DNA from: Bacilli bacterium
Lineage (GTDB): Bacteria > Bacillota_I > Bacilli_A > RF39 > UBA660
Direction: 5' to 3'
Length of the DNA stretch: 64,000 nt
Assembly: GCA_017428485.1 (NCBI GenBank)
Contig: JAFRQT010000048.1
Location: forward strand, 1-64,000
In this document: in pieces, positions 1 to 64,000 of the stretch
How the letters are laid out: every line of letters begins with the position of its first letter
Position numbering within the stretch: position 1 is the stretch's first letter
Notes under the pieces: model-generated
Seen by the model: only the letters and a program-made list of their open reading frames with translations
Told to the model about the DNA's origin: nothing
Database searches by the model: none
Program-made: the position numbers and the translations under genes

Positions 1-1
1 A

Positions 2-577
2 ATATTATTACTATTATTAGTTGTTGTTTTAACATATTTTGGGGCTTATTTTGGAAAAAAATATAATAATAAGTATAAGAATACATTTTATAGACTAAAT
101 CTCATCATATGGTTTATTTTATATGTTATTTTTCTTTTAAAAATAACTTTATTAGATTCATATTATTTTAGAAATGGATTTTTACTAGTTAAATGGAATA
201 AAGTTGTATTATATGATTATTATTATAATGTAGTTAATCTTATTCCTTTTAGAATGATTATTAAATTATTTATAGAATATTTTGATGGTGATTTATCCTT
301 AACCTTATTGATACAAAATATTATTGGTAATTTCGTAGTTTGTATGCCATTTGCTTTCTTTTTACCAAGACTATTAAAAAAAGAAAATAATTTAAAAGTA
401 TTTTTGATAACTATGTTTGTAATTGTTAGTGTTATTGAGTTAACACAATTTCTAACATTATCAGGAACATTTGATGTTGATGATTATTTATTAAATATTA
501 GTGGTGCTATAATAATGTTTAAATTACTTCATAATAATAAAATTAACAATATGATTGAATATTTATTAAATATGTGA
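2..577 (+). CDS. VanZ-like membrane protein, 5' truncated
   Basis: The frame is open from the second base of the window and ends at a TGA stop, so the N-terminus lies outside. The codons before the first internal Met (254) encode hydrophobic membrane segments continuous with the rest, so 254 is not the true start. A NLIPF motif at about residues 80-84 of the visible part, followed by alternating hydrophobic helices, is typical of the VanZ family, first known from teicoplanin-resistance clusters but mostly of unknown function. It is followed 29 bases later by a gene on the same strand. The family call is fairly secure; the role is not. Confidence 0.72.
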   Translation: MLLLLLVVVLTYFGAYFGKKYNNKYKNTFYRLNLIIWFILYVIFLLKITLLDSYYFRNGFLLVKWNKVVLYDYYYNVVNLIPFRMIIKLFIEYFDGDLSLTLLIQNIIGNFVVCMPFAFFLPRLLKKENNLKVFLITMFVIVSVIELTQFLTLSGTFDVDDYLLNISGAIIMFKLLHNNKINNMIEYLLNM

Positions 578-606
578 TAGGATAATCCCTAATCGAGGTG
601 AATTAT

Positions 607-1092
607 ATGTATAAGAAAGTTTATGCTTTTTATTACTGGAATTATGGATATAGCAAAGATAAAATGCATGCAATTGAATATCCTAGTAAATGTTTTACTT
701 TACCTGATAATATGAGTGAAAAAGATGCATTTTTAATACTATCATATTTATTTAGAGGAGTTTATTTGAGAGTAAAATATGATAATGATGATCCAGAAAA
801 AATAATAACTACCATTAAAATATTAGATGAGATTTTACCAGAGTATGGATTTAAAGAGCCAACTGATTACGCAGGTTATGAAGAACATCCTATAGTTGAT
901 CTGTTTATAATTGATGACAAATGTAAATTATTTAATAATGTTTGCAATAAAAATAGGATTGTTAAATGGTATAATAAACATGTATCATTTGGAAAAATAC
1001 TAAAAATATTTAAAAAATTAAATTTGGAATATAGAGATATTGATGATTTATTACAAGAAAAACAACAAAAACAATTAAAAAGAATAGGTTAA
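607..1092 (+). CDS. Hypothetical protein, 161 aa
   Basis: Start chosen at ATG 607 because GAGGTG just upstream is its ribosome-binding site; the GTG at 598 is part of that site. The protein is soluble, rich in Tyr, Lys and Asp, with no signal peptide or membrane segment and a Lys/Gln-rich C-terminal tail. I do not recognise a family. It lies directly behind the VanZ-like gene and shares a bidirectional terminator with gpmI on the other strand. Confidence 0.7.
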   Translation: MYKKVYAFYYWNYGYSKDKMHAIEYPSKCFTLPDNMSEKDAFLILSYLFRGVYLRVKYDNDDPEKIITTIKILDEILPEYGFKEPTDYAGYEEHPIVDLFIIDDKCKLFNNVCNKNRIVKWYNKHVSFGKILKIFKKLNLEYRDIDDLLQEKQQKQLKRIG

Positions 1093-1104
1093 ACTATTCT
1101 TTTT
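1077..1104. terminator. Bidirectional intrinsic terminator
   Basis: AAAAAGAATAG and CTATTCTTTTT flank a 6-base loop. It sits between two convergent genes and serves both strands. Confidence 0.8.
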
Positions 1105-2656
1105 CTATTATTGATTCTTTCCAAGAAGGATTTTTAGGTATATCAAATAGGGTAGTAATTGTACTGGCAATATTCGCAAGTCCAAAATTACCTTCTTTTA
1201 TTTTGAAGTTTATATTATTAGTTGCAATTATAAATGGTACTTTATTTAAACTATGTGATGTTTTAGTATTATTGTTTTTATCATACATTTCTTCTGCATT
1301 TCCATGATCAGCAGTTACTATTAATATGTAATTATTTTTAAGACATGTATCAAGAATTCTATTTAAATTTTTATCAACTGCTTCCATTGCTTTAATAGTT
1401 GCTTCATAATTGCCAGTATGTCCAACCATATCGCCATTTGGAAAATTTATTCTTAAAAAATCATATTTATTACTTTCAATAGCAGTAATTAATTTATCAG
1501 TTATCTCAAATGATTTCATTTCCGGTTTTTTATCAAATGAAATTATATCACTTGGTACTATATCATACGTTTCTAGATTGTCATCAAATTTGTCTTGTCT
1601 ATTACCATTCCAGAAGTATGTTACATGACCATATTTTTGTGTTTCGCTAACTGCGTATTCATATATATTATATTTATTTAATTCCTCAGTTAAAGTGTTT
1701 TTTATCTTTGGTGGTTCTGTTAAAAAATGTTTTGGTATTTTAGCTTCACTATCATATTCTAACATTCCTGCATAATATACTTTTGGATACCTAACTCTAT
1801 CAAATTTATCAAAATTTTCTTCATCAAATGATTTTGATATTTCAATAGCTCTATCTCCTCTAAAATTAAAGAATATAACTGAATCATTATCTTCAATAGT
1901 ACCAATAGGTTTATTATTTTCTACAATAACAAATGGTTCTAAATCTTGATCAATAATATCAGGATTTTCATTTCTCATAGTTTCTATGGCTGTTGTTGCA
2001 TTTTCAAAATATCTAGCGTCTCCAAGAACATGAGTATGCCATCCTTTTTCTACCATTTTGTAATTTGCCTCATATCTATCCATAGTAATATTCATACGGC
2101 CACCACCAGAAGCGATTCTTGCATCAAAAGTTGAATCATTTAATTCTTTTAATAAATTTTCTAACTTGCTAACATATATTAATGCGCTTGTTTTTGGAAC
2201 ATCTCTACCATCTAGTAAAATATGTATTCTTACTTTTTTAATTTTTTCTTCTTTGGCTCTTTTAATTAATTCAAATAAATGATTTATATTTGAATGAACA
2301 TTACCATCAGATAATAGTCCAATTAAATGTAGTGTATTATTTTTACAATAATTTATTAATTCATTCCATGTTCTACTATTAAATATATCTTTATTATTTA
2401 TAGCCTCATTTACTAATTTAGCACCTTGAGAATATATTTGACCGCATCCCATTGCATTATGTCCAACCTCAGAGTTTCCCATGTCTTCATCACTTGGAAG
2501 TCCAACATATGTTCCGTGTGCATTAATTAATGTATGTGGATATTTATTCATTAATAAATCTAGAGTAGGGGTATTAGCATTTTTAACGGCATTACCATTA
2601 CTATTTTCACTATATCCAACTCCATCCATAATAACCATTACTAATCTATTTTTCAT
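1094..2656 (-). CDS. gpmI: 2,3-bisphosphoglycerate-independent phosphoglycerate mutase
   Basis: Interconverts 3- and 2-phosphoglycerate in glycolysis, in the cytoplasm, using two metal ions (Mn in Firmicutes). At 520 aa it is full length. The N-terminal DGVG metal motif at about residue 11 and the GNSEVGH motif with the phospho-acceptor Ser near residue 62 are present, as is the C-terminal TADHGN metal motif followed by HSLNKVPFI. The start is supported by GAAAGGAAG upstream of the ATG. It appears monocistronic, divergent from the cation transporter gene and convergent with the upstream hypothetical gene. The neighbouring gap gene, often tpiA or pgk in other Firmicutes, is absent here. Confidence 0.97.
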   Translation of the reverse strand: MKNRLVMVIMDGVGYSENSNGNAVKNANTPTLDLLMNKYPHTLINAHGTYVGLPSDEDMGNSEVGHNAMGCGQIYSQGAKLVNEAINNKDIFNSRTWNELINYCKNNTLHLIGLLSDGNVHSNINHLFELIKRAKEEKIKKVRIHILLDGRDVPKTSALIYVSKLENLLKELNDSTFDARIASGGGRMNITMDRYEANYKMVEKGWHTHVLGDARYFENATTAIETMRNENPDIIDQDLEPFVIVENNKPIGTIEDNDSVIFFNFRGDRAIEISKSFDEENFDKFDRVRYPKVYYAGMLEYDSEAKIPKHFLTEPPKIKNTLTEELNKYNIYEYAVSETQKYGHVTYFWNGNRQDKFDDNLETYDIVPSDIISFDKKPEMKSFEITDKLITAIESNKYDFLRINFPNGDMVGHTGNYEATIKAMEAVDKNLNRILDTCLKNNYILIVTADHGNAEEMYDKNNNTKTSHSLNKVPFIIATNNINFKIKEGNFGLANIASTITTLFDIPKNPSWKESIIEKE

Positions 2657-2752
2657 AATTACTTCCTTTCATACCATAATAATAGTATATCATAAATATT
2701 TATTTTTATATAAATATATTATATAATTATTTTATCATTAGGAGGCATTCTT

Positions 2753-3628
2753 ATGTCAAGGTATAAAAGTACTAAAAATTCAAGCATATTAGGAATATTA
2801 GGAAATATATTTCTTTTAATTATTAAATCAATTATAGGGTTTATTTCTGGAAGTAGATCTATGATAGCAGATGCATTTAATAGTGCTGGAGATATATTCT
2901 CATCATTAATGACTTTTATTGGAAATAAGATAGCAAATAAACCTTCTGATAAAGACCATAATTTAGGTCATGGAAAAGCAGAATATATTTATTCATTATT
3001 AATAAGTATTTCAATGATTTTAATGTCTATATATGTATTTAAAGATTCGTTTTTAGTAATAATTAATAAAACAAAATATAGTTATTCTATATGGTTAATA
3101 ATAGTATGCGCTATAACTATATTAGTTAAATTATTCTTATTTCTTTATACTAATAAAGTATACAAAAGATATAATAATTTACTAGTAAAAGCAAATTCTA
3201 AAGATCATTTCAATGATATGATAATCACATCACTTAACTTAATATCATGTATCTTAGCAAGATTTAATATTTTCTATTTAGACGGGGTTGTTGGAATAAT
3301 TATATCTTTATGGATTATTTATACGTCCATTAAAATATTCATTGAAAGTTATGATGTTTTAATGGATAAAGCAGCATCAATTGATACTCAAAAGAAAGTA
3401 TTAGAGATTATTAAAAAATATGATGAAATTAAAAAAGTAAATCACTTTAATTCAACACCGGTAGGGTATAAATATCAAATAACGCTTACAATATTTGTAG
3501 ATGGGAATTTATCTACTTTTGAAAGTCATGAAATAGCTGATAGACTTGAAGATGAAATAATAGATACAATTGATGAAATATATCTAGCAGTTATTCATGT
3601 TAATCCAATAGAAAAAGAAACTAAATAG
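2753..3628 (+). CDS. Cation diffusion facilitator family transporter (FieF/MamM-like)
   Basis: Proton-driven efflux of divalent cations (Zn, Fe, Mn or Co) across the cell membrane. The 291 aa protein has the expected N-terminal membrane domain with DAFNSAGD near residue 40, then DHNLGHGKAEYI, and DHFNDM in a later helix; these supply the membrane metal sites. A cytoplasmic C-terminal domain of about 85 residues, including an HFNSTPVG segment, follows the last helix. The start is supported by AGGAGG. It ends in a terminator shared with the wall hydrolase gene. The metal cannot be read from sequence; with the ZIP gene and the probable Mn riboswitch nearby it belongs to a metal-rich region. Confidence 0.92.
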   Translation: MSRYKSTKNSSILGILGNIFLLIIKSIIGFISGSRSMIADAFNSAGDIFSSLMTFIGNKIANKPSDKDHNLGHGKAEYIYSLLISISMILMSIYVFKDSFLVIINKTKYSYSIWLIIVCAITILVKLFLFLYTNKVYKRYNNLLVKANSKDHFNDMIITSLNLISCILARFNIFYLDGVVGIIISLWIIYTSIKIFIESYDVLMDKAASIDTQKKVLEIIKKYDEIKKVNHFNSTPVGYKYQITLTIFVDGNLSTFESHEIADRLEDEIIDTIDEIYLAVIHVNPIEKETK

Positions 3629-3639
3629 TTTCTTTTTTA
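3613..3639. terminator. Bidirectional intrinsic terminator
   Basis: AAAGAAACT/AGTTTCTTT hairpin with A and T tracts on both sides, between the convergent cation transporter and NlpC/P60 genes. Confidence 0.8.
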
Positions 3640-4974
3640 GTACCACATATTTGTAAGTTCTCCGTCTTCTTTATAGAATTTATCCATAAGTACAAACTTA
3701 GGGAATTCTTTAGCTAATTCGCTTGCTGTTGCTTTTGTGATAATAACACCGATTTGACCTGTCCATAGTGCCTGAGCTGTATAGAAATAATTATCATCTA
3801 TACCAACCAATATGCCAATATGTCCTCCAGCTCTATAACTAAATAGTAAATCTCCAACTTTAAGTTTTTTAGCTAATGATGTAGAACTATCTTTAAATTC
3901 TCCTAAACTTTGAGATAAGTTTTTAACATTACTTACACCTGCGCCCAAATCTCCAACATCAAATCCTGCATTTAATAGTGCCCATGATACAAAGCCACTA
4001 CAGTCAAGTCCATTATCTACATTTCTGTGGACTGGAGTGTCATACATTGAACATCCCCAAATTTTAGGTTTAGATGTTGATTTGCTTATGCTTTTATACC
4101 TAGATGAATTTAAATATAATCCAACATGATAATATCTTCCTTCGCCATCAATTTTATTTGCTTGAGTTAATCTTCCTGTTTCATAGAAATAATTTATTCT
4201 ATATGGTAATTCTAAAGTTAAAAATCTTGCTGCTTCTGCAGCCGCTGCTCTAGTTTGAAAACCAACTTGATGTACTCTATAATCTAATATTTCATCTAAT
4301 TTATCATTTTCTTCTTCAGTATATTTATCACATGGTAGATATTTTTTCTTATAATCATATTCTTTTGGTATTGCAGTAATTAATGAAGTAGAGGTAATAT
4401 CTAACTTTTTAGATTTACCCTCGAAATTTGCAAATATTGATACTTCACCATCACTAATAGTTTTTATAGTTCCATTATCAACTGTAATTATTTTATCATT
4501 AGAACTCTTCCAAGTAATTTTTGGATTATTTCCAATATATTTATATTTATAATTTAATTTATATTCATTATTGACAGCATAATATTTAGTTGCATCGTCA
4601 AATTCAAAATCTAAGACTTTACTATCATTTGAAGAATAAATAAGTTTATCATTTTTCTTTATAAATAAATTAGAATTATCGTCGCTAAAATTAAATACAC
4701 ATTCTTTATCCTTAATTTTAATCCATTCTGTATCTTTAACAGATGATATATTTTTTTCCTTGGATAGGGCACAAGTAATATCTTTATTAATTTTAGAATT
4801 AAATTTGATATATAATTTATTATTTTCTAAATAAATATCTTTAATAGATACTTTCTTATATTCTATCTTATATATTATAAATAGTGTTAAAACAGTAATG
4901 AATAATAAGAAAGATCTTCTTAAAAACTTTCTTACCCATTTTTTAAGTCTTCTTTTTTTTACATGTCTTGTCAT
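3637..4974 (-). CDS. Membrane-anchored BIG2 plus NlpC/P60 cell-wall peptidase
   Basis: Probable peptidoglycan endopeptidase acting outside the cell. The 445 aa protein has a very basic N-terminus, a membrane anchor at about residues 20-36, a bacterial Ig-like (BIG2) segment around 150-190 (ITWKSSNDKI, then SDGEVSI), a helical stretch with repeated Ala near 243-250, and a C-terminal NlpC/P60 domain. The catalytic Cys is C325 in DCSGFVSW and the His is H385 in GGHIGILVG. GGTG precedes the start. The C-terminal half is related in plan to the 534 aa protein near 56 kb. The exact bond cleaved is unknown. Confidence 0.88.
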   Translation of the reverse strand: MTRHVKKRRLKKWVRKFLRRSFLLFITVLTLFIIYKIEYKKVSIKDIYLENNKLYIKFNSKINKDITCALSKEKNISSVKDTEWIKIKDKECVFNFSDDNSNLFIKKNDKLIYSSNDSKVLDFEFDDATKYYAVNNEYKLNYKYKYIGNNPKITWKSSNDKIITVDNGTIKTISDGEVSIFANFEGKSKKLDITSTSLITAIPKEYDYKKKYLPCDKYTEEENDKLDEILDYRVHQVGFQTRAAAAEAARFLTLELPYRINYFYETGRLTQANKIDGEGRYYHVGLYLNSSRYKSISKSTSKPKIWGCSMYDTPVHRNVDNGLDCSGFVSWALLNAGFDVGDLGAGVSNVKNLSQSLGEFKDSSTSLAKKLKVGDLLFSYRAGGHIGILVGIDDNYFYTAQALWTGQIGVIITKATASELAKEFPKFVLMDKFYKEDGELTNMWY

Positions 4975-5003
4975 ATTTTCACCAAATAAATTATAACATA
5001 ATT

Positions 5004-5032
5004 AAAAAAGATATTCATTAGAAATATCTTTT
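5004..5032 (-). terminator. Intrinsic terminator of the 38-aa ORF
   Basis: Hairpin AAAAGATATT / AAATATCTTTT directly downstream of the small Ser/Arg-rich ORF on the minus strand. It supports this ORF being a separate transcription unit. Confidence 0.7.
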
Positions 5033-5040
5033 CTTTACAA

Positions 5041-5157
5041 TTAGCGACTTCTAGAATTTGACATTTTTGCTCTAGAATTGCTTCTTGCACTACTATTACT
5101 TCTAGATTTTGATCTAGCATTAGATTTACATCTAGAATTGTTTCTAGCGTTTGCCAA
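5041..5157 (-). CDS. Ser/Arg/Asn-rich basic miniprotein, 38 aa
   Basis: A TTG-initiated ORF behind a GGTGGTG ribosome-binding site with its own terminator. The product has 8 Arg and 3 Lys, many Ser and Asn, one Cys and one internal Met, and no acidic residues, giving a net charge near +11. SR and NSR steps recur (NNSR, SKSR, SNSR), encoded by repeated TCTAGA hexamers. No aromatic residue is present, so it is likely unfolded. It resembles protamine-like or spore-core nucleic-acid-binding peptides in composition only; I recognise no family. The alternative is a non-coding repeat, but the RBS, clean frame and terminator argue for a gene. Confidence 0.6.
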   Translation of the reverse strand: MANARNNSRCKSNARSKSRSNSSARSNSRAKMSNSRSR

Positions 5158-5204
5158 TTTTATCACCACCTAATATTATTATGGTTATAAATTTTTTTTA
5201 AATG

Positions 5205-5210
5205 TATAAT
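5205..5210 (+). promoter_or_regulatory. -10 element placed for a leaderless ZIP mRNA
   Basis: TATAAT ends 8 bases before the ATG at 5219, which would put the transcription start at or next to the start codon. No ribosome-binding site lies between. No clear -35 was found. Confidence 0.5.
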
Positions 5211-5218
5211 ATTTTAAT

Positions 5219-5962
5219 ATGAAAATGGAAATATTTGGTCCTTTATTATTATCTTTAATTGCGGGATTAAGTACTCTTATAGGAGGACTATTTATATTTA
5301 TAAAATTTAAAAATATCAATAAGTTTATTGTAATTTCTTTATCATTTTCAATATCTATAATGATTCTTATTTCAATATTTGATTTATTACCAAATTCGAT
5401 TAATAACATGACTAATTATTATGGAATATATTATGGAATTCTATTAACTATTTTAACTTTTATTCTTGGATATTTAACTATATATCTCATAGCAAATAAA
5501 ATTAATTCTGAATCATCACTATATAAAATTGGAATATTATCTATGATATCTCTAATGTTGCATAATTTTCCAGAAGGTATAGCAGTATTTATGAGCAGTT
5601 ATGTAAATATAAGAGTAGGGTACAAGTTATTTCTTGCTATAATACTCCATAATATTCCAGAAGGAATTTCAATTGCAGTCCCACTCTATTATAGTGGCCG
5701 AAGTAGGGGAATAGCTTTAAAATACACTTTTATTTCTGGTGTTGCTGAACCTATTGGTGCACTTTTATCATATATTTTTCTTAAAAAATATATAAATAAT
5801 ACTATGATATCATTTATTTTAGTATTTGTATCAGGATTAATGATGTCTCTAAGTATTAATGAAATATATAAAGAAATTAAGAAATATAATTTAATTAATT
5901 ATAGTTACATTGGATATGTAGTAGGGATAGTAATATTTTTTATACTTTCATTTATATTATAG
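5219..5962 (+). CDS. ZIP family metal transporter (ZupT-like)
   Basis: Uptake of zinc or a related divalent cation. The 247 aa protein is almost entirely membrane helices. The two signature helices carry HNFPEGIAVF and HNIPEGISIAVPLYYSG, the His/Glu metal-translocation residues of the family. The start is taken at the first ATG (another lies two codons later); no Shine-Dalgarno is visible and the -10 box abuts the start, so the mRNA is probably leaderless. It is divergent from the 38-aa ORF. Confidence 0.9.
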   Translation: MKMEIFGPLLLSLIAGLSTLIGGLFIFIKFKNINKFIVISLSFSISIMILISIFDLLPNSINNMTNYYGIYYGILLTILTFILGYLTIYLIANKINSESSLYKIGILSMISLMLHNFPEGIAVFMSSYVNIRVGYKLFLAIILHNIPEGISIAVPLYYSGRSRGIALKYTFISGVAEPIGALLSYIFLKKYINNTMISFILVFVSGLMMSLSINEIYKEIKKYNLINYSYIGYVVGIVIFFILSFIL

Positions 5963-5963
5963 A

Positions 5964-5993
5964 CCCCTACTTTCAAATTAATGAAGTAGGGGG
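5964..5993 (+). terminator. GC-rich hairpin after the ZIP gene
   Basis: CCCCTACTT and AAGTAGGGG form a 9-bp stem two bases after the stop codon. The following T-tract is weak, so it may be a terminator or an mRNA 3'-end stabiliser. Confidence 0.6.
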
Positions 5994-6481
5994 TTAGAAT
6001 TTAAAAAATGATATGATTAAAATTTGCATTAAGTAAGATAATTAGTCATTTAGTAATATTTCGATGCAAATTAGAAAATTGAATATTTTTAATAAACTTA
6101 AAAAAATAAAATTGTATCCCTATTACACATTTTTATAAAAATGAAGAGGGGAAGTATTGTTAAAAATTTACTTTGAGATGAATAACTATTCATTTTATCT
6201 AATCTCGATGCAAATTATAAAAATAGATATTTTCATTGAAATGAATAATTATATGTTTTTTGATAATTCGATGCAAATTATATAATATAATATTTTTTAA
6301 TAATTTATAATTAATTAAATATTATAAAAATTTGTAAATATTTAAAATTATATAATTATATCTAAATAGTAAGTAATTATTACAAATAAAAAAGAATAAT
6401 ATATTATATTTATATATCATTCTATTTCTTATCAAGAAGTTAACATAATATAAATTATCAAAAGTAGTATGTAACCTATGA
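5994..6481. other. Gene-free AT-rich stretch
   Basis: About 490 bases with no credible ORF, RNA-gene fold or strong promoter. It holds three copies of the 13-mer TCGATGCAAATTA (listed separately) and an inverted 9-base match, AATTTGCAT, at 6021-6029. The rest is A/T-rich sequence with no structure I could support. Confidence 0.6.
6061..6280 (+). repeat. Three imperfect repeats built around TCGATGCAAATTA
   Basis: The 13-mer is exact at 6061-6073, 6205-6217 and 6268-6280. The last two sit in units of about 63 bases that also share ATGAATAA-type sequence before the core and AT-rich TATTTT after it; the first unit shares the following AATATTTTT. Spacing is unequal (144 and 63), unlike CRISPR. 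Function is unknown. Confidence 0.7.
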
Positions 6482-7249
6482 TTATACTTTTCTAGATTCT
6501 ATTTCAGCCATTTTATTTAATACTTCTGATGCATTATCTTTAGTAATTTCAGTATATCCTAATTCTTTTAATGCTTGAATTTTAACTGTATTTAATTGTT
6601 GAGTTCTACTTAATTTTTCTTCTTTATCTTGTTCAATCTCTTGTACAAATCTATTATGAGATTCAGTTAGCTTAGATCTAGATGCTCCTCCATTATTATA
6701 TAAGTTAAATGCGGTATAGATTATACTTTCTAAAATAAATTGTTTTGTTTCATTAAACTTAAATTCATTTGGATTAGTAAATCCAGTTTTCTTAGATATA
6801 TATCCAAATATATATTTAATCTCTGGTACATTATCAATAGATTGTAGTACATGATATAAATATAGGAATGTATAATATGTATCTTTTGTTTTTTCTTCAG
6901 TGAATTTTTCTTTAATTAAAAATACAATATCATTTAATAATTCTTGTTCTTCCTTAGTTAAATTCTTATAGTTGAATACTTGAGAATTTAAATCTTTTAC
7001 ATTTTGATTTAATCTTGTTTCTACATTTTCTAAATATTCACTATTAACATTAATACTCTTGATAGTATCATCATCACCATTTTCAATATCTAATAATTTT
7101 AATAATAATATTCTTTTTTCTTGTGGCCATTTATTTAATGAATCAAGTTCCAAATAATTATATATCATTTGTCTTGAAACACCTAAATATTTGGCTAATT
7201 TAACTTTTGATATACCAAGTTCACCTAATAAGGCATTTAATTCTTTCAT
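6482..7249 (-). CDS. XRE-type helix-turn-helix protein, 255 aa
   Basis: Residues 1-55 form a helix-turn-helix: GISKVKLAKYLGVSRQMIYNYL is the typical pattern for DNA recognition. The rest, about 200 residues, is helical and charged with no recognised domain, so ligand and target are unknown. GGAGAG precedes the ATG. It lies behind two paralogous small lipoprotein genes on the same strand, but a terminator separates it from them, so it is probably transcribed alone. It could act on its neighbours; nothing in the sequence proves that. Confidence 0.8.
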   Translation of the reverse strand: MKELNALLGELGISKVKLAKYLGVSRQMIYNYLELDSLNKWPQEKRILLLKLLDIENGDDDTIKSINVNSEYLENVETRLNQNVKDLNSQVFNYKNLTKEEQELLNDIVFLIKEKFTEEKTKDTYYTFLYLYHVLQSIDNVPEIKYIFGYISKKTGFTNPNEFKFNETKQFILESIIYTAFNLYNNGGASRSKLTESHNRFVQEIEQDKEEKLSRTQQLNTVKIQALKELGYTEITKDNASEVLNKMAEIESRKV

Positions 7250-7328
7250 AGTTTACTCTCCTCTACTCCGTATCTTACATAATAATTGTATAATACTTTA
7301 CACTTATTTGTCAATAAAAATATAAAAT

Positions 7329-7356
7329 AAAAAAGGTAATATTAATTACCTTTTTT
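7329..7356 (-). terminator. Intrinsic terminator of the 117-aa lipoprotein gene
   Basis: AAAAGGTAAT / ATTACCTTTT hairpin overlapping the stop codon of the lipoprotein gene. Confidence 0.7.
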
Positions 7357-7695
7357 AAGTAATAGTTGATCATCACTATTTAAATAGTTAATTACTATAT
7401 CATCTCCAGCTATACTTTTTGCTATATCTTCTGCAGTAATAGAACCTCTTTCAGTAATAATTCTAGTATTAATTGTCGAAGTAACAATTATTTCTTCGCT
7501 TGGTAAGTACAAAATCGCAGAACCTCCTGTAGAAAAATTATATCGAGTAATTTCAATTATTGTTGCTCTATTATTTTCAAAAATAATTGCTTTATAATTA
7601 GGTTTATTATTGCCGCATCCTGTTAAAGATGTAACAGCAAGCATTCCGCTTAAAGCAGCTGCCATTATAGCTTTTCTTCTTTTAATATTATTCAT
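7342..7695 (-). CDS. Small lipoprotein, 117 aa
   Basis: N-terminal basic stretch (NNIKRRK), hydrophobic segment and lipobox LTGC give a signal peptide cleaved before Cys, so the mature protein of about 90 residues is lipid-anchored. The mature part carries KAIIFENNRATIIEI, IIVTSTINTR and AEDIAKSIAGDD. The same blocks recur in the frameshifted neighbour upstream (KAIIFNGNTATIVEI, IIITSSFDTK, ADDIARSILGED), so these are tandem paralogs. AGAGGTG supports the start. Function is unknown. Confidence 0.8.
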   Translation of the reverse strand: MNNIKRRKAIMAAALSGMLAVTSLTGCGNNKPNYKAIIFENNRATIIEITRYNFSTGGSAILYLPSEEIIVTSTINTRIITERGSITAEDIAKSIAGDDIVINYLNSDDQLLLKKGN

Positions 7696-7754
7696 ATTAT
7701 ATTCACCTCTCTTTTAAATAATTGTAAGTATTATATTTGGTATATTTTGTCAAT

Positions 7755-8124
7755 TTAAGGTGTTAGAGTTAATTGCTTTCCTTGACCTAAATAATTAATT
7801 TCAGCATCTTCTCCTAAGATTGATCTAGCAATATCATCTGCTTTTACTGTGGAATTTATATCATTAATTAATTTTGTATCAAAAGATGATGTAATAATTA
7901 TTGCTCCATCTTTTGTAACTATTTGAAGTTGTTCGCCATCATAATCAGTCCACTTTTCAATTTCAACTATTGTAGCGGTATTACCATTAAATATAATTGC
8001 TTTATTAAAATTATATTTAAAATCTACCATATCATAATTACAGCTACATCCGAGTGTTGCAAAGGCAAGTCCTCCAAATTAAAGCAGTTGTCATTATTGC
8101 CTTTCTAATATTTTTCTTTTCCAT
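7755..8124 (-). pseudogene. Frameshifted paralogous lipoprotein gene
   Basis: The gene should begin at ATG 8124 behind AAAGGAG, giving MEKKNIRKAIMTTAL, but the frame then runs to a TAG. One base less near 8079-8082 would continue as FGGLAFATLGC, a perfect lipobox, and then directly into the frame of the downstream 91-codon ORF starting at 8030. The intact reading would be about 122 aa and match the neighbouring 117-aa lipoprotein throughout. Either a real single-base insertion, an assembly error, or less likely a recoding site. The internal ATG at 8030 has no good ribosome-binding site. Confidence 0.75.
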
Positions 8125-8146
8125 ATTTTTCTCCTTTCTGAAATAT

Positions 8147-8255
8147 AAAAAGACTTTTATATTTCTATAAAAGTCTTGTTCTTTACATATAATCCAGGTT
8201 ATTAACCGTGTTATTGAATTATAACATCTATTGATGGAACTACTCCCTTTCAACA
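8147..8255 (-). promoter_or_regulatory. Probable yybP-ykoY (Mn-type) riboswitch with terminator
   Basis: On the minus strand the leader begins with AAAGGGAGTAGTTC and later has CACGG...CCTGG and GAACAAGACTTTTA. This order fits the yybP-ykoY class: a conserved GGGAGUAG near the 5' end, a CCGG-like loop and CAAGACUUU at the 3' side of P1. The 3' strand then forms an alternative hairpin, AAGACTTTTATA / TATAAAAGTCTT followed by T's (8147-8176), which is an intrinsic terminator. Ligand binding would stabilise P1 and allow read-through. It precedes the frameshifted lipoprotein gene rather than a Mn exporter. Class assignment is by eye. Confidence 0.55.
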
Positions 8256-8261
8256 ATGTTA

Positions 8262-8290
8262 ATTATACCATAAATTTGCTTATTTTTCAA
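8262..8290 (-). promoter_or_regulatory. Sigma-A promoter of the riboswitch transcript
   Basis: TTGAAA (8285-8290) and TATAAT (8262-8267) with a 17-base spacer. The predicted start near 8255 falls just before the conserved 5' end of the riboswitch. Confidence 0.75.
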
Positions 8291-8297
8291 GATTTTG

Positions 8298-9392
8298 CTA
8301 CTTCAAATACCATAATTCTTTATTATCTTTAAATACTTGTTTAATTATACCACCCATAATGCATTCTTCACCAAGATAAATAACACATGCTTGTCCAGGT
8401 GTAACTGCTTTACCATCAGTATATTTTACTTTAATTTCATTATTATCTAGATATTCTATAGTAACAGGTATATCTTCACTTCTGTATCTAAATTTAGCTG
8501 TTGCGAAAGTAGGACATTTATCAGATATATGATTTATATCTTCAATTATAGCTTCATCAGATAATAGATATTTAGAGTCATCACCATATGCTACATATAA
8601 AGTATTAGTTTTGGAGTCTTTTCCACAAACATAATGTCTTTTTTCATCTCCAGATAGTCCAACATTACGTCTTTGTCCTATGGTATAGTTCATAAGACCA
8701 TTATGTTCCCCTACTTTGTTTCCTGTTTCTACATCTATAATGTCACCTTTTTTACCTTTTAAGTAATTAGCAACAAATTTTTGATAATTTCTTTCTCCTA
8801 TAAAGCATATACCAGTAGAATCTTTCTTTTCAGCAACAGGAATATGATTTTTACGAGCTATTTCACGCACTTCGCTTTTATTTAAATGCCCAATAGGAAA
8901 CATTACGTCTTTTAACTGTTCTAAAGTAACTTGACTTAAAAAATATGTTTGATCTTTATTATTGTCTACCCCTCTTAATAATTTATTTCCTTCAATGCGA
9001 GCATAGTGACCAGTAGCAATTTTATCTGCACCCAATTTTTTAGCTTCTTTTTTAAATTTATCGAATTTAATATATTTATTGCACATAATATCAGGATTAG
9101 GAGTTCTACCCTTTTCAAGTTCACTTAAGAAATATTTAAATACATCATCCCAATATTCTTTAATAAAATCTACCCTATATAAAGGGATACCTATTTCATC
9201 ACAGACATTTTGAGCATCTCTATAATCTAATTCTTGAGGACAAACACCATCAGTAATACCTTCTTTATCATTATTTATGTTAGAATCCCAGTTTTTCATA
9301 AATAATCCAACAACTTCATATCCTTGTTGTTTTAAAAGAAGTGCTGCTACTGCAGAATCTACTCCACCACTCATACCTACTACTACTTTCAT
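8298..9392 (-). CDS. mnmA: tRNA-specific 2-thiouridylase MnmA
   Basis: Transfers sulfur to uridine 34 of Lys, Glu and Gln tRNAs after adenylation. The 364 aa protein opens with the PP-loop [12 protein letters not shown], has [12 protein letters not shown] with the first catalytic Cys near residue 103 and [10 protein letters not shown] with the second near 200, and keeps the C-terminal beta-barrel region ending in GGII. GAAAGGA precedes the ATG. The sulfur-donating desulfurase is not in the window. A tRNA-Lys gene lies 2.2 kb away, probably by chance. Confidence 0.97.
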
Positions 9393-9419
9393 AAATATAC
9401 ATTCCTTTCGACATGTACA

Positions 9420-9995
9420 TTATACTACAAATTTTATTAAATTTGAACTTATATATATTTCAAACAAACTACTAAATATCAGTAATAAAGTAAATATTAA
9501 ATATAATATTATATAGTTCTTAAAAAAGTCTTTATAATTTATTAATCTATTATTTCTAAAAGTATTAAATGATTTTATAGCAAAATTAACACTATAATAA
9601 GTTAATAAAATAAATATAAAAATATATAATATATTATTTATAAACAAAATAAGGCTTAATATTAAACCGTTTAATTTATAAGTATAAATTATTGATGAAA
9701 TCATAAAACCAAGTGATATGCCTTTATAAACTATTATAAATAGGTTAATAAATACAAATATAAATAATATTCCAAATATCCATATAAAAAAACTATATTT
9801 TATATTTGAAACTACACTATTATATAAACCTAAAAGTTTATTAAAATTACCATTCTTAATTAAACTAATATAATTTATAATATCATTATTGATTTCCTTT
9901 TTATCTGATAAAATAAAACTAATTATTCCAAGTAAAAATCCAACTACTAATAATAATATTAATAATTTAAATATTCTTGATCTAACTATTTTCAT
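9420..9995 (-). CDS. spoIIM: Stage II sporulation protein M-like
   Basis: Integral membrane protein of 191 aa with about five helices. The C-terminal block, FKNYIILYLIFTLLLI then SLFEIYIS, and the central KGISLGF match the SpoIIM/DUF95 pattern. In Bacillus SpoIIM joins SpoIID and SpoIIP to remodel septal peptidoglycan during engulfment; a SpoIIP homolog is at 32 kb. No Shine-Dalgarno is visible, and a TATAAT lies 5 bases before the ATG, suggesting a leaderless message. DUF95 members also exist in non-sporulating bacteria, so a general envelope role is possible. Confidence 0.82.
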   Translation of the reverse strand: MKIVRSRIFKLLILLLVVGFLLGIISFILSDKKEINNDIINYISLIKNGNFNKLLGLYNSVVSNIKYSFFIWIFGILFIFVFINLFIIVYKGISLGFMISSIIYTYKLNGLILSLILFINNILYIFIFILLTYYSVNFAIKSFNTFRNNRLINYKDFFKNYIILYLIFTLLLIFSSLFEIYISSNLIKFVV

Positions 9996-10000
9996 AATAA

Positions 10001-10006
10001 ATTATA
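10001..10006 (-). promoter_or_regulatory. -10 element placed for a leaderless spoIIM mRNA
   Basis: TATAAT on the minus strand ends 5 bases upstream of the ATG at 9995, leaving no room for a ribosome-binding site. The -35 is poor. Confidence 0.45.
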
Positions 10007-10061
10007 TTTATTACTTTATTTTTTTATTACAATATATTATAATTGTTATGAGGTATAAAGT

Positions 10062-10193
10062 ATGGCAAAAGAAAAACAAAAAAAGAAAAAGAAATCTGGT
10101 CCACTTTGGATTAAAATAGTAGCATGGTTAATGTTAATTGCCATGGTAGCTAGTTTATTTACAATTGTGTTTAGTGCAATATTTGCAAATTAA
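10062..10193 (+). CDS. DUF4044-type single-helix miniprotein, 43 aa
   Basis: The product starts with a Lys cluster (KEKQKKKKKSG) followed by one hydrophobic helix with WLMLIAMVASL, the usual pattern of the DUF4044 family found in Bacilli. Function is unknown. GAGG precedes the ATG at 10062 and a TATAAT lies about 20 bases further up. The gene ends in a hairpin shared with mscL on the other strand. It is too short for most gene finders. Confidence 0.8.
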   Translation: MAKEKQKKKKKSGPLWIKIVAWLMLIAMVASLFTIVFSAIFAN

Positions 10194-10217
10194 AAGAGAA
10201 ATATTATTTCTCTTTTT
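10193..10217. terminator. Bidirectional intrinsic terminator
   Basis: AAAGAGAAAT / ATTTCTCTTT hairpin between the convergent DUF4044 and mscL genes. Confidence 0.75.
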
Positions 10218-10653
10218 TATTTTGTTTCTTTAATAGATCTCTGATATCTTCAAGAAGCAACACTTCATCAGATTTAGTTGGTGCTTCTTCAGCAGCCTCT
10301 TCTTCTTTTTTCTTTAAATTCTTTAATTTATTAATAGCTTTTACTACTAAGAAAATACAGAATGCAACAATAATGAAATTAATTACAACAGATATTAAAT
10401 TACCATAATTTAATGTTGCTGCTCCAGCAGTTTGAGCTGCTTCTAAAGTTTCATATTTGTTACCATCAAGTGCTACAAACCAATTAGTAAAATCTACTCC
10501 TCCAGTGAGTAATGAAATAAGTGGCATTATAATATCATTTACCAATGATGTTACTATTGCTCCAAAAGCACCACCGATTATAACACCAATTGCCATATCC
10601 ATTACATTTCCTCTTTGAATAAATTCTTTGAATTCTTTAAATGTTTTTTTCAT
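10204..10653 (-). CDS. mscL: Large-conductance mechanosensitive channel MscL
   Basis: Pentameric membrane channel that opens under osmotic downshock. The 149 aa protein has the N-terminal amphipathic helix ([14 protein letters not shown]), TM1 [22 protein letters not shown], a periplasm-facing loop, TM2 and a charged C-terminal helix ending in KKQNKKEK. It is slightly longer than usual (about 130-136 aa) because of an acidic EEEAAEEAP linker. AGGTAGG-like sequence precedes the start. Confidence 0.96.
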
Positions 10654-10713
10654 ATCCTACCTCCAATAAAATTATACAATATATTTTATTTATCTTCTAG
10701 TGGAAATATTTAA

Positions 10714-11487
10714 TTAATCATTCTTTTTAACTCTTTTAATTTCTTTTTTACTTCCGTCTCTATCATAATCATAAGTAACATAATCACCTTTTTCTAAAAA
10801 TGTTACTTTATCATTAACTTCAATTAATAAATTAGAATCTACACTTACTTGTCTTAAAACTTCACCTGTAGTTTTATCACAAATTAATAAGTCAATAACA
10901 ACATCAACTTTATTTGCCCAAACACCATCTTTAAGATAATCTGATTCTAAATATCTTCTTTGATATACAGATCCACCATGATAATATGCATTACCATAAC
11001 TATAACCACTAATAAAAGAATCATTTTGTCCTTCAATTTCATTTACACCAAAATAAGAACGTTCATTATCGATTGGAAAACCTAACATTAATGAATTATG
11101 GATTCTATCATCCATAGTGTCTTGCATAATACCATCAAATGCTGCTTTAGTTGAAACAATTGATGTATCCATATGAATATTATCAATGTATACAGCTAAA
11201 TTATCAGGTAAATTTAATGTTTTAATTTCAAAATATAATTTTTTATTTGATGTAATCCTCCAAGTATCTTCACCACTTAAATAATGAATTGATAATTTAA
11301 ATTTTTCTCCCTGTATATCTTTTTCTTGTGCTACACCTTGATTTAATGTTTTACCAGTTTCTTCATCATTAGTGGTTAATATTGCAACATTACTAACATC
11401 TGCAGATAATTCTTGTGGAATACAACCTGCCAAACCAGCAGATAATATTGCAGATAATGCTATAGCACGTATTCTTTTTTTATTCAT
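10714..11487 (-). CDS. Lipoprotein of unknown function, 257 aa
   Basis: Start set at ATG 11487, which follows GGAGGGATATTT; an upstream in-frame ATG at 11541 overlaps the promoter. The signal peptide ends in the lipobox LAGC. The mature protein has mixed beta-like composition with SYGNAYYHGG in the middle and an acidic/basic tail, and no recognised domain. It has its own consensus promoter and lies next to the tRNA-Lys gene. The amino-terminal plan resembles other small lipoproteins in this window, but I see no detailed similarity. Confidence 0.78.
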   Translation of the reverse strand: MNKKRIRAIALSAILSAGLAGCIPQELSADVSNVAILTTNDEETGKTLNQGVAQEKDIQGEKFKLSIHYLSGEDTWRITSNKKLYFEIKTLNLPDNLAVYIDNIHMDTSIVSTKAAFDGIMQDTMDDRIHNSLMLGFPIDNERSYFGVNEIEGQNDSFISGYSYGNAYYHGGSVYQRRYLESDYLKDGVWANKVDVVIDLLICDKTTGEVLRQVSVDSNLLIEVNDKVTFLEKGDYVTYDYDRDGSKKEIKRVKKND

Positions 11488-11512
11488 AAATATCCCTCCG
11501 AAATTATCATGT

Positions 11513-11541
11513 ATTATATCATATATTATTTGAAATATCAA
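11513..11541 (-). promoter_or_regulatory. Sigma-A promoter of the 257-aa lipoprotein gene
   Basis: TTGATA (11536-11541) and TATAAT (11513-11518) with a 17-base spacer; the -10 is preceded by ATGA, an extended -10. Confidence 0.75.
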
Positions 11542-11545
11542 ATAA

Positions 11546-11565
11546 AAAGAGCAAAAATGCTCTTT
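11546..11565 (-). terminator. Terminator of tRNA-Lys
   Basis: AAAGAGCA / TGCTCTTT hairpin followed by a T-tract on the minus strand, 10 bases past the tRNA 3' end. Confidence 0.75.
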
Positions 11566-11574
11566 AATTTCAAC

Positions 11575-11650
11575 TGGTGGACCGTTAGGGATTCGAACCC
11601 TAGACCCATCGATTAAGAGTCGATTGCTCTACCAGCTGAGCTAACGGTCC
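11575..11650 (-). tRNA. tRNA-Lys (anticodon CTT)
   Basis: Full cloverleaf: acceptor GGACCGT pairs with ACGGTCC, D-arm GCTC/GAGC, anticodon stem ATCGA/TCGAT with loop CTCTTAA, T-loop GGTTCGAATCC, encoded CCA. The anticodon CTT reads AAG only, so a second Lys tRNA (TTT) must exist elsewhere. Confidence 0.95.
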
Positions 11651-11725
11651 AGTTAAAAATGAATTAAAATTAATTCATTGATATGATTATAGCACACAAA
11701 TTAAGAAAAATAAAGAAATTTTTTA

Positions 11726-12970
11726 TTATTTTATTTTTCTAATTATTTCTCCTTTCTGAGGAGTATACTTTTTAATTCTCATAAGTTCTTCTATACTTAC
11801 TACATTATATCCAAGATTATTTAAACTTGGAATTAATTTTTTTACTGCTTCAACAGTTTCTAAATGAATATCATGTAGTAATACAATACATCCATCGCAT
11901 GAATCTTCAATAACATTATTATATATTTTATTACTATCTCTATATAATGTATCTTTAGAATCAATACTCCATAATATTAAAGGATAATTTAAACTTATTA
12001 TTTTGTTATTATAATTGCCATATGGAGGACGTATATACTTTAATGTTTCTCCTGTTATTTTATTATATATTATCTCAGTTGAATTAATTTCTTCTTCTAA
12101 TTCTTGATCACTTATTTTAGTTAAATTTTTATAGGAATATGTATTTGACTCAATTTCATTATTTGAGTTATATACTTTTAGTACAACATCTTGATTATAT
12201 TTCATTCTATTGCCTAACATAAAAAATGTTGCTGTAGAATCATTGTATTTAAGTGTCTTCAATATTTCTTCTGTATATTTAGATGGACTATTATCAAAAG
12301 TAAAAACAATAAACTTATCATATTTATAATATTTTGTTTGTTCTTTATTAGTATTTTCAATTAAGTTAATTGTGATATATGGATAATAATCAATATTTTC
12401 AAAATTAATATCATAAAAATATATAGTTAACATATTTTCATTAATTAAATAAGTATGATTATTTATATTAGATTGTTTAATCTTATTATAAATAGAATAT
12501 TCATATTTATAGTATGATATTTCATTAATACTTTTTTCTAAAAAATCTTTATCAAATACATTAGTAATATATTCAATATTATTATTATCTAAGTTTAATA
12601 ATATATTTTTATATTTAATATCATCTAAATTGTTTTTAATATAAAATACAATATTAGCATAATTATCTTTGTAATATATATCATAATCTATTTTTAATGT
12701 CTTAGTTTTATCCATTAATTTAAATTTTCTTACATAATCATAAATATAATTAGAAATAATTTTATCTATTTCTTCATTCTTAAATCTAGGATAATTTACA
12801 TTTATATATGTATTTTCATTCATAAATTGTATATTTGAATTAATTATTGAACTTTTTATACGTAATGGTTCAGTATAAACAATATTAACTATCATAAGTA
12901 AAATAATTAATGTAATACACGCATATATAAGGAATTTTAATAAGTTTTTCTTATAATTTATTAGTATCAT
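11726..12970 (-). CDS. Polysaccharide-deacetylase-like (NodB) protein, probably inactive
   Basis: A 414 aa protein with one membrane anchor (about 10-32), a middle region resembling the DUF4163/DUF3298 part of PdaC, and a NodB domain from about 218. The NodB motifs are altered. Motif 1 reads TFDNSP (224-229) instead of TFDDGP, so the catalytic Asp226 stays but the metal Asp is Asn227. Motif 2 reads SNTYSY (275-280) instead of NHTYSH, replacing both metal His by Asn276 and Tyr280. RPPYG (314-318), WSID and LLHDIH (364-369) remain. It is probably a non-catalytic glycan-binding or regulatory protein at the cell surface. No strong ribosome-binding site is visible. Confidence 0.88.
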   Translation of the reverse strand: MILINYKKNLLKFLIYACITLIILLMIVNIVYTEPLRIKSSIINSNIQFMNENTYINVNYPRFKNEEIDKIISNYIYDYVRKFKLMDKTKTLKIDYDIYYKDNYANIVFYIKNNLDDIKYKNILLNLDNNNIEYITNVFDKDFLEKSINEISYYKYEYSIYNKIKQSNINNHTYLINENMLTIYFYDINFENIDYYPYITINLIENTNKEQTKYYKYDKFIVFTFDNSPSKYTEEILKTLKYNDSTATFFMLGNRMKYNQDVVLKVYNSNNEIESNTYSYKNLTKISDQELEEEINSTEIIYNKITGETLKYIRPPYGNYNNKIISLNYPLILWSIDSKDTLYRDSNKIYNNVIEDSCDGCIVLLHDIHLETVEAVKKLIPSLNNLGYNVVSIEELMRIKKYTPQKGEIIRKIK

Positions 12971-13043
12971 ATTAATATCATTCCACTTTAATAAATATAT
13001 ATATCATATTTTTAAAAATATTAAACTCTTTTATAAAAAAATG

Positions 13044-13072
13044 TTGAAATTACATATATTTTATGTTATCAT
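13044..13072 (+). promoter_or_regulatory. Promoter of the Met-Leu tRNA operon
   Basis: TTGAAA (13044-13049) and TATCAT (13067-13072) with a 17-base spacer and an extended TG before the -10. The start would fall just ahead of the first tRNA. Confidence 0.7.
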
Positions 13073-13083
13073 TAATAAGCGAT

Positions 13084-13160
13084 GGACCTTTAGCTCAATT
13101 GGTTAGAGCATCCGGCTCATAACCGGGCGGTTGTAGGTTCGAGTCCTACAAGGTCCACCA
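13084..13160 (+). tRNA. tRNA-Met (anticodon CAT)
   Basis: Acceptor GGACCTT/AAGGTCC, D-arm GCTC/GAGC, anticodon loop CTCATAA, T-loop TTCGAGT, encoded CCA. The paired G1-C72 argues against the initiator. An elongator Met is most likely, but a CAT anticodon with lysidine (Ile) cannot be excluded by sequence. Confidence 0.93.
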
Positions 13161-13168
13161 CTTATTTT

Positions 13169-13253
13169 GCAGGTGTGGCGAAATTGGCAGACGCACTAGA
13201 CTTAGGATCTAGCGGAGCAATCCATGGGGGTTCAAGTCCCTTCACCTGCACCA
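13169..13253 (+). tRNA. tRNA-Leu (anticodon TAG)
   Basis: Class II tRNA of 85 bases: acceptor GCAGGTG/CACCTGC, anticodon loop with TAG between GACT and GATC, long variable arm, encoded CCA. Only 8 bases follow the Met tRNA, so both are co-transcribed. Confidence 0.94.
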
Positions 13254-13294
13254 TTAAAGAATCTGGTTGAACTTTGGTTCAATTTACTAATAAA

Positions 13295-13325
13295 TATCAA
13301 TTCTAGAAATGGAATTGATTTTTTG
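13295..13325 (+). terminator. Terminator of the tRNA operon
   Basis: ATCAATTC / GGAATTGAT hairpin followed by TTTTTT. It covers the upstream part of the next ORF, which supports a start at 13351 for that gene. A weaker hairpin (GTTGAAC/GGTTCAA) lies at about 13264-13282. Confidence 0.8.
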
Positions 13326-13350
13326 TTGTGTAAAAGAAAGGGATGATTTA

Positions 13351-13632
13351 ATGGTAAATATTATTAAACAAGAAATTGAAGTTGAAGAAGCATTAAAAAA
13401 GAAACTAGAATTTATATGTAGTTTTTGCAACACTAAATGTGAAATTAAAAAAGGTTCAATTAGAACAATAGAAAGAAAAAATTTATCTTATGTAGAACCA
13501 CATAGAATAATAATTAAAGATATTACATTTCTAGCATTTAATTATGAAACAAATATCTATATAGAAAATTTAAGTAATAAGATATTAATTAAAGATGTAT
13601 CTTTATTAAAAAAAGATGACTTTGAGAGATAG
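13351..13632 (+). CDS. Hypothetical protein with a Cys cluster, 93 aa
   Basis: Start at ATG 13351 behind GAAAGGGATGA; the in-frame ATG at 13309 lies in the tRNA terminator. The product carries CSFCNTKC, a CxxCxxxC cluster that could bind metal, in an otherwise charged protein. No family recognised. Its end overlaps the reading frame region ahead of the next gene, with which it is probably co-transcribed. Confidence 0.65.
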   Translation: MVNIIKQEIEVEEALKKKLEFICSFCNTKCEIKKGSIRTIERKNLSYVEPHRIIIKDITFLAFNYETNIYIENLSNKILIKDVSLLKKDDFER

Positions 13633-13687
13633 AACTGTTTCAAACATCAAAAAATATGTTATGATATATAGTGCAAGGAGGTTTGTT

Positions 13688-14482
13688 ATGGCTAAAGAAA
13701 GTTTAAAAGAAATGTTATTAAATGTTAAACCAGGAGATTTTGATAAAATTATGAGGCACCAAATTACTCAAGAAGATATTAAAGATTTTTATGATCTTTA
13801 TTGTGAATTTGCGTCCCTTGAAACTGATTATCAACAAATGATTTTAGGACGAAAAGATGCTGCAAAAGATTTAACAAAAAGGTTAGAATTATTAAAACAA
13901 ATGGGTGAACTAATATCAAGAGGTATGAAGATACAAAATACACATTACGAATATGCTTCAAAAGACTTAAAGAATTCAAATATAGATGAAAAACAATATA
14001 ATAAAGTATTTGAAGTTCTAAGACAATTAGCAAGTAATGAATCAGTGCAGTATGAAATCAAAACAATTACATATCCAGCATACGATAGTAGTGATAGACA
14101 TGGATATCGTACAACTGATGAATATACTGGAGAAATTACTATATTGGCTGAAAAAGAAGCATTATCAAAATTCGAATCTGATAAAAAAATCCCATATTTA
14201 AATCAAGAAATGCTAGAAGAAATTTATAAACATGGATTTTCTATGGTTCTATTTGGAAATGAAGAACTTAAAACTGAAAGATTGAATCTACCAAATAAGC
14301 AAATATTAGGTTACTATCATCCTATTGTATTTTACTTACAAGATGATAATCTTGCTAATGCAATCAGATCTTTTATAAGCTTTATTCAAGAAAATGGGGC
14401 TGATTTAAATCAGATAGAAACAAGTGATTTAGTAGAAAATATTAAATCAAAATATCAAAAGAAAATAGGCAAAAAGAATTAA
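13688..14482 (+). CDS. Hypothetical protein, 264 aa
   Basis: Start at ATG 13688 behind a perfect AAGGAGG; the in-frame ATG at 13616 overlaps the upstream gene and has no such site. The protein is largely helical and charged, with no signal peptide, and contains YDSSDRHGYRTTDEY near the middle. I recognise no domain. It may form a pair with the 93-aa gene just upstream. Confidence 0.7.
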   Translation: MAKESLKEMLLNVKPGDFDKIMRHQITQEDIKDFYDLYCEFASLETDYQQMILGRKDAAKDLTKRLELLKQMGELISRGMKIQNTHYEYASKDLKNSNIDEKQYNKVFEVLRQLASNESVQYEIKTITYPAYDSSDRHGYRTTDEYTGEITILAEKEALSKFESDKKIPYLNQEMLEEIYKHGFSMVLFGNEELKTERLNLPNKQILGYYHPIVFYLQDDNLANAIRSFISFIQENGADLNQIETSDLVENIKSKYQKKIGKKN

Positions 14483-14496
14483 AACTAATTAAAAAT

Positions 14497-14526
14497 TAGC
14501 AATAAATCAAAAATGCTATTTTTTTA
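14497..14526 (+). terminator. Intrinsic terminator
   Basis: TAGCA / TGCTA hairpin followed by eight T's, downstream of the 264-aa gene. Confidence 0.7.
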
Positions 14527-14567
14527 TAAAACTTAATTCAAAAAGTTATAAAACCATGGTATATTAT

Positions 14568-14677
14568 ATATAGAACTGATATTTATTATTTGTTCTTTTA
14601 GATATAAGTGTTCAAAATAGGCTCTTGTATCGCACCACTTGTAAATGCAAAACAATTCTATAATGAATTGTTTTTTA
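14568..14677 (+). ncRNA. Candidate small RNA of unknown class
   Basis: About 110 bases between two terminators with a plausible -10 (TATATT at 14560-14565) at one end and a strong terminator (AAAACAATTC/GAATTGTTTT plus T's, 14649-14677) at the other. The interior can form AGAAC/GTTCT and AAGTG/CACTT stems, the second closing around AGGCTCTTGTATCGCAC. There is no ORF. It does not match 6S, SRP, tmRNA or a riboswitch class that I know. It could also be a leader of the next gene, but it has its own terminator. Confidence 0.4.
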
Positions 14678-14718
14678 TTACATAAAAAAATGATATTACT
14701 AATAGATTAAGAAAAATA

Positions 14719-14748
14719 TTTACAATTATTTATTAAATAATGTATAAT
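14719..14748 (+). promoter_or_regulatory. Sigma-A promoter of the Pro/Thr-rich lipoprotein gene
   Basis: TTTACA (14719-14724) and TATAAT (14743-14748) with an 18-base spacer, just upstream of AAGGAGGGG and the ATG. Confidence 0.65.
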
Positions 14749-14768
14749 ATGCCTAAAGGAGGGGTTGT

Positions 14769-15749
14769 ATGAAACCAAGAGTAAAAGCATCTTTATTAGC
14801 AATAATTGCATCACTAGGTCTGATGGGAGGATGTAAAGATAATAAAAAAATACAAAATTCAAATGTAGAAGTAACTGCTACTATTCTAGAAGAAACACCA
14901 GAACCAACCAAAATAGTAACCCCTACACCCAGTATAGAACCTACTGAAGTACCAGCTGAAAAGCCAACGGTAACACCTACTATTGAACCTACTGAAGTGC
15001 CAACTGAAAAGCCAACGGCAACGCCAACTATAGAGCCAACTTCAGAACCAAAAGATGAAATGCCACGTATACCTTTAATAGGAGAATTTGATATGAATGA
15101 TTTAAATCGAACAGTAATTCTTGAACCAGGGGTACATATGGTTATAAATTCAGCGGAAAGACAAATCAATCAAGACATAGAAGATGGATGGACTAATGGT
15201 AATGTTATAGTACCATATTTGCCAGAAGGATATGGGTATGTATATGTAGGAATTGATGAAGAAGATAAAAGCAAACCTTATGTTTGGATATATTTTAATG
15301 TTGATTCGGTTGAAAAAAACCTTAATACACGAGCAGATATGTATGTGCAAAGCGTATTATTAGACCAAGAAACGAAAAAATATGAAACTCTTAATCAAAT
15401 TTGGTCTGATGGATCTTTTGGAAAAGTATATGAAAATACTGAAGATTATTCTGAATTTGAAAATATGTATGGAGATAATTTTTATAAGCCACATTCACAT
15501 GTAATATATTATTCATGTGATTATTCTGAAATATTTGATAATTATGGAAACTTTAAATTTGAAATTCCAGATGGATATACTTTACTTGGTGCAATTGATT
15601 TAGAAAATAATACTAATGTTGGTGAAGTGAAATCTTCCGGAAAAGTAGTACTATTCTTTGCTAATGAACAACCTATTTTAGTTGAAGAAGATGTAAAACT
15701 ACCAGGAAAAGTAGTTAAAAGAGAAAAAACTTTAACACTACATATGTAA
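14769..15749 (+). CDS. Lipoprotein with Pro/Thr-rich repeats, 326 aa
   Basis: Basic N-terminus, hydrophobic stretch and lipobox LMGGC with the lipidated Cys at 22. Residues 53-94 are a Pro/Thr/Glu-rich stalk made of a 16-residue repeat (TPTIEPTEVPTEKPTA): two full copies and a partial third. The remaining 230 residues form an unknown extracellular domain rich in Tyr, Asp and Glu. AAAGGAGGGG precedes the ATG and a terminator follows. The stalk probably spans the wall to display the domain. Confidence 0.82.
   Translation: MKPRVKASLLAIIASLGLMGGCKDNKKIQNSNVEVTATILEETPEPTKIVTPTPSIEPTEVPAEKPTVTPTIEPTEVPTEKPTATPTIEPTSEPKDEMPRIPLIGEFDMNDLNRTVILEPGVHMVINSAERQINQDIEDGWTNGNVIVPYLPEGYGYVYVGIDEEDKSKPYVWIYFNVDSVEKNLNTRADMYVQSVLLDQETKKYETLNQIWSDGSFGKVYENTEDYSEFENMYGDNFYKPHSHVIYYSCDYSEIFDNYGNFKFEIPDGYTLLGAIDLENNTNVGEVKSSGKVVLFFANEQPILVEEDVKLPGKVVKREKTLTLHM
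14925..15050 (+). repeat. 48-bp coding tandem repeat
   Basis: Three units (14925-14972, 14973-15020, partial 15021-15050) encoding the Pro/Thr/Glu stalk of the lipoprotein. The DNA of the first two units is nearly identical, so copy number could vary between strains. Confidence 0.8.
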
Positions 15750-15754
15750 TTTTT

Positions 15755-15784
15755 AAACCATACTTCAAAAAAGTATGGTTTTAA
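15755..15784 (+). terminator. Intrinsic terminator
   Basis: AAACCATACTT / AAGTATGGTTTT hairpin after the Pro/Thr-rich lipoprotein gene. Confidence 0.75.
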
Positions 15785-15840
15785 CTTGACAATTTTTTTT
15801 AAATAATATATCATATATAACTATCAAAGGAGTGTAATAT

Positions 15841-16515
15841 ATGGAAAGTTATGCAGAGGTATTTAATAAAAGGAAACAGAATTATTTTAGTAAGTTAAGA
15901 AAAAATATTTGGGTTTTGAATAAACTAATAGATGATAATAAAGAAAATATAGATGAAAATGCTAAGAGAACATTAGAAATATTATTAGATCCTAAAAATT
16001 ACGATGAACTTAATTTAGCTGAAGCATTATATAGTATTACTTTTGATATGATGTCTTTAATGAATAGATTATCTGATGGCACAGTTAAAGAAATACCATT
16101 TGAAGAAAATGATGGCATTAAGTTATTTATAGATATAATTAATAAATTAAAAAATAAATGTAAAACTGAAAATGTTACTATGACTATCGAACCAACAGCA
16201 AAAATGATTTATGGATTTTTAGTTGGATTTGCAGAGGATACTGAAGGTACAATTATGTATGTTGCAGATAAAACTGGTTTTGATTTAGAAGATGATCTAC
16301 AAATGCAACAATTTATGCTTTACTTAGAAAAAGCACAGACTATATTTAATTCAAAAAGCAACAAAAAAAATTCTGTTAATGAAATGCCAAGTAAAAAAGA
16401 TATAGAAGAACTTACTAAATTTAGTAATGAATTTCATAAATTATGTGAAGATGGAAAACTTAAAAAAGGCATTAAAAGAAGTTTATCAAATAGTTATACA
16501 ATTCATTTTCTATAA
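15841..16515 (+). CDS. Hypothetical protein, 224 aa
   Basis: AAAGGAGTG precedes the ATG, and TTGACA about 40 bases earlier is a likely -35. The protein is soluble, helical and charged, with no recognised domain. It belongs to a run of unrecognised genes between the tRNA operon and murC. It ends in a hairpin shared with the convergent 458-aa gene. Confidence 0.7.
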   Translation: MESYAEVFNKRKQNYFSKLRKNIWVLNKLIDDNKENIDENAKRTLEILLDPKNYDELNLAEALYSITFDMMSLMNRLSDGTVKEIPFEENDGIKLFIDIINKLKNKCKTENVTMTIEPTAKMIYGFLVGFAEDTEGTIMYVADKTGFDLEDDLQMQQFMLYLEKAQTIFNSKSNKKNSVNEMPSKKDIEELTKFSNEFHKLCEDGKLKKGIKRSLSNSYTIHFL

Positions 16516-16516
16516 T

Positions 16517-16549
16517 AAAAATAGTTTCAAATTTGAAACTATTTTTTTA
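16517..16549. terminator. Bidirectional intrinsic terminator
   Basis: AAATAGTTTCAAA / TTTGAAACTATTT hairpin with T-tracts, between convergent genes. Confidence 0.8.
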
Positions 16550-17915
16550 TTAGTTGTTTACCATTTCTTATATATTTCATATATTCCCAAAATTTAGGGT
16601 GGTCTGAATAATTATTCATCAAGTTCATTATTTCTTCATCTTTTGTAATTAGATAATATGTCCTTATCATTGCAAGTTTCTTATATGTAAGCATTTCATC
16701 ATAAAGTTGACCTTCAAATAAATCTATTATAAATGCTTTTATTAATACCTGAAACCAATCTAATTCAAATGGATCAATATTAATATCATCATTTTCATCA
16801 AATGTTTCATATGCCTCTTCTTTACTATATTGTTTTTCTTCTAAATATTTTTTATATAATCTATCATATTCTCTATCAATATTATCTTCATTAATTAAAT
16901 TTAATGAATTATCATCAAGTAAGTATATCAATTTATATTTAATTAATTTTAATTCTTCATTATCACCAAGTTTATCTAATAATTCATTTATACATTTAAT
17001 ATATCCAAGATAGAATAGCATTTGACTTCTAGTTCTTGGAGTAAATATTAATTTACCAGTTTGAATAGAGTTCTTCATTACTCTTTTTTTAAACTCTCTT
17101 CTATATTCATCATTAGTACCAACATCAATATTATACGCATATTTTAAATCAAGCCCATTAACATCTTCATACATTCTATATTTACTAGGATTACTAGTTT
17201 CAATAAAAATAGTAAACATATAAACATCATTTAATACCTCATCCACCAAATTAATAGCGTCTGGAAACATTTCATCGTAATCAATTTCATTATCAACTGG
17301 ATAAAAATACTCAAATGGATTTTCTCTATCAATAGTACTTACTTCACTATGACAGTCTCCAACATAATCTTTACTTCTTAATGCTAGTTTAGAATAAAAA
17401 TCATTTCTTTTTTCTAATAAAATTTTTATTTTTTCGGGATAATTTGGTTTATCTAACCCATAAGCATATGAAAGATAATATGATTTTATTTTATCTTCAA
17501 CATTATAAAATTTATTAAGAGTATCTCTAATGCCATTTAATTTTAATGACTCTTTTAAACTATTATCAAATCTTATTACATGTATAGCAGAACTGGTGAA
17601 TGGAAAATTATATGTCTCTAATACTCTATTTAAGTCATTTATAGACACTTTTTCATTTAAACAAACATATTTATCATCTATAGTAAAAATCTCTTTATTT
17701 AACTTTAAAAAGTCATAAAAACTATTATCATCTATACCCATAATAATATTATAATTATCTTTTTCTGATCCTTTTAAAGCTTCTAAAAGTAATTCTGGGT
17801 ATTTTAATAGTATTTCTATTTCAATTTTTCTACTATTATTAAATCTTAAATACATTAAAAAAGCCAAAAAAGTAGTATATCCATAATTAATATTATATGT
17901 TTCTTTATTTTCCAT
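16539..17915 (-). CDS. Hypothetical protein, 458 aa
   Basis: A long soluble protein, very rich in Tyr, Asp, Glu and Asn, with helical segments throughout and an acidic EENDDINIDPFELDW-type stretch in the C-terminal third. No signal peptide, membrane helix, nucleotide-binding motif or known domain was found. GGGGGAAAT precedes the start and a consensus-like promoter lies upstream. Monocistronic. Confidence 0.72.
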   Translation of the reverse strand: MENKETYNINYGYTTFLAFLMYLRFNNSRKIEIEILLKYPELLLEALKGSEKDNYNIIMGIDDNSFYDFLKLNKEIFTIDDKYVCLNEKVSINDLNRVLETYNFPFTSSAIHVIRFDNSLKESLKLNGIRDTLNKFYNVEDKIKSYYLSYAYGLDKPNYPEKIKILLEKRNDFYSKLALRSKDYVGDCHSEVSTIDRENPFEYFYPVDNEIDYDEMFPDAINLVDEVLNDVYMFTIFIETSNPSKYRMYEDVNGLDLKYAYNIDVGTNDEYRREFKKRVMKNSIQTGKLIFTPRTRSQMLFYLGYIKCINELLDKLGDNEELKLIKYKLIYLLDDNSLNLINEDNIDREYDRLYKKYLEEKQYSKEEAYETFDENDDINIDPFELDWFQVLIKAFIIDLFEGQLYDEMLTYKKLAMIRTYYLITKDEEIMNLMNNYSDHPKFWEYMKYIRNGKQLIKK

Positions 17916-17938
17916 ATTTCCCCCAAAATATAAGATTT

Positions 17939-17967
17939 ATTATAATTCAAAATAAATACTTTGTCTA
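17939..17967 (-). promoter_or_regulatory. Promoter of the 458-aa gene
   Basis: TAGACA (17962-17967) and TATAAT (17939-17944) with a 17-base spacer. Confidence 0.6.
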
Positions 17968-18007
17968 TAATAATATTTATTGTATAATTAATTTAGGGTG
18001 AATATGA

Positions 18008-19309
18008 ATGATATATTATTTTATTGGTATTAAAGGTAGTGGAATGAGTTCACTTGCATGTATTATGCATGATTTAGGATATATTGTTATGGGTAGTGAT
18101 AAACCTGATCATTTCTTTACTGAAGAACAATTAATAGAACGAAATATTAAAATATTTGAATTTAACAAAGATAATATTAAAGAAGGAATGACAATAGTTC
18201 AAGGAAATGCATTTACTATTGAAAATGAAGAAGTAAAAAGAGCAAATGAACTAGGTCTTAAGATATACACATATCAAGAGATGATAGCAAAAATTACTGA
18301 CAATACAAAATTAATTGCAGTATCAGGGTGTCATGGAAAGACCAGTACAACTACTATGTTTAAATTTGTTTTAGAACCTTTTGGAGTTAATTATCTAATT
18401 GGAGATGGAACTGGTTTTGCTAATAAAGGAAATAATTACTTTGCCCTAGAAGCATGTGAATATAAAAGACATTTCTTATCATATAATCCATATTATGCAA
18501 TAATTACGAATATTGAACTTGATCATACTGATTATTATAAAGATTTAGATGATGTATTAGATGCGTTTAATGAATTTGCAAATAAAGCAAGAAATACAGT
18601 AATAATGTGTGGAGATGATTCTAATACAAGAAAAATTAAAACAAATAAAGAAGTATTATTTTATGGATTCAATGATAATAATGATGTTACTTTAAAAAAT
18701 ATAGAATATAAAAATGATAATACTATTGCTGATGTATTTATTAAAGGAAAAAAATATATGAATGTTACTTTCCCATTTAATGCAGATCATCTACTTCTTA
18801 ATGCTTTATCTGTTATAACTGTTTGTTATTTAGAAAATTTAGATAAAGATTTAGTTAAAAAACAAATAATGAAAATAGAACATGCAAAGAGAAGATTTAT
18901 CGAAGAAAAATTTAAATCAAATATAATTATCGATGATTATGCACACCACCCTACCGAAGTTAAGGTTACAATTGAAGCTGCTAAAAAGAAATATCCAAAT
19001 AAAAAAATAATTGCTATATTTAAAGCACATACTAAATCAAGAGTTAAATTTTTCTATAAAGAGTTTGCTGATGCTCTTAATTTAGCAGATAAAGCATACG
19101 TTATGGATATAGCAGAAGATAGAAAAGAAGTAGGATATGATGATGTTGATGCAAATATGATAATAGATTTACTTAAAAATGGTGAGCACATATCATTAGA
19201 GACAATAAATAAATTATTACAATATAAAGATTCAGTATTATTGTTTATGAGTAGTAAAGACATATATGTACTTGAAGATGAATATAAAGAACTAGCAAAA
19301 AAAGAATAG
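18008..19309 (+). CDS. murC: UDP-N-acetylmuramate--L-alanine ligase
   Basis: Adds the first residue, L-Ala, to UDP-MurNAc in peptidoglycan precursor synthesis, in the cytoplasm. The 433 aa protein has the N-terminal UDP-binding motif GIKGSGMSSLA, the ATP loop VSGCHGKTSTTT near 110, the central NIELDHTDYY and the C-terminal DDYAHHPTE followed by FKAHTKSR. The ATG at 18008 follows AGGGTG with good spacing. It stands alone, not in a mur cluster, as is common for murC in Bacilli, and ends in a terminator. Confidence 0.96.
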   Translation: MIYYFIGIKGSGMSSLACIMHDLGYIVMGSDKPDHFFTEEQLIERNIKIFEFNKDNIKEGMTIVQGNAFTIENEEVKRANELGLKIYTYQEMIAKITDNTKLIAVSGCHGKTSTTTMFKFVLEPFGVNYLIGDGTGFANKGNNYFALEACEYKRHFLSYNPYYAIITNIELDHTDYYKDLDDVLDAFNEFANKARNTVIMCGDDSNTRKIKTNKEVLFYGFNDNNDVTLKNIEYKNDNTIADVFIKGKKYMNVTFPFNADHLLLNALSVITVCYLENLDKDLVKKQIMKIEHAKRRFIEEKFKSNIIIDDYAHHPTEVKVTIEAAKKKYPNKKIIAIFKAHTKSRVKFFYKEFADALNLADKAYVMDIAEDRKEVGYDDVDANMIIDLLKNGEHISLETINKLLQYKDSVLLFMSSKDIYVLEDEYKELAKKE

Positions 19310-19329
19310 TATTTAAACTATTCTTTTTT
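19298..19329. terminator. Intrinsic terminator after murC
   Basis: AAAAAAGAATAG / CTATTCTTTTTT hairpin; usable on both strands between murC and the convergent 141-aa gene. Confidence 0.8.
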
Positions 19330-19347
19330 AGTAGTAACCCCTATTTA

Positions 19348-19773
19348 CTACTCTCTTCCTTCTAATCTACATAATAAATCAATTTTGAACATTTCTTTTT
19401 GTGCATTTGCTTTAGAAATCATAATTCCTTTATATGCAGTTAATTCTGATTTATGACCATCTAATAATATATCTTTTGGTTCTAAGTTATTTAACATAAC
19501 TATATTATTATTTTTATATACTGTATAATTTAACTTAACTTCACCATATACTTTTACAAATAATGAGTCAGTTGGAAGCCTTAAATCATATGTTTCAGTT
19601 TGTTCATGTTTATTTAAAGAAACTAGTTCACCAACAAATTCACCACTTCTTAGTTTTGGATAAAAATCAAACATTAATTTTTTATAAGCAACCATATTAT
19701 ATTTTTTTAAACTTCTCTCAAGCTTTTTAAAATTATTTTCATCCAAATAATCTAATATAAATCTACCTTTCAT
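19348..19773 (-). CDS. Hypothetical protein, 141 aa
   Basis: Start set at ATG 19773, behind an AAGGGGG site; the longer frame from 19833 would begin inside the promoter. A small soluble protein with a mixed pattern and no known family: helical N-terminal third, then beta-like segments such as LFVKVYGEVKLNYTVYK. A perfect-spacing promoter precedes it, with an inverted repeat that may be an operator. Confidence 0.72.
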   Translation of the reverse strand: MKGRFILDYLDENNFKKLERSLKKYNMVAYKKLMFDFYPKLRSGEFVGELVSLNKHEQTETYDLRLPTDSLFVKVYGEVKLNYTVYKNNNIVMLNNLEPKDILLDGHKSELTAYKGIMISKANAQKEMFKIDLLCRLEGRE

Positions 19774-19781
19774 AAACCAAA

Positions 19782-19833
19782 CCCCCTTATTGATTTGCAG
19801 TATGATTATACCACATATAAGGGGGATTGTCAA
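19782..19833 (-). promoter_or_regulatory. Consensus promoter with flanking inverted repeat
   Basis: TTGACA (19828-19833), 17-base spacer, TATAAT (19805-19810). CCCCCTTAT at 19782-19790, which includes the ribosome-binding site of the 141-aa gene, is the exact inverse of ATAAGGGGG at 19817-19825 in the spacer. Confidence 0.7.
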
Positions 19834-19864
19834 TAGTTTTGTATCAATTTTGATAAGCAGTATT

Positions 19865-20452
19865 TTATTCGATAATTGTTATGTTAATAATATAGTTATC
19901 AGAATCATAATTAAATAATACATTATAATTCTTATCATCTTTAAGATCATTTTTCATTTTTAATATTTCATCTGAAGTTGTTAAATTAAAATCTTTATAG
20001 ATAACACTTATCTTATGTATGTTATTCTGAGCATTTTTATTTATAACAAGATCTAATAACTTATCTACAAAGAAGCCACTTTGAGTGCCTTTAAACAACA
20101 TTAATTCATTGTTAAAACTAGATGAAGTATTATAATTAGTACTATTTTCTATATTTGTTTTTGTTTCTTTAAATGTATTAATTGCAAAAAATGCGATAAC
20201 TGCGAATAATACTAAAGAAATAAATATTATAACTAAACGTATTTTTCCAAAATTTTTGAAAGTATCTAATACATTTTCGGCCATTTCATTACCGATTTGT
20301 CTTGTTTTTAATTCTGCTTCCTTTTGTCTAGCTTCTAATTCTTTTTTACTTTTATATTCACTATTATTTGAATAAGGTGCACCACAATTACTACATTTTT
20401 TATCTTTTGCAGTATCAATTAATGATCCACAATGTTCACATGTTATCTTCAT
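19865..20452 (-). CDS. Zinc-ribbon membrane protein, 195 aa
   Basis: N-terminal zinc ribbon CEHCGSLID...CSNCGAPYS, then a coiled-coil-like charged segment, one membrane helix at about 75-95 (LVIIFISLVLFAVIAFFA), and an outer domain of about 95 residues. The layout is common in Firmicutes; function is unknown. It lies 11 bases downstream of thrS and is probably in the same transcript, so it may be under T-box control too. A Shine-Dalgarno AGGAGAA precedes the ATG. Confidence 0.78.
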   Translation of the reverse strand: MKITCEHCGSLIDTAKDKKCSNCGAPYSNNSEYKSKKELEARQKEAELKTRQIGNEMAENVLDTFKNFGKIRLVIIFISLVLFAVIAFFAINTFKETKTNIENSTNYNTSSSFNNELMLFKGTQSGFFVDKLLDLVINKNAQNNIHKISVIYKDFNLTTSDEILKMKNDLKDDKNYNVLFNYDSDNYIINITIIE

Positions 20453-20463
20453 ATTCTTTTCTC

Positions 20464-22209
20464 CTATAAATTAATATCTTTTGATTTAATTTTATTTAAT
20501 ACAAAGTCAATAAATTCTTCTTTAGATACTGTAATTGTTTCTTGACTACCAAACTTACGATAACTTATTAATCCACTTTCTTTTTCTTTATCACCAAGTA
20601 TTAATGTTAATGGTACTTTCTTAGTTTGACTTTCTCTCATTTTATAAGATAATTTTTCATTTCTATCATCTAATTTAACTCTAATATTATTACTTTCTAA
20701 TAATTTAAATATTTCATTTGAATATTCTAAATGATATTCATTGTTTACAGGAATTATATTAACTTGCACTGGAGCTAACCATAATGGGAAAGCACCTGCA
20801 AAATGTTCAATTAAAATACCAAAGAATCTTTCAATTGAACCATATATTACTCTATGTAACATAACAGGTCTTTTTTTACTACCGTCTGAATCAATATAAG
20901 TTAAATCAAATCTTTCTGGTAGATTCATATCTAATTGAATAGTTCCACATTGCCATACTCTACCAAGAGAATCTTTAATATGAAAATCTAGTTTAGGTCC
21001 ATAGAAAGCTCCATCTCCTGGATTTATTTTGCAATCATGGCCAGATTTATGGCAAGCATCTTCTAATGCTTTTTCTGATCTATTCCATATTTCAATATCA
21101 CCAATATATTTTTCTTCAGGTCTAGTAGATAATTCAATACTATAAGTTAATCCAAACATTGAATAAATTCTATCAATAAAGTTAATTAATCTTATAACTT
21201 CACTTTCAATTTGGTCTTCTCTCATGAATAAATGAGCATCATCTTGAGTAAATGTTCTAACTCTAAAAAGTCCATTTAATGCCCCACTAGCTTCATGTCT
21301 ATGAACTTGTCCAAGTTCTCCTACTCTCCAAGGCAAATCTTTATATGAGTGTAATGAGTTTTTATAAACTAGCATTCCTCCTGGACAGTTCATTGGTTTA
21401 ATAGCAAATACTTTATCATCAATTTCACTAGTATACATATTTTCTCTATAATTAAACCAATGTCCAGATAATTCCCATAATTCTTTATTTAACATTATTG
21501 GAGTTTTAATAAATTCATACCCTTCTTTAGCATGTTCTTCATACCAAAAATTCTCAAGTTCATTTCTAATAATCATTCCATTTGGTAAAAAGAATGGAAA
21601 ACCAGGACCATACTCACTTATCATAAATAAATCTAATTCTTTTCCAAGTTTTTTATGATCTCTTTTTTTAGCTTCTTCTAAGAAATTTAAATAATCATTT
21701 AAATCTTCTTCATTTTCATAACATACTCCATATACTCTTTGAAGCATTTTATTTTTAGCATCACCCTTCCAGTAAGCGCCACTAACTTTTAATAACTTAA
21801 AGTGCTTAATTTCTTTAGTAGAGTTTACATGTGGTCCACGACAAAGATCTATAAAATCTTCTTGACGATAAGCAGATATAACTGTATCATTTTCATCCAT
21901 TCTACTTATTAAGTCTATTTTATATGGATCATCTTTAAACATATCTAAAGCTTCTTTTTTTGATAATTCTATTCTTTTAATTAGTTTATTATCTTTAGAT
22001 ATTTTTTTCATTTCTTTTTCAATTTTTGGTAAATCCTCTTCTGTTAATGAAACATCTCCCAAATCAATGTCATAGTAGAATCCTTCATCAATTACTGGAC
22101 CAACCCAAAACTTAGCATCTGGATATAGATGTTTAACAGCATGTGCCAAAAGATGAGCACAACTATGGTTTAACATATTTAATCTTTCATCATTTTTAAT
22201 TTCTTTCAT
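20464..22209 (-). CDS. thrS: Threonyl-tRNA synthetase lacking the TGS domain
   Basis: Charges tRNA-Thr. The start at ATG 22209 follows AGAGGAGG; the frame upstream overlaps the T-box terminator. At 581 aa it is about 60 residues shorter than usual because the N-terminal TGS domain is absent: the protein opens almost directly in the editing domain (HSCAH at about 15-19, later CRGPHV). The class II core (RVGELGQVHRHEASG, then RTFTQDDAH) and the C-terminal anticodon domain (LILGDKEKE) are present. The T-box leader makes expression respond to uncharged tRNA-Thr. Confidence 0.95.
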   Translation of the reverse strand: MKEIKNDERLNMLNHSCAHLLAHAVKHLYPDAKFWVGPVIDEGFYYDIDLGDVSLTEEDLPKIEKEMKKISKDNKLIKRIELSKKEALDMFKDDPYKIDLISRMDENDTVISAYRQEDFIDLCRGPHVNSTKEIKHFKLLKVSGAYWKGDAKNKMLQRVYGVCYENEEDLNDYLNFLEEAKKRDHKKLGKELDLFMISEYGPGFPFFLPNGMIIRNELENFWYEEHAKEGYEFIKTPIMLNKELWELSGHWFNYRENMYTSEIDDKVFAIKPMNCPGGMLVYKNSLHSYKDLPWRVGELGQVHRHEASGALNGLFRVRTFTQDDAHLFMREDQIESEVIRLINFIDRIYSMFGLTYSIELSTRPEEKYIGDIEIWNRSEKALEDACHKSGHDCKINPGDGAFYGPKLDFHIKDSLGRVWQCGTIQLDMNLPERFDLTYIDSDGSKKRPVMLHRVIYGSIERFFGILIEHFAGAFPLWLAPVQVNIIPVNNEYHLEYSNEIFKLLESNNIRVKLDDRNEKLSYKMRESQTKKVPLTLILGDKEKESGLISYRKFGSQETITVSKEEFIDFVLNKIKSKDINL

Positions 22210-22214
22210 ATTTT

Positions 22215-22432
22215 CCTCCTCTAAATAAAAAGGAATGGTACAAGGAGTCATAATGACGGTACCATCCCTTTATTTAACTTATTTGTTATATAACGATAAC
22301 AACTCGTAGGCTATTAACCTCATACAAATGGTAGTAATTATTAAATACTCACATTAGTTTACACCAACCACTAATTCTCTTTGCTTAATAATTTAATAAT
22401 GTTGTCCACTTAATTATTTCAAATATAATGTT
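22215..22432 (-). promoter_or_regulatory. T-box riboswitch of thrS
   Basis: The minus strand carries the conserved T-box sequence AGGGATGGTACCG and a terminator made of GGATGGTAC / GTACCATTCC followed by T's (22224-22275). The stem I part with GAGAATTAG and GGTTGG lies around 22360-22382. Aligned with the ileS leader, ACT (Thr codon) sits in the specifier position where ATC sits in ileS. Confidence 0.9.
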
Positions 22433-22448
22433 AACACAAATTATCTAT

Positions 22449-23147
22449 CTATGCAACATCTTTTAATTGTAATACTTTACGTCCTTCTTTTACTTCTACA
22501 TATTCATGTAATAATTCAATAAATTTATTTATTTGTTCTGGAGATAAATTACGTAACATTTTTATTACATCTTGTGATGTAATATCTTTAGTAGTAACTA
22601 ATCTAACTACTTTTTCTTCTGTCTTTTTAGGTGTTTTATCAACTAACTTTTCATCAAAAGGAGTAATTACTTGTTTATCTTCATTTACTTCATTAATCGT
22701 ATCATATTCAACATCTTCTTCATGTGTCTCAAGTAATAAGAAATCATTTTTTCTTGCTACATACTTATCTGGCTTTTCAAATGAAATAGCAGGTTCAGGT
22801 GCTCTTGCAATAGTATCATCAACGACTTCTTCTTCAACTTTAGGATTTAACGCTTCTTCTAAGGTAATATAATTACCTTTTCTAATTTCTTCTATAGCTG
22901 CTCTTTCAACTGCATCAGAACCTTTAACTAAATTGATTGCTTTAATTGTATAATAAAATGGAATTAATCCTTTTGCAAAATTAGTTAGTCCTTCATTAAA
23001 TCTATACATACTATTTTTATTTTTAAGAACATATCCATCATCTATTAATTTTTTATTCACAACAGGCCTAACTGCTTCAATTACTGAAAGACCATATGCT
23101 GTTGATATTAACTGGATGATTAAATATACTAATATAGCATTTCCCAT
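22449..23147 (-). CDS. Membrane-anchored hypothetical protein, 232 aa
   Basis: An N-terminal hydrophobic helix (about 4-22) and a second hydrophobic stretch near 55-70 anchor a cytoplasmic, acidic, disordered linker rich in Glu, Val and Asp. The C-terminal 50 residues (SQDVIKMLRNLSPEQINKFIELLHEY) form a helical bundle. No family recognised. It stands alone upstream of the thrS leader. Confidence 0.7.
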   Translation of the reverse strand: MGNAILVYLIIQLISTAYGLSVIEAVRPVVNKKLIDDGYVLKNKNSMYRFNEGLTNFAKGLIPFYYTIKAINLVKGSDAVERAAIEEIRKGNYITLEEALNPKVEEEVVDDTIARAPEPAISFEKPDKYVARKNDFLLLETHEEDVEYDTINEVNEDKQVITPFDEKLVDKTPKKTEEKVVRLVTTKDITSQDVIKMLRNLSPEQINKFIELLHEYVEVKEGRKVLQLKDVA

Positions 23148-23230
23148 AATTATTCCCCCTTACTTCATCGAGTACATTTCTTTAAAACGGCTTATATTAT
23201 AACAAAAATACTTATAATTGTCAAATAAAT

Positions 23231-24163
23231 CTATTTAATTTTTAGTTTTCTTTCAAATTTTATACATATATTTTCAATATAATTCTTATTATATAAATCA
23301 TTTAGCCATTCTTTCGGAATATTTTTATACCCATATATTATTCCTACTATACTACCTGTAACAGCACCAACCGTATCAGTATCTCCACCTAAATTAATAG
23401 CTTTGATAATTGCATCTTTAAAAGATTCTGTTGTTAATACTGAATATAATGCTGATTCTAAAGTATCAATAACATACCACAAAGACGATATTTCTTCTTC
23501 TTTTAATTTTGCAATGTTTCCCTTAAGTATTCTATTATATAATTTTAAATATTCTTTATTAAACATACTATAATCAATATGCTTAATATTATAATAACTT
23601 TCAAATTTATCAAAACCTTTTAATAAAAATAATAGATAATTTGTCATAATATAACAACCAATTATACTTATTTCATGCCTATGAGTCAAAGAAGATAAGT
23701 TTTTACAAATTTCAAAAATAGTATTATTATTACAATTTGTATAGTAAGCATATAAAGCACAAGGTAATATTCTCATAATTGATCCATTGCCATTATTATT
23801 TATATTATTAATTCCACATTGAGTTGCATTATTACCATTATATTTTTCAATTGCTTGCATACATGTATTTCCAACGCCAAATGTAATACCGCTTGGAGTA
23901 TATTTTCCATTAAATAACCATTCTTGAAACTTTTTCATTATATCTTCATAACTTATATATCCAATATCAGCAATAGATTCAAGAGTTGCTAGTGTTAGAG
24001 ATGTATCATCACTCCAATAGCCTTTTGGTAAATTGTGTGATAGATGCCCAATCATATTTATAACAGGGTTTAATTTAAGATATTCTCTTTTATAAGTTTC
24101 TATTGGAACACCCATTGCATCACCAATTGCTAATCCTAATACGGAATCAATTACTTTACTCAT
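23231..24163 (-). CDS. ADP-ribosylglycohydrolase family protein
   Basis: Removes ADP-ribose from modified targets or splits related glycosidic bonds. The signature binuclear metal motifs are present: DAMGVP near residue 16, SDDTSLT near 52, and GGDTDTVGAVTGSIVG near the C-terminus. Start set at the second ATG (24163); GGAGG is only one base from the first. The 310 aa length is normal for DraG-like proteins. No partner ADP-ribosyltransferase is nearby, so the substrate is unknown. Confidence 0.92.
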   Translation of the reverse strand: MSKVIDSVLGLAIGDAMGVPIETYKREYLKLNPVINMIGHLSHNLPKGYWSDDTSLTLATLESIADIGYISYEDIMKKFQEWLFNGKYTPSGITFGVGNTCMQAIEKYNGNNATQCGINNINNNGNGSIMRILPCALYAYYTNCNNNTIFEICKNLSSLTHRHEISIIGCYIMTNYLLFLLKGFDKFESYYNIKHIDYSMFNKEYLKLYNRILKGNIAKLKEEEISSLWYVIDTLESALYSVLTTESFKDAIIKAINLGGDTDTVGAVTGSIVGIIYGYKNIPKEWLNDLYNKNYIENICIKFERKLKIK

Positions 24164-24210
24164 CATTCCTCCTATGTTATTAACAATTTGATTATAACAA
24201 ATTTAATAAT

Positions 24211-24240
24211 AAAAGTATACATTAAATATGTATACTTTTA
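24211..24240 (-). terminator. Terminator of the dnaB-dnaI operon
   Basis: AAAAGTATACAT / ATGTATACTTTT hairpin followed on the minus strand by TTATTATTAAATTT. Confidence 0.75.
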
Positions 24241-24252
24241 TCTTAAATTATA

Positions 24253-25155
24253 TTATTTTCTTTTGTTATCACTAATTAGTGTAAGTTCTATAGTTAAATA
24301 CTTTATCCTTTCAACTATTCTTCTTGCTTTAATTTCATCCACGCCTTTTGATGTTTCAGATAATACTTTTTCTAACTCTTCAATTGTGAAATTTGAAGTA
24401 AAAAATGTAGATAAATCATTATCCATTCTATATTGTAAAATTGTACCTAAAACCTCATCTCTTGCCCAAGGGCTATTGTTTTCAGCACCAATATCATCAA
24501 GTAGTAAAATATCACTAGTCATAATTTCATCTAACACTTCATCATAATTATATTCATTAAATGATGCTTTTAATCTCTTTAATAGTGATGGGTAATATAC
24601 ATTTACTGTTCTAAATCCTTTATTAGATAATTCATTTAATAATGCACTTAATAAATATGATTTACCACTTCCAAATGATCCACTTAAATATAATCCTTTA
24701 CATTCCTCATTATTAACTTTCTTTTTTAGGAAATCTTTTATATATTTAAGTATTTCACCTCTTTGCTTTTCAATTACTACATTACTTAGTGATGCATTTC
24801 TTAATATCTTAGGAGTTTCAAAGAAGGTAGTTGTATTTTTAATTGCATTTTCTTTAAAATACTTACAAGGTTTGTAAATGAATTCTAGATAGTCTTTTTC
24901 TACTATAGGATAATATACATGACCATTCACTTCATTTTTACACTTATCTAATCCTTTACATTTTGAACAATTTTTTAATTCGCATGATGTAGTTTCAAGT
25001 TTAGAAGTGTATTTCATTAATATTTCATCATCTAATTTTAATCTAGCACATAGCTTTTTAAATGTTTCATCAGTAGATGATTTTATAAATTCACGTCTTA
25101 AATCATCATTAATAGATTTCTTACTTTTAGTTATATAACTCTTACTACTAATCAT
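24253..25155 (-). CDS. dnaI: Primosomal protein DnaI (helicase loader)
   Basis: AAA+ ATPase that loads the replicative helicase DnaC at oriC and at restarted forks, with DnaB and DnaD. The N-terminal part has a Cys cluster (CELKNCSKCKGLDKC) that can bind zinc; the ATPase part has LSGSFGSGKSYLL near 150 and LLLDDIGAE. At 300 aa it is typical of Bacilli. The ATG overlaps the stop of dnaB by four bases (ATGA), indicating translational coupling. Confidence 0.93.
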   Translation of the reverse strand: MISSKSYITKSKKSINDDLRREFIKSSTDETFKKLCARLKLDDEILMKYTSKLETTSCELKNCSKCKGLDKCKNEVNGHVYYPIVEKDYLEFIYKPCKYFKENAIKNTTTFFETPKILRNASLSNVVIEKQRGEILKYIKDFLKKKVNNEECKGLYLSGSFGSGKSYLLSALLNELSNKGFRTVNVYYPSLLKRLKASFNEYNYDEVLDEIMTSDILLLDDIGAENNSPWARDEVLGTILQYRMDNDLSTFFTSNFTIEELEKVLSETSKGVDEIKARRIVERIKYLTIELTLISDNKRK

Positions 25156-26435
25156 TTTCTAAACTCCTCTATAAATTTTTTAAATTCATCTTTTTCTTCT
25201 GCACTAGAATCCGAAGAATTAATATCTTTGTTAAACCATATTGGTATTACTTTAGTAGATTTTTGTTTAATATCAGTCTTTGATTTCTTTTTATGTTCCT
25301 TTTCAGCTATTTCCATAGCCTCACTTGCTGTCTCTATTCCACTTCTCTTCCATTGACCAGCAATGGTTTCAACATATTGCTTAATTAATTTATTATTATT
25401 TGTTTTTAAACAGTAATCAATTAATACGTTAACAACAGCTGGATTAAGTTTCAAATCAATTAATAATTCTTCAAGTATTTTCATATCTCTATCAGTAGGC
25501 TTTACACCTTTATATTTTGCTTTTAAAAATTCATATGGAGAATGACTTTCAAATACTTTAATCATTTTTCCTCTCATTGAATTATTCCCACTAGCACTTT
25601 TTAAATATTCTGGTTGACTCTTAAATAACAAACTAGGAAGTCTATTATCATTATTAAATTGATAATATTTTCTAACATTTTTTCTTAATTCATCTTTATC
25701 AATATTACCTTTTTCATTCAATGATGCTCTTATAACATCTGCCATAGTGACAGGGTCAACTTCATATAGATAAGATAAATTAGTTATTAATTCTCTCATT
25801 GATTTATTTAAACATTTTTCATTAAACATTTCTTTTGGTAAAGATGATATCATTAAATCAAAATCATAATCAAGTTCATATTTAAGTAATAATTTATTCT
25901 TAGATACTATTTCTCCATCATTTATTTCAAGTGGTGTATAGTTTCTTACTTTGTATACTTGATCAAATGTAGAAGTAATTTCTTCATAATCTTTTAATGA
26001 AATATGAGGTGTTTTAAATAAACTAGTTAATCTATTATACTCATCTTTTCCAACATTATTGTATAAAACAACATTAAATATGGGATGTGAAAAAAATTCT
26101 TGTGCACTCATTGGACTATATAATTCATAAATATAACTATTAATTTCACCTTCATTATAATATGTTTTTAAAAGTCCTATACCTTCAAGTCTAAGTCTTG
26201 CTTCTTTTATATTATCAAGCGATAATGACATACTAGTCATTAAATGATGATGAGAAAGTTCTGATGAAAAATATGTGTTATTTGTTTCACTTTGAAGTTT
26301 TAAATATAATACAACTGCAGTATATCCAATTATAGGCATATAAAGTGTATTTAAAACAAGTCTATCATTTTCATTTAATAGGCTTTTATCAACTACTTGA
26401 TATATATCTGCTGGATATAGTGATATTTTCTTCAT
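25152..26435 (-). CDS. dnaB: Replication initiation and membrane attachment protein DnaB
   Basis: Bacillus-type DnaB, not the helicase: it couples the origin to the membrane and helps DnaI load the helicase. The start at ATG 26435 follows GAAGAGG; the frame extends further upstream without an RBS. The 427 aa protein has the winged-helix N-terminal part (LNENDRLVLNTLYMPIIG) and a C-terminal DnaB/DnaD domain (LIDYCLKTNNN, AGQWKRSGI). It is immediately upstream of dnaI, as in Bacillus. Confidence 0.93.
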   Translation of the reverse strand: MKKISLYPADIYQVVDKSLLNENDRLVLNTLYMPIIGYTAVVLYLKLQSETNNTYFSSELSHHHLMTSMSLSLDNIKEARLRLEGIGLLKTYYNEGEINSYIYELYSPMSAQEFFSHPIFNVVLYNNVGKDEYNRLTSLFKTPHISLKDYEEITSTFDQVYKVRNYTPLEINDGEIVSKNKLLLKYELDYDFDLMISSLPKEMFNEKCLNKSMRELITNLSYLYEVDPVTMADVIRASLNEKGNIDKDELRKNVRKYYQFNNDNRLPSLLFKSQPEYLKSASGNNSMRGKMIKVFESHSPYEFLKAKYKGVKPTDRDMKILEELLIDLKLNPAVVNVLIDYCLKTNNNKLIKQYVETIAGQWKRSGIETASEAMEIAEKEHKKKSKTDIKQKSTKVIPIWFNKDINSSDSSAEEKDEFKKFIEEFRK

Positions 26436-26466
26436 AACTACCTCTTCATAAATTATTATACATAAC

Positions 26467-26497
26467 AAAAAACAAAATTAAAAGATAATTTTGTTTT
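26467..26497 (-). terminator. Intrinsic terminator
   Basis: AACAAAATTA / TAATTTTGTT hairpin followed by TTTT on the minus strand, right after the HD hydrolase gene. Confidence 0.7.
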
Positions 26498-27095
26498 ATT
26501 TCATAATTAATATTCTATTATTACTATCAGCTATTTCATTATCTACAAAATGAACATCAATACCTTTGCGAGAAGCCCAATAATCACATGCATGAATTAG
26601 TTTTTGTTCTTCTGTTTTAGGTGCTTCTAAAACCTCATTTCCATATTTATCTTTAGTCCATGGACCCATGTGAGTTGCAATTAAATCTGATACAAATAAG
26701 GTATCATTCTCTGAAATAGATAAAGCATTTTTATTATCTAAAATAAAATTAGCCATAATCACAGGATGCATTACATCTGTGTGTCCTGAATAAGTTAATC
26801 CACTTTTAAATCCATCATGTAATAATATAGCCATTCTCATTAAATCTTTAGTGTATTCATCATGTGGTGCGAATATACTATCTCTAAATGCTTCTTCTAA
26901 AAAGTAAGCAGCAACTTTAGTGTGTCTTACAAGTCCACCTTCACCAAGAGCAAAAGCAGGATGATGATTTCCACTAGTAGATGCCGGCATAGTGTAAAAA
27001 TAATCAGGTAGCATTTCAAGCATTGTTTCCGTACTATAGCGTACATCTTCATTTTTAATTCTATTTAATTCAGTATTAAACATTTCTTTTCCCAT
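26496..27095 (-). CDS. HD-domain phosphohydrolase, 199 aa
   Basis: Carries the HD superfamily metal ligands: His in GLVRHTKVA near 58, HDG in LLHDGFKSG near 92, His-rich THMGPW and Asp in HACDYW near the C-terminus. Members hydrolyse phosphate esters of nucleotides; the substrate is not evident. The start ATG follows a TATAAGG-like site 9 bases from the next gene upstream, so it may be in that transcript. Confidence 0.82.
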   Translation of the reverse strand: MGKEMFNTELNRIKNEDVRYSTETMLEMLPDYFYTMPASTSGNHHPAFALGEGGLVRHTKVAAYFLEEAFRDSIFAPHDEYTKDLMRMAILLHDGFKSGLTYSGHTDVMHPVIMANFILDNKNALSISENDTLFVSDLIATHMGPWTKDKYGNEVLEAPKTEEQKLIHACDYWASRKGIDVHFVDNEIADSNNRILIMK

Positions 27096-27104
27096 GTTAA
27101 ACTC

Positions 27105-27611
27105 CTATAAGGTTAAAGACATATCATCATTTAATCTATTTTCAATATTAATTAAATCATCGAATGTAAATGATGATTTATCTTTTTCCTCATCAGTTAA
27201 ATATTTATCTACTTTTAATACTTCTCCCGCAATTAAATGCCCGTCTTCACATATTAAAGAAACAGATGGTCCATCTTTTAAATATACAATATACCATTCA
27301 TTATCTCTAACTACATAATAATTGTTATTAGAGTCTACTATCGCTAAAATATATTCTTCATTCATAGTTTTAATTACTCTTACATTATTTCTATTAAAGT
27401 TTTCAAAATACTCTCCATTTACTTTAACATCTCCATAATTAATAACATATTTATTAGTTGGTTTATTACTATTACAATTTGTTACACAACTAGTACATCC
27501 AATAACTACTAATAATACAGCAGCTGCTGCAGTGCAACCAATAGCTACAGCTGCAGTCTCTCTTTTTATTTGATTTTTTTCATTAATACTTAATTCGCTT
27601 TTATTTTTCAT
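27105..27611 (-). CDS. Hypothetical membrane-anchored protein, 168 aa
   Basis: Short cytoplasmic N-terminus, then one hydrophobic helix (about 20-42) containing two Cys and ending in Cys-rich SCVTNCNSN, then an outer domain of about 120 residues. The layout resembles the 105-132 aa membrane genes near 31 and 44 kb. No family recognised. It precedes the HD hydrolase on the same strand. Confidence 0.68.
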   Translation of the reverse strand: MKNKSELSINEKNQIKRETAAVAIGCTAAAAVLLVVIGCTSCVTNCNSNKPTNKYVINYGDVKVNGEYFENFNRNNVRVIKTMNEEYILAIVDSNNNYYVVRDNEWYIVYLKDGPSVSLICEDGHLIAGEVLKVDKYLTDEEKDKSSFTFDDLINIENRLNDDMSLTL

Positions 27612-27615
27612 ATTT

Positions 27616-28371
27616 TCACCTCATTAATTTCCTTATATTTACAAACTTGATTTCATGTTCTTTGTTTGATGAATCGCATAAATAATTATTATAGGATTCA
27701 TTTATTATTTCTTTTAATATGTTCATTCTAGATATATATCTTTCTTTTTGAACTTGCTCTAAACTTTTTACAATGTTCAGCGCATCATCTTCTGAAATAT
27801 ATTGTGATATAGTAAATGCTGGCACATTGGTTAGCACTTTTGGATTAATATCTATATGGTTACCCTTATATTTTATTGTTTGCTCTTTACTATCATATTT
27901 ATCAATTAATACATATTCATCTTTAGTAACTAAATCAAACAATTGTTTATTATCAATACTTTTACATATAATTGGAAACGGATCATCTACATATCTAGTC
28001 TTTATGCCAAAAAATGTTTTTTTAGATATTTCTTTTTGACTTATTCCAGGAATAGTACTATAACGTAGGCTATCTCCAACAATAATTACATTATTTAATT
28101 TATCATAATCTATGAAAGGATTATATAGTCTTACATAACAATATCTTGTTCCTTTATTTTCCTTCTCTTTTTTTCTAATAATATTTTCAAGTATAGAAAG
28201 AGTTTTTCTTTTTTCTTGATCCATTTTACATAATTTGATAATACTATCATGTAATAATTTTTTGATAATAGGGTCTTTTTCATTTTTATATTTTTTGATA
28301 GCGGTTTTATATGTTTGTAACAAATCATATATTTCTTGTTTTAAAATAATAATTTTTTGCTCATTTGACAT
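27616..28371 (-). CDS. Hypothetical protein with N-terminal coiled coil, 251 aa
   Basis: The first 75 residues are a Lys/Glu-rich coiled coil; the rest is a mixed domain without a known motif. The start has AAAATTATTATT before it and a -10 TATAAT with TTGACC -35 overlapping the uvrC terminator. It heads a short run of genes ending in the HD hydrolase. Confidence 0.68.
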   Translation of the reverse strand: MSNEQKIIILKQEIYDLLQTYKTAIKKYKNEKDPIIKKLLHDSIIKLCKMDQEKRKTLSILENIIRKKEKENKGTRYCYVRLYNPFIDYDKLNNVIIVGDSLRYSTIPGISQKEISKKTFFGIKTRYVDDPFPIICKSIDNKQLFDLVTKDEYVLIDKYDSKEQTIKYKGNHIDINPKVLTNVPAFTISQYISEDDALNIVKSLEQVQKERYISRMNILKEIINESYNNYLCDSSNKEHEIKFVNIRKLMR

Positions 28372-28391
28372 ATAAATCCCCTATGAACATT

Positions 28392-28421
28392 ATTATAATA
28401 AAAAAGAGTAGTTTTGGTCAA
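28392..28421 (-). promoter_or_regulatory. Promoter whose -35 lies in the uvrC terminator
   Basis: TTGACC (28416-28421) and TATAAT (28392-28397) with an 18-base spacer. The -35 is inside the loop/stem of the uvrC terminator. Confidence 0.55.
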
Positions 28422-28432
28422 CTATTCTCTTT
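28403..28432 (-). terminator. Terminator of uvrC
   Basis: AAAGAGTAGTT / AACTATTCTCTTT hairpin followed by T's on the minus strand. Confidence 0.75.
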
Positions 28433-30182
28433 CATTTAAATATTCATGCAATTCTTCTGCAACTTTTAATGGTATTATTTCAGCAAGTTCATGTACAGAA
28501 GCATTTTTTATTTTAGAAACACTACCATATTTTTTAATTAATTTTTTACGTCTTACATCTCCAAGTCCATTAATATTATCAAGTACACTTGAAATTGATC
28601 CTTTGCTTCTTATTTCTCTATGATAGTTAATTACAAATCTATGAGCTTCTTCATCTATTCTACTAAGTAATCTAAAAACATTACTTTTTTTATCAATTGG
28701 AATTAATTCTAAAGTATTACCATCAACTATAGCTTCCGGACTATGATGATTATCTTTTTTAACACCTATCACTTTAATATTTAAATCCAAATCATTTAGA
28801 GTACTTATGCATGCATTTATTTGATTAATGCCGCCATCTACTATTATTAAATCAGGTATTTCTAATTTGTCTTTTAAAACTCTAAAATAGCGTCTATAAA
28901 TAACTTCTTTCATAGATGACACATCATCATTCTTATCAAAACTTAATTTAAATTTTCTATAATTCTTTTTAGATGGTACTCCATCTATAAATGATACCAT
29001 AGCGGAAACAGTAAATGTTCCAAATAAATTTGAATTATCAAATGCCTCTATAATACTTAATTTATCTAGTTTTAATAGTTTTCTTAATTCTTCATTAGCA
29101 TTATATGTTAATTCTTCATTATTATAAATTAATTTAATTTCTTTTTCATACAATTCTTTTGCATTATTATATGCCATATCAAACAGTTTCTTTTTACTAC
29201 CTCTTTGAACTATTATTGCTTTTGTATTAAGAACTGTGCTCAACATCTCAGTATCTAGTATGCCTGGTACTATTACTTCTTTTGGGACTATATTACTTTT
29301 ACTATAGAAAGAATGTATATAATATTCAAGTGTTTCTTTAATATCGTTAATCACAGGTATTATTTTATTATTAATACCTACTAATTTACCATTTCTAATG
29401 AAAAATATTACAACACTAATATATGAATTATCATAATAATAATTAATAACATCCCTATTAATATTATCATCTAATTCAACAATAATTTGATTCTTAAATA
29501 CAGTATTTATGTATCCCAATTCTTCTACTAATTCTTTACATAATTCATAGTTTAAATTTTTAGAATTAAATTCTATCTTTTCATTTATTTTATCAACTAA
29601 TAACTTATCATTTCCATTTAATATAGATAATATTTCATTTTTAATATTTGCATCATCTATATTTTTATTTTCACAATATCCCAAACACTGTCCTATATGA
29701 TAATATAAACATACTTTTTTAGGCATTGTTTCACATTTTCTTAGTGGATATAATCTATTTATTAAATTAACAAGACGTCTTGCAGCATATACGTTTGGAT
29801 ATGGTCCAAATAAATAATTAGATTTTTTATTAATATTTATTTCTCTTTTTACTCTTAAGCGAGGAAATTTTTCATTGGTTAATTCAATATATGGATAACT
29901 TTTATCATCTCTTAAAAGAATATTATATTTTGGGTCATATTTTTTAATTAGATTAATTTCTAATATAAAAGCTTCTGTTTCACTATTAGTAACTATATAT
30001 TCAAAATGATCTATTTCACTTACTAGTTTTTTAGTTTTACCAGTTACTCTTCCAGTAAAATAACTTTTAAGTCTATTAAAAAGTATTTTAGCTTTTCCAA
30101 CATATATTACTACGCCATCTTTATTAAACATTAAGTAGCAGCCACTTTTCTTTGGCACATTAGATAGTTCTTTTTTAAACAT
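28422..30182 (-). CDS. uvrC: Excinuclease ABC subunit C
   Basis: Dual-incision nuclease of nucleotide excision repair, acting with UvrA and UvrB. The start at ATG 30182 follows AAGGAGG. Residues 7-85 are the GIY-YIG domain (GCYLMFNKDGVVIYVGKA), followed by a Cys-rich connector (CETMPKKVCLYYHIGQC), a UvrB-binding helix pair, an RNase-H-like endonuclease with IVDGGINQI, and C-terminal helix-hairpin-helix motifs (INGLGDVRRKKLI). Length 586 aa is normal. uvrA and uvrB are not in the window. Confidence 0.95.
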   Translation of the reverse strand: MFKKELSNVPKKSGCYLMFNKDGVVIYVGKAKILFNRLKSYFTGRVTGKTKKLVSEIDHFEYIVTNSETEAFILEINLIKKYDPKYNILLRDDKSYPYIELTNEKFPRLRVKREININKKSNYLFGPYPNVYAARRLVNLINRLYPLRKCETMPKKVCLYYHIGQCLGYCENKNIDDANIKNEILSILNGNDKLLVDKINEKIEFNSKNLNYELCKELVEELGYINTVFKNQIIVELDDNINRDVINYYYDNSYISVVIFFIRNGKLVGINNKIIPVINDIKETLEYYIHSFYSKSNIVPKEVIVPGILDTEMLSTVLNTKAIIVQRGSKKKLFDMAYNNAKELYEKEIKLIYNNEELTYNANEELRKLLKLDKLSIIEAFDNSNLFGTFTVSAMVSFIDGVPSKKNYRKFKLSFDKNDDVSSMKEVIYRRYFRVLKDKLEIPDLIIVDGGINQINACISTLNDLDLNIKVIGVKKDNHHSPEAIVDGNTLELIPIDKKSNVFRLLSRIDEEAHRFVINYHREIRSKGSISSVLDNINGLGDVRRKKLIKKYGSVSKIKNASVHELAEIIPLKVAEELHEYLNERE

Positions 30183-30207
30183 AATTTCCTCCTTTTCTAA
30201 TTTTATC

Positions 30208-30238
30208 AAAAAAGAATTATTATGAAAATAATTCTTTT
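30208..30238 (-). terminator. Intrinsic terminator
   Basis: AAAAGAATTATT / AATAATTCTTTT hairpin downstream of the 74-aa gene. Confidence 0.7.
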
Positions 30239-30444
30239 GTAATTTTTAATTTTAATATTTCAATTAATTTTTCATCTTCAACTTTTACAAGTTTATTATT
30301 TCTTAAGAAGCAAAACATTATACTTTTAGGATTCTTTTCTTCACAAAGAAAATAGTATTTAATATCTTTATAATCAATTATTGATGCAACTATATATTTA
30401 ATTCCATCATCAAGTGTTAACAAATCATATCTTTCTATATTCAT
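30220..30444 (-). CDS. DUF1292-like small protein, 74 aa
   Basis: Small soluble protein with the pattern LTLDDGIKYIVASIIDYKDIKYYFLCE, resembling the DUF1292 fold (YrzB) found next to replication or translation genes in Bacilli. Function unknown. It lies eight bases downstream of the 112-aa membrane gene. Confidence 0.6.
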   Translation of the reverse strand: MNIERYDLLTLDDGIKYIVASIIDYKDIKYYFLCEEKNPKSIMFCFLRNNKLVKVEDEKLIEILKLKITKELFS

Positions 30445-30452
30445 AATTAACC

Positions 30453-30791
30453 TTATTTTCTATATGCTAGAACTTGATTTTCAGTATCATATAATTTATC
30501 ATTTAATGCTTTTACTTGTGCATCTACTAATGCAGTATTCTTTTTATTGCACTTTTGAGCATCTTTAGCACAAGCATATGTCATTACTGCAGTAGCAAGA
30601 GTATTAACTCCTAATAATGCGGGTACTACAGGTGTAATATCTGTATTTAAACTTAATAATCCAGCTGCTAAAAAAGCAAGTGATGATTCTGCTAAAACAA
30701 CTGATGTCATTGATTTTAAAATGATATCCTTTTTTTGTTTTCTGTTTACATTTTGAAATTTTTTATTGTCCATTATTTTGTATTCTTTCAT
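30453..30791 (-). CDS. Small two-helix membrane protein, 112 aa
   Basis: AAAAGGAG precedes the ATG. Two hydrophobic helices (about 33-52 and 56-76), the second rich in Ala and Val, flanked by charged cytoplasmic ends; the C-terminus is a helical tail. No family recognised. It is coupled to the 132-aa gene two bases upstream. Confidence 0.68.
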   Translation of the reverse strand: MKEYKIMDNKKFQNVNRKQKKDIILKSMTSVVLAESSLAFLAAGLLSLNTDITPVVPALLGVNTLATAVMTYACAKDAQKCNKKNTALVDAQVKALNDKLYDTENQVLAYRK

Positions 30792-30793
30792 AA

Positions 30794-31192
30794 TTATTCT
30801 CCTTTTATTATTTTATTTATTGAATTTTTACTTCTTAATCTTAACGCTTGTTCTTCTTCAGTTTTAACTAAATCACTTGATATCTTTCCTACTTCTTTTT
30901 GATTATTGTCTTGAATTTTTTTACTAGCTATTCCAAAAATAGCAGAACTTAAAGAAGACACAACAGTTCCAACAGCACCTGCAACAATTGAACCAACATA
31001 TGCATCATCCCTACATGCTTTCATAGTTGCAAAAAACATAACTAATGCAACTCCTCCAAAAATGCCAGATACTAAAGTATAGTCACGATTATCACTCATT
31101 TTTTTTATTAAATTATTATTACGTACTTTAATTTTACTTGTTTTGTCAGTATCTAATTTTTCAATTTTTAAAATACCATATTCTTTTCCCAT
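30794..31192 (-). CDS. Small two-helix membrane protein, 132 aa
   Basis: A basic N-terminus is followed by two hydrophobic helices (about 41-57 and 68-92) with Gly and Ala, and a charged C-terminal tail of about 40 residues. It resembles its downstream neighbour in plan, not clearly in sequence. It starts the operon under a perfect-spacing promoter with an operator-like palindrome. Confidence 0.7.
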   Translation of the reverse strand: MGKEYGILKIEKLDTDKTSKIKVRNNNLIKKMSDNRDYTLVSGIFGGVALVMFFATMKACRDDAYVGSIVAGAVGTVVSSLSSAIFGIASKKIQDNNQKEVGKISSDLVKTEEEQALRLRSKNSINKIIKGE

Positions 31193-31219
31193 TACTATTG
31201 CCCCCTTAAAAACATTAAC

Positions 31220-31248
31220 ATTATATCATGTTTGATACAATTAGTCAA
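31220..31248 (-). promoter_or_regulatory. Sigma-A promoter with TATCA-N4-TGATA palindrome
   Basis: TTGACT (31243-31248) and TATAAT (31220-31225) with a 17-base spacer. TATCA-N4-TGATA occupies 31224-31237, partly the extended -10. The same arrangement occurs at 44616-44644. Confidence 0.7.
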
Positions 31249-31286
31249 GATTTACTTAAAATGTAGAAATATAACTAATAATGTAA

Positions 31287-31292
31287 TATAAT
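31287..31292 (+). promoter_or_regulatory. -10 element placed for a leaderless YigZ mRNA
   Basis: TATAAT with only six bases (AAAACC) before the ATG at 31299. No ribosome-binding site fits. Confidence 0.5.
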
Positions 31293-31298
31293 AAAACC

Positions 31299-31646
31299 AT
31301 GAAAAAATTAAATGAAAGTTATATCGAAATTAAAAAATCTAAATTCTATGGATATTTATATGAACTAAATTCTTTTGAGGAAATAGAACATATTATTAAT
31401 GAATTATCAAAAGAAAATAAAAAAGCAAAACATATTGTTTATGCTTACAAATATGATTCACAAGAAAAGAATTATTCAGATAAAGAGCCATCAGGTACTA
31501 CAAGAGGATTATTAGATATAATTCATATGAAAAATTTAAATAAATGTTTAATTGTTGTAGTTAGATACTTTGGAGGTACATTACTTGGAAGTGGTCCATT
31601 AACAAGAACATATACAAAATGTGCTTCAATGTTAATCGAAAAATAA
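31299..31646 (+). CDS. YigZ/IMPACT family protein, N-terminal domain only
   Basis: The UPF0029 domain is present: KSKFYGYLYEL, HIVYAYKY, then the signature DKEPSGTTRGLLD, VVVRYFGGTLLGSGPL. Most bacterial homologs have about 200 aa with a C-terminal DUF1949 domain; here the protein stops at 115 aa, after the first domain. The stop is followed directly by a terminator, so it is a genuine short form rather than a frameshift. Function of the family is unclear, with links to translation. No Shine-Dalgarno. Confidence 0.88.
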   Translation: MKKLNESYIEIKKSKFYGYLYELNSFEEIEHIINELSKENKKAKHIVYAYKYDSQEKNYSDKEPSGTTRGLLDIIHMKNLNKCLIVVVRYFGGTLLGSGPLTRTYTKCASMLIEK

Positions 31647-31964
31647 TGCACTTAATATTTTAAGTGTTTTTTTAATACCTTTATTCATTATATTTTCAGT
31701 AAATTTTCCTATGTTATATCCTAGATCAGTTATTGAATTAGAATAGTCTACATAATCTGAAATCACGTAATCATTTATTGTTACATTTTTACCTTCTTCT
31801 ACATCTTTTTCAAACCTTTTAATATTTTCTTCAGTTAATACTGCTTTATTATGTGCTTTATATTGATAATATCCACTTTCTTTTGTTAAATATACAATTA
31901 GAAAAATAATGAAAAGTATTAATAAAAATATTATAAATTTATCTTTAGAATTATTTTCTTCCAT
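31632..31964 (-). CDS. Small membrane-anchored protein, 110 aa
   Basis: Start chosen at ATG 31964, with TGAGG as its ribosome-binding site; the Met codon four residues earlier overlaps that site. One membrane helix near residues 11-26 and a C-terminal outer domain of about 85 residues rich in Lys and Asn. It overlaps the 3' end of spoIIP by 14 bases and is probably translated with it. No family recognised. Confidence 0.65.
   Translation of the reverse strand: MEENNSKDKFIIFLLILFIIFLIVYLTKESGYYQYKAHNKAVLTEENIKRFEKDVEEGKNVTINDYVISDYVDYSNSITDLGYNIGKFTENIMNKGIKKTLKILSALFFD
31649..31676 (+). terminator. Intrinsic terminator after yigZ
   Basis: CACTTAA / TTAAGTG hairpin followed by TTTTTTT. It lies inside the opposing 110-aa gene. 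Confidence 0.75.
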
Positions 31965-32835
31965 ATATTTCCTCATTTATATAATCATTTAATACATTAG
32001 CAAATACATATAATGTATTGTTTATTTCTTCTAGTGTACTATCAACACCACCAACTTCAATTAGGATTGCCCTTTTACTTAAATCTTGATTATATTTGCT
32101 ACTTTTTCTTATAAATACTCCCCTACTCAATCCTTTATAATTTTTATTAATTCTATCATTTAAATTATTCATAAACTTTTCATTATCACTATATGTACTA
32201 TAATTCTTTCCTAGAACAAACATTATTCTTGCATATTTTTTATTATCTTTTTCATATGATGTATATTTTTTAGTAGCAGAATCTCTATGAAGATCAATAA
32301 GAATTAAATAATCATTTTTTTTTAATTCATCTCTGATATAGTTTCTACTTGCTTGATAAGAATAACTATAATCTAACTTATTTTTATTCAAATATGATTT
32401 AATTGTTCTTTTTTCAACAACAGAATTAATATTTAAATCATTCAAATGATCTTTTAATATATAAGATGCTATCTTAACATTTGGTGTTATTGAATAATCA
32501 CTTATAAATGGTAATGTATAGCTTTCAGTATCATGTGTATTATAAATATAAATTATCGGTTTACTATCTATTTTTGTTTCTTCTACATTAATTATTTTAT
32601 TTACTTTTTTAACAGTATCATTCTCATTAGTTTTAATAATCATATCATTATAACTAACTATTTTATTTAATGAACTATATAATAATCTGGATGAAATATT
32701 ATTAGAATTATTAGTACTTTTATACAAAATTGATTTAATATAATCGTATTTATTGAAAAGATATAAATATAACAATGAAAAAATAATTATTAAACTAATT
32801 AATAAGTGTTTTTTATAATTTATTTTATTAAACAT
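31951..32835 (-). CDS. spoIIP: Stage II sporulation protein P-like hydrolase
   Basis: One N-terminal membrane anchor (about 10-28), then a catalytic domain with IYNTHDTESY near residue 97, RNYIRDEL, LIDLHRDS near 177 and IEVGGVDSTLEE near the end. These match SpoIIP, a zinc amidase/endopeptidase that cuts septal peptidoglycan during engulfment together with SpoIID and SpoIIM. The His-Glu metal pair THxxE and the second metal His in DLHRD are present. At 294 aa it is shorter than Bacillus SpoIIP (about 400). Confidence 0.85.
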   Translation of the reverse strand: MFNKINYKKHLLISLIIIFSLLYLYLFNKYDYIKSILYKSTNNSNNISSRLLYSSLNKIVSYNDMIIKTNENDTVKKVNKIINVEETKIDSKPIIYIYNTHDTESYTLPFISDYSITPNVKIASYILKDHLNDLNINSVVEKRTIKSYLNKNKLDYSYSYQASRNYIRDELKKNDYLILIDLHRDSATKKYTSYEKDNKKYARIMFVLGKNYSTYSDNEKFMNNLNDRINKNYKGLSRGVFIRKSSKYNQDLSKRAILIEVGGVDSTLEEINNTLYVFANVLNDYINEEIYGRK

Positions 32836-32955
32836 ATAATCACCATAAATAATATATAATTTTTAATAATCAAAAAATGTCGAAAAACAATTAAATACAT
32901 TGATTTTTTTAAAATAATTTGATAATATTAAATAAGTTTTAAGGGAGGTGGAATA

Positions 32956-33207
32956 ATGCCTAATATTAAGAGTGCTAAGAAAAGAGTATTAGTTACAAAG
33001 AAAGAAACTGAATTAAACAATGTATTAAGAGCTAGTATGAAAACTGCTATTAAAAAAGTAGAAAAAGCTGCTACTAAAGAAGAAGCACAAGCTAAGTTAG
33101 CTGATGCAGTAAAAAGAATAGATAATGCTGCTTCAAAAGGAGTTATTAAAGCTAACACAAGAGATAGATACAAGAATAGATTAAATAAAGTAGTTAATGA
33201 AAAATAA
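32956..33207 (+). CDS. rpsT: 30S ribosomal protein S20
   Basis: 83 aa, highly basic and helical; begins MPNIKSAKKRVLVTKK and binds 16S rRNA early in 30S assembly. GGGAGGTGG precedes the ATG and a terminator follows the stop codon. Monocistronic. Confidence 0.96.
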   Translation: MPNIKSAKKRVLVTKKETELNNVLRASMKTAIKKVEKAATKEEAQAKLADAVKRIDNAASKGVIKANTRDRYKNRLNKVVNEK

Positions 33208-33229
33208 GTAGATAATATCTACTTTTTTT
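33206..33229 (+). terminator. Terminator of rpsT
   Basis: AAGTAGAT / ATCTACTT hairpin followed by TTTTTT. Confidence 0.8.
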
Positions 33230-33257
33230 GTTATACTTAAACTAAGGAGATGATTTT

Positions 33258-33809
33258 ATGACATGGCTATACATACTTATAGCAATAGTAGTAGTACTTT
33301 TATTGTTGGTATTACCACTATACAATGGCTTAGCCAAATTAAACAATAAAGTTGAGGAAGCATTTGCAACAATGGATGTTTACCTTAAAAAAAGATGGGA
33401 TTTAATTCCTAACATTGTTGAAACTGTAAAAGGATATGCTAAACATGAAAAAGAAACACTTGAAGGAATTGTTGGACTAAGAAATGATAGTTACAACAAA
33501 ATGACTGATAATGAAAAAGTTGAAGCAAATAAAAAATTATCTGAAGGAGTTACAAAACTATTTGCTATAGCTGAAAATTATCCAGATTTAAAAGCTAGTG
33601 AAAACTTCAAAGAATTAAGCAATGAACTTTCTAAAGTAGAAGCAGATATTGCTAATGCTAGAAAATATTATAATGGATGTGTAAGACAATTTAATGATAA
33701 GATTGTTGTATTTCCAAACAATTTAATTGCAGGAATACTTGGATTTAGTAAAAAAGCAATGTATGAAATTAATGAAAGTGAAAGAGAAAACGTTAAAGTA
33801 AGTTTCTAA
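33258..33809 (+). CDS. lemA: LemA family protein
   Basis: A single N-terminal membrane helix (about 4-22) followed by a helical domain with NIVETVKGYAKHEKETLE and FPNNLIAGILGF, the LemA core. 183 aa is the usual length. AAGGAGATG precedes the start. It is 12 bases upstream of a DUF2207 gene, a pairing seen widely in Firmicutes; function is unknown. Confidence 0.93.
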   Translation: MTWLYILIAIVVVLLLLVLPLYNGLAKLNNKVEEAFATMDVYLKKRWDLIPNIVETVKGYAKHEKETLEGIVGLRNDSYNKMTDNEKVEANKKLSEGVTKLFAIAENYPDLKASENFKELSNELSKVEADIANARKYYNGCVRQFNDKIVVFPNNLIAGILGFSKKAMYEINESERENVKVSF

Positions 33810-33821
33810 TTAGGAGATAAT

Positions 33822-35795
33822 ATGAAATATTTAAAAATATTTGTAAATGTTTTAATATTTAGTATACTATTTTTCTTAATTCTAAATAAGATTAATGCAG
33901 AAGAATACACGCATTGTAATGATGGATATTGTATAAAAAAATATTCAGTTAATATGGTAGTAAATGAAGATAATTCATTTGATATTACCGAAGATATAGA
34001 TGTATATTTTACTGAATATAAACATGGTATATTTAGAAAATTACCACTTAGAAATAATGTTGTTAGAAATGATGGAACTAAATCTAGCAATAGAGCAAAG
34101 ATTTCTAACATTGAAACTAGTGAAAATAAAAGTGTTTATAACGAAAGTGGATACAAAGTAATTAAGCTTGGTGATGCAGATGTTACAATTATAGGTGATA
34201 AACATTATAAAATTAAATATACTTATGACATAGGAAAAGACAAAGCAAAAGATTTTGATGAATTATATTTTAATATTATTGGTACTGAATGGGGGACAAC
34301 TATTGATAATGTATCATTTAGTATTACAATGCCAAAAGAATATGATACATCAAAAGTTGGATTTTCTGCAGGAAGCAAAGGAACAATTGGTACTACAAAT
34401 TTAACTTATAGTACTGATGGTAATACAATTACTGGAACATATAATCAAAGATTAAACGCATATGAAGGAATTACAATAAGAATAGAGCTTCCTGAAGGAT
34501 ACTTTACTTATGAATATAAACCAAATATTCTTGGAATAGTTGGAATAATACTACCTATTCTATTTGCAATAATCGCATATTCTATATTCAAAAAGAATGG
34601 TGTTGATGATGTTGTAATAGAAACAGTAGAATTTTATCCACCAAATGGTTATAGCAGTTTAGACTTAGGACTATACTATAAAGGAAATGCTGATTCTAAA
34701 GATGTTACTTCCCTACTCATCTATCTAGCTAATAAGGGATATCTAAAAATTACTGATAGAGATGAGGAAGGAAAATTATTAAAACATGGTAATTTCTATA
34801 TAACAAAATTAAAAGAATATGATGGGAATGATTCTAGAGAAGAAAAATTCTTAAAAGAATTATTTGTTAAAAGAAAAAAATATTCTTTCTTTGGAAAAGA
34901 AATTAAAGACGAAAACGAAGATAAGAATACAGTTGAAAAATCTGATTTAACTGACAGATTTTATAAAACAATAAGTAGTATATTAAAAAGTACAAATACT
35001 AAAGATAAAAGAAACAAAATGTTTGAAAAGACAAGTTTTGGAAAATCATTCTTAATGATATTATTAGGGATTGTACCACTAGTTATACTAATTGGATATT
35101 TAATTAATGCTGGAGTTGATCCTGATCTGTTAATGGCATTCGGAATGGTTGGTATGGTTATATATTTCACACTTGTATTTGCATTATCATCAGTTTTTTT
35201 AAAATTCTATGATCCCAATCAATATAAAGCAAGTGTTAAAACAACTGCAGGTTCAATAATTGCAAATATAATTCCTATAATATTTGCAATAGTATTTTGC
35301 ATAATTTTCTATTATGGACTTAGAAATAATATTGATTTTGATTTAATAACAATATTAACAGTTACTGTTACTACGCTATCAATTGCTAGCATACGTGCTT
35401 GTAGAGTTGGACTTCAAAAGAGAACTCAATTTGGAAATGAAATATTAGGAAAGATAAATGGTTTCAAGAATTTTTTAGAAACTGCAGAAAAAGATAAATT
35501 AGAAGCATTAGTTAGTGAAAATCCAACATATTTTTATGATATCTTACCTTATACATATGTTTTGGGAGTATCAAAAAAATGGATTTCTAAATTTGAATCA
35601 ATTGCTATTGAACCACCTGAATGGTATGATTATGGTCATACAGCATTTAATGTTGGGATGATGGATACATTTATGGATAAAACTATTGTATCTGCCGCGA
35701 GTACTCTAAATTCTAGTCCTTCAGATTCTGGAGGTTCCGGAGGTGGAGGATCATCTGGCGGTGGATCAGGTGGTGGCGGTGGAGTTTCTTGGTAA
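33822..35795 (+). CDS. DUF2207 membrane protein, 657 aa
   Basis: Signal peptide (first 27 residues), an outer DUF2207 domain with DIDVYFTEYKHGIFRKLP, a membrane helix near 240, a cytoplasmic region with SSLDLGLYYKGNADSKDVTSLLIYLANKGYL, further helices near 410-540, and a Gly/Ser tail (GGSGGGGSSGGG, VSW at the end). This is the standard layout of DUF2207 proteins coupled to LemA. Function unknown; LemA-linked membrane complex inferred. AGGAGA overlaps the end of lemA. Confidence 0.9.
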   Translation: MKYLKIFVNVLIFSILFFLILNKINAEEYTHCNDGYCIKKYSVNMVVNEDNSFDITEDIDVYFTEYKHGIFRKLPLRNNVVRNDGTKSSNRAKISNIETSENKSVYNESGYKVIKLGDADVTIIGDKHYKIKYTYDIGKDKAKDFDELYFNIIGTEWGTTIDNVSFSITMPKEYDTSKVGFSAGSKGTIGTTNLTYSTDGNTITGTYNQRLNAYEGITIRIELPEGYFTYEYKPNILGIVGIILPILFAIIAYSIFKKNGVDDVVIETVEFYPPNGYSSLDLGLYYKGNADSKDVTSLLIYLANKGYLKITDRDEEGKLLKHGNFYITKLKEYDGNDSREEKFLKELFVKRKKYSFFGKEIKDENEDKNTVEKSDLTDRFYKTISSILKSTNTKDKRNKMFEKTSFGKSFLMILLGIVPLVILIGYLINAGVDPDLLMAFGMVGMVIYFTLVFALSSVFLKFYDPNQYKASVKTTAGSIIANIIPIIFAIVFCIIFYYGLRNNIDFDLITILTVTVTTLSIASIRACRVGLQKRTQFGNEILGKINGFKNFLETAEKDKLEALVSENPTYFYDILPYTYVLGVSKKWISKFESIAIEPPEWYDYGHTAFNVGMMDTFMDKTIVSAASTLNSSPSDSGGSGGGGSSGGGSGGGGGVSW

Positions 35796-35820
35796 TATAA
35801 GAACGTTTACACATTAAAAT

Positions 35821-35855
35821 AAAAGTTAAATATATTTCTTTATATTTAACTTTTT
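35821..35855 (+). terminator. Terminator of the lemA-DUF2207 operon
   Basis: AAAAGTTAAATATA / TATATTTAACTTTTT hairpin. Confidence 0.7.
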
Positions 35856-35883
35856 AAATGCTATAATTATTTTGGTGAAAGAT

Positions 35884-36804
35884 ATGACAAGAACAGAAAG
35901 GTTGTTAAGAATACTAATTCTATTATTACTCGCATTTATTTCTTATATTTTCTATTTATTTCATGACAATATAATTAGAAGTGTTAAGTCATTTATAGAT
36001 AATTTTAGAGAACAAGAAGTAATAGTTCCTTATGATCAAACTGTTCATCATATTGATTACAAGTTTAAAACTGTTACTGAAACAACTAATTTTAAACCTA
36101 TGAATATTGATGATATTAAAAATATATACTATACAGTTTTAAATAACGGATGGAAAGATTTTACATTCTATTGTCCAAAAGAATACGAAAAATGCATTGA
36201 TGATGTTAAAGTAATAGCTGACAGAAACGAATATATATCTCAAATTAATAATTATGTTAGTCCATATAATTCATATATAAAATATAATACATTATTAGTG
36301 AATGACAAAGAAATACATTTATCAGTAGATAAGTTATATAATGATGACGAAATAATTAAAATTGATAATGAAATAGATAGAATATTTAATGAATTAAATA
36401 TAAAAGATGCAACCGATGTGTTTGGTACGGTCAAAAAAATACATGATTATATTATAGAAAATACAACTTATGATGATGATTATGTTAAAGGAGAATATAC
36501 TATATCAAATAAAGCAAATGGTGCTTTATTCAATAAAATTGCTTTATGTAGTGGATATTCAGATTTATTCTCAATTATGTTAAATAGATTAAATATTCCT
36601 AATTTTAGAGTATCAAATGATGAACACATATGGAATGTAATTTATTACAACAATAACTGGCATCATATAGATATCACTTGGGATGATGATGAAAGAAATA
36701 AAAATAATACATATAATTTCTATATGATTAATACAAAAGAATTACTTGAAAAAGATAGTGATATTCACGCATTTAATATTTCAACATATTTAGAATTAAA
36801 TTAA
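35884..36804 (+). CDS. Transglutaminase-like protein, 306 aa
   Basis: Start at ATG 35884 behind GGTGAAAGAT. One N-terminal membrane helix (about 8-24), then a region of unknown type and a transglutaminase-like fold: CSGYSDLFSIML carries the Cys near 218, NDEHIWNVIYYNN the His, and HHIDITWDD the Asp. Such proteins act as peptidases or cross-linkers outside the cell. It ends at a terminator shared with miaA. Confidence 0.82.
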   Translation: MTRTERLLRILILLLLAFISYIFYLFHDNIIRSVKSFIDNFREQEVIVPYDQTVHHIDYKFKTVTETTNFKPMNIDDIKNIYYTVLNNGWKDFTFYCPKEYEKCIDDVKVIADRNEYISQINNYVSPYNSYIKYNTLLVNDKEIHLSVDKLYNDDEIIKIDNEIDRIFNELNIKDATDVFGTVKKIHDYIIENTTYDDDYVKGEYTISNKANGALFNKIALCSGYSDLFSIMLNRLNIPNFRVSNDEHIWNVIYYNNNWHHIDITWDDDERNKNNTYNFYMINTKELLEKDSDIHAFNISTYLELN

Positions 36805-36832
36805 AATAGAAGATTTCTCTTCTATTTTTTTT
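36803..36832. terminator. Bidirectional intrinsic terminator
   Basis: AAAATAGAAGA / TCTTCTATTTT hairpin with T-tract, between the transglutaminase-like gene and miaA. Confidence 0.8.
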
Positions 36833-37706
36833 CAATATAATTTATTATTTCATTTATTGTTTTATTAAAATCATCATAATTAACATCAAACCAAATTATA
36901 TCTTTCATTTGATTATTAAACCAAGTAAATTGTCTTTTAGCATAATGTCTAGTATTTTGTTTTATTAATTCTTTAGCTCTATCTAATGATATTTCATTAT
37001 TAAAATAGCTATTTAATTCTTTATAGCCAATAATGTTTGTAAAGTTTTTATACTTCTTAGAATATAATTTTTTTGCTTCTTCTAATAAGCCTTCTTCAAA
37101 CATTTTATCTACTCTATCATTAGCTTTTTGATAAAGTGTTTCTCTATCTGTTTTAAGACCAATTAAAGTAAAATCATATATTCTCTTATTTATATTATCT
37201 GTTTTAGAATTTACCTTTCCTGTCTCATAAAATCTTCTTATAAATCTTTCTAACCTTTGTCTATTATTAATATGAATATCATTATTACTATCAATTCTAT
37301 CTGCGATAGATTTCAATTCTTTATTATTGTAAATACTAAAATCCATATCCACTTTATTACTTTCATCAAGATTATAGTCATATAGCAATGCTTTAATATA
37401 TAATCCAGAGCCACCAACTATAACAATATTTTTATCTTCTTTAATAAATTTATCTAATAGTTTTCTGCCTTCTTTTTGGTAATCAAATAAGGTATAATCA
37501 GCATTTAAAGAAACTAAATCTAACATATAATGAGAAACATTTTCTTTTTCATCTTCAGTTATTTTTGCTGTAGCAATTATAGGCTCTTTGTATATTTGAG
37601 TAGAATCTGCATTAATTATAATAGCATTATACTTATGAGCAAGTTCAATTGATAACTTAGTCTTACCAGTTGCAGTAGGACCAACTAAACATATAATTTT
37701 ACTCAT
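36822..37706 (-). CDS. miaA: tRNA dimethylallyltransferase MiaA
   Basis: Adds a dimethylallyl group to A37 of tRNAs reading UNN codons. Start at ATG 37706, which follows AAGTGAT; it overlaps the stop of the 52-aa gene. The 294 aa protein has the P-loop GPTATGKTKLS, the conserved DSTQIYKEP, GGSGLYIKALLY near 100 and the C-terminal TRHYAKRQFTWF. In this window it ends the yqeG-yqeH-mutL operon, an arrangement like the mutSL-miaA order in Firmicutes. Confidence 0.96.
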   Translation of the reverse strand: MSKIICLVGPTATGKTKLSIELAHKYNAIIINADSTQIYKEPIIATAKITEDEKENVSHYMLDLVSLNADYTLFDYQKEGRKLLDKFIKEDKNIVIVGGSGLYIKALLYDYNLDESNKVDMDFSIYNNKELKSIADRIDSNNDIHINNRQRLERFIRRFYETGKVNSKTDNINKRIYDFTLIGLKTDRETLYQKANDRVDKMFEEGLLEEAKKLYSKKYKNFTNIIGYKELNSYFNNEISLDRAKELIKQNTRHYAKRQFTWFNNQMKDIIWFDVNYDDFNKTINEIINYIEKK

Positions 37707-37857
37707 TTTTATCACTTGTATTTTTATTAGTTAAAATTAATTTTTGCTCATCATCATCATCTGCCCTTAAATCTAATTGACCAGTTACAAACAAATATTC
37801 TAAATATTCTTCAAATAGATCTTCTTGACTTTTATAATCTTCTAATATATTATTCAT
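37699..37857 (-). CDS. Acidic 52-aa miniprotein between mutL and miaA
   Basis: ATG at 37857 lies seven bases inside the 3' end of mutL and follows AAAGGA; the stop overlaps the start of miaA by eight bases. The product is acidic, with a run of Asp (RADDDDEQKL) and no membrane helix. No family recognised. The tight overlaps on both sides and the ribosome-binding site point to a real, translationally coupled gene rather than a chance frame. Confidence 0.62.
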   Translation of the reverse strand: MNNILEDYKSQEDLFEEYLEYLFVTGQLDLRADDDDEQKLILTNKNTSDKNE

Positions 37858-39646
37858 TACCATTCATTCCTTTCGCAAAATTAACTCTTTTAAATAATTT
37901 TTCTAATTCATAAATAGGATATTTAATTATAGTTGGTCTTCCATGAGGACATGTATATGGAAATTTACATTTAAATAAATTATTTATTAATGCTTCCTGT
38001 TCTTCATACGTAATAGCAGTATTACCTTTAACACTTGATTTGCATGCTAAAGTTGCAGCAACCCTATCATTGAATTTTGTTTTATCAAATTTATCTTTAA
38101 ATTCACCAACTAGTTCAAATATTTTTCTAATACTTTCATCTTCAGTTCCTTCTCTTATCCATGTTGGATGAGCTGTAACTCTAAAAGTATTTTTTCCAAA
38201 TTCTTCAACTTCAATTCCAATATTTTTTATTTCCTCAATATTATTTTTTATGTTCATAAATTCATTATGAGAAAATTCTAACTGTAATGGAAATAACATA
38301 CTAGTTGTGTATACTTTCTTGTTATCCATTTCTTTTAATATTCTTTCATAATTTGTTCTTTCAGCAGCAGCATGTATATCAATCATATACATTGTATCTT
38401 CATCATGAGCAATTAAATATGTTCCAAGAGCAAGTCCAACAGGTTTAATCAATAAATTTTCTTTCTTAATTGATTCTTCATCATATTTAACATCTTCATT
38501 TGAACTTAAATCTAATCTTACTTCTTCTATTTCTCTTTTCTCAGGTGTTTCATTTTGCTCTATATCATCATTATTAAAAAGATTTTCATTAATACTATAT
38601 TCATTGTAATCGTAGTTATTATAATTATTATTTGATGTCTCGATATATGGTTTAAATAAATTATCTGAACTAGTTATAGCAGTTTTGATTATATTAAATA
38701 ATAAGTCATTTAAACTTTCTAATTTAGAAAACTTAATATCTTGTTTAGTTGGATGGATATTAACATCTATTATAGTTGGATCTGTTTCTATATTAATTAC
38801 AACTATAGGAAATTTATTTTCAGCAAGTACAGTATGATATGCTTCTTTAATAGTTCTATTTACAGATTGATTAGTAACAACTCTTCCATTAACAAAAGTA
38901 ATCATATTATTTCTATTTGATTTTGAAATATTTAAATTACTAATATATCCATTAATAGTATAATCATAATTTTCTCCACTTATTTTAATCATATTTTTAG
39001 ATGTATTATATCCAAATATTTCATGTATTACTTTAAATAAATCATTGCTACCTGATGTTTTTAAAATTACTTTATCATCATTTATTAAAGTAAAAGATAT
39101 GCTAGGATGAGAAAGAGCTAGTTTTTCAATAAAGCCTGTTGTATAAGCAAGTTCAGTATATAAACTTTTCATAAATTTTAAACGGGCTGGAGTATTATAA
39201 AATAGATCTTTTACTTCAATAATAGTTCCTTTTCTCATACTTCCTATTGCTTCTTCTTTAATAACACCAGCATCTAACCTTAATAATGTTGCTTCTTTTC
39301 CGTCATTTGTATCAAGAACAACATTACTTACAGCAGATATAGCAGCAAGTGCTTCACCTCTAAACCCAAGAGTTCCAATAAAGAATAAGTCATTTTCATT
39401 CTTAATCTTACTTGTTGCATGTCTAAAAAAGCAAAGTTTAGCATCCTCTTTTGACATACCACATCCATCATCAACAATTTTAATACTTTTAGTACCTGAT
39501 TCAATTAATTCAATTTTAATATTTTTACTACCAGCATCAATACTATTTTCAACTAATTCTTTTACAACATTAGCAATTCTTTCTACAACTTCTCCTGCTG
39601 CGATCTTATTTGCTAATTCTTCACTCATTATATTAATCTTTGTCAT
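37850..39646 (-). CDS. mutL: DNA mismatch repair protein MutL
   Basis: GHKL ATPase that relays mismatch recognition by MutS to strand incision. N-terminal motifs: ENSIDAGSK near 37, DDGCGM near 58, GTLGFRGEALAAIS near 90. The C-terminal endonuclease motif DIHAAAERTNYE (variant of DQHAxxExxxxE) is present, as are ACKSSVKG and CPHGRP, so the protein should nick DNA itself. 598 aa is normal. It starts one base after yqeH. mutS is not in the window. Confidence 0.95.
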   Translation of the reverse strand: MTKINIMSEELANKIAAGEVVERIANVVKELVENSIDAGSKNIKIELIESGTKSIKIVDDGCGMSKEDAKLCFFRHATSKIKNENDLFFIGTLGFRGEALAAISAVSNVVLDTNDGKEATLLRLDAGVIKEEAIGSMRKGTIIEVKDLFYNTPARLKFMKSLYTELAYTTGFIEKLALSHPSISFTLINDDKVILKTSGSNDLFKVIHEIFGYNTSKNMIKISGENYDYTINGYISNLNISKSNRNNMITFVNGRVVTNQSVNRTIKEAYHTVLAENKFPIVVINIETDPTIIDVNIHPTKQDIKFSKLESLNDLLFNIIKTAITSSDNLFKPYIETSNNNYNNYDYNEYSINENLFNNDDIEQNETPEKREIEEVRLDLSSNEDVKYDEESIKKENLLIKPVGLALGTYLIAHDEDTMYMIDIHAAAERTNYERILKEMDNKKVYTTSMLFPLQLEFSHNEFMNIKNNIEEIKNIGIEVEEFGKNTFRVTAHPTWIREGTEDESIRKIFELVGEFKDKFDKTKFNDRVAATLACKSSVKGNTAITYEEQEALINNLFKCKFPYTCPHGRPTIIKYPIYELEKLFKRVNFAKGMNGNE

Positions 39647-39647
39647 A

Positions 39648-40649
39648 CTATATCATACTCTTTCTTTTACTAATCATCTTGTTATCAAGTGAAAATACTC
39701 TTATCATTCCAACTTTAGTTATTCTTACAAATCCTAAACCATTTATTAAAATATCAGTTGGTTCATTTATTTCATACTCCATATTTGGAAGTATTCTTAA
39801 TTTATCATTTTTAGATTTAATTTTTTCATATCTTAATTTATCATTCATGTAAAAACTAAAACTATTTGATTTTAAAGATGTATTTTCAATTCTCAAAATA
39901 TCGTTTACAATTATAGAATATCCACTTTTTACCTGGAAAGTTTTTACTTTTAATTCTTTTTTAGGATATAGTTTTACTACTTTTCCATAATCAACAAAAT
40001 TATATATTGCATCATTGTCTATAAATCCAGGGGTATCAACAATAGTTAATTTATTATTTAATTTAATTGCTATATAAGATGCAGTTGTATTAGGAATGGC
40101 ACTAGTAGTAATGGTTGGTGATTTACTTAAACTAGTTAGTATATGATTAATGAAAGTAGATTTCCCACAATTAGTAAATCCCACTATATATAAACGTCTT
40201 ACATTATCTTTATTTAACTTTTCTAAAAATTTATCAATGTTATAATTTTTGAATGAACTAACACACATTATATTTTCTGTATCAAGTAAATTTTCTTTAA
40301 TATAACTAATTACTTTCTTTTCTTTTAAACTTTTAGGTAATACATCTTTTTTAGTAATAAGAATATATTTATTATTTCTAAATTTATTTATATATTTTTT
40401 AATATTTTCATTAATATTTAACGCATCAATTAAAAATGCAACAGATGCTATTTTATCACTATTAATATTTCTAATGATACCGTCTGTATCTATTTTTTTA
40501 TCAAGCACACTATATTCTCCATAATGCATTATTTTAAAGCATCTTTCACAGTAATCTGATTTATCATAAACACTTAATTTAACAAATCCTTCTTTATTTA
40601 CTGAATCGCTTTGTAAAACACTACCACAACCTAAACACTTCTTATTCAA
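39648..40649 (-). CDS. yqeH: Ribosome biogenesis GTPase YqeH
   Basis: Circularly permuted GTPase of 30S assembly. An N-terminal zinc ribbon (CLGCG...CERC) comes first, then the permuted G4 motif TKKD in LITKKDVLPKS, G1 as GFTNCGKSTFINH and G3 as DTPG. The C-terminal part binds RNA or protein. 333 aa is normal. The gene overlaps yqeG by eight bases. Confidence 0.94.
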   Translation of the reverse strand: MNKKCLGCGSVLQSDSVNKEGFVKLSVYDKSDYCERCFKIMHYGEYSVLDKKIDTDGIIRNINSDKIASVAFLIDALNINENIKKYINKFRNNKYILITKKDVLPKSLKEKKVISYIKENLLDTENIMCVSSFKNYNIDKFLEKLNKDNVRRLYIVGFTNCGKSTFINHILTSLSKSPTITTSAIPNTTASYIAIKLNNKLTIVDTPGFIDNDAIYNFVDYGKVVKLYPKKELKVKTFQVKSGYSIIVNDILRIENTSLKSNSFSFYMNDKLRYEKIKSKNDKLRILPNMEYEINEPTDILINGLGFVRITKVGMIRVFSLDNKMISKRKSMI

Positions 40650-41166
40650 AATATTTCCCCCTTATAAAAACGTCTTTTTTAGCTAAATGATTAAATATAT
40701 ATTTTTCTAGTAATCTGTTTAACAAAGTAACACTATGATCATGCTCTGATAAAGGATTTACTAAAACACTTGTTATATCAAGTTTATTGGCACCATAAAT
40801 ATCTGTAATAAGTTGATCTCCTATTGCAGCTACTTCGGTATGTTTACATTTTAATTTTTCCATTATTCTTATATATTTATCTTTTTTTGGTTTTAATGAG
40901 AAAGCACATGCATCAACCATTAAATAATTTTTAAAAGCCTCAATTCTATGCTTTGGTGAATTAGAAAAAATAATAATTTTAAATCCTTTATCTTTTAACT
41001 CATCAAATAGCTTTTTTAGTCTCTTGGTTGGTTTATTAACATGTGGAGGTGTAATTGTATTATCCATATCAAAAAGAAGTACTCTTATACCTTTTTTATA
41101 TAATTTATCATAATTAATATAATAAATACTCTTTTGATAAACATCTGGCATAAATTTTTCAACCAT
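40642..41166 (-). CDS. yqeG: YqeG family HAD IIIA-type phosphatase
   Basis: HAD-superfamily phosphatase with the nucleophile motif DMDNTITPP, SNSPKHR (motif II) and GDQLITDIYGANK (motif IV). It is 174 aa and coupled to yqeH, as in Bacillus. Substrate unknown. The start follows GAGGTG. Confidence 0.92.
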   Translation of the reverse strand: MVEKFMPDVYQKSIYYINYDKLYKKGIRVLLFDMDNTITPPHVNKPTKRLKKLFDELKDKGFKIIIFSNSPKHRIEAFKNYLMVDACAFSLKPKKDKYIRIMEKLKCKHTEVAAIGDQLITDIYGANKLDITSVLVNPLSEHDHSVTLLNRLLEKYIFNHLAKKDVFIRGKYFE

Positions 41167-41222
41167 AATAACACCTCTTTGTTAATTATATCATTTTTTA
41201 TAAATATTTTACATATTTATAA

Positions 41223-42248
41223 TTACCATTTAATATTTTTAGATTCTTTTCCTAAAATATCTTTTATTTGCTCTAAATAATTCATTTTTTCATTTTCATC
41301 ATGCATTAAATAATATTGATAGTTGGTATAGCATGGATATGGATTTACCTCTATAATCTCAGGACCATTTTTAGTAATGGCAACATCAAATCCTATAAAT
41401 CTAATATTAGGTACTAATAAAGCAGCTTTTTTGCACATATTTATGGTTTCTTTCATGAAAGGTATCTTTATACCTTTAAACACATAATTAGTGACAGGAT
41501 GCTTTAAAAATATATTTAAATCATCATCAACCATATTTGATATTAAATTACCATCTTCATCTAATCTTCCTTGAATATCATGAGAACTTATTGTATCAGT
41601 TTTACCATCATTTATTCTAAGTATTCTTTCTAATATATGAACATTATTATCTTTTAAAATAGTTACTATTCTAATATTATTTACTGCATATTTATTTATT
41701 TTATTTAATTCTTCATGTTGAATTATTTCTTCTTCAATTAAATATTGTCTATTTTTAATAAGCTGTTTACATAGTTTATTTATATCATTTATTTCAGATA
41801 CTTTAATTCTTTTAACTCCTTGTCCGCCGAATCCATCTACTAGTTTTGCAAATACATATTTTTTGTTATCTAAAAATTTTTCAAAATCGGATATATTTGT
41901 TACTCTTAAATCAATATATTTTCTATTAATAAAATCTCTGAATATTCTATTACAAATTATCTTGTCATCCATCACTATTCTATATTCAATTGGATTTAAA
42001 TAAGCAAGCAATTTTCTATAGTTTTCTCCAGTTAACATTTTATCTCTATCTTCAGAATTAAGGTTGGCATAGTTGCCTTTCATATAATCTACATAACCAA
42101 GTTTAGAATCAAATACTCTTTTAGCGTAATCTAATTTAATTTTTAGCTTACTTCGATTGTTTAACTTTGCTTCTCTATTTAAAACCTCATTCATTCTTTT
42201 AAATTGAATATTTTTAATTCTATTGATAAAGTATTTTAGTTTTGACAT
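41223..42248 (-). CDS. ATP-grasp protein (sugar-transfer associated type), 341 aa
   Basis: Start at ATG 42248 behind GGTGATTA; the longer frame begins 12 bases earlier without an RBS. The ATP-grasp core is visible: FAKLVDGFGGQGVKRI (nucleotide loop), YLIEEEIIQHEEL, and RFIGFDVAIT ... GPEIIEVNPYPC with the Mg-binding Glu and Asn. The family ligates amino acids or sugars in cell-surface polymer synthesis; the substrate is unknown here. It stands alone between obg and yqeG. Confidence 0.83.
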   Translation of the reverse strand: MSKLKYFINRIKNIQFKRMNEVLNREAKLNNRSKLKIKLDYAKRVFDSKLGYVDYMKGNYANLNSEDRDKMLTGENYRKLLAYLNPIEYRIVMDDKIICNRIFRDFINRKYIDLRVTNISDFEKFLDNKKYVFAKLVDGFGGQGVKRIKVSEINDINKLCKQLIKNRQYLIEEEIIQHEELNKINKYAVNNIRIVTILKDNNVHILERILRINDGKTDTISSHDIQGRLDEDGNLISNMVDDDLNIFLKHPVTNYVFKGIKIPFMKETINMCKKAALLVPNIRFIGFDVAITKNGPEIIEVNPYPCYTNYQYYLMHDENEKMNYLEQIKDILGKESKNIKW

Positions 42249-42291
42249 TGTAATCACCATAAATATTTTATCATAATTTATTTCATAAAAA

Positions 42292-42314
42292 AAAGATTAT
42301 TAATATAATCTTTC
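42292..42314 (-). terminator. Intrinsic terminator after obg
   Basis: AAAGATTAT / ATAATCTTT hairpin downstream of obg. Confidence 0.7.
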
Positions 42315-43580
42315 TTCATATTCAAATTCTTTATCTAAGATTACTACTATATCACCGGTTTTAGCGCCAAGTGATTTTAATTCATCATCTACTCCAAGAT
42401 TTTTAAGTTTTGATGCAAACCTTAAAGCAGATTCATCTGAATTAAATCTAGTCATTTTTAGAAGTTTTTCTAGTTTTTCTCCTGTAACTATCCATTTATT
42501 GCCATTTCGTTTAATTTGATATGGTTTTTCGTGCTTAAATTCATATAATACATAATCTTCAAATTCACTTTGTTCAAATGGATCTTCATCAGGAATACTT
42601 AATAGTAATTCTTTTAATTTATATATCAGTTCATGAATTCCTAATTTAGTTGCAGCACTAATTTCAACTACTTCTAAGCTTGGATATTCTTTTTTGAATC
42701 TTTCTAAATTATCTTTTGAACCATCTAAATCCATTTTATTAGCCACTATTAATTCTTTTTTATTATATAAGTGTTCATCATATTTTTTAAGTTCATTTCT
42801 AATAATTTTGTAGTCTTCAATAACATCTCTACCATCAACCTGTGCCATATCAAGTACATGACATATAACTTTACAACGACTTACATGTTTTAAGAATTTA
42901 TCTCCTAGTCCCACTCCTTCACTAGCGCCCTCAATAAGACCAGGAAGATCTGCTACAACATAACTGTAATCATCAGCTTTAACCACACCTAAGTTTGGAG
43001 TTAATGTAGTAAAATGATAATCAGCTATTTTAGGTTTAGCAGCACTAATTACACTAATTAATGAACTTTTACCAACAGATGGAAAGCCTACAAGTCCAAC
43101 ATCTGCCAAAAGATGAAGTTCAACAAGAATGTTTCTTTCCTCCCCAGGTTCTCCAAGTTCACTAGTATATGGTGCTTTATTTTTATTTGTCATAAAAGCA
43201 GCATTGCCCTTACCTCCACGACCACCTTTAGCAACAATACATTCTTGTCCATCCTTAGTAAGGTCACAAATAATTAAGTTAGTATCAGTATCTTTAACTG
43301 TTGTTCCAATTGGAACCATAACTATTTTATCACTAGCAGATTCTCCTGTTTGATTTCTTCCTCTACCCATTTGACCACTATCTGCTTTTAATATTTTATT
43401 ATATCTTAAATCAATTAGTGTTCTAAGGCCTTTATCTGCTTTAAAAATAATACTGCCACCTCTACCGCCATTACCGCCATCAGGTCCACCTAAAGGAACA
43501 TATTTTTCACGCAAAAAAGAAGTACAACCATCTCCACCTTTACCAGCAATTAATTTTAATTTTACTTCATCGATAAACAT
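42300..43580 (-). CDS. obgE: Obg family GTPase
   Basis: Essential GTPase in 50S maturation and stress signalling. Start at ATG 43580 behind AGAGGTG. The N-terminal Obg fold is rich in Gly loops (GGPDGGNGGRGG), the GTPase domain has GFPSVGKSSL, DLPGLIEGASEGVGLG and NKMD, and the C-terminal OCT domain (YEFKHEKPYQI, GAKTGDIVVI) is present. 426 aa is usual. Monocistronic. Confidence 0.96.
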   Translation of the reverse strand: MFIDEVKLKLIAGKGGDGCTSFLREKYVPLGGPDGGNGGRGGSIIFKADKGLRTLIDLRYNKILKADSGQMGRGRNQTGESASDKIVMVPIGTTVKDTDTNLIICDLTKDGQECIVAKGGRGGKGNAAFMTNKNKAPYTSELGEPGEERNILVELHLLADVGLVGFPSVGKSSLISVISAAKPKIADYHFTTLTPNLGVVKADDYSYVVADLPGLIEGASEGVGLGDKFLKHVSRCKVICHVLDMAQVDGRDVIEDYKIIRNELKKYDEHLYNKKELIVANKMDLDGSKDNLERFKKEYPSLEVVEISAATKLGIHELIYKLKELLLSIPDEDPFEQSEFEDYVLYEFKHEKPYQIKRNGNKWIVTGEKLEKLLKMTRFNSDESALRFASKLKNLGVDDELKSLGAKTGDIVVILDKEFEYEERLY

Positions 43581-43641
43581 ATTATGCACCTCTTTTCAAA
43601 AACATTATATCAAAACAAAAGATGTATTTCTACACCTTATA

Positions 43642-44058
43642 TTAAATGTGTCTTTTTAATTGATATTCTTGTTGTAAAGTTGTAACAGAATCACATATAG
43701 ACATTTGTTGTATTAACTCTAGATATGCATTTCTTACTAGATTCATACTATGATTAGTTTCATATATTATTCCAATATCTTTTCTATCCAAATATTCACC
43801 GCAATCTAAGCATACACAATCCTTATCCATAAATTTATCACTTGAATTATGAAGACCATATTCATGTTTGCAATTATAATTATCTGATATTATTGTATCT
43901 AACATACTAACTTTATCCTTTGGATTGTTTGTTTTAGAAGCAGCTTGTCTAAATATTTCTTTTGTTTCTGGATCTTGAATAGATTCTGTTATTTTTTCTG
44001 CTTCTTCTCTTTCTTTTCTAAGTATTCTAAGTAATACTAATTTTTCCATTTCTTTCAT
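43642..44058 (-). CDS. Hypothetical protein with Cys pairs, 138 aa
   Basis: Helical, charged N-terminal half (LRKEREEAEKITESI) and a C-terminal half with CKHEYGLH and CVCLDCGEYLDRKD, which looks like a small zinc-binding site. No family recognised. It is the last gene of a run that starts with the 64-aa gene. Confidence 0.65.
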   Translation of the reverse strand: MKEMEKLVLLRILRKEREEAEKITESIQDPETKEIFRQAASKTNNPKDKVSMLDTIISDNYNCKHEYGLHNSSDKFMDKDCVCLDCGEYLDRKDIGIIYETNHSMNLVRNAYLELIQQMSICDSVTTLQQEYQLKRHI

Positions 44059-44060
44059 AA

Positions 44061-44378
44061 TTAATTCCTCTTTTTTAATTCTCTTTTTAATTCTTTGTTC
44101 TTTTTAAAACTTTCTTTCATTTTAGGAATATTTTCAGACATTATAACACCACCACCAGTTGAAACTAATAGAGATGCTGCGGTTAATGATCCATATCCAG
44201 CAAATGCAACTAATGAACTAAATGGTTCATCACTATGTAATTTATTTACAAAAGCTTCACCAAAATATCTCATTCCAACTACTCCCAAGCCTAATGCTAC
44301 TAATCCAATTGCAACTTTAGCAATGTTTTTGCGAATTTCTTTTTTATTTTTATTTATATCTAAAACTTCAAACTCCAT
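44061..44378 (-). CDS. Small two-helix membrane protein, 105 aa
   Basis: A basic N-terminal segment, a first hydrophobic helix (about 19-38), a loop, a second helix (about 54-76) and a Lys/Arg-rich tail ending in KRELKKRN. It resembles the 112- and 132-aa genes near 31 kb in layout. Two bases separate it from the 138-aa gene. Confidence 0.65.
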   Translation of the reverse strand: MEFEVLDINKNKKEIRKNIAKVAIGLVALGLGVVGMRYFGEAFVNKLHSDEPFSSLVAFAGYGSLTAASLLVSTGGGVIMSENIPKMKESFKKNKELKRELKKRN

Positions 44379-44390
44379 AAAACCTCCTAG

Positions 44391-44585
44391 TTACTTTTGA
44401 TTTAATATTAAATGCATAGTATCTAATTCATTATTAAATACATCTCTCATTTGTTTTAATAATAATTTAGTTAAATGTCTTTTCTGTCTATTAATAATTA
44501 CATTGAATTTTTTAATTTTAATGATATCAAATTCTTCATCATTCTTTCTATAATGAAGTTCATTGCTTTTAATAGATTTATTTAT
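44391..44585 (-). CDS. Hypothetical protein, 64 aa
   Basis: Start at ATG 44585 behind AAGGAG; the longer frame begins in the promoter. A small helical protein rich in Lys and Asn (KSIKSNELHYRKND, HLTKLLLKQMRD). No family. It is the first gene under the promoter at 44616-44644. Confidence 0.62.
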   Translation of the reverse strand: MNKSIKSNELHYRKNDEEFDIIKIKKFNVIINRQKRHLTKLLLKQMRDVFNNELDTMHLILNQK

Positions 44586-44615
44586 CATAAAAAAAATCTC
44601 CTTTTTGCGATGCAT

Positions 44616-44644
44616 ATAATATCATAATTGATACTTTAAGTCAA
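44616..44644 (-). promoter_or_regulatory. Sigma-A promoter with TATCA-N4-TGATA palindrome
   Basis: TTGACT (44639-44644) and TATTAT (44616-44621), 17-base spacer. TATCA-N4-TGATA lies at 44620-44633, in the same position relative to the -10 as at 31220-31248. Confidence 0.65.
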
Positions 44645-44647
44645 ACT

Positions 44648-44673
44648 AAAACTAATGATATACATTAGTTTTC
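44648..44673 (-). terminator. Terminator of the 111-aa gene
   Basis: AAAACTAATG / CATTAGTTTT hairpin immediately downstream of the 111-aa gene on the minus strand. Confidence 0.7.
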
Positions 44674-44676
44674 ATA

Positions 44677-45012
44677 TTATCTTAATAAACTTTCTAGTTG
44701 CTCTCTTACTTCAGGATTTAATTTCTGTTCATCATTGCTAAATCGATATACTGCAGCATCTAAACTTTCAAGTTCATTTCTCTTTAAATTTTCTAATCTT
44801 TCAGGATCCATTTTCATTTGAGAACATAATTCAATTCTCTGATTAAATGAATTGACAATTTGTTCTCTAACATCACTTAATAATTCAAATGCTAAGTCCT
44901 TTTTTATTTCTCCTTTAGATAATGCCTCTATTATCTTTTGTCCCATGTTTCTAGAAGTTTTTAATCCATCTATTGCAAGATTTTCTACAAAATCAAAATG
45001 ATTGTTTTGCAT
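44677..45012 (-). CDS. Hypothetical helical protein, 111 aa
   Basis: AGGGAGGTA precedes the ATG. The product is helical and charged, with LLSDVREQIVNSFNQRIELC in the middle; no known domain. It has its own terminator and lies alone upstream of the 64-aa operon. Confidence 0.68.
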   Translation of the reverse strand: MQNNHFDFVENLAIDGLKTSRNMGQKIIEALSKGEIKKDLAFELLSDVREQIVNSFNQRIELCSQMKMDPERLENLKRNELESLDAAVYRFSNDEQKLNPEVREQLESLLR

Positions 45013-45070
45013 TGTTAGTACCTCCCTACTTTCAGTAATTATTTTATCATAATATAAGTAATTTTGTAAA

Positions 45071-45095
45071 TAAAAAAGAACTTATTCAGTTCTTA
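45071..45095 (-). terminator. Intrinsic terminator without a known gene
   Basis: AAGAAC / GTTCTT hairpin followed by TTTTTTATTT on the minus strand. It lies 215 bases beyond the prepilin gene, in the non-coding region, and may end a small RNA. Confidence 0.65.
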
Positions 45096-45310
45096 TATCC
45101 CTTAATTTTAAAAAAATTGTTAAAGTTTAAAAGTAAAAATAATTATAATCAAATAAAATCCGTATTTAGTTCTAATCAATAGACAAAAACAAATCCTTTA
45201 GATAAGGGTTAAAATCCAAAAAATTTAATTTTCTAGCATACTAATATTATATTACATATTATATTCAAAAATTTGTTCAACTTGCTTTTCGGGCAAGATT
45301 TATCTTGTGA
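45096..45310. other. Non-coding stretch between prepilin and 111-aa genes
   Basis: About 215 bases with no ORF. A weak hairpin (CTTGC/GCAAG, 45281-45297) follows the prepilin stop, then a TATAAT-like element on the minus strand near 45243-45250 and the terminator at 45071-45095. A small RNA of about 150 bases is possible. Confidence 0.4.
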
Positions 45311-46501
45311 TTAGATATCAGATGTACTAACTGTTATAACAGGACGAAGGCCGATGCCGTAGCTAGACCATGGGTCAGCACAACGTAGAATGCTATTCCT
45401 ATAATAACAAACACGAAGCTGATCTTGAGCAAAACCAACCCAATATGACCAATTACCTTTTATTGTATTTGATAAAGAACCAGCTTCTTCATACGTTAAA
45501 AGTCTTCCTGTTATGTTATTTGGTGCTCCTAACCTTTTTAAATTGTTTATATATCTTTCCACATAGTATGCAATATTATATCCATTATTTTCTGCATAGC
45601 CCTGTGTATTGCTTTCATTGATATATGTTGCTACACTTGGTGCAATTGTTGACATACTACTATTATATACATAAGGATATGGTGCTTTATAGCTTGTTGT
45701 TCCTGATGCATTTGCTGAGTTTGAATAATTACTCTTTAAACCTGAGGTATCAGGGCAAGAATATCCACTAGAACCAGTTGATACACAATTTGCATTATCC
45801 CAATATGATATTCCTGAAAACGCTACTACTCCTGTTCTATCAGTACATCCATTATAATGTCCTTTTGCTGTCTCACTTTGTAGTCCATATCCTGTATCGC
45901 TTTCTCTTAATGTCTTTGTTTTTGACCATATATTATTTGCTTTATTATATACATCTCCTACCAATAAATTGTACTTTGCAAGTAATATTGTACGCCCTTC
46001 TCCATCATCTGAATTTATTACATAAAAATGTTCGCTTCCTATTCTAACTTCATCTCCTACTGTTATTTGCCCTTCATTTTGTCTATTTACATATTTTATT
46101 GGTCCACTACATTCAAAAGTATATCCACTTTCTACATCTTCCACTTCATTATTTTTTACATCACTTACTATTCCATTACTTACATATTTATATGTTCCAT
46201 TATATACTTGTAAATTTATTATTTCTCCATTTCCATTTAAACTTATACAATATTCTATATTATTTCCTCCTGATAATGATAATTTATTAGTTCCACTATT
46301 ACTATAGTTCTTTGCCCCCATTCCATCTAAAAAGTATTGTTTTTTTGCAGTATTTATTATATTATTTGCTTCAGCTACAAAAGTATTTCTTCTTGCCTCA
46401 TTATACATTTTCAATACATTTGGAAGTGCTATTATAACTAGTATTGCTAGTATTGCTATTACTGCTAATAACTCTACTAGTGTAAATCCTTTTTTATTCA
46501 T
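45311..46501 (-). CDS. Prepilin-like secreted protein, 396 aa
   Basis: Type III signal peptide: MNKKG followed by FTLVELLAVIAILAILVIIALP, with cleavage expected after Gly5 and the conserved Glu at +5. The mature protein then has a long ectodomain with several Cys (CPDTSG, CYYRNSILRCADPW) and ends in GLRPVITVSTSDI, a terminal motif seen in other Firmicute surface proteins. No other pilus genes (ATPase, platform protein, peptidase) are in the window. A consensus promoter and CAGGTGAT precede it. Confidence 0.85.
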   Translation of the reverse strand: MNKKGFTLVELLAVIAILAILVIIALPNVLKMYNEARRNTFVAEANNIINTAKKQYFLDGMGAKNYSNSGTNKLSLSGGNNIEYCISLNGNGEIINLQVYNGTYKYVSNGIVSDVKNNEVEDVESGYTFECSGPIKYVNRQNEGQITVGDEVRIGSEHFYVINSDDGEGRTILLAKYNLLVGDVYNKANNIWSKTKTLRESDTGYGLQSETAKGHYNGCTDRTGVVAFSGISYWDNANCVSTGSSGYSCPDTSGLKSNYSNSANASGTTSYKAPYPYVYNSSMSTIAPSVATYINESNTQGYAENNGYNIAYYVERYINNLKRLGAPNNITGRLLTYEEAGSLSNTIKGNWSYWVGFAQDQLRVCYYRNSILRCADPWSSYGIGLRPVITVSTSDI

Positions 46502-46519
46502 CTATTATCACCTGTTATC

Positions 46520-46548
46520 ATTATAAGCATTTCATATTTTTATGTCAA
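46520..46548 (-). promoter_or_regulatory. Sigma-A promoter of the 396-aa prepilin
   Basis: TTGACA (46543-46548) and TATAAT (46520-46525) with a 17-base spacer. Confidence 0.78.
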
Positions 46549-46586
46549 TTTATTATAATTACTTTTACTGTATATTTTTTATAATT

Positions 46587-46620
46587 AAAAACCAATATTA
46601 TATAAACATTGGTTCTTTTT
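46587..46620 (-). terminator. Terminator of the nrdD-nrdG operon
   Basis: AAAACCAAT / ATTGGTTCTTTTT hairpin overlapping the nrdG stop. Confidence 0.7.
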
Positions 46621-47167
46621 TAAATAGTTCTTCTTCATTATATTTTTTTTCATCAAGAAGAATTATTTCCTTCTTTTCTAATGTTTTAGGAACATCTATA
46701 AGTCTTTGATTTCTAGATCCTCTAAATAACAAACTTAAATCTCGTTCTTCTAATATAAATCTACCATCTACAAGTACATCTACATATTTTAGAAATTCCA
46801 TATATACTTTCTTTTTCTTAGACATTTCAATTATTTCTTCCCAAGTAAATCCAGTATATACCCAAATATTTAATCCTTTGTTACGAGCATATTTTATTAT
46901 TTCGAGACAAGCTTCAACTTGATACATAGGGTCTCCTCCACTTAAAGTAAGTCCAGTATGATATTCAAGTTCATCTATTGCCTCTTTTACTGCTTCAATT
47001 GGTACTAGACCACCACCATTGAAATCCCATGTTTGAGGATTTTGACACCCCTTACATTGATGATGACATCCTTGAGTCCAAAGAACAGCTCTAAGGCCAG
47101 GTCCATCTACAATACTATCAGTTTGAAGATCTGCTGCTAAGCGTATATACTTATTCTTTTGTTCCAT
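46598..47167 (-). CDS. nrdG: Anaerobic ribonucleotide reductase activating protein
   Basis: Radical SAM enzyme that generates the glycyl radical on NrdD. The cluster motif is CHHQCKGC near residue 34 (CxxxCxxC), followed by TLSGGDPM and YTGFTWEE. 189 aa is normal. The start overlaps the 3' end of the 51-aa glycyl-radical gene by 17 bases, suggesting coupled translation of radical acceptor and activase. Confidence 0.95.
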   Translation of the reverse strand: MEQKNKYIRLAADLQTDSIVDGPGLRAVLWTQGCHHQCKGCQNPQTWDFNGGGLVPIEAVKEAIDELEYHTGLTLSGGDPMYQVEACLEIIKYARNKGLNIWVYTGFTWEEIIEMSKKKKVYMEFLKYVDVLVDGRFILEERDLSLLFRGSRNQRLIDVPKTLEKKEIILLDEKKYNEEELFKKEPMFI

Positions 47168-47306
47168 GAGTTACTCTATCTGCAACTTCAGATTTTTTTG
47201 CATTATTGAATCTATCTAGAGTTCCTACTAAATATCCTGTTATTCTTCTAATTCTATCGAATTTTACTCCTTCTCCAACAGTTTTAGCTTTCTTTTCTTT
47301 TTCCAT
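47151..47306 (-). CDS. Separate glycyl-radical segment of anaerobic RNR, 51 aa
   Basis: Start at ATG 47306, nine bases after AGAGG. The peptide contains RRITGYLVG, the radical-site motif found at the C-terminus of class III RNRs (RVCGYLG in E. coli), then FNNAKKSEVADRVTHG. In ordinary NrdD this segment follows the zinc site in the same chain; here nrdD ends right after the zinc site and this ORF is in another frame. Gly24 is the likely radical site. Either a two-chain enzyme, like GrcA/YfiD for pyruvate formate-lyase, or a product of frameshifting from nrdD. Confidence 0.75.
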   Translation of the reverse strand: MEKEKKAKTVGEGVKFDRIRRITGYLVGTLDRFNNAKKSEVADRVTHGTKE

Positions 47307-47329
47307 AATATTTACCTCTTTCCTTTCTT

Positions 47330-49603
47330 TTAACGACCTATACAGTCGTAACAATTTATTTTTTCCATTTCAACGCCTTCACATTCATGTCTTCCACATC
47401 TTGGACAAACGTCTTTAATAACTCCTACATATCCACATACAGGGTCTCTATCAACTGGATGGTTAATAGCTCCATATCCTATATCATTATCATGCATAAT
47501 TCTAACAACACTTTCAAATGCATCTACATTATTAACTGTATCTCCATCAAGTTCTACATAAGAAATATGTCCGGCATTAGTAAATGTATGATATTTTCCT
47601 TCAACTTCCATTTTATGTTTAACAGAAGTTTTGTAATAAACTGGCACATGGAATGAATTTGTATAATAATCTCTATCTGTTACACCTTTAATCTTTCCAT
47701 ATATTGATCTATCTATTGCAACAAATCTACCAGAAAGTCCTTCAGCAGGAGTAGCTAAACAAGTAAAGTTTAGATTATATTCTTTAGTAAATTCATCACA
47801 TTTTTCTCTCATATGTTTAACAATTTCAATTCCTAATTTTTGAGCTTTATCACTTTCTCCATGATGTTCACCAATTAACGCTTTTAATGTTTCAGCAAGA
47901 CCAATAAATCCAATTGATAATGTACCATGTTTAAGAACAGTTCTTAGTTTAGTAGTATTATCCATTTTTTCACTGTTAATCCATACCCCAGAACCTAATA
48001 AGAATTTAAAATTTGATCTAGTTTTAGAGCATTGACACTCAAATCTTTGTAATAATTGATTCTTAACTAATTCCATCATTTCATCAAGTTCATTATAGAA
48101 TGCTTTCATATCAGCTTTAGATCTTTCTCCTAATGCAATTCCATATTTAATACCTATTCTTGGTAAGTTAATTGATGTGAAGCTTAAATTACCACGTCCA
48201 GGTGTTACAGATGGACCACATACATTTGCAAGAACTCTTGTTCTACATCCCATATATCCAACTTCAGTAGTATAATCACCATCTACTAAGAATGGTTTGT
48301 TAAAACTTGAATCTAAGAATGAAAAGTTAGGGAATAATCTTTTTGCAGATACTCTGCAAGCAAGTCTAAACAAATCATAACTAGGATCTTCTTTATTATA
48401 ATTTACTCCCTCTTTTACTTTAAATATTGAAATTGGGAATATTGGTGTCTCACCATGTCCAAGACCAGAATCAGTAGCAAGTAAGTAATTCTTAATTACC
48501 ATTCTTCCTTCTGGACTAGTATCAGTTCCAAAGTTAACTGAACTAAAAGGAACTTGAGCACCTGCTCTTGAATGCATCGTATTTAAATTGTGAATAAATG
48601 CTTCCATTGCTTGATAAGTTTGTCTATCAGTTTTCTTAAGTGCATTGTTATATGCGGCATTAAATATTTCTTTTAACCTTTCACTCTTTTCAGTAAATTC
48701 ATTAAATTCTGATAAATCAATTTCAATAGTTTCTAATTTATCAATAGTTTCAATTACTTTATTAAAATTAACTAGATTTAAGAATCCTTCAAAATCTAAT
48801 AAGTTATTTAATTCTTGTTTAAAATCTTTTTTAAATGTTTTAAGAACTCCTGGGGCCATATAGTAATCAAATGCTGGAATACTTTGACCACCATGTTGTT
48901 CATTTTGATTTGCTTGAATTGCTATAGCAGCAAGTGCTGTATATGATGCAATACTATTTGGTGTCCTTAAGAACCCATGTCCTGTAGAAAATCCATTTTT
49001 AAATAGTTTGCTTAAATCAATTTGAGTACATGTTGTAGTACCCATAGCCCAGAAATCCAAATCATGAATATGAATTGCTCCTTCATCATGAGCACGTGCA
49101 AATTTACTATCCATTAAATATGCTTTAGCAAATTCTTTTGAAACAGTTGAACCAAAATGTAGCATAGTACCCATTGGTCCATCTCCATCAACATTTGCGT
49201 TTTCTCTTTTAGCATCAGCTTCAGCAGCAGTCTTAAGTCCTAAAGACTCAATTGCTTTAACAAATTTATGTTGTTGTTTTACAACAAATGCATCTCTTGA
49301 AGCTGCTCTTCTTTCTCTATATCCTTTAAATGATTCATATACCTCAGTATATTTCATTTTCTTTAAGACTTCTTCAATGATGTCTTGAATATCTTCAACA
49401 CCAATTGTCTTTCTATCTTTATAGTTTTTCTCAATATGATCAAGTACTTTTTCTTTTACAGTATTTACTTCTTTTTCATCGTACTCATCATATACGCTAT
49501 CAAAGCCTTTCTTAATTGCAATAGCCACTTTAGTCGCATTAAAATTTACTCGTTGCCCACTACGTTTGACAACGATAATGTCATTAAAAAACTCTCTTTC
49601 CAT
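47330..49603 (-). CDS. nrdD: Anaerobic ribonucleoside-triphosphate reductase, large part
   Basis: Reduces NTPs to dNTPs without oxygen. Start at ATG 49603 behind AAGGTGAGGG. The 757 aa protein has an N-terminal ATP-cone (VVKRSGQRVNF), the ten-stranded barrel with NLNTMHSRAGAQ and FGTDTSPEGR, and a C-terminal zinc site of CPRC and CYDC pairs within the last 25 residues. It stops there: the usual glycyl-radical loop is missing and lies in the next ORF. A hairpin directly precedes the ribosome-binding site. Confidence 0.93.
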   Translation of the reverse strand: MEREFFNDIIVVKRSGQRVNFNATKVAIAIKKGFDSVYDEYDEKEVNTVKEKVLDHIEKNYKDRKTIGVEDIQDIIEEVLKKMKYTEVYESFKGYRERRAASRDAFVVKQQHKFVKAIESLGLKTAAEADAKRENANVDGDGPMGTMLHFGSTVSKEFAKAYLMDSKFARAHDEGAIHIHDLDFWAMGTTTCTQIDLSKLFKNGFSTGHGFLRTPNSIASYTALAAIAIQANQNEQHGGQSIPAFDYYMAPGVLKTFKKDFKQELNNLLDFEGFLNLVNFNKVIETIDKLETIEIDLSEFNEFTEKSERLKEIFNAAYNNALKKTDRQTYQAMEAFIHNLNTMHSRAGAQVPFSSVNFGTDTSPEGRMVIKNYLLATDSGLGHGETPIFPISIFKVKEGVNYNKEDPSYDLFRLACRVSAKRLFPNFSFLDSSFNKPFLVDGDYTTEVGYMGCRTRVLANVCGPSVTPGRGNLSFTSINLPRIGIKYGIALGERSKADMKAFYNELDEMMELVKNQLLQRFECQCSKTRSNFKFLLGSGVWINSEKMDNTTKLRTVLKHGTLSIGFIGLAETLKALIGEHHGESDKAQKLGIEIVKHMREKCDEFTKEYNLNFTCLATPAEGLSGRFVAIDRSIYGKIKGVTDRDYYTNSFHVPVYYKTSVKHKMEVEGKYHTFTNAGHISYVELDGDTVNNVDAFESVVRIMHDNDIGYGAINHPVDRDPVCGYVGVIKDVCPRCGRHECEGVEMEKINCYDCIGR

Positions 49604-49617
49604 TTTTTCCCTCACCT

Positions 49618-49640
49618 TAGATCATGTTCTCTATGATCTA
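49618..49640 (-). promoter_or_regulatory. Hairpin at the nrdD ribosome-binding site
   Basis: TAGATCAT and ATGATCTA form an exact 8-bp stem directly 5' of AAGGTGAGGG. It could modulate nrdD translation or bind a regulator. Confidence 0.5.
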
Positions 49641-49741
49641 CATTAAGTCTAGCACTTAAGGTTTTTGTTGTAAATGTTTTTTTGTTATTTTTTTTCATTT
49701 TTTATAAAACTTTACATTTTATTTTTTTAATTTTTTTGCAC

Positions 49742-49772
49742 AAAAAAACATTTGCCCTTTATTTAGGGCAAA
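49742..49772 (-). terminator. Terminator-like hairpin in the nrdD leader
   Basis: TTTGCCCT / AGGGCAAA hairpin followed on the minus strand by a T-run, about 140 bases upstream of nrdD. With a TATAAT at 49807-49812 and TTGATA at 49832-49837 (19-base spacer) it would be an attenuator in the leader. Confidence 0.45.
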
Positions 49773-49848
49773 AAACACATATTATCACAAAATGTTCGCT
49801 TTACATATTATATTTTATTTAACATATTATTTATCAAGGTGATAAAAA

Positions 49849-50541
49849 ATGTTTAAAAAAATATTTAATTTTTTAAATAATATTATGTTATTTACAACTA
49901 GTTATTCAATTAATGTATTTGATCCTCCTCTTTCTAAGAAAGAAGAAGACTATTATGTTAGTGAACTACTGAAAGGGAGCAAAGATGCAAGAAATAAATT
50001 AATTACCCATAATTTACGTTTGGTGGCACATATAGTTAAAAAATATGAAAATATTAACATATCATCAGATGATTTAATTAGTATTGGCACCATTGGATTA
50101 ATAAAAGGAATTGATTCATATAAAGGGGAAAAAGGAGTTAAGCTTACTACTTATGCGGCTAAATGTGCAGAAAATGAAATATTAATGTACTTTAGAAGCA
50201 ATAAAAAATATAATAATAATATTAGCTTAAATGATGTAATTGCGCATGATAAAGACGGTGGTGATATTACATTAATAGATGTGCTTGAAGAACATACTGA
50301 AACTATAGAAAATAAATTAGAATATAAAGATAATATTAAAAATTTATCTAAATATTTAAATGTATTAAATGATAGAGAATTAGAAATAATTAAAATGAGA
50401 TATGGACTTTTTAATTATGAAGAACAAACCCAAAATGAAATAGCAAAAAAACTTCATATATCTAGAAGTTATGTTTCTAGGATAGAAAAAAGAGCATTAA
50501 TTAAAATGCTCCGTGAGTTTATTAAATTTAATGACGTTTAA
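49849..50541 (+). CDS. Sporulation-type sigma factor with pro-sequence (SigK/SigE-like)
   Basis: RNA polymerase sigma subunit of 230 aa. The core has EARNKLITHNLRLVAHIVKKY-like region 2 sequence, DDLISIGTIGLIKGIDSYK, LTTYAAKCAENEILMYFRS, and region 4 with YVSRIEKRA. Residues 1-25 are a basic-hydrophobic leader (MFKKIFNFLNNIMLFTTSYS) like the pro-sequences of SigE and SigK, removed by SpoIIGA or SpoIVFB in Bacillus. AAGGTGAT precedes the ATG. It overlaps the 3' end of the kinase-like gene by 14 bases. Which of the two it is cannot be decided. Confidence 0.88.
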   Translation: MFKKIFNFLNNIMLFTTSYSINVFDPPLSKKEEDYYVSELLKGSKDARNKLITHNLRLVAHIVKKYENINISSDDLISIGTIGLIKGIDSYKGEKGVKLTTYAAKCAENEILMYFRSNKKYNNNISLNDVIAHDKDGGDITLIDVLEEHTETIENKLEYKDNIKNLSKYLNVLNDRELEIIKMRYGLFNYEEQTQNEIAKKLHISRSYVSRIEKRALIKMLREFIKFNDV

Positions 50542-51262
50542 GTTCTGGTACATGTGAATATGATTTTATAGCTTCATCTAGCATATCATAATTTGCTTCA
50601 TACAAAGATAATTTATTAGCTATTGATGGATCAAATCCTAATTTTATAAATTTATTTTTATAATATTCTATATCAGCAAAATCAGGTTCTTCATCTACAG
50701 TAGTATCTAACATTAAATCTAAGAATAATATATTTAATACAAAATCAGTAAATTCTTGATCATATTGACTATAATTATCTTTATAAGATGTACCAGAACC
50801 ATCTAAATCAATAAGATGTGGATATAATTTTTTATCTAATAATATATTGCTACTCTTACCTGGTAAAAATGGTGTATTAGCAAGATCGTGTGGATAAATA
50901 TAACTATCAGTTAATTCTTTAACTGCAGCAAGTATTCTTTTAAGTACTATAATTTGATCATTTCTATCCAATCTATTAAACATATAATGTATTTGTTTAC
51001 CATGCTCTCTTTCTAGTATTGCACCATTAAATTTATCTCCAAAATAGATAGCTCCTTTTGGAATGTTTGATAATCTAATATCATAATTATTTTTTTGAAT
51101 TGTTTCTAAAGCTTTATAAAATCTTGATTCTGATGGATCTCTATATATTTTATAAGCTTTATTATTTGGGGCAGCATAAATAATGGCATCTCTACCTTGT
51201 CCAAGTTTTCTATGCCATAATAAACTATTTTTATTTATTGTAATTCCATTTAGCTTTTCCAT
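50528..51262 (-). CDS. Protein-kinase-like protein, 244 aa
   Basis: A kinase fold is suggested by a glycine-rich loop with a following Lys (LGQGRDAIIYAAPNNKAYKIY), a catalytic-loop-like PHDLANTP...SSNILLD and LIDLDGSGT at the DFG position. It is short and has no membrane segment. Substrate unknown; a small-molecule or antibiotic kinase is also possible. It has a perfect-spacing promoter overlapping the terminator of the neighbouring prepilin gene. Confidence 0.65.
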   Translation of the reverse strand: MEKLNGITINKNSLLWHRKLGQGRDAIIYAAPNNKAYKIYRDPSESRFYKALETIQKNNYDIRLSNIPKGAIYFGDKFNGAILEREHGKQIHYMFNRLDRNDQIIVLKRILAAVKELTDSYIYPHDLANTPFLPGKSSNILLDKKLYPHLIDLDGSGTSYKDNYSQYDQEFTDFVLNILFLDLMLDTTVDEEPDFADIEYYKNKFIKLGFDPSIANKLSLYEANYDMLDEAIKSYSHVPELKRH

Positions 51263-51285
51263 ATTAACCCCCTCTAACGACTATA

Positions 51286-51314
51286 ATTATATCAAAAATG
51301 ACACAAAAAGTCAA
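51286..51314 (-). promoter_or_regulatory. Sigma-A promoter overlapping the prepilin terminator
   Basis: TTGACT (51309-51314) and TATAAT (51286-51291), 17-base spacer. The -35 forms the loop of the terminator hairpin at 51298-51325. Confidence 0.75.
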
Positions 51315-51325
51315 TTTTGTGCCAT
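51298..51325 (-). terminator. Terminator of the 306-aa prepilin gene
   Basis: TGGCACAAAA / TTTTTGTGTCA hairpin (one mismatch) followed by TTTTTGAT on the minus strand. Confidence 0.65.
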
Positions 51326-51352
51326 TTGAATTGAAAAAATATATATTAAAAT

Positions 51353-52273
51353 TTACTTAGGTTCACCACAATTAGATTTGTTAAAAGATATTTGACATAC
51401 ATAAAGATTTGTTACCCTAACAGCACCATCAAGGCAGGCATTTGCAGTAAATTCGGTATCTTCGCAGGTAATACATTTAGTAGCAGCAGCTTTCACACTA
51501 GGAATGCCTGTCATACCCCAAAATTTTTTATAATTTATATTATTTGCTTGTAAAATGTTTGTGTCACCGGTACAATTCTCTACACCAAATAAATCTATTA
51601 GTTTTACTTTATTTGAATGATATGAAGCACCAGAATCTGCCCCTTTTAAATAATATGCAGTCCCATTTTTAACAAATCCAACGTATGAATCTGTTATAGC
51701 ATTACTATCATTAACATTATGTGCAGTGAAAATAGGATATCCAAATGTATTGACAGCAGCAGAATAGTTATCAAACGTATTAGTATTGTTTACTGACAAA
51801 GTATCTCCTATACTTTTATTTTCAGTTCCTACATAATAGATATATTCAGGTGTTGACTCAGAATTACAACTAAATTCATAATCATCCCCAACCAATTCAA
51901 CTTTACTTATATCAGCTTTATCAGTCTTACTATTAATTTCATACTTATATTCCCCATCAGATATATTAATACTTGTAATATATCCATTAGAATCCATATT
52001 TACACAATATTTAAATTCACCAGTACCATTTTCAATATCTAATTTATTATTACCAGAAGTATTTGTATAAGTATGATTGCTATTATTATTAAATTGGTTT
52101 AAAAAAAATTTATTTTTAGCACTTTCATATATTGACTGAACTTCATTAAAAAAAGCATTCTTTTTGGCATCCTTAAATAGTTCTAATACATTGGGTAGTG
52201 CAATAATAGTTAGTATTGCAAGTATTGCTATTACAGCTAATAACTCAACTAATGTAAATCCTTTTCTTCTCAT
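51353..52273 (-). CDS. Prepilin-like secreted protein, 306 aa
   Basis: MRRKG followed by FTLVELLAVIAILAILTIIALP gives a type III signal peptide with the Glu at +5. The mature protein has an ectodomain of about 270 residues, with Cys pairs near the C-terminus (CITCEDTEFTANACLDG, CQISFNKSNC). The first 60 residues match the 396-aa prepilin closely, the ectodomain much less, so the two are paralogs with diverged heads. CAGGTGAT-like sequence (TAGGTGATAG) precedes the ATG. Confidence 0.85.
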   Translation of the reverse strand: MRRKGFTLVELLAVIAILAILTIIALPNVLELFKDAKKNAFFNEVQSIYESAKNKFFLNQFNNNSNHTYTNTSGNNKLDIENGTGEFKYCVNMDSNGYITSINISDGEYKYEINSKTDKADISKVELVGDDYEFSCNSESTPEYIYYVGTENKSIGDTLSVNNTNTFDNYSAAVNTFGYPIFTAHNVNDSNAITDSYVGFVKNGTAYYLKGADSGASYHSNKVKLIDLFGVENCTGDTNILQANNINYKKFWGMTGIPSVKAAATKCITCEDTEFTANACLDGAVRVTNLYVCQISFNKSNCGEPK

Positions 52274-52326
52274 TCTATCACCTATTATATATACTCATTA
52301 TATAATAAACACAATAAACATTCAAG

Positions 52327-52360
52327 TAAAATAAGATTTAGAAATCTAAATCTTATTTTA
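52327..52360 (-). terminator. Terminator of ileS
   Basis: AAAATAAGATTTAG / CTAAATCTTATTTT hairpin overlapping the ileS stop. Confidence 0.8.
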
Positions 52361-55300
52361 CTTGTTTAATAGATACTTTCATATCATATTCATTTATTTT
52401 TAATTCTTCTTTAGCAGTAGATTTTTCTTCAAGAGTTAAAGCTAAAACTTCATCCATTATATAGTCTTTAAATTGATTTACAGCATCTACTATTTCTTTA
52501 GGACCACTATATATCATATTAATTCTATCGCTAATATCAAATCCACTAGTTTTTCTAAGATTTTGAACTTTAGATACTATTTCACGAGCTATACCTTCAT
52601 TAATTAAATCTTGTGTTAAATTAGTATTAATTACAACAGTTTTATAATTAAGCATTACTGAATTATAGCCAGGTGCTGATAAAACATCTTTAATTACATA
52701 TGAAGAATTTACTTCATAATCAATATCACCTAATTTAATAGTTAATTTTCCGTCTTCTAATTTCTTAGCATCATCAGCACTAATAGATTCTAAATACTCT
52801 TTAAATGCATTTATATTGCTTCCAAATAGTTTACCACATTCTTTAAAGTTTGGTTTATATGATATTGTTAAATATTTAGATAAATCTTTTTCCCATAATA
52901 CATTTTTAACATTTAATTCTTCTCTAAATAATGATTCAAATTCACCAATTTTTTCTTTATACTTTTCTTCAAATATTACATCACTAATTGGTTGACGAAC
53001 TTTAATCTTAGCATCTTCTCTAATATTTCTAGCATAACTAATTAATTCAATTACTAAATCCATTCTTTCTTCTAAAGCATTATCAATTAATTTTTTATCA
53101 TACACTGGATAATCACTTAAGAATACACTTTCTTCATTAGTTAATTTCATATATATTTCATCACTAATAAATGGTGCGATTGGACTAATCATTTTACAAA
53201 GTCCAACTAATACATCATAAGTGGTTTTATATACTGCTTTCTTAGAATTATCAAGTTCACTTTGCCAGAATCTTCTTCTATTGCGTCTAATATACCAGTT
53301 AGATAAATCATCACATACAAAGTCTTGGATATAATGTACTACTTTATTTAAATCATAACTTTCCATAGATGATGTTACATTTTTGATTAAATTATTATAT
53401 TTAGAAAGTAGCCATTTATCTATATCTTCTAAATCTTTATATTTTACATCAAAGTTTCTTGGGTCCAAATTATCAGCATTAGCATACATTTGGAAGAATG
53501 TATAAGTATTTTTAAGAGTACTGAAGAATTTAGAATTTACTTCTTTTATTCCATCTTCATCAAACTTCATTGGTGTCCATACTGGACTAGTATACATCAT
53601 ATACCAACGAGTAGCATCTACTCCATATTTATCAAATATTGGGAATGGTTCAACAGCATTACCTCTTGATTTATGCATCTTTTGTCCAAATTTATCAAGT
53701 ATTAAATCATTAACAAGAACATTTTTAAATGGACTTTCTCCAAATAAGAATGTATTTATTACAAGAAGTACATAGAACCAACCTCTAGTTTGATCAAGTC
53801 CCTCTGCAATAAAATCTGCAGGAAAATGTTTTTCAAAATATTCTTTATTTTCAAATGGATAATGATATTGTGCAAAAGGAACACATCCGCTATCATACCA
53901 AACATCTATAACATCAGGAATTCTACTCATAGAAGCACCACAATCTGGACACTTAATATGGATATTATCAACATATGGTTTATGTAGATCTATTGTATTA
54001 TCAATTTTTTCAATTGATTTTTCTACAAGTTCATCTATAGAACCAATCATTTCTCTATGACCACATTCACATGTCCAAAGTGGTATTGGGCATCCCCAAT
54101 ATCTACTTCTAGAAATACCCCAATCTTGAGCATTTTCAAGCCAATTAGCAAATCTTTTTTCTCCAATATAATCTGGATACCAATTTACTTTTTTATTTGC
54201 ATCAACTAACTTATCTCTAAATTCACTTACTTTAATATACCAAGCTGGTTTAGCCATATATATTAATGGACTTTTACATCTCCAACAATGAGGATAATTG
54301 TGTGTCATTTTAATTTTCTTAAACAATTTATCATTTTCTTTTAAGTATTTAATTATTTCAAGTTCTAGTTCTGGATCAGTAACTACTCTACCTTTCCATG
54401 GACCTTCAATATATTTTCCTTCAAGATCAACTGGATTATATAATTCTATTCCATACTTTTGGCACACCCTATTATCATCAGCACCATATGCAGGAGCAAT
54501 ATGCACAATACCAGTTCCATCTTCCATTGTTACGTATTCATCACACGTCACAAAGAAAGCTTTAGTGTCAACTTTTAAGAATGGTAATAATTGTTCATAC
54601 TCTATTCCTTCCAAATCTGTTCCAACAAATTTTTCTAGTACTTTATAGTCTTCTCCTAAAATACTATCAGCAAGAGCACTAGCTAATATGAATTTATAAC
54701 CTTTGCTTTCCACTTTAATATATTCTTCATTTGGATTAACACAAAGTGCTAAGTTTGCCATTAAAGTCCATGGTGTAGTTGTCCAGACTAAGAAATATTC
54801 ATCTTTATCTTTTACTTTAAATGGAACAACTACTGAATTAACATCTATTTCTTTATATCCATCAGCAACTTCATGAGTAGAAAGTTCTGTTCCGCATCTA
54901 GGACAATATGGTAATATCTTATGACTATGATAAACAAGACCAGCATCAAAGAATTTTTTTAAACTCCACCATTCTGATTCAATATATTCGTTTTTAAATG
55001 TAATATATGCATTATCAGTATCAATTAATTGACCCATTCTATCTGTTAAATGAACAAATTCTTTTTCGTTTAATCTAACATTTTTCTTACATTCATTACA
55101 GAAGTTTTCTACACCATATTTTTCTATATCTGTTTTATCTTTAAAACCAAGAATTTTTTCAACAGCAACTTCAGTTGGAAGACCATGTGTATCCCAACCT
55201 ACTTTTCTATCCACTTTAAAACCCTTCATAGTTTTATACTTACAAAATGCATCTTTTAATATTTTTGCAAGTAAATGATGTACTCCTGGAAAACCATTTG

Positions 55301-55448
55301 CATATGCTGGTCCATCATAAAAGACAAAGTTATCTTTATCTGATCTATTATCTATAGTTTTATTTAATAAATCTTCTTTTTTCCAAACTTCAGCTTGACG
55401 CTCTTCTTTTTCTTTTAAATTTTCATTACTTAATGCTTCAAATTTCAT
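52353..55448 (-). CDS. ileS: Isoleucyl-tRNA synthetase, type 2 with GVHH signature
   Basis: Charges tRNA-Ile, with editing of Val. 1031 aa, full length. The HIGH signature reads GVHH (residues 55-58) in ANGFPGVHHLLAK, and KMSKS reads KMHKS in GQKMHKSRGN. Four zinc-type Cys pairs are seen (CPRCG, CWRC, CECG, CPDCG). The GVHH variant belongs to the type 2 IleRS group. Charging is controlled by the T-box upstream. Confidence 0.96.
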   Translation of the reverse strand: MKFEALSNENLKEKEERQAEVWKKEDLLNKTIDNRSDKDNFVFYDGPAYANGFPGVHHLLAKILKDAFCKYKTMKGFKVDRKVGWDTHGLPTEVAVEKILGFKDKTDIEKYGVENFCNECKKNVRLNEKEFVHLTDRMGQLIDTDNAYITFKNEYIESEWWSLKKFFDAGLVYHSHKILPYCPRCGTELSTHEVADGYKEIDVNSVVVPFKVKDKDEYFLVWTTTPWTLMANLALCVNPNEEYIKVESKGYKFILASALADSILGEDYKVLEKFVGTDLEGIEYEQLLPFLKVDTKAFFVTCDEYVTMEDGTGIVHIAPAYGADDNRVCQKYGIELYNPVDLEGKYIEGPWKGRVVTDPELELEIIKYLKENDKLFKKIKMTHNYPHCWRCKSPLIYMAKPAWYIKVSEFRDKLVDANKKVNWYPDYIGEKRFANWLENAQDWGISRSRYWGCPIPLWTCECGHREMIGSIDELVEKSIEKIDNTIDLHKPYVDNIHIKCPDCGASMSRIPDVIDVWYDSGCVPFAQYHYPFENKEYFEKHFPADFIAEGLDQTRGWFYVLLVINTFLFGESPFKNVLVNDLILDKFGQKMHKSRGNAVEPFPIFDKYGVDATRWYMMYTSPVWTPMKFDEDGIKEVNSKFFSTLKNTYTFFQMYANADNLDPRNFDVKYKDLEDIDKWLLSKYNNLIKNVTSSMESYDLNKVVHYIQDFVCDDLSNWYIRRNRRRFWQSELDNSKKAVYKTTYDVLVGLCKMISPIAPFISDEIYMKLTNEESVFLSDYPVYDKKLIDNALEERMDLVIELISYARNIREDAKIKVRQPISDVIFEEKYKEKIGEFESLFREELNVKNVLWEKDLSKYLTISYKPNFKECGKLFGSNINAFKEYLESISADDAKKLEDGKLTIKLGDIDYEVNSSYVIKDVLSAPGYNSVMLNYKTVVINTNLTQDLINEGIAREIVSKVQNLRKTSGFDISDRINMIYSGPKEIVDAVNQFKDYIMDEVLALTLEEKSTAKEELKINEYDMKVSIKQVK

Positions 55449-55459
55449 AATATCCTCCT

Positions 55460-55672
55460 ATAAATAAAAAAGGAATAGTACAAGGAGTCTAATTAGACGG
55501 TACCATCCCTTTATTTAACTTAATTTGATAATGCTGATAACAGCATACTTACCTTATCCGTAAGTAACATCAGAAGTGATTCATATATAACTTATATATT
55601 AACTTTCACCATACGTTAACTCTCTAAAATAATCAGTTATATAACGTCTTCCTCATTTGTTTTGAACGTGTT
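55460..55672 (-). promoter_or_regulatory. T-box riboswitch of ileS
   Basis: The minus strand has AGGGATGGTACCG and a terminator (GGATGGTAC / GTACTATTCC plus T's, 55462-55515), with stem I elements upstream. ATC (Ile) occupies the specifier position in GAATCACTTCTG, aligning with ACT in the thrS leader. Confidence 0.88.
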
Positions 55673-55704
55673 AATTATAACACCATATATTTTATTTGTA
55701 AAGA

Positions 55705-57309
55705 TTAATTTGTTGCCTTACAATTTGCTCTAAATAAGCTTTCTTTATCTTTCCATGCATCAGGTACAGAAACTCTATTACCATTCTTATCTAATAGACA
55801 TGCATAGTTAGAACTATTTTCATAATATCCGGCCATCTTATTGATAGTAAAATATTTAGATCTATACAATTCTTCATAACTCCATTTTTTCATACCAACT
55901 CTTGTAGCTGCTTCATAAACATATATACCATCATTTTTTCCATCTTTATTTTCATCATAATGCGTTAAGAATAACATCACGTGAGAATCATTTATTACTT
56001 CATCAGATAATACTAATGTGTCCAATAATGTTTCCATCTTTGCTTTAGAACATGAAGATCCGCAAGATTCTTCTTTTGCTTTATTCTTTCCTAGGTAACT
56101 ACCATGTGTATTTTCTGCTTTGAATCCAGCATTATGAAGTGACCAACCAAAGAATGATTGACAATCAAGACCTCCGTATAGTCCCTTACAAAAAGCTTTG
56201 ATTCCTTTACTTTGTGCTTCTTGTCTAGGATATATTGTTTCACCTGTTTTGCTATCTACATAAGATGAAGTAATATTACCATATGTAATTACATGCCCCC
56301 ATTTTGGATTTCCACCAAATTCAACATTATATCTTTGACCAAAGCAATGTATATTGCATACATATGACACTTGAATATTATATTTAGCATGTAAATATGC
56401 TTCAAGCGCTATACCAGCAGTTGCAACGCCCTCTTTAGTAAATAATCCAGCACTTCTAACTGACCATGCAATAAAATCATTTAAGTTTGCAAGTGAATCT
56501 CCTTTTGATTGTAATACAGTATCAATTTCTCCATTAATTGGAGGATAATTTGCATCATCTCTCGATCTAGTTCCATCGTTATACAAATCTTCCCAAGTAA
56601 TTGTCAATGTACTTGGCTTACTAATATTGTTCAAATTATCTTTTACATATACATAATAATTGCCTGGTATTACACCTAGTTCTAATTTATTAGTACTCTT
56701 TTTAACCCAATTATCTTCTTTTCCAGTTGGAGTCTTCTTAGTGCTTGAAAAATAATAACCAGCAATATTTCCTTTAGTACCTTTTTGAGCAGTAACAACA
56801 ACATAAGATCCTTTATGTGTTATTGATTTTATCATTGGCGCACCATTATCAGATGGAGTGCTTTCACCGCCTTCTTCTCCTCCACCAGACATATCTTCGC
56901 TAGGCTTTGTTTTGATTGGATTATTTGTTAATTTTAAACATTCAGTCATATCATCATACGTATTTGTTATTCTCATAATAAGTGATACGAATGTAGGTAT
57001 TAAAAATATGAGTACAGCTGCAACTACATTAGCAATTAATGGTTTCTTTACTTTATCAAGTCCATCTCCACTAGTAATTGCTCCAGTAAGCTTTATCATT
57101 GCTACTATAATCAAAATAATTGGAACTACTGCTCTTAATATATCCAAAAGAAGTTTTATCATTTTTATTACATTAGCAACTTCTTCTCTTTGGCAAAACT
57201 TAACAGCTAATGCATTAGAAAAAGTTAGTGCACTTAAATCATTCATAAACGCACTAAATGTAATTATCATAATTAATAAAGATACAATAACTTTCTTTTT
57301 GTTTAACAT
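55705..57309 (-). CDS. VirB2-like / NlpC-P60 fusion protein, 534 aa
   Basis: Signal peptide (1-27), then a Cys and two hydrophobic helices (about 48-77 and 88-112) in a layout like TrbC/VirB2 pilins. An acidic Gly/Glu/Ser linker (140-158) and a region with beta-type segments follow, then an NlpC/P60-like domain with C383 in LDCQSFFGW and H443 in NDSHVMLFL. DENKDGKNDG (452-461) between active His and end resembles a calcium-binding loop. It resembles the 445-aa wall peptidase in its catalytic half. A secreted wall hydrolase anchored by two helices is the inferred role. Confidence 0.75.
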   Translation of the reverse strand: MLNKKKVIVSLLIMIITFSAFMNDLSALTFSNALAVKFCQREEVANVIKMIKLLLDILRAVVPIILIIVAMIKLTGAITSGDGLDKVKKPLIANVVAAVLIFLIPTFVSLIMRITNTYDDMTECLKLTNNPIKTKPSEDMSGGGEEGGESTPSDNGAPMIKSITHKGSYVVVTAQKGTKGNIAGYYFSSTKKTPTGKEDNWVKKSTNKLELGVIPGNYYVYVKDNLNNISKPSTLTITWEDLYNDGTRSRDDANYPPINGEIDTVLQSKGDSLANLNDFIAWSVRSAGLFTKEGVATAGIALEAYLHAKYNIQVSYVCNIHCFGQRYNVEFGGNPKWGHVITYGNITSSYVDSKTGETIYPRQEAQSKGIKAFCKGLYGGLDCQSFFGWSLHNAGFKAENTHGSYLGKNKAKEESCGSSCSKAKMETLLDTLVLSDEVINDSHVMLFLTHYDENKDGKNDGIYVYEAATRVGMKKWSYEELYRSKYFTINKMAGYYENSSNYACLLDKNGNRVSVPDAWKDKESLFRANCKATN

Positions 57310-57310
57310 A

Positions 57311-57958
57311 TTATTTTGCCCTTTTCATATATGCTTCTTTAGCGGCATTTTGTTCAGCTTCTTTTTTAGAATTTCCACATCCAACGCCATAAACTAAATC
57401 ATCTATAATAACTTCTACTTTAAATTTTCTTTTATGAGCAGGTCCACTTTCTTCAACTAAATTGTATGTTACACTTTTTTTAACTGTTTGAACACTTTCT
57501 TGTAAAAGACTTTTATAATCCATTAAAAAGTCTTCATGATGTTCAATAAAAGGCACAATTAATTTATTAAATACTCTTTTTACTGCACTAATTCCTTGCT
57601 CTAAATAGATAACTGCCATTGTAGCTTCAAATACATCAGCAATAATAGTTTTATTGGCTTCTTCTACACCATTGCCTAATCTAATATAGTCTTTTAAATT
57701 AATTTTTTTTGAATATTCATATAAAGCATTTTCACAAACATATAAACTTCTCAATCTACTCATTTGTCCTTCTGCTAAATCAGTTTTAGTATAAAGATAT
57801 TCACTACATACTATTTCTAAAACAGCATCTCCTAAATATTCTAATCTTTCATAACATTCACAATCGTGTTCATTAGCATAACTAGAATGAGTTAATGCAG
57901 TTAATAATAGTTTTTCATTTTTAATTTTTATACCATAATCTTTGTATATGTTTTTCAT
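57311..57958 (-). CDS. rnc: Ribonuclease III
   Basis: Cuts double-stranded RNA in rRNA maturation and mRNA decay. Start at ATG 57958. The signature ERLEYLGDAVLEIV and second acidic site DVFEATMAVIYLE are intact, and a C-terminal double-stranded-RNA-binding domain (KVEVIIDDLVYGVGCGNSKKEAEQNAAKEAY) follows. 215 aa is usual. It ends one base before the fusion-protein gene on the same strand. Confidence 0.96.
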   Translation of the reverse strand: MKNIYKDYGIKIKNEKLLLTALTHSSYANEHDCECYERLEYLGDAVLEIVCSEYLYTKTDLAEGQMSRLRSLYVCENALYEYSKKINLKDYIRLGNGVEEANKTIIADVFEATMAVIYLEQGISAVKRVFNKLIVPFIEHHEDFLMDYKSLLQESVQTVKKSVTYNLVEESGPAHKRKFKVEVIIDDLVYGVGCGNSKKEAEQNAAKEAYMKRAK

Positions 57959-58034
57959 AATTATCACTGCTATTATTATAACAAATTAACATTTTAATTA
58001 AAAGGTTTTTATTTATTTTTGTATAAATGTATTA

Positions 58035-58040
58035 TATAAT
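58035..58040 (+). promoter_or_regulatory. -10 element placed for a leaderless yidD mRNA
   Basis: TATAAT with six bases before the ATG at 58047, the same spacing as for yigZ. No ribosome-binding site is visible. Confidence 0.5.
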
Positions 58041-58046
58041 ATTATT

Positions 58047-58268
58047 ATGAAAAAAATATTAATAAAATTAATTAATTTATATCAAATAACACCACTTCAT
58101 ACTCATTCAATGTGTAGATTTAATCCCACATGTAGTGAATATATGAAAGAGTGTATAAATGAATATGGTTATAAAGGTATTATTATTGGAATAAAAAGAA
58201 TATTAAGGTGTCATCCCTTTGGTAAATTTGGATATGACCCAGTTAAAAAAGAAGGAGAAACAATATGA
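58047..58268 (+). CDS. yidD: Membrane protein insertion efficiency factor YidD
   Basis: 73 aa, basic, with [15 protein letters not shown] and [16 protein letters not shown], the family signature. It helps YidC/Oxa1 insert proteins. The message seems leaderless. Its stop overlaps the start of the following lipoprotein gene by four bases. Confidence 0.94.
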
Positions 58269-59125
58269 AAAAGAAAATATTTTTAATAGGATTTATTATA
58301 TTTTTACTAAGTGGATGTACATTTGGAGAAAGCTTCGAAGACACTTATCTTTATACAACAATGTATCCAATTGAATATGCTGCGAACGAATTGTATGGAG
58401 ATCATGCAAAAGTATTATCTGTTTATCCAAATGGAGTTGATCAATCTTATGTAGTAACAGATAAGAAAAAGAAAAAATATTCAGAAGCAGAAACATTTAT
58501 CTATTCTGGAGTTGCAAATGAAGCATCTTTAGCTAGAGACTTATTAAACTTAAATAATAAATTAAATTTGATAGATGCTACTAAAGGAATGAGTTCTGCA
58601 AATAAACTTGCTAGTACTTGGATTGATCCATCAAATTACTTAATGTTATGTAGCAATATAAAAGTGAGTTTAATTGAATATACTAAAAATCCATATATTA
58701 AGGAAGAAATAGAAGAAAAATATAAAGAATTAAATGTATCTATATCAGAATTAGATGTTCAATTATATAATATTGGTAAAAATGGTAATTATGATACATT
58801 ACTTGTAACTAACAATGTATTTGAATATCTAACAAAATACAATATAAATGTTATATCAATAGATCAAAATAATGACACAATTGATAAAGCATATGCAAGT
58901 GCTAAAAAATTAATTCAAGATAAAAAGATACAGTATGTATATTATCTACAAGGCGATGAATTTACAGAAAGCCAAAATAAATTTCTTTCAGATAATTCAC
59001 TTGTTAAAATAGAAATACCTAATATATTTACTCTAACAGATGAAAATAGAAAAGATGGAAAAGATTATATTAGTATTATGAATGATATAATTAGTGAATA
59101 TAAAAAGGAATTATATAAAAAATAA
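58265..59125 (+). CDS. TroA/ZnuA-like substrate-binding lipoprotein lacking metal His
   Basis: Lipobox LLSGC (Cys18) and a cluster A-I binding-protein fold: [55 protein letters not shown]. In ZnuA/TroA three His bind the metal; the matching sites here read GVDQSY (60-61), STWIDP (118) and TNNVFEY (183), all without His. The cognate ABC permease and ATPase are not nearby. Ligand therefore may not be a bare metal. It is coupled to yidD by four bases. Confidence 0.8.
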
Positions 59126-59134
59126 TTCCTTTTA
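59103..59134. terminator. Bidirectional intrinsic terminator
   Basis: AAAAGGAATTAT / ATAATTCCTTTT hairpin between the TroA-like gene and the convergent HipA-like gene. Confidence 0.75.
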
Positions 59135-60022
59135 TTTATGTTTATTTGCAATACTTAATGTTCTTTCTAGTATTTGTTTTTTCTTATCAAAATATTTTAT
59201 TAATTGTTCTCTATCTTCCAAAGGTACAATTAAATTATATTTTTCTATTACTCTATCCAATATTTTATTTATATCAATATCTAATGATTTACATAAGTAT
59301 CTATAGAATTCTAAATGATTATTTATTAAATTAATTAAATACAAAGTTTTTCTATTAAGTTTATCATCTTTTGGAAAAAGTAAATGATCAAATGAAGACA
59401 TATAAATTCTATAATACTTCTCAAGTTCACTATCTTCTTCTTTAATGTATAATAATGAACTTCCATTATCAGAAAGTGGTGCAAGTTTAACATCATCGCC
59501 AACTTCAAATACAATGTTTGAAACTGTCCTATCATTTTGTCCTGTAAACCAATCAAATGCAGTTAATCTATAAAAATTATCCATTAAATTAATTCTATTT
59601 TTATCAGGCAATATTTCTCTAAAAACATGATTAAGTGTTGTTAATCTTTTAGGAGCACTCATATTTTGATAATTAAAAAAGGTATTATATTCATAGTATT
59701 TTTTATCTTTACTTCTAAATGATTTACTAATTATACCTATTTTATTTTTAAAAGAAGCTAGGGAATAATCAACACATCTTATTTTATATTCTTTTATTAG
59801 TTCAGATAAAAATAATTCATTAAATATTGCTTTTGTTTTAAAAAAATATAATCCATCATCAAATTTAAACCATGAATTATATGCTATTAACAAATAGCCT
59901 TCTATTTCTAGTTTAGATTTCAAATATTTTCTATTTTCTCTATCTCCGGAGTTTACATAATTATCATCTATATTTGCAATATCTTTTATATGTTTTTTAT
60001 CTACACTAGTATTTTCAAACAT
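59132..60022 (-). CDS. HipA-like kinase-fold protein, 296 aa
   Basis: Start at ATG 60022 behind AAAGGGG. The central FDWFTGQNDRTVSNIVFE followed by LAPLSDNGSSLLY matches the catalytic and metal-binding part of HipA-type kinases (GNxDRHxxN, then LAPxYD). No HipB-like antitoxin is adjacent, and the N-terminal HipA domain is not recognisable. Possible serine kinase or toxin; function unproven. Confidence 0.65.
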   Translation of the reverse strand: MFENTSVDKKHIKDIANIDDNYVNSGDRENRKYLKSKLEIEGYLLIAYNSWFKFDDGLYFFKTKAIFNELFLSELIKEYKIRCVDYSLASFKNKIGIISKSFRSKDKKYYEYNTFFNYQNMSAPKRLTTLNHVFREILPDKNRINLMDNFYRLTAFDWFTGQNDRTVSNIVFEVGDDVKLAPLSDNGSSLLYIKEEDSELEKYYRIYMSSFDHLLFPKDDKLNRKTLYLINLINNHLEFYRYLCKSLDIDINKILDRVIEKYNLIVPLEDREQLIKYFDKKKQILERTLSIANKHK

Positions 60023-60072
60023 ATTATATTCCCCTTTCAAGTGACATATTATAACATATTTTTACATAATAA

Positions 60073-60096
60073 AAAAGATTATTTTAATAATCTTTA
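60073..60096 (-). terminator. Terminator of the ruv operon
   Basis: AAAGATTATT / AATAATCTTT hairpin overlapping the ruvB stop. Confidence 0.7.
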
Positions 60097-61107
60097 TTCA
60101 TAATCAAATAATGTTTTTTGAGTATTTATTTTAAATTCTTGATAAGTTTTTTCTGTTACAACTCTTCCACGAGAAGTTCTTTTAACATATCCTTCCTGTA
60201 ATAAAAATGGCTCAATAACATCTTCTATAGTTCCAACCTCTTCTCCAATTGAAGAAGCAATTGATTCTATACCAACCGGCCCTCCATTGAATTTTTCAAC
60301 TATACTCATTAAATATTCAACATCTGTACTATCGAGTCCAGAATCATTAATTTTAAGTCTTTTTAATGCTTTTTTAACTAAGTCTAATGTAATTTTACCA
60401 TCACCCTCAACAAGAGCAAAATCGCCAACACGTTTTAATAATCTATTAGCTATTCTAGGAGTTTTTCTACTTCTAATAGCTATTTCATATGCAGCATCTT
60501 TGTTGATTTTTAAATCAAGGACTCTAGCACTTCTTTGTACTATTTCACATAGCTCATCATTAGTATAAAATTCTAACTTAGATACAATACCAAACCTATC
60601 TCTTAGAGGTGCTGATAGATCTCCAGCTCTAGTTGTTGCTCCAACCAAAGTAAATGGCGGTAAATCAATTTTAATATTTCTGCTTTGGCCTTCTCCACCA
60701 ATAATAATATCTAATTTGAAGTCTTCCATGGCACTATATAATATTTCTTCGATATATCTAGGAATTCTATGTATTTCATCAATAAACAAAACATCATTTG
60801 GTTCAAGTGTAGAAAGTATAGCAGCTAAGTCTCCACTTTTTTCAATTGTTGGACCACTTGCTGTTTTAATATTACTTCCAAGTTCATTTGCAATAATATG
60901 TGCGAGTGTTGTTTTACCTAATCCAGGAGGACCATATAATAAAACATGATCTAGATTTGTATTTCTCATTTTAGCTGCTTTTACAAACACCTTAATATTT
61001 TCTTTAACATCTGTTTGTCCGATATATTCATCAAATGAATCTGGTCTAATAGTCTTTTCAAATGTATCAGTTTCTAATTCATGATTAGTTACGATTCTTT
61101 CATCCAT
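60094..61107 (-). CDS. ruvB: Holliday junction branch migration helicase RuvB
   Basis: AAA+ motor, works with RuvA. Walker [14 protein letters not shown] near 60, Walker B LFIDEIHR near 110, sensor [18 protein letters not shown], and C-terminal winged helix ending in YQEF. 337 aa is normal. It overlaps the HAD gene by eight bases. Confidence 0.97.
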
Positions 61108-61675
61108 TGTATTTCTCCTCTACATAATCAAGAACTTCATTCCATGTATCAACTCTTCTAAATCTCTTTTCATCATGATTATACGCATTTGTAAATAATA
61201 ATACATCAATTCCAGCACTACTAACATCTTCACAATGGCTTTCTTTATCATCTATGAAAAGATTTACTCCCTCTTTTATACATTCATCTACTTTACTACC
61301 AGTATCCACATATATTTTAGTATATTTAACACCATTTCTATCTAACCAATTTTTAGTTAATTTATATGGATCTTTAATATATTTACCTTTTCTAAATGAT
61401 ATAAATATTATATTGAATCCTCTATCATATAAAGTATTAATTACATCTTTGGCTCCAGGTTTGATTTCTGCATTATCCATAATATATTCAAGTCTATCTG
61501 AAAAGAATTGACCTTTCATTCCTTCTGGCCATCCCATCATTTCACTAAACTCATATGCATTTATATCTTTAATTCCTGTTCCACCTAATACTTCTTTATC
61601 ATATTTATCTGCTTCAACAATTATACGTTCATTAGTAGAACAAATTGTATCATCCATATCAATTCCAATTGTCAT
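61100..61675 (-). CDS. HAD-family 5'-nucleotidase-like protein in the ruv operon
   Basis: Begins [14 protein letters not shown], the HAD nucleophile motif, with ISFRKGKY (motif II) and [11 protein letters not shown] (motif IV). Length and pattern resemble the 5'(3')-deoxyribonucleotidase NT5C group. It lies between ruvA (10 bases) and ruvB (overlap), so it is co-transcribed with the branch-migration genes. GAGGTG precedes the ATG. Confidence 0.82.
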
Positions 61676-61685
61676 AATTTCACCT

Positions 61686-62234
61686 CTACTTCAATAATAA
61701 TTTTAACGCTTCTTTTATTTGTACTTCTATATTTAATGTATTATCTATTTTAGGAACAACAGCTTTAATATCTGCTGACTTATATCCAAGTGCTTCCAAA
61801 GCTAGAACAAGTTCATTTGAATTATCATTACTTTCTTCAATTGAAGCAAGTTTTCCTTTTAAATCTAGTATTATTTGTCTTGCTAATTTTTCTCCCACTT
61901 TAGGTACTTTTTTTAAATATAGTACATTTTCCCTATCTATGGCATCAACTAATCCAGTTAAAGAACAACTGGCAAGTATTGATATTCCCATTTTAGGACC
62001 TAATCCTTTAACATCTATTAATCTTAAAAATAAATCTCTTTCATCTTCAGTCTTAAAACCATATAGTGTATTCTCATCTTCTCTAATATGAGTATAAATA
62101 TATACTTTAATATTATCTAATTCTTTAAATGCATAAGGATTAGAAGTATATATTTTATAACCTATTCCGTTTACATCTAGTACAATATAATTAGCAAATT
62201 GCTTAACAATATTACCTTTTAAATAATCAAACAT
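61686..62234 (-). CDS. ruvA: Holliday junction DNA-binding protein RuvA
   Basis: Binds the four-way junction and recruits RuvB. N-terminal OB fold (MFDYLKGNIVKQFANYIVLDVNGIGYKIY), then helix-hairpin-helix units LIDVKGLGPKMGI and LKKVPKVGEKLA, then the flexible C-terminal domain. 182 aa, slightly short. It heads the ruv operon. Confidence 0.95.
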   Translation of the reverse strand: MFDYLKGNIVKQFANYIVLDVNGIGYKIYTSNPYAFKELDNIKVYIYTHIREDENTLYGFKTEDERDLFLRLIDVKGLGPKMGISILASCSLTGLVDAIDRENVLYLKKVPKVGEKLARQIILDLKGKLASIEESNDNSNELVLALEALGYKSADIKAVVPKIDNTLNIEVQIKEALKLLLK

Positions 62235-62265
62235 ATCTTATTCACCAATAAAATTATATCATAAT

Positions 62266-62289
62266 AAAAGTAACTTAGGAAGTTACTTA
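62266..62289 (-). terminator. Terminator of sigH
   Basis: AAGTAACTT / AAGTTACTT hairpin overlapping the sigH stop. Confidence 0.7.
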
Positions 62290-62891
62290 TTCATTATTTC
62301 TTTATATTTTCTATTAATTCTAAACATAGTATTTTCTACATATTTTTTATCTTTATCAATTAAAGAAGATATTTCGCTATTTTTAAGTCCTTTTAATTTA
62401 AGTTCAAATATCTCTATTTCTGATTTACTTAGTTTGGATTCGATTTTTTTAATAAATTCATCCACACTTTCTTGATCAATTAATAATCTATCTGGTTGAT
62501 TAGTTTCATCCTTAAATATTTCATAGAAATTACTTTCAGAATTATTAATTAATTTATCTAGAGAATAAGAATTATTTAAAATTCTACTTTTCTTTTCAAA
62601 AGTTTTTTTAATAGCATTAATTATACTTTTTCTTATACACGCATTTGCATATGTATAAAATGTTACATCTTTTTCTTTATCAAAACTATGTATTGCATTT
62701 AACAATCCTAATAATGCTTCTTGATATAAATCTGCTGTTTCAATGCCAACTATATTATATTGTTTTTTGTATTCTTTTAAGATACCTAAAATATTTTTTT
62801 TATATTTTTTTATGATTATATTAGTAGCTTCTTCATTATTTTCACTACATAAATATAATAATTCATTATCATTATGTTCATTGTATTGCAT
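62283..62891 (-). CDS. sigH: RNA polymerase sigma factor SigH-like
   Basis: 202 aa sigma-70 family member with region 2 (LYQEALLGLLNAIHSFD, FYTYANACIRKSIINAIKK) and a C-terminal region 4 (FELKLKGLKNSEISSLIDKDKKYVENTMFRI). Its place directly after rlmB matches yacO-yacP-sigH in Bacillus, where SigH starts sporulation and competence. The yacP gene between them is missing here. Its identity as SigH rests mainly on synteny. Confidence 0.78.
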   Translation of the reverse strand: MQYNEHNDNELLYLCSENNEEATNIIIKKYKKNILGILKEYKKQYNIVGIETADLYQEALLGLLNAIHSFDKEKDVTFYTYANACIRKSIINAIKKTFEKKSRILNNSYSLDKLINNSESNFYEIFKDETNQPDRLLIDQESVDEFIKKIESKLSKSEIEIFELKLKGLKNSEISSLIDKDKKYVENTMFRINRKYKEIMNK

Positions 62892-62899
62892 AAGTACAC

Positions 62900-63598
62900 C
62901 TATTTATATTTCATTATCTCATAAATTAGAATACCTGCCGCAACAGAAGCATTTAGTGAATTGATTTTTCCTTTCATTGGTAATGATACAATTTCATCAC
63001 ATGATTCATGTACAATATGTTTAAGCCCGTGTCCTTCACTGCCAATAACTAAACAGGTTTTTCCACTAAAATCAATACTTCTAAAGTCTTTTCCAGACAT
63101 GTCAGCACCATATATCCAATAACCCAAATCTTTTAATTTTTTAATAGTATTATTTAAATTAACGACTTCAACAATTTTAACATTGTTAATCGCACCAGCA
63201 GATGTTTTATAAACAGTACTATTAACTGAAACACTTCTATTTTTAGGAATTACTATATAATTAACCCCAGCACATTCACAAGTTCTAATAATCGCACCAA
63301 AATTGTGAGGATCTTCAATAGAATCTAGCATAACTACATAATTAGAATTGTTATCATTTTCTATGCTTTTAATATCTAAATATTCATATTCTTCAATATC
63401 TAGTGCTATACCTTGATTAGCTGAATTATTACACATTTTGTCTAATTTATTTTTATCAATATGAAATTTTTTTAAATTTAATTTATTTAATTTATTTATT
63501 ATTTCTTCATCTTTAAAATTATTATCTAGAAATACTTTATATATTTTTTTATTACTATTTAGTATTTCATTAACAACGTTTTTTCCATATACCAACAT
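62900..63598 (-). CDS. rlmB: 23S rRNA (guanosine-2'-O-)-methyltransferase RlmB-like
   Basis: SpoU/TrmH family methyltransferase. Start at ATG 63598 behind GGTGGAGGT. MLVYGKNVVNEIL, the N-terminal substrate-binding part, precedes MLDSIEDPHNFGAIIRTCECAGV, then the knot motif LVIGSEGHGLKHIV and LNASVAAGILIYEI. The 232 aa length is typical. It is 8 bases before sigH. Confidence 0.92.
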   Translation of the reverse strand: MLVYGKNVVNEILNSNKKIYKVFLDNNFKDEEIINKLNKLNLKKFHIDKNKLDKMCNNSANQGIALDIEEYEYLDIKSIENDNNSNYVVMLDSIEDPHNFGAIIRTCECAGVNYIVIPKNRSVSVNSTVYKTSAGAINNVKIVEVVNLNNTIKKLKDLGYWIYGADMSGKDFRSIDFSGKTCLVIGSEGHGLKHIVHESCDEIVSLPMKGKINSLNASVAAGILIYEIMKYK

Positions 63599-63620
63599 AT
63601 TTACCTCCACCAAATAATTT

Positions 63621-63648
63621 AAAAGAGAATAGAAATTATATTCTCTTT
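63621..63648 (-). terminator. Terminator of lgt
   Basis: AAAGAGAATA / TATTCTCTTT hairpin with a T-tract on the minus strand. Confidence 0.7.
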
Positions 63649-64000
63649 AGAATCTCACTTCATCACCATTTATATGATTATATAGTTCATCTAATTTAGG
63701 CTTTCTTGTTTGAATTATTTCAATTAAAACTCCAACTATTACCATTATTACACTCATTATCCTAGCAACTTTAATGTTTCCTAGCATTAAACTATCTGTT
63801 CTAAATATCTCTATAAAGAATCTTGCAAATCCATACCATATTAAATAGAATCCAAATATTTGTTTTTCTTTAATGTATTTTCTCCTTCTAACAAATAGAG
63901 CAATTATAAATCCTAGCAAACACCATAAAGATTCAAAGTAGAACATTGGTAAATGATATGCACCATTTATATACATATTATCTACAATAAATTGAGGAAT
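63647..64000 (-). CDS. lgt: Prolipoprotein diacylglyceryl transferase, C-terminal part
   Basis: The frame runs off the window, so only about 118 C-terminal residues are seen. QFIVDNMYINGAYHLPMFYFESLW, then RKYIKEKQIFGFYLIWYGFARFFIEIFRTDS, is the Lgt pattern, with the conserved Arg in the FxRFxIEFxRxD motif. Lgt attaches diacylglycerol to the lipobox Cys of the lipoproteins that are plentiful in this window. Four or so membrane helices are visible. Confidence 0.92.
   Translation of the reverse strand: MPQFIVDNMYINGAYHLPMFYFESLWCLLGFIIALFVRRRKYIKEKQIFGFYLIWYGFARFFIEIFRTDSLMLGNIKVARIMSVIMVIVGVLIEIIQTRKPKLDELYNHINGDEVRF

Follow-up and report, generated by a model that had tools for sequence, protein, structure and literature searches.

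A solitary gene of 38 codons from a Bacilli genome probably encodes a protamine-like forespore peptide which, judging from its sequence, would have taken over the packing of spore DNA from the alpha/beta SASPs. We give even chances to a broader statement, that an endospore-forming clade discarded the chromatin based on SASPs and GPR and rebuilt it on protamine-like Arg/Asn/Ser peptides under the same forespore regulation, as a bacterial parallel to the histone-to-protamine switch. Both the alpha/beta SASPs and GPR count as hallmarks of endospores, and SASP/GPR chromatin is widely held to be the standard. The window analysed here is a stretch of 64,000 nucleotides from a genome whose family, presumably, is one of gut Bacilli within the order RF39.

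The gene at 5041-5157 and its promoter

The peptide gene and its surroundings comprise the following features:

5041-5157, minus strand: coding sequence of the 38-residue Asn/Ser/Arg peptide (MANARNNSRCKSNARSKSRSNSSARSNSRAKMSNSRSR), its frame conserved in relatives with pS above pN
5000-5034, minus strand: probable terminator, an A/T-rich hairpin followed by T's, directly after the stop
5166-5171, minus strand: RBS AGGTGG, 8 nt before the TTG (the promoter/RBS pattern matches at 5166-5182)
5177-5183, minus strand: CATAATA, the -10 element of a sigma-F/G-like promoter; CATAATA/CATAATACTA directly precedes the RBS in nearly all relatives
5201-5206, minus strand: TACATT, a -35-like element placed 17 nt upstream of the -10, aligning with TGAATT/GTATTA of relatives
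5226-5238, minus strand: upstream element CCAAATATTTCCA, which overlaps the start of the ZIP gene and lies 42 nt before the -10
5219-5962, plus strand: ZIP-family metal transporter (PF02535, E 1.3e-19), the divergent neighbour

A sequence-only reading of this DNA had proposed a 38-residue peptide with no acidic residue and a charge near +11, repeated TCTAGA hexamers, and an RBS and a terminator of its own. The peptide is real, though it lies on the minus strand and starts with TTG (5157-5155), a codon that is ATG in several relatives; the stop is TAA (5043-5041), while the plus strand of the same interval has two stops. Recomputing its composition, we obtained a net charge of +11, no Asp or Glu and one Cys. 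TCTAGA is present in four copies inside the gene (5050, 5071, 5101 and 5131) versus 23 in the whole window, and the RBS was found as well. Regarding the terminator, the hairpin after the stop reaches -9.6 kcal/mol (z -3.35, with none of 200 shuffles equally good) but does not appear in the consensus terminator scan, which requires three G-C pairs. Such a composition was found in none of the other ORFs of the window and in none of 40 first-order Markov copies of it.

Nearly all peptide genes carry CATAATA and then (M)TA directly before the RBS, with TGAATT, GTATTA or TACATT 17 nt earlier. The sigma-F/G promoter consensus has the same form and, by sequence, the peptide promoters are of the sigma-F/G type. 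Further upstream, the element CCAWWNATTDSCA was present in 43 of the 49 promoters of a first set, versus 0.005 expected in shuffles. Among 65 non-identical peptide promoters, 56 contain ATTD[CG]CA and nine are without the element. Its distance to the -10 downstream of it is 42-44 nt in 40 occurrences and 32-34 nt in 16, two positions that are one helical turn apart; another five occurrences are at 57 or 62 nt. Of 43 alpha/beta-SASP promoters from sister genera in the same taxonomic family, 35 show ATTDCCA. For 34 occurrences, the distance to a TATTAGTG-type box further downstream is 37-39 nt, equivalent to around 33 nt before the -10. Only two of the 65 other ORFs of the window have ATTDCCA upstream. 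Thus, by its sequence, the gene combines a forespore sigma-G promoter with a regulatory element in common with the alpha/beta SASPs. According to an excerpt of PMC3789822, SpoVT raises sspA 70-fold and sspB 12-fold in Clostridioides difficile and also raises both in Bacillus subtilis, which would make SpoVT the natural candidate for binding this element.

The gene stands alone, divergent from the ZIP gene. We considered a functional link between the two and dropped it because the peptide gene is kilobases away from ZIP in many relatives; the ZIP gene is probably context, outside the function of the peptide. The window also encodes SigK, SpoIIP and SpoIIM, which bears out the sporulation genes announced by the sequence-only reading. 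Besides, downstream of the ZIP gene, TCGATGCAAATTA occurs in three exact copies on the plus strand (6061-6073, 6205-6217 and 6268-6280; 0.11 expected by chance) within longer A/T-rich repeats that are 67-70% alike. Elsewhere in the window, two minus-strand genes (45311-46501 and 51353-52273, the second near sigK) have type-IV-pilin-like N-terminal signals (TIGR02532), and another at 23231-24166 on the minus strand encodes an ADP-ribosylglycohydrolase-like protein with an NF041672 match below its cut-off.

The peptide family and its distribution against SASPs

We analysed 18 genomes from the genus of the host, its own included, 13 of them with a close ZIP orthologue, and in all 13 the peptide gene is present and divergent from ZIP. 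Conservation of the frame at this locus in close relatives, the check that the sequence-only reading had suggested, was observed in each of these 13. Among the 80 loci of ZIP relatives that we scanned in named genomes, many from Bacilli MAGs have a similar peptide adjoining ZIP or some kilobases off. Together with a survey described below, these loci gave 66 distinct peptides of 31-61 residues (median 45) and net charge +7 to +13, with 32% Asn, 23% Ser, 17% Arg and 8% Lys. Residues F, W, Y, I, L and V account for three of 2885 positions; 42 peptides have one Cys and 24 have none. They repeat in steps of three to four residues (NSR, NSSR, NARN) and are of low complexity and probably disordered. 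Over five independent close pairs, pS was 0.105 (12/114 sites) and pN 0.018 (9/504 sites; Fisher p 6e-5), so that, on its codons, the family is under purifying selection.

This is a conserved, unnamed family. Pfam gave zero matches for the window peptide and for 28 family members, and no solved structure in the PDB matches family peptides. The earlier statement that the peptide resembles no family holds for these two collections and needs softening for two others, where single members gave three matches in NCBIfam (E 0.065-0.099) and one in PHROGs (E 0.002, an unnamed family). A peptide-based profile failed to recover even the copy in the window and was of no use for genome searches, so we used DNA patterns instead.

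The genus has kept the genes for building a spore. SpoIVA scores above its cut-off in 15 of the 18 genomes, while neither alpha/beta SASPs (PF00269) nor the GPR protease (PF03418) were detected in any of the 18, the host's own included. Of the genomes of 40 relatives, ten have SASP, and precisely these ten have GPR. According to these gene searches, the genus retains SigK, SpoIIP, SpoIVA and SpoVAC and has lost the customary proteins of spore chromatin along with the protease that degrades them.

To place the peptide against the SASPs, we surveyed 291 genomes from the taxonomic family: an alpha/beta SASP is present in 171 and SpoVAC/SpoVAEB in 247. (This PF00269 count is in conflict with the ancestral loss of SASPs, based on KEGG orthologues, given in the part of PMC10868615 discussed below.) The promoter/RBS pattern also matches unrelated genes, and every counted site was therefore read: 110 sites among the matches listed, of which 87 had no basic peptide. 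A basic peptide was found at 23 of 53 sites in SASP-negative genomes and at 0 of 57 in SASP-positive ones; thus none of the 171 SASP-positive genomes has one among the matches listed. In all, at least 25 genomes from 14 genera carry it (G000 and G004 included), all without SASP and 24 with SpoVAC/SpoVAEB. Among the 88 genomes that are SASP-negative and SpoVAC-positive, 64 showed no peptide in the matches listed, a number that is no count of absence since the pattern misses variants. At the level of genera, the exclusion between peptide and SASP has a Fisher p of 5e-9 with kinship ignored, but a single branch of the ZIP tree separates off all 52 peptide carriers on the same side, so the Fisher p-values overstate the association. 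The loss of SASPs and the gain of the peptide may be a single event.

Finally, we searched 50 genomes of named MAGs for SASPs and found any match in only two of 41 peptide carriers (L047, L053 and L083 are counted among the carriers), with four of four Clostridium genomes positive as controls. One of the two matches is partial and at a contig end (L060, genome G336). The other carrier (L068, genome G344) has a SASP of another type, encoded on a contig of 4.9 kb; this protein (L326 on G344:C36, KAVPEAMNALEKFKYEVASE...) is possibly a contamination. In an additional locus, L054, the peptide gene is cut by the contig end; it was kept out of the 41 carriers and its genome gave zero SASP matches.

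The SASP-positive sisters have something else. In eleven of their survey genomes we found eleven near-neutral N/K/S peptides whose genes have a -10 and RBS of similar form; their Arg content is 2.8% compared to 16.7% in the basic peptides. Nine near-neutral genes were checked for the full upstream element, and none had it in front. In G018, G019 and G020 the near-neutral gene is beside ZIP, on its other side. A second DNA pattern retrieved near-neutral peptides of SASP-positive genomes but was unspecific, with peptides in nine of the 50 loci read. Unnamed small proteins that are near-neutral, N/K/S-rich and Cys-containing, their genes having similar -10 and RBS sequences, occur in SASP-positive genomes (L016, L017, L018, L149, L260-L262, L266-L270 and L272); in several of them, a GF[ETDA] motif is accompanied by an acidic tail. 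By their sequences, the near-neutral peptides are candidate counterparts of the basic one, and part of the family therefore need not bind DNA.

Proposed function and its alternatives

The likeliest role of the peptide, which belongs to no SASP family, is to work like a SASP; its sequence has the look of a minimal polymer for condensing DNA. Late in sporulation, the gene would yield a short, disordered and strongly cationic peptide in the forespore, where the regulator SpoVT might bind the upstream element. The peptide would then accumulate in the spore core, and its Arg and Lys residues, spaced by Asn, Ser and Ala in steps of three to four residues, could neutralise the phosphates of the DNA and compact the chromosome. 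Two chains may be cross-linked through the single Cys that is frequent in the family, and removal of the peptide at germination would require a protease other than GPR. Nucleic-acid binding is proposed here from the composition together with the missing SASPs. The sequence-only reading had offered a spore role in the core or the coat, or as a nucleic-acid condenser. The forespore-type promoter, the element shared with SASP genes and the spore genes of window and genome support the spore role well. Of the options offered, the core or condenser one fits best.

One could argue that the reading frame arose by chance within repetitive AT-rich DNA, given that it is short, of low complexity and without an ATG start in the host genome. 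We rejected a spurious ORF, which is scarcely credible, because the frame is conserved in relatives and a comparable composition is absent from the other ORFs and the Markov copies; moreover, pS is well above pN, the gene has its own RBS and a conserved promoter, and it was kept in all 13 same-genus loci examined. More serious, though still unlikely, is a forespore storage or osmotic protein similar to the gamma-type SASPs, which would serve as an amino-acid reserve without binding DNA, its charge being secondary. The peptides are indeed very rich in Asn and Ser, the near-neutral peptides of the SASP-positive sisters share a similar -10 and RBS, and one peptide type (L040) ends in NEFSAE, which we take to be loosely GPR-site-like. 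However, net charge and Arg content are higher where SASPs are missing (16.7% versus 2.8% Arg), the full upstream element was not seen before the nine near-neutral genes, and the genus is without GPR. Membership of the gamma-type family itself was rejected, since PF04259 is over cut-off in none of 40 relatives and Pfam matched none of 28 members.

Two further explanations seem to us rather improbable, and equally so. As a mother-cell coat polycation like CotB or CotG of Bacillus, the peptide could be cross-linked by its Cys, and its repeats recall the positively charged Ser-rich repeats in the tails of those proteins; yet its promoters look sigma-F/G-type by sequence and share their element with SASP genes, which are forespore genes, and CotG is far longer than the family peptides. 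Binding RNA or ribosomes in the spore core, instead of DNA, would suit the composition equally well, and spores store ribosomes, but this would leave the exclusion with the alpha/beta SASPs, which are DNA binders, unexplained by itself. We keep the packing of spore DNA as the preferred reading.

In an excerpt of PMC3533761, SASPs are described as DNA-binding, DNA-protecting and sigma-G-dependent. A part of PMC10868615 predicts RF39 to be capable of sporulation with a markedly different phenotype and places the loss of SASPs, by KEGG orthologues, at nodes ancestral to these orders, while sporulation in RF39 is scored 0% in a passage of PMC12536801. According to an excerpt of PMC7028958, the sequence variants that were successfully transplanted via caecal material on eggs included some of RF39. 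Our searches of the open-licence PMC literature turned up no publication about a SASP substitute in spores that is protamine-like or Arg-rich. If our reading is true, the protection of spore DNA can be rebuilt from a cationic peptide that is unrelated to the SASPs and yet under their forespore controls, which would account for sporulation in SASP-less lineages. It also bears on the prediction of sporulation from genomes, for which the cited parts of PMC10868615 and PMC12536801 disagree on RF39.

Comparison with known systems

CotG and CotB are mother-cell coat proteins and much longer than the peptide. They have in common with it the positively charged Ser-rich repeats, and differ in that the peptide has a promoter sequence that looks sigma-F/G-type. 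The gamma-type SASP SspE (PF04259) is Asn/Ser/Gln-rich, disordered and made in the forespore, a likeness to what we predict for our peptide; in contrast, our peptide has no match to this profile over the cut-off, is strongly basic and comes from a genus without GPR.

In the compact sperm cells of animals, protamines take the place of the usual DNA packer, as the peptide would in the spore. Like them, the peptide is short, strongly cationic, probably disordered and practically free of hydrophobic residues, often with one Cys. Unlike them, it would belong to a bacterial endospore, and its Arg, though abundant, is spaced by Asn and Ser and makes up 17% rather than the majority, the Arg content of animal protamines being well above that value; no homology is implied. 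Regarding the alpha/beta SASPs, the peptide differs in having no sequence similarity (PF00269 is not matched) and no hydrophobic core, a net charge of +7 to +13 over 31-61 residues, and a host genus without GPR. It resembles them in being a short, predicted forespore protein with a sigma-F/G-type promoter and the same upstream element in the same bacterial family, and their protection of spore DNA is the job that we propose for it.
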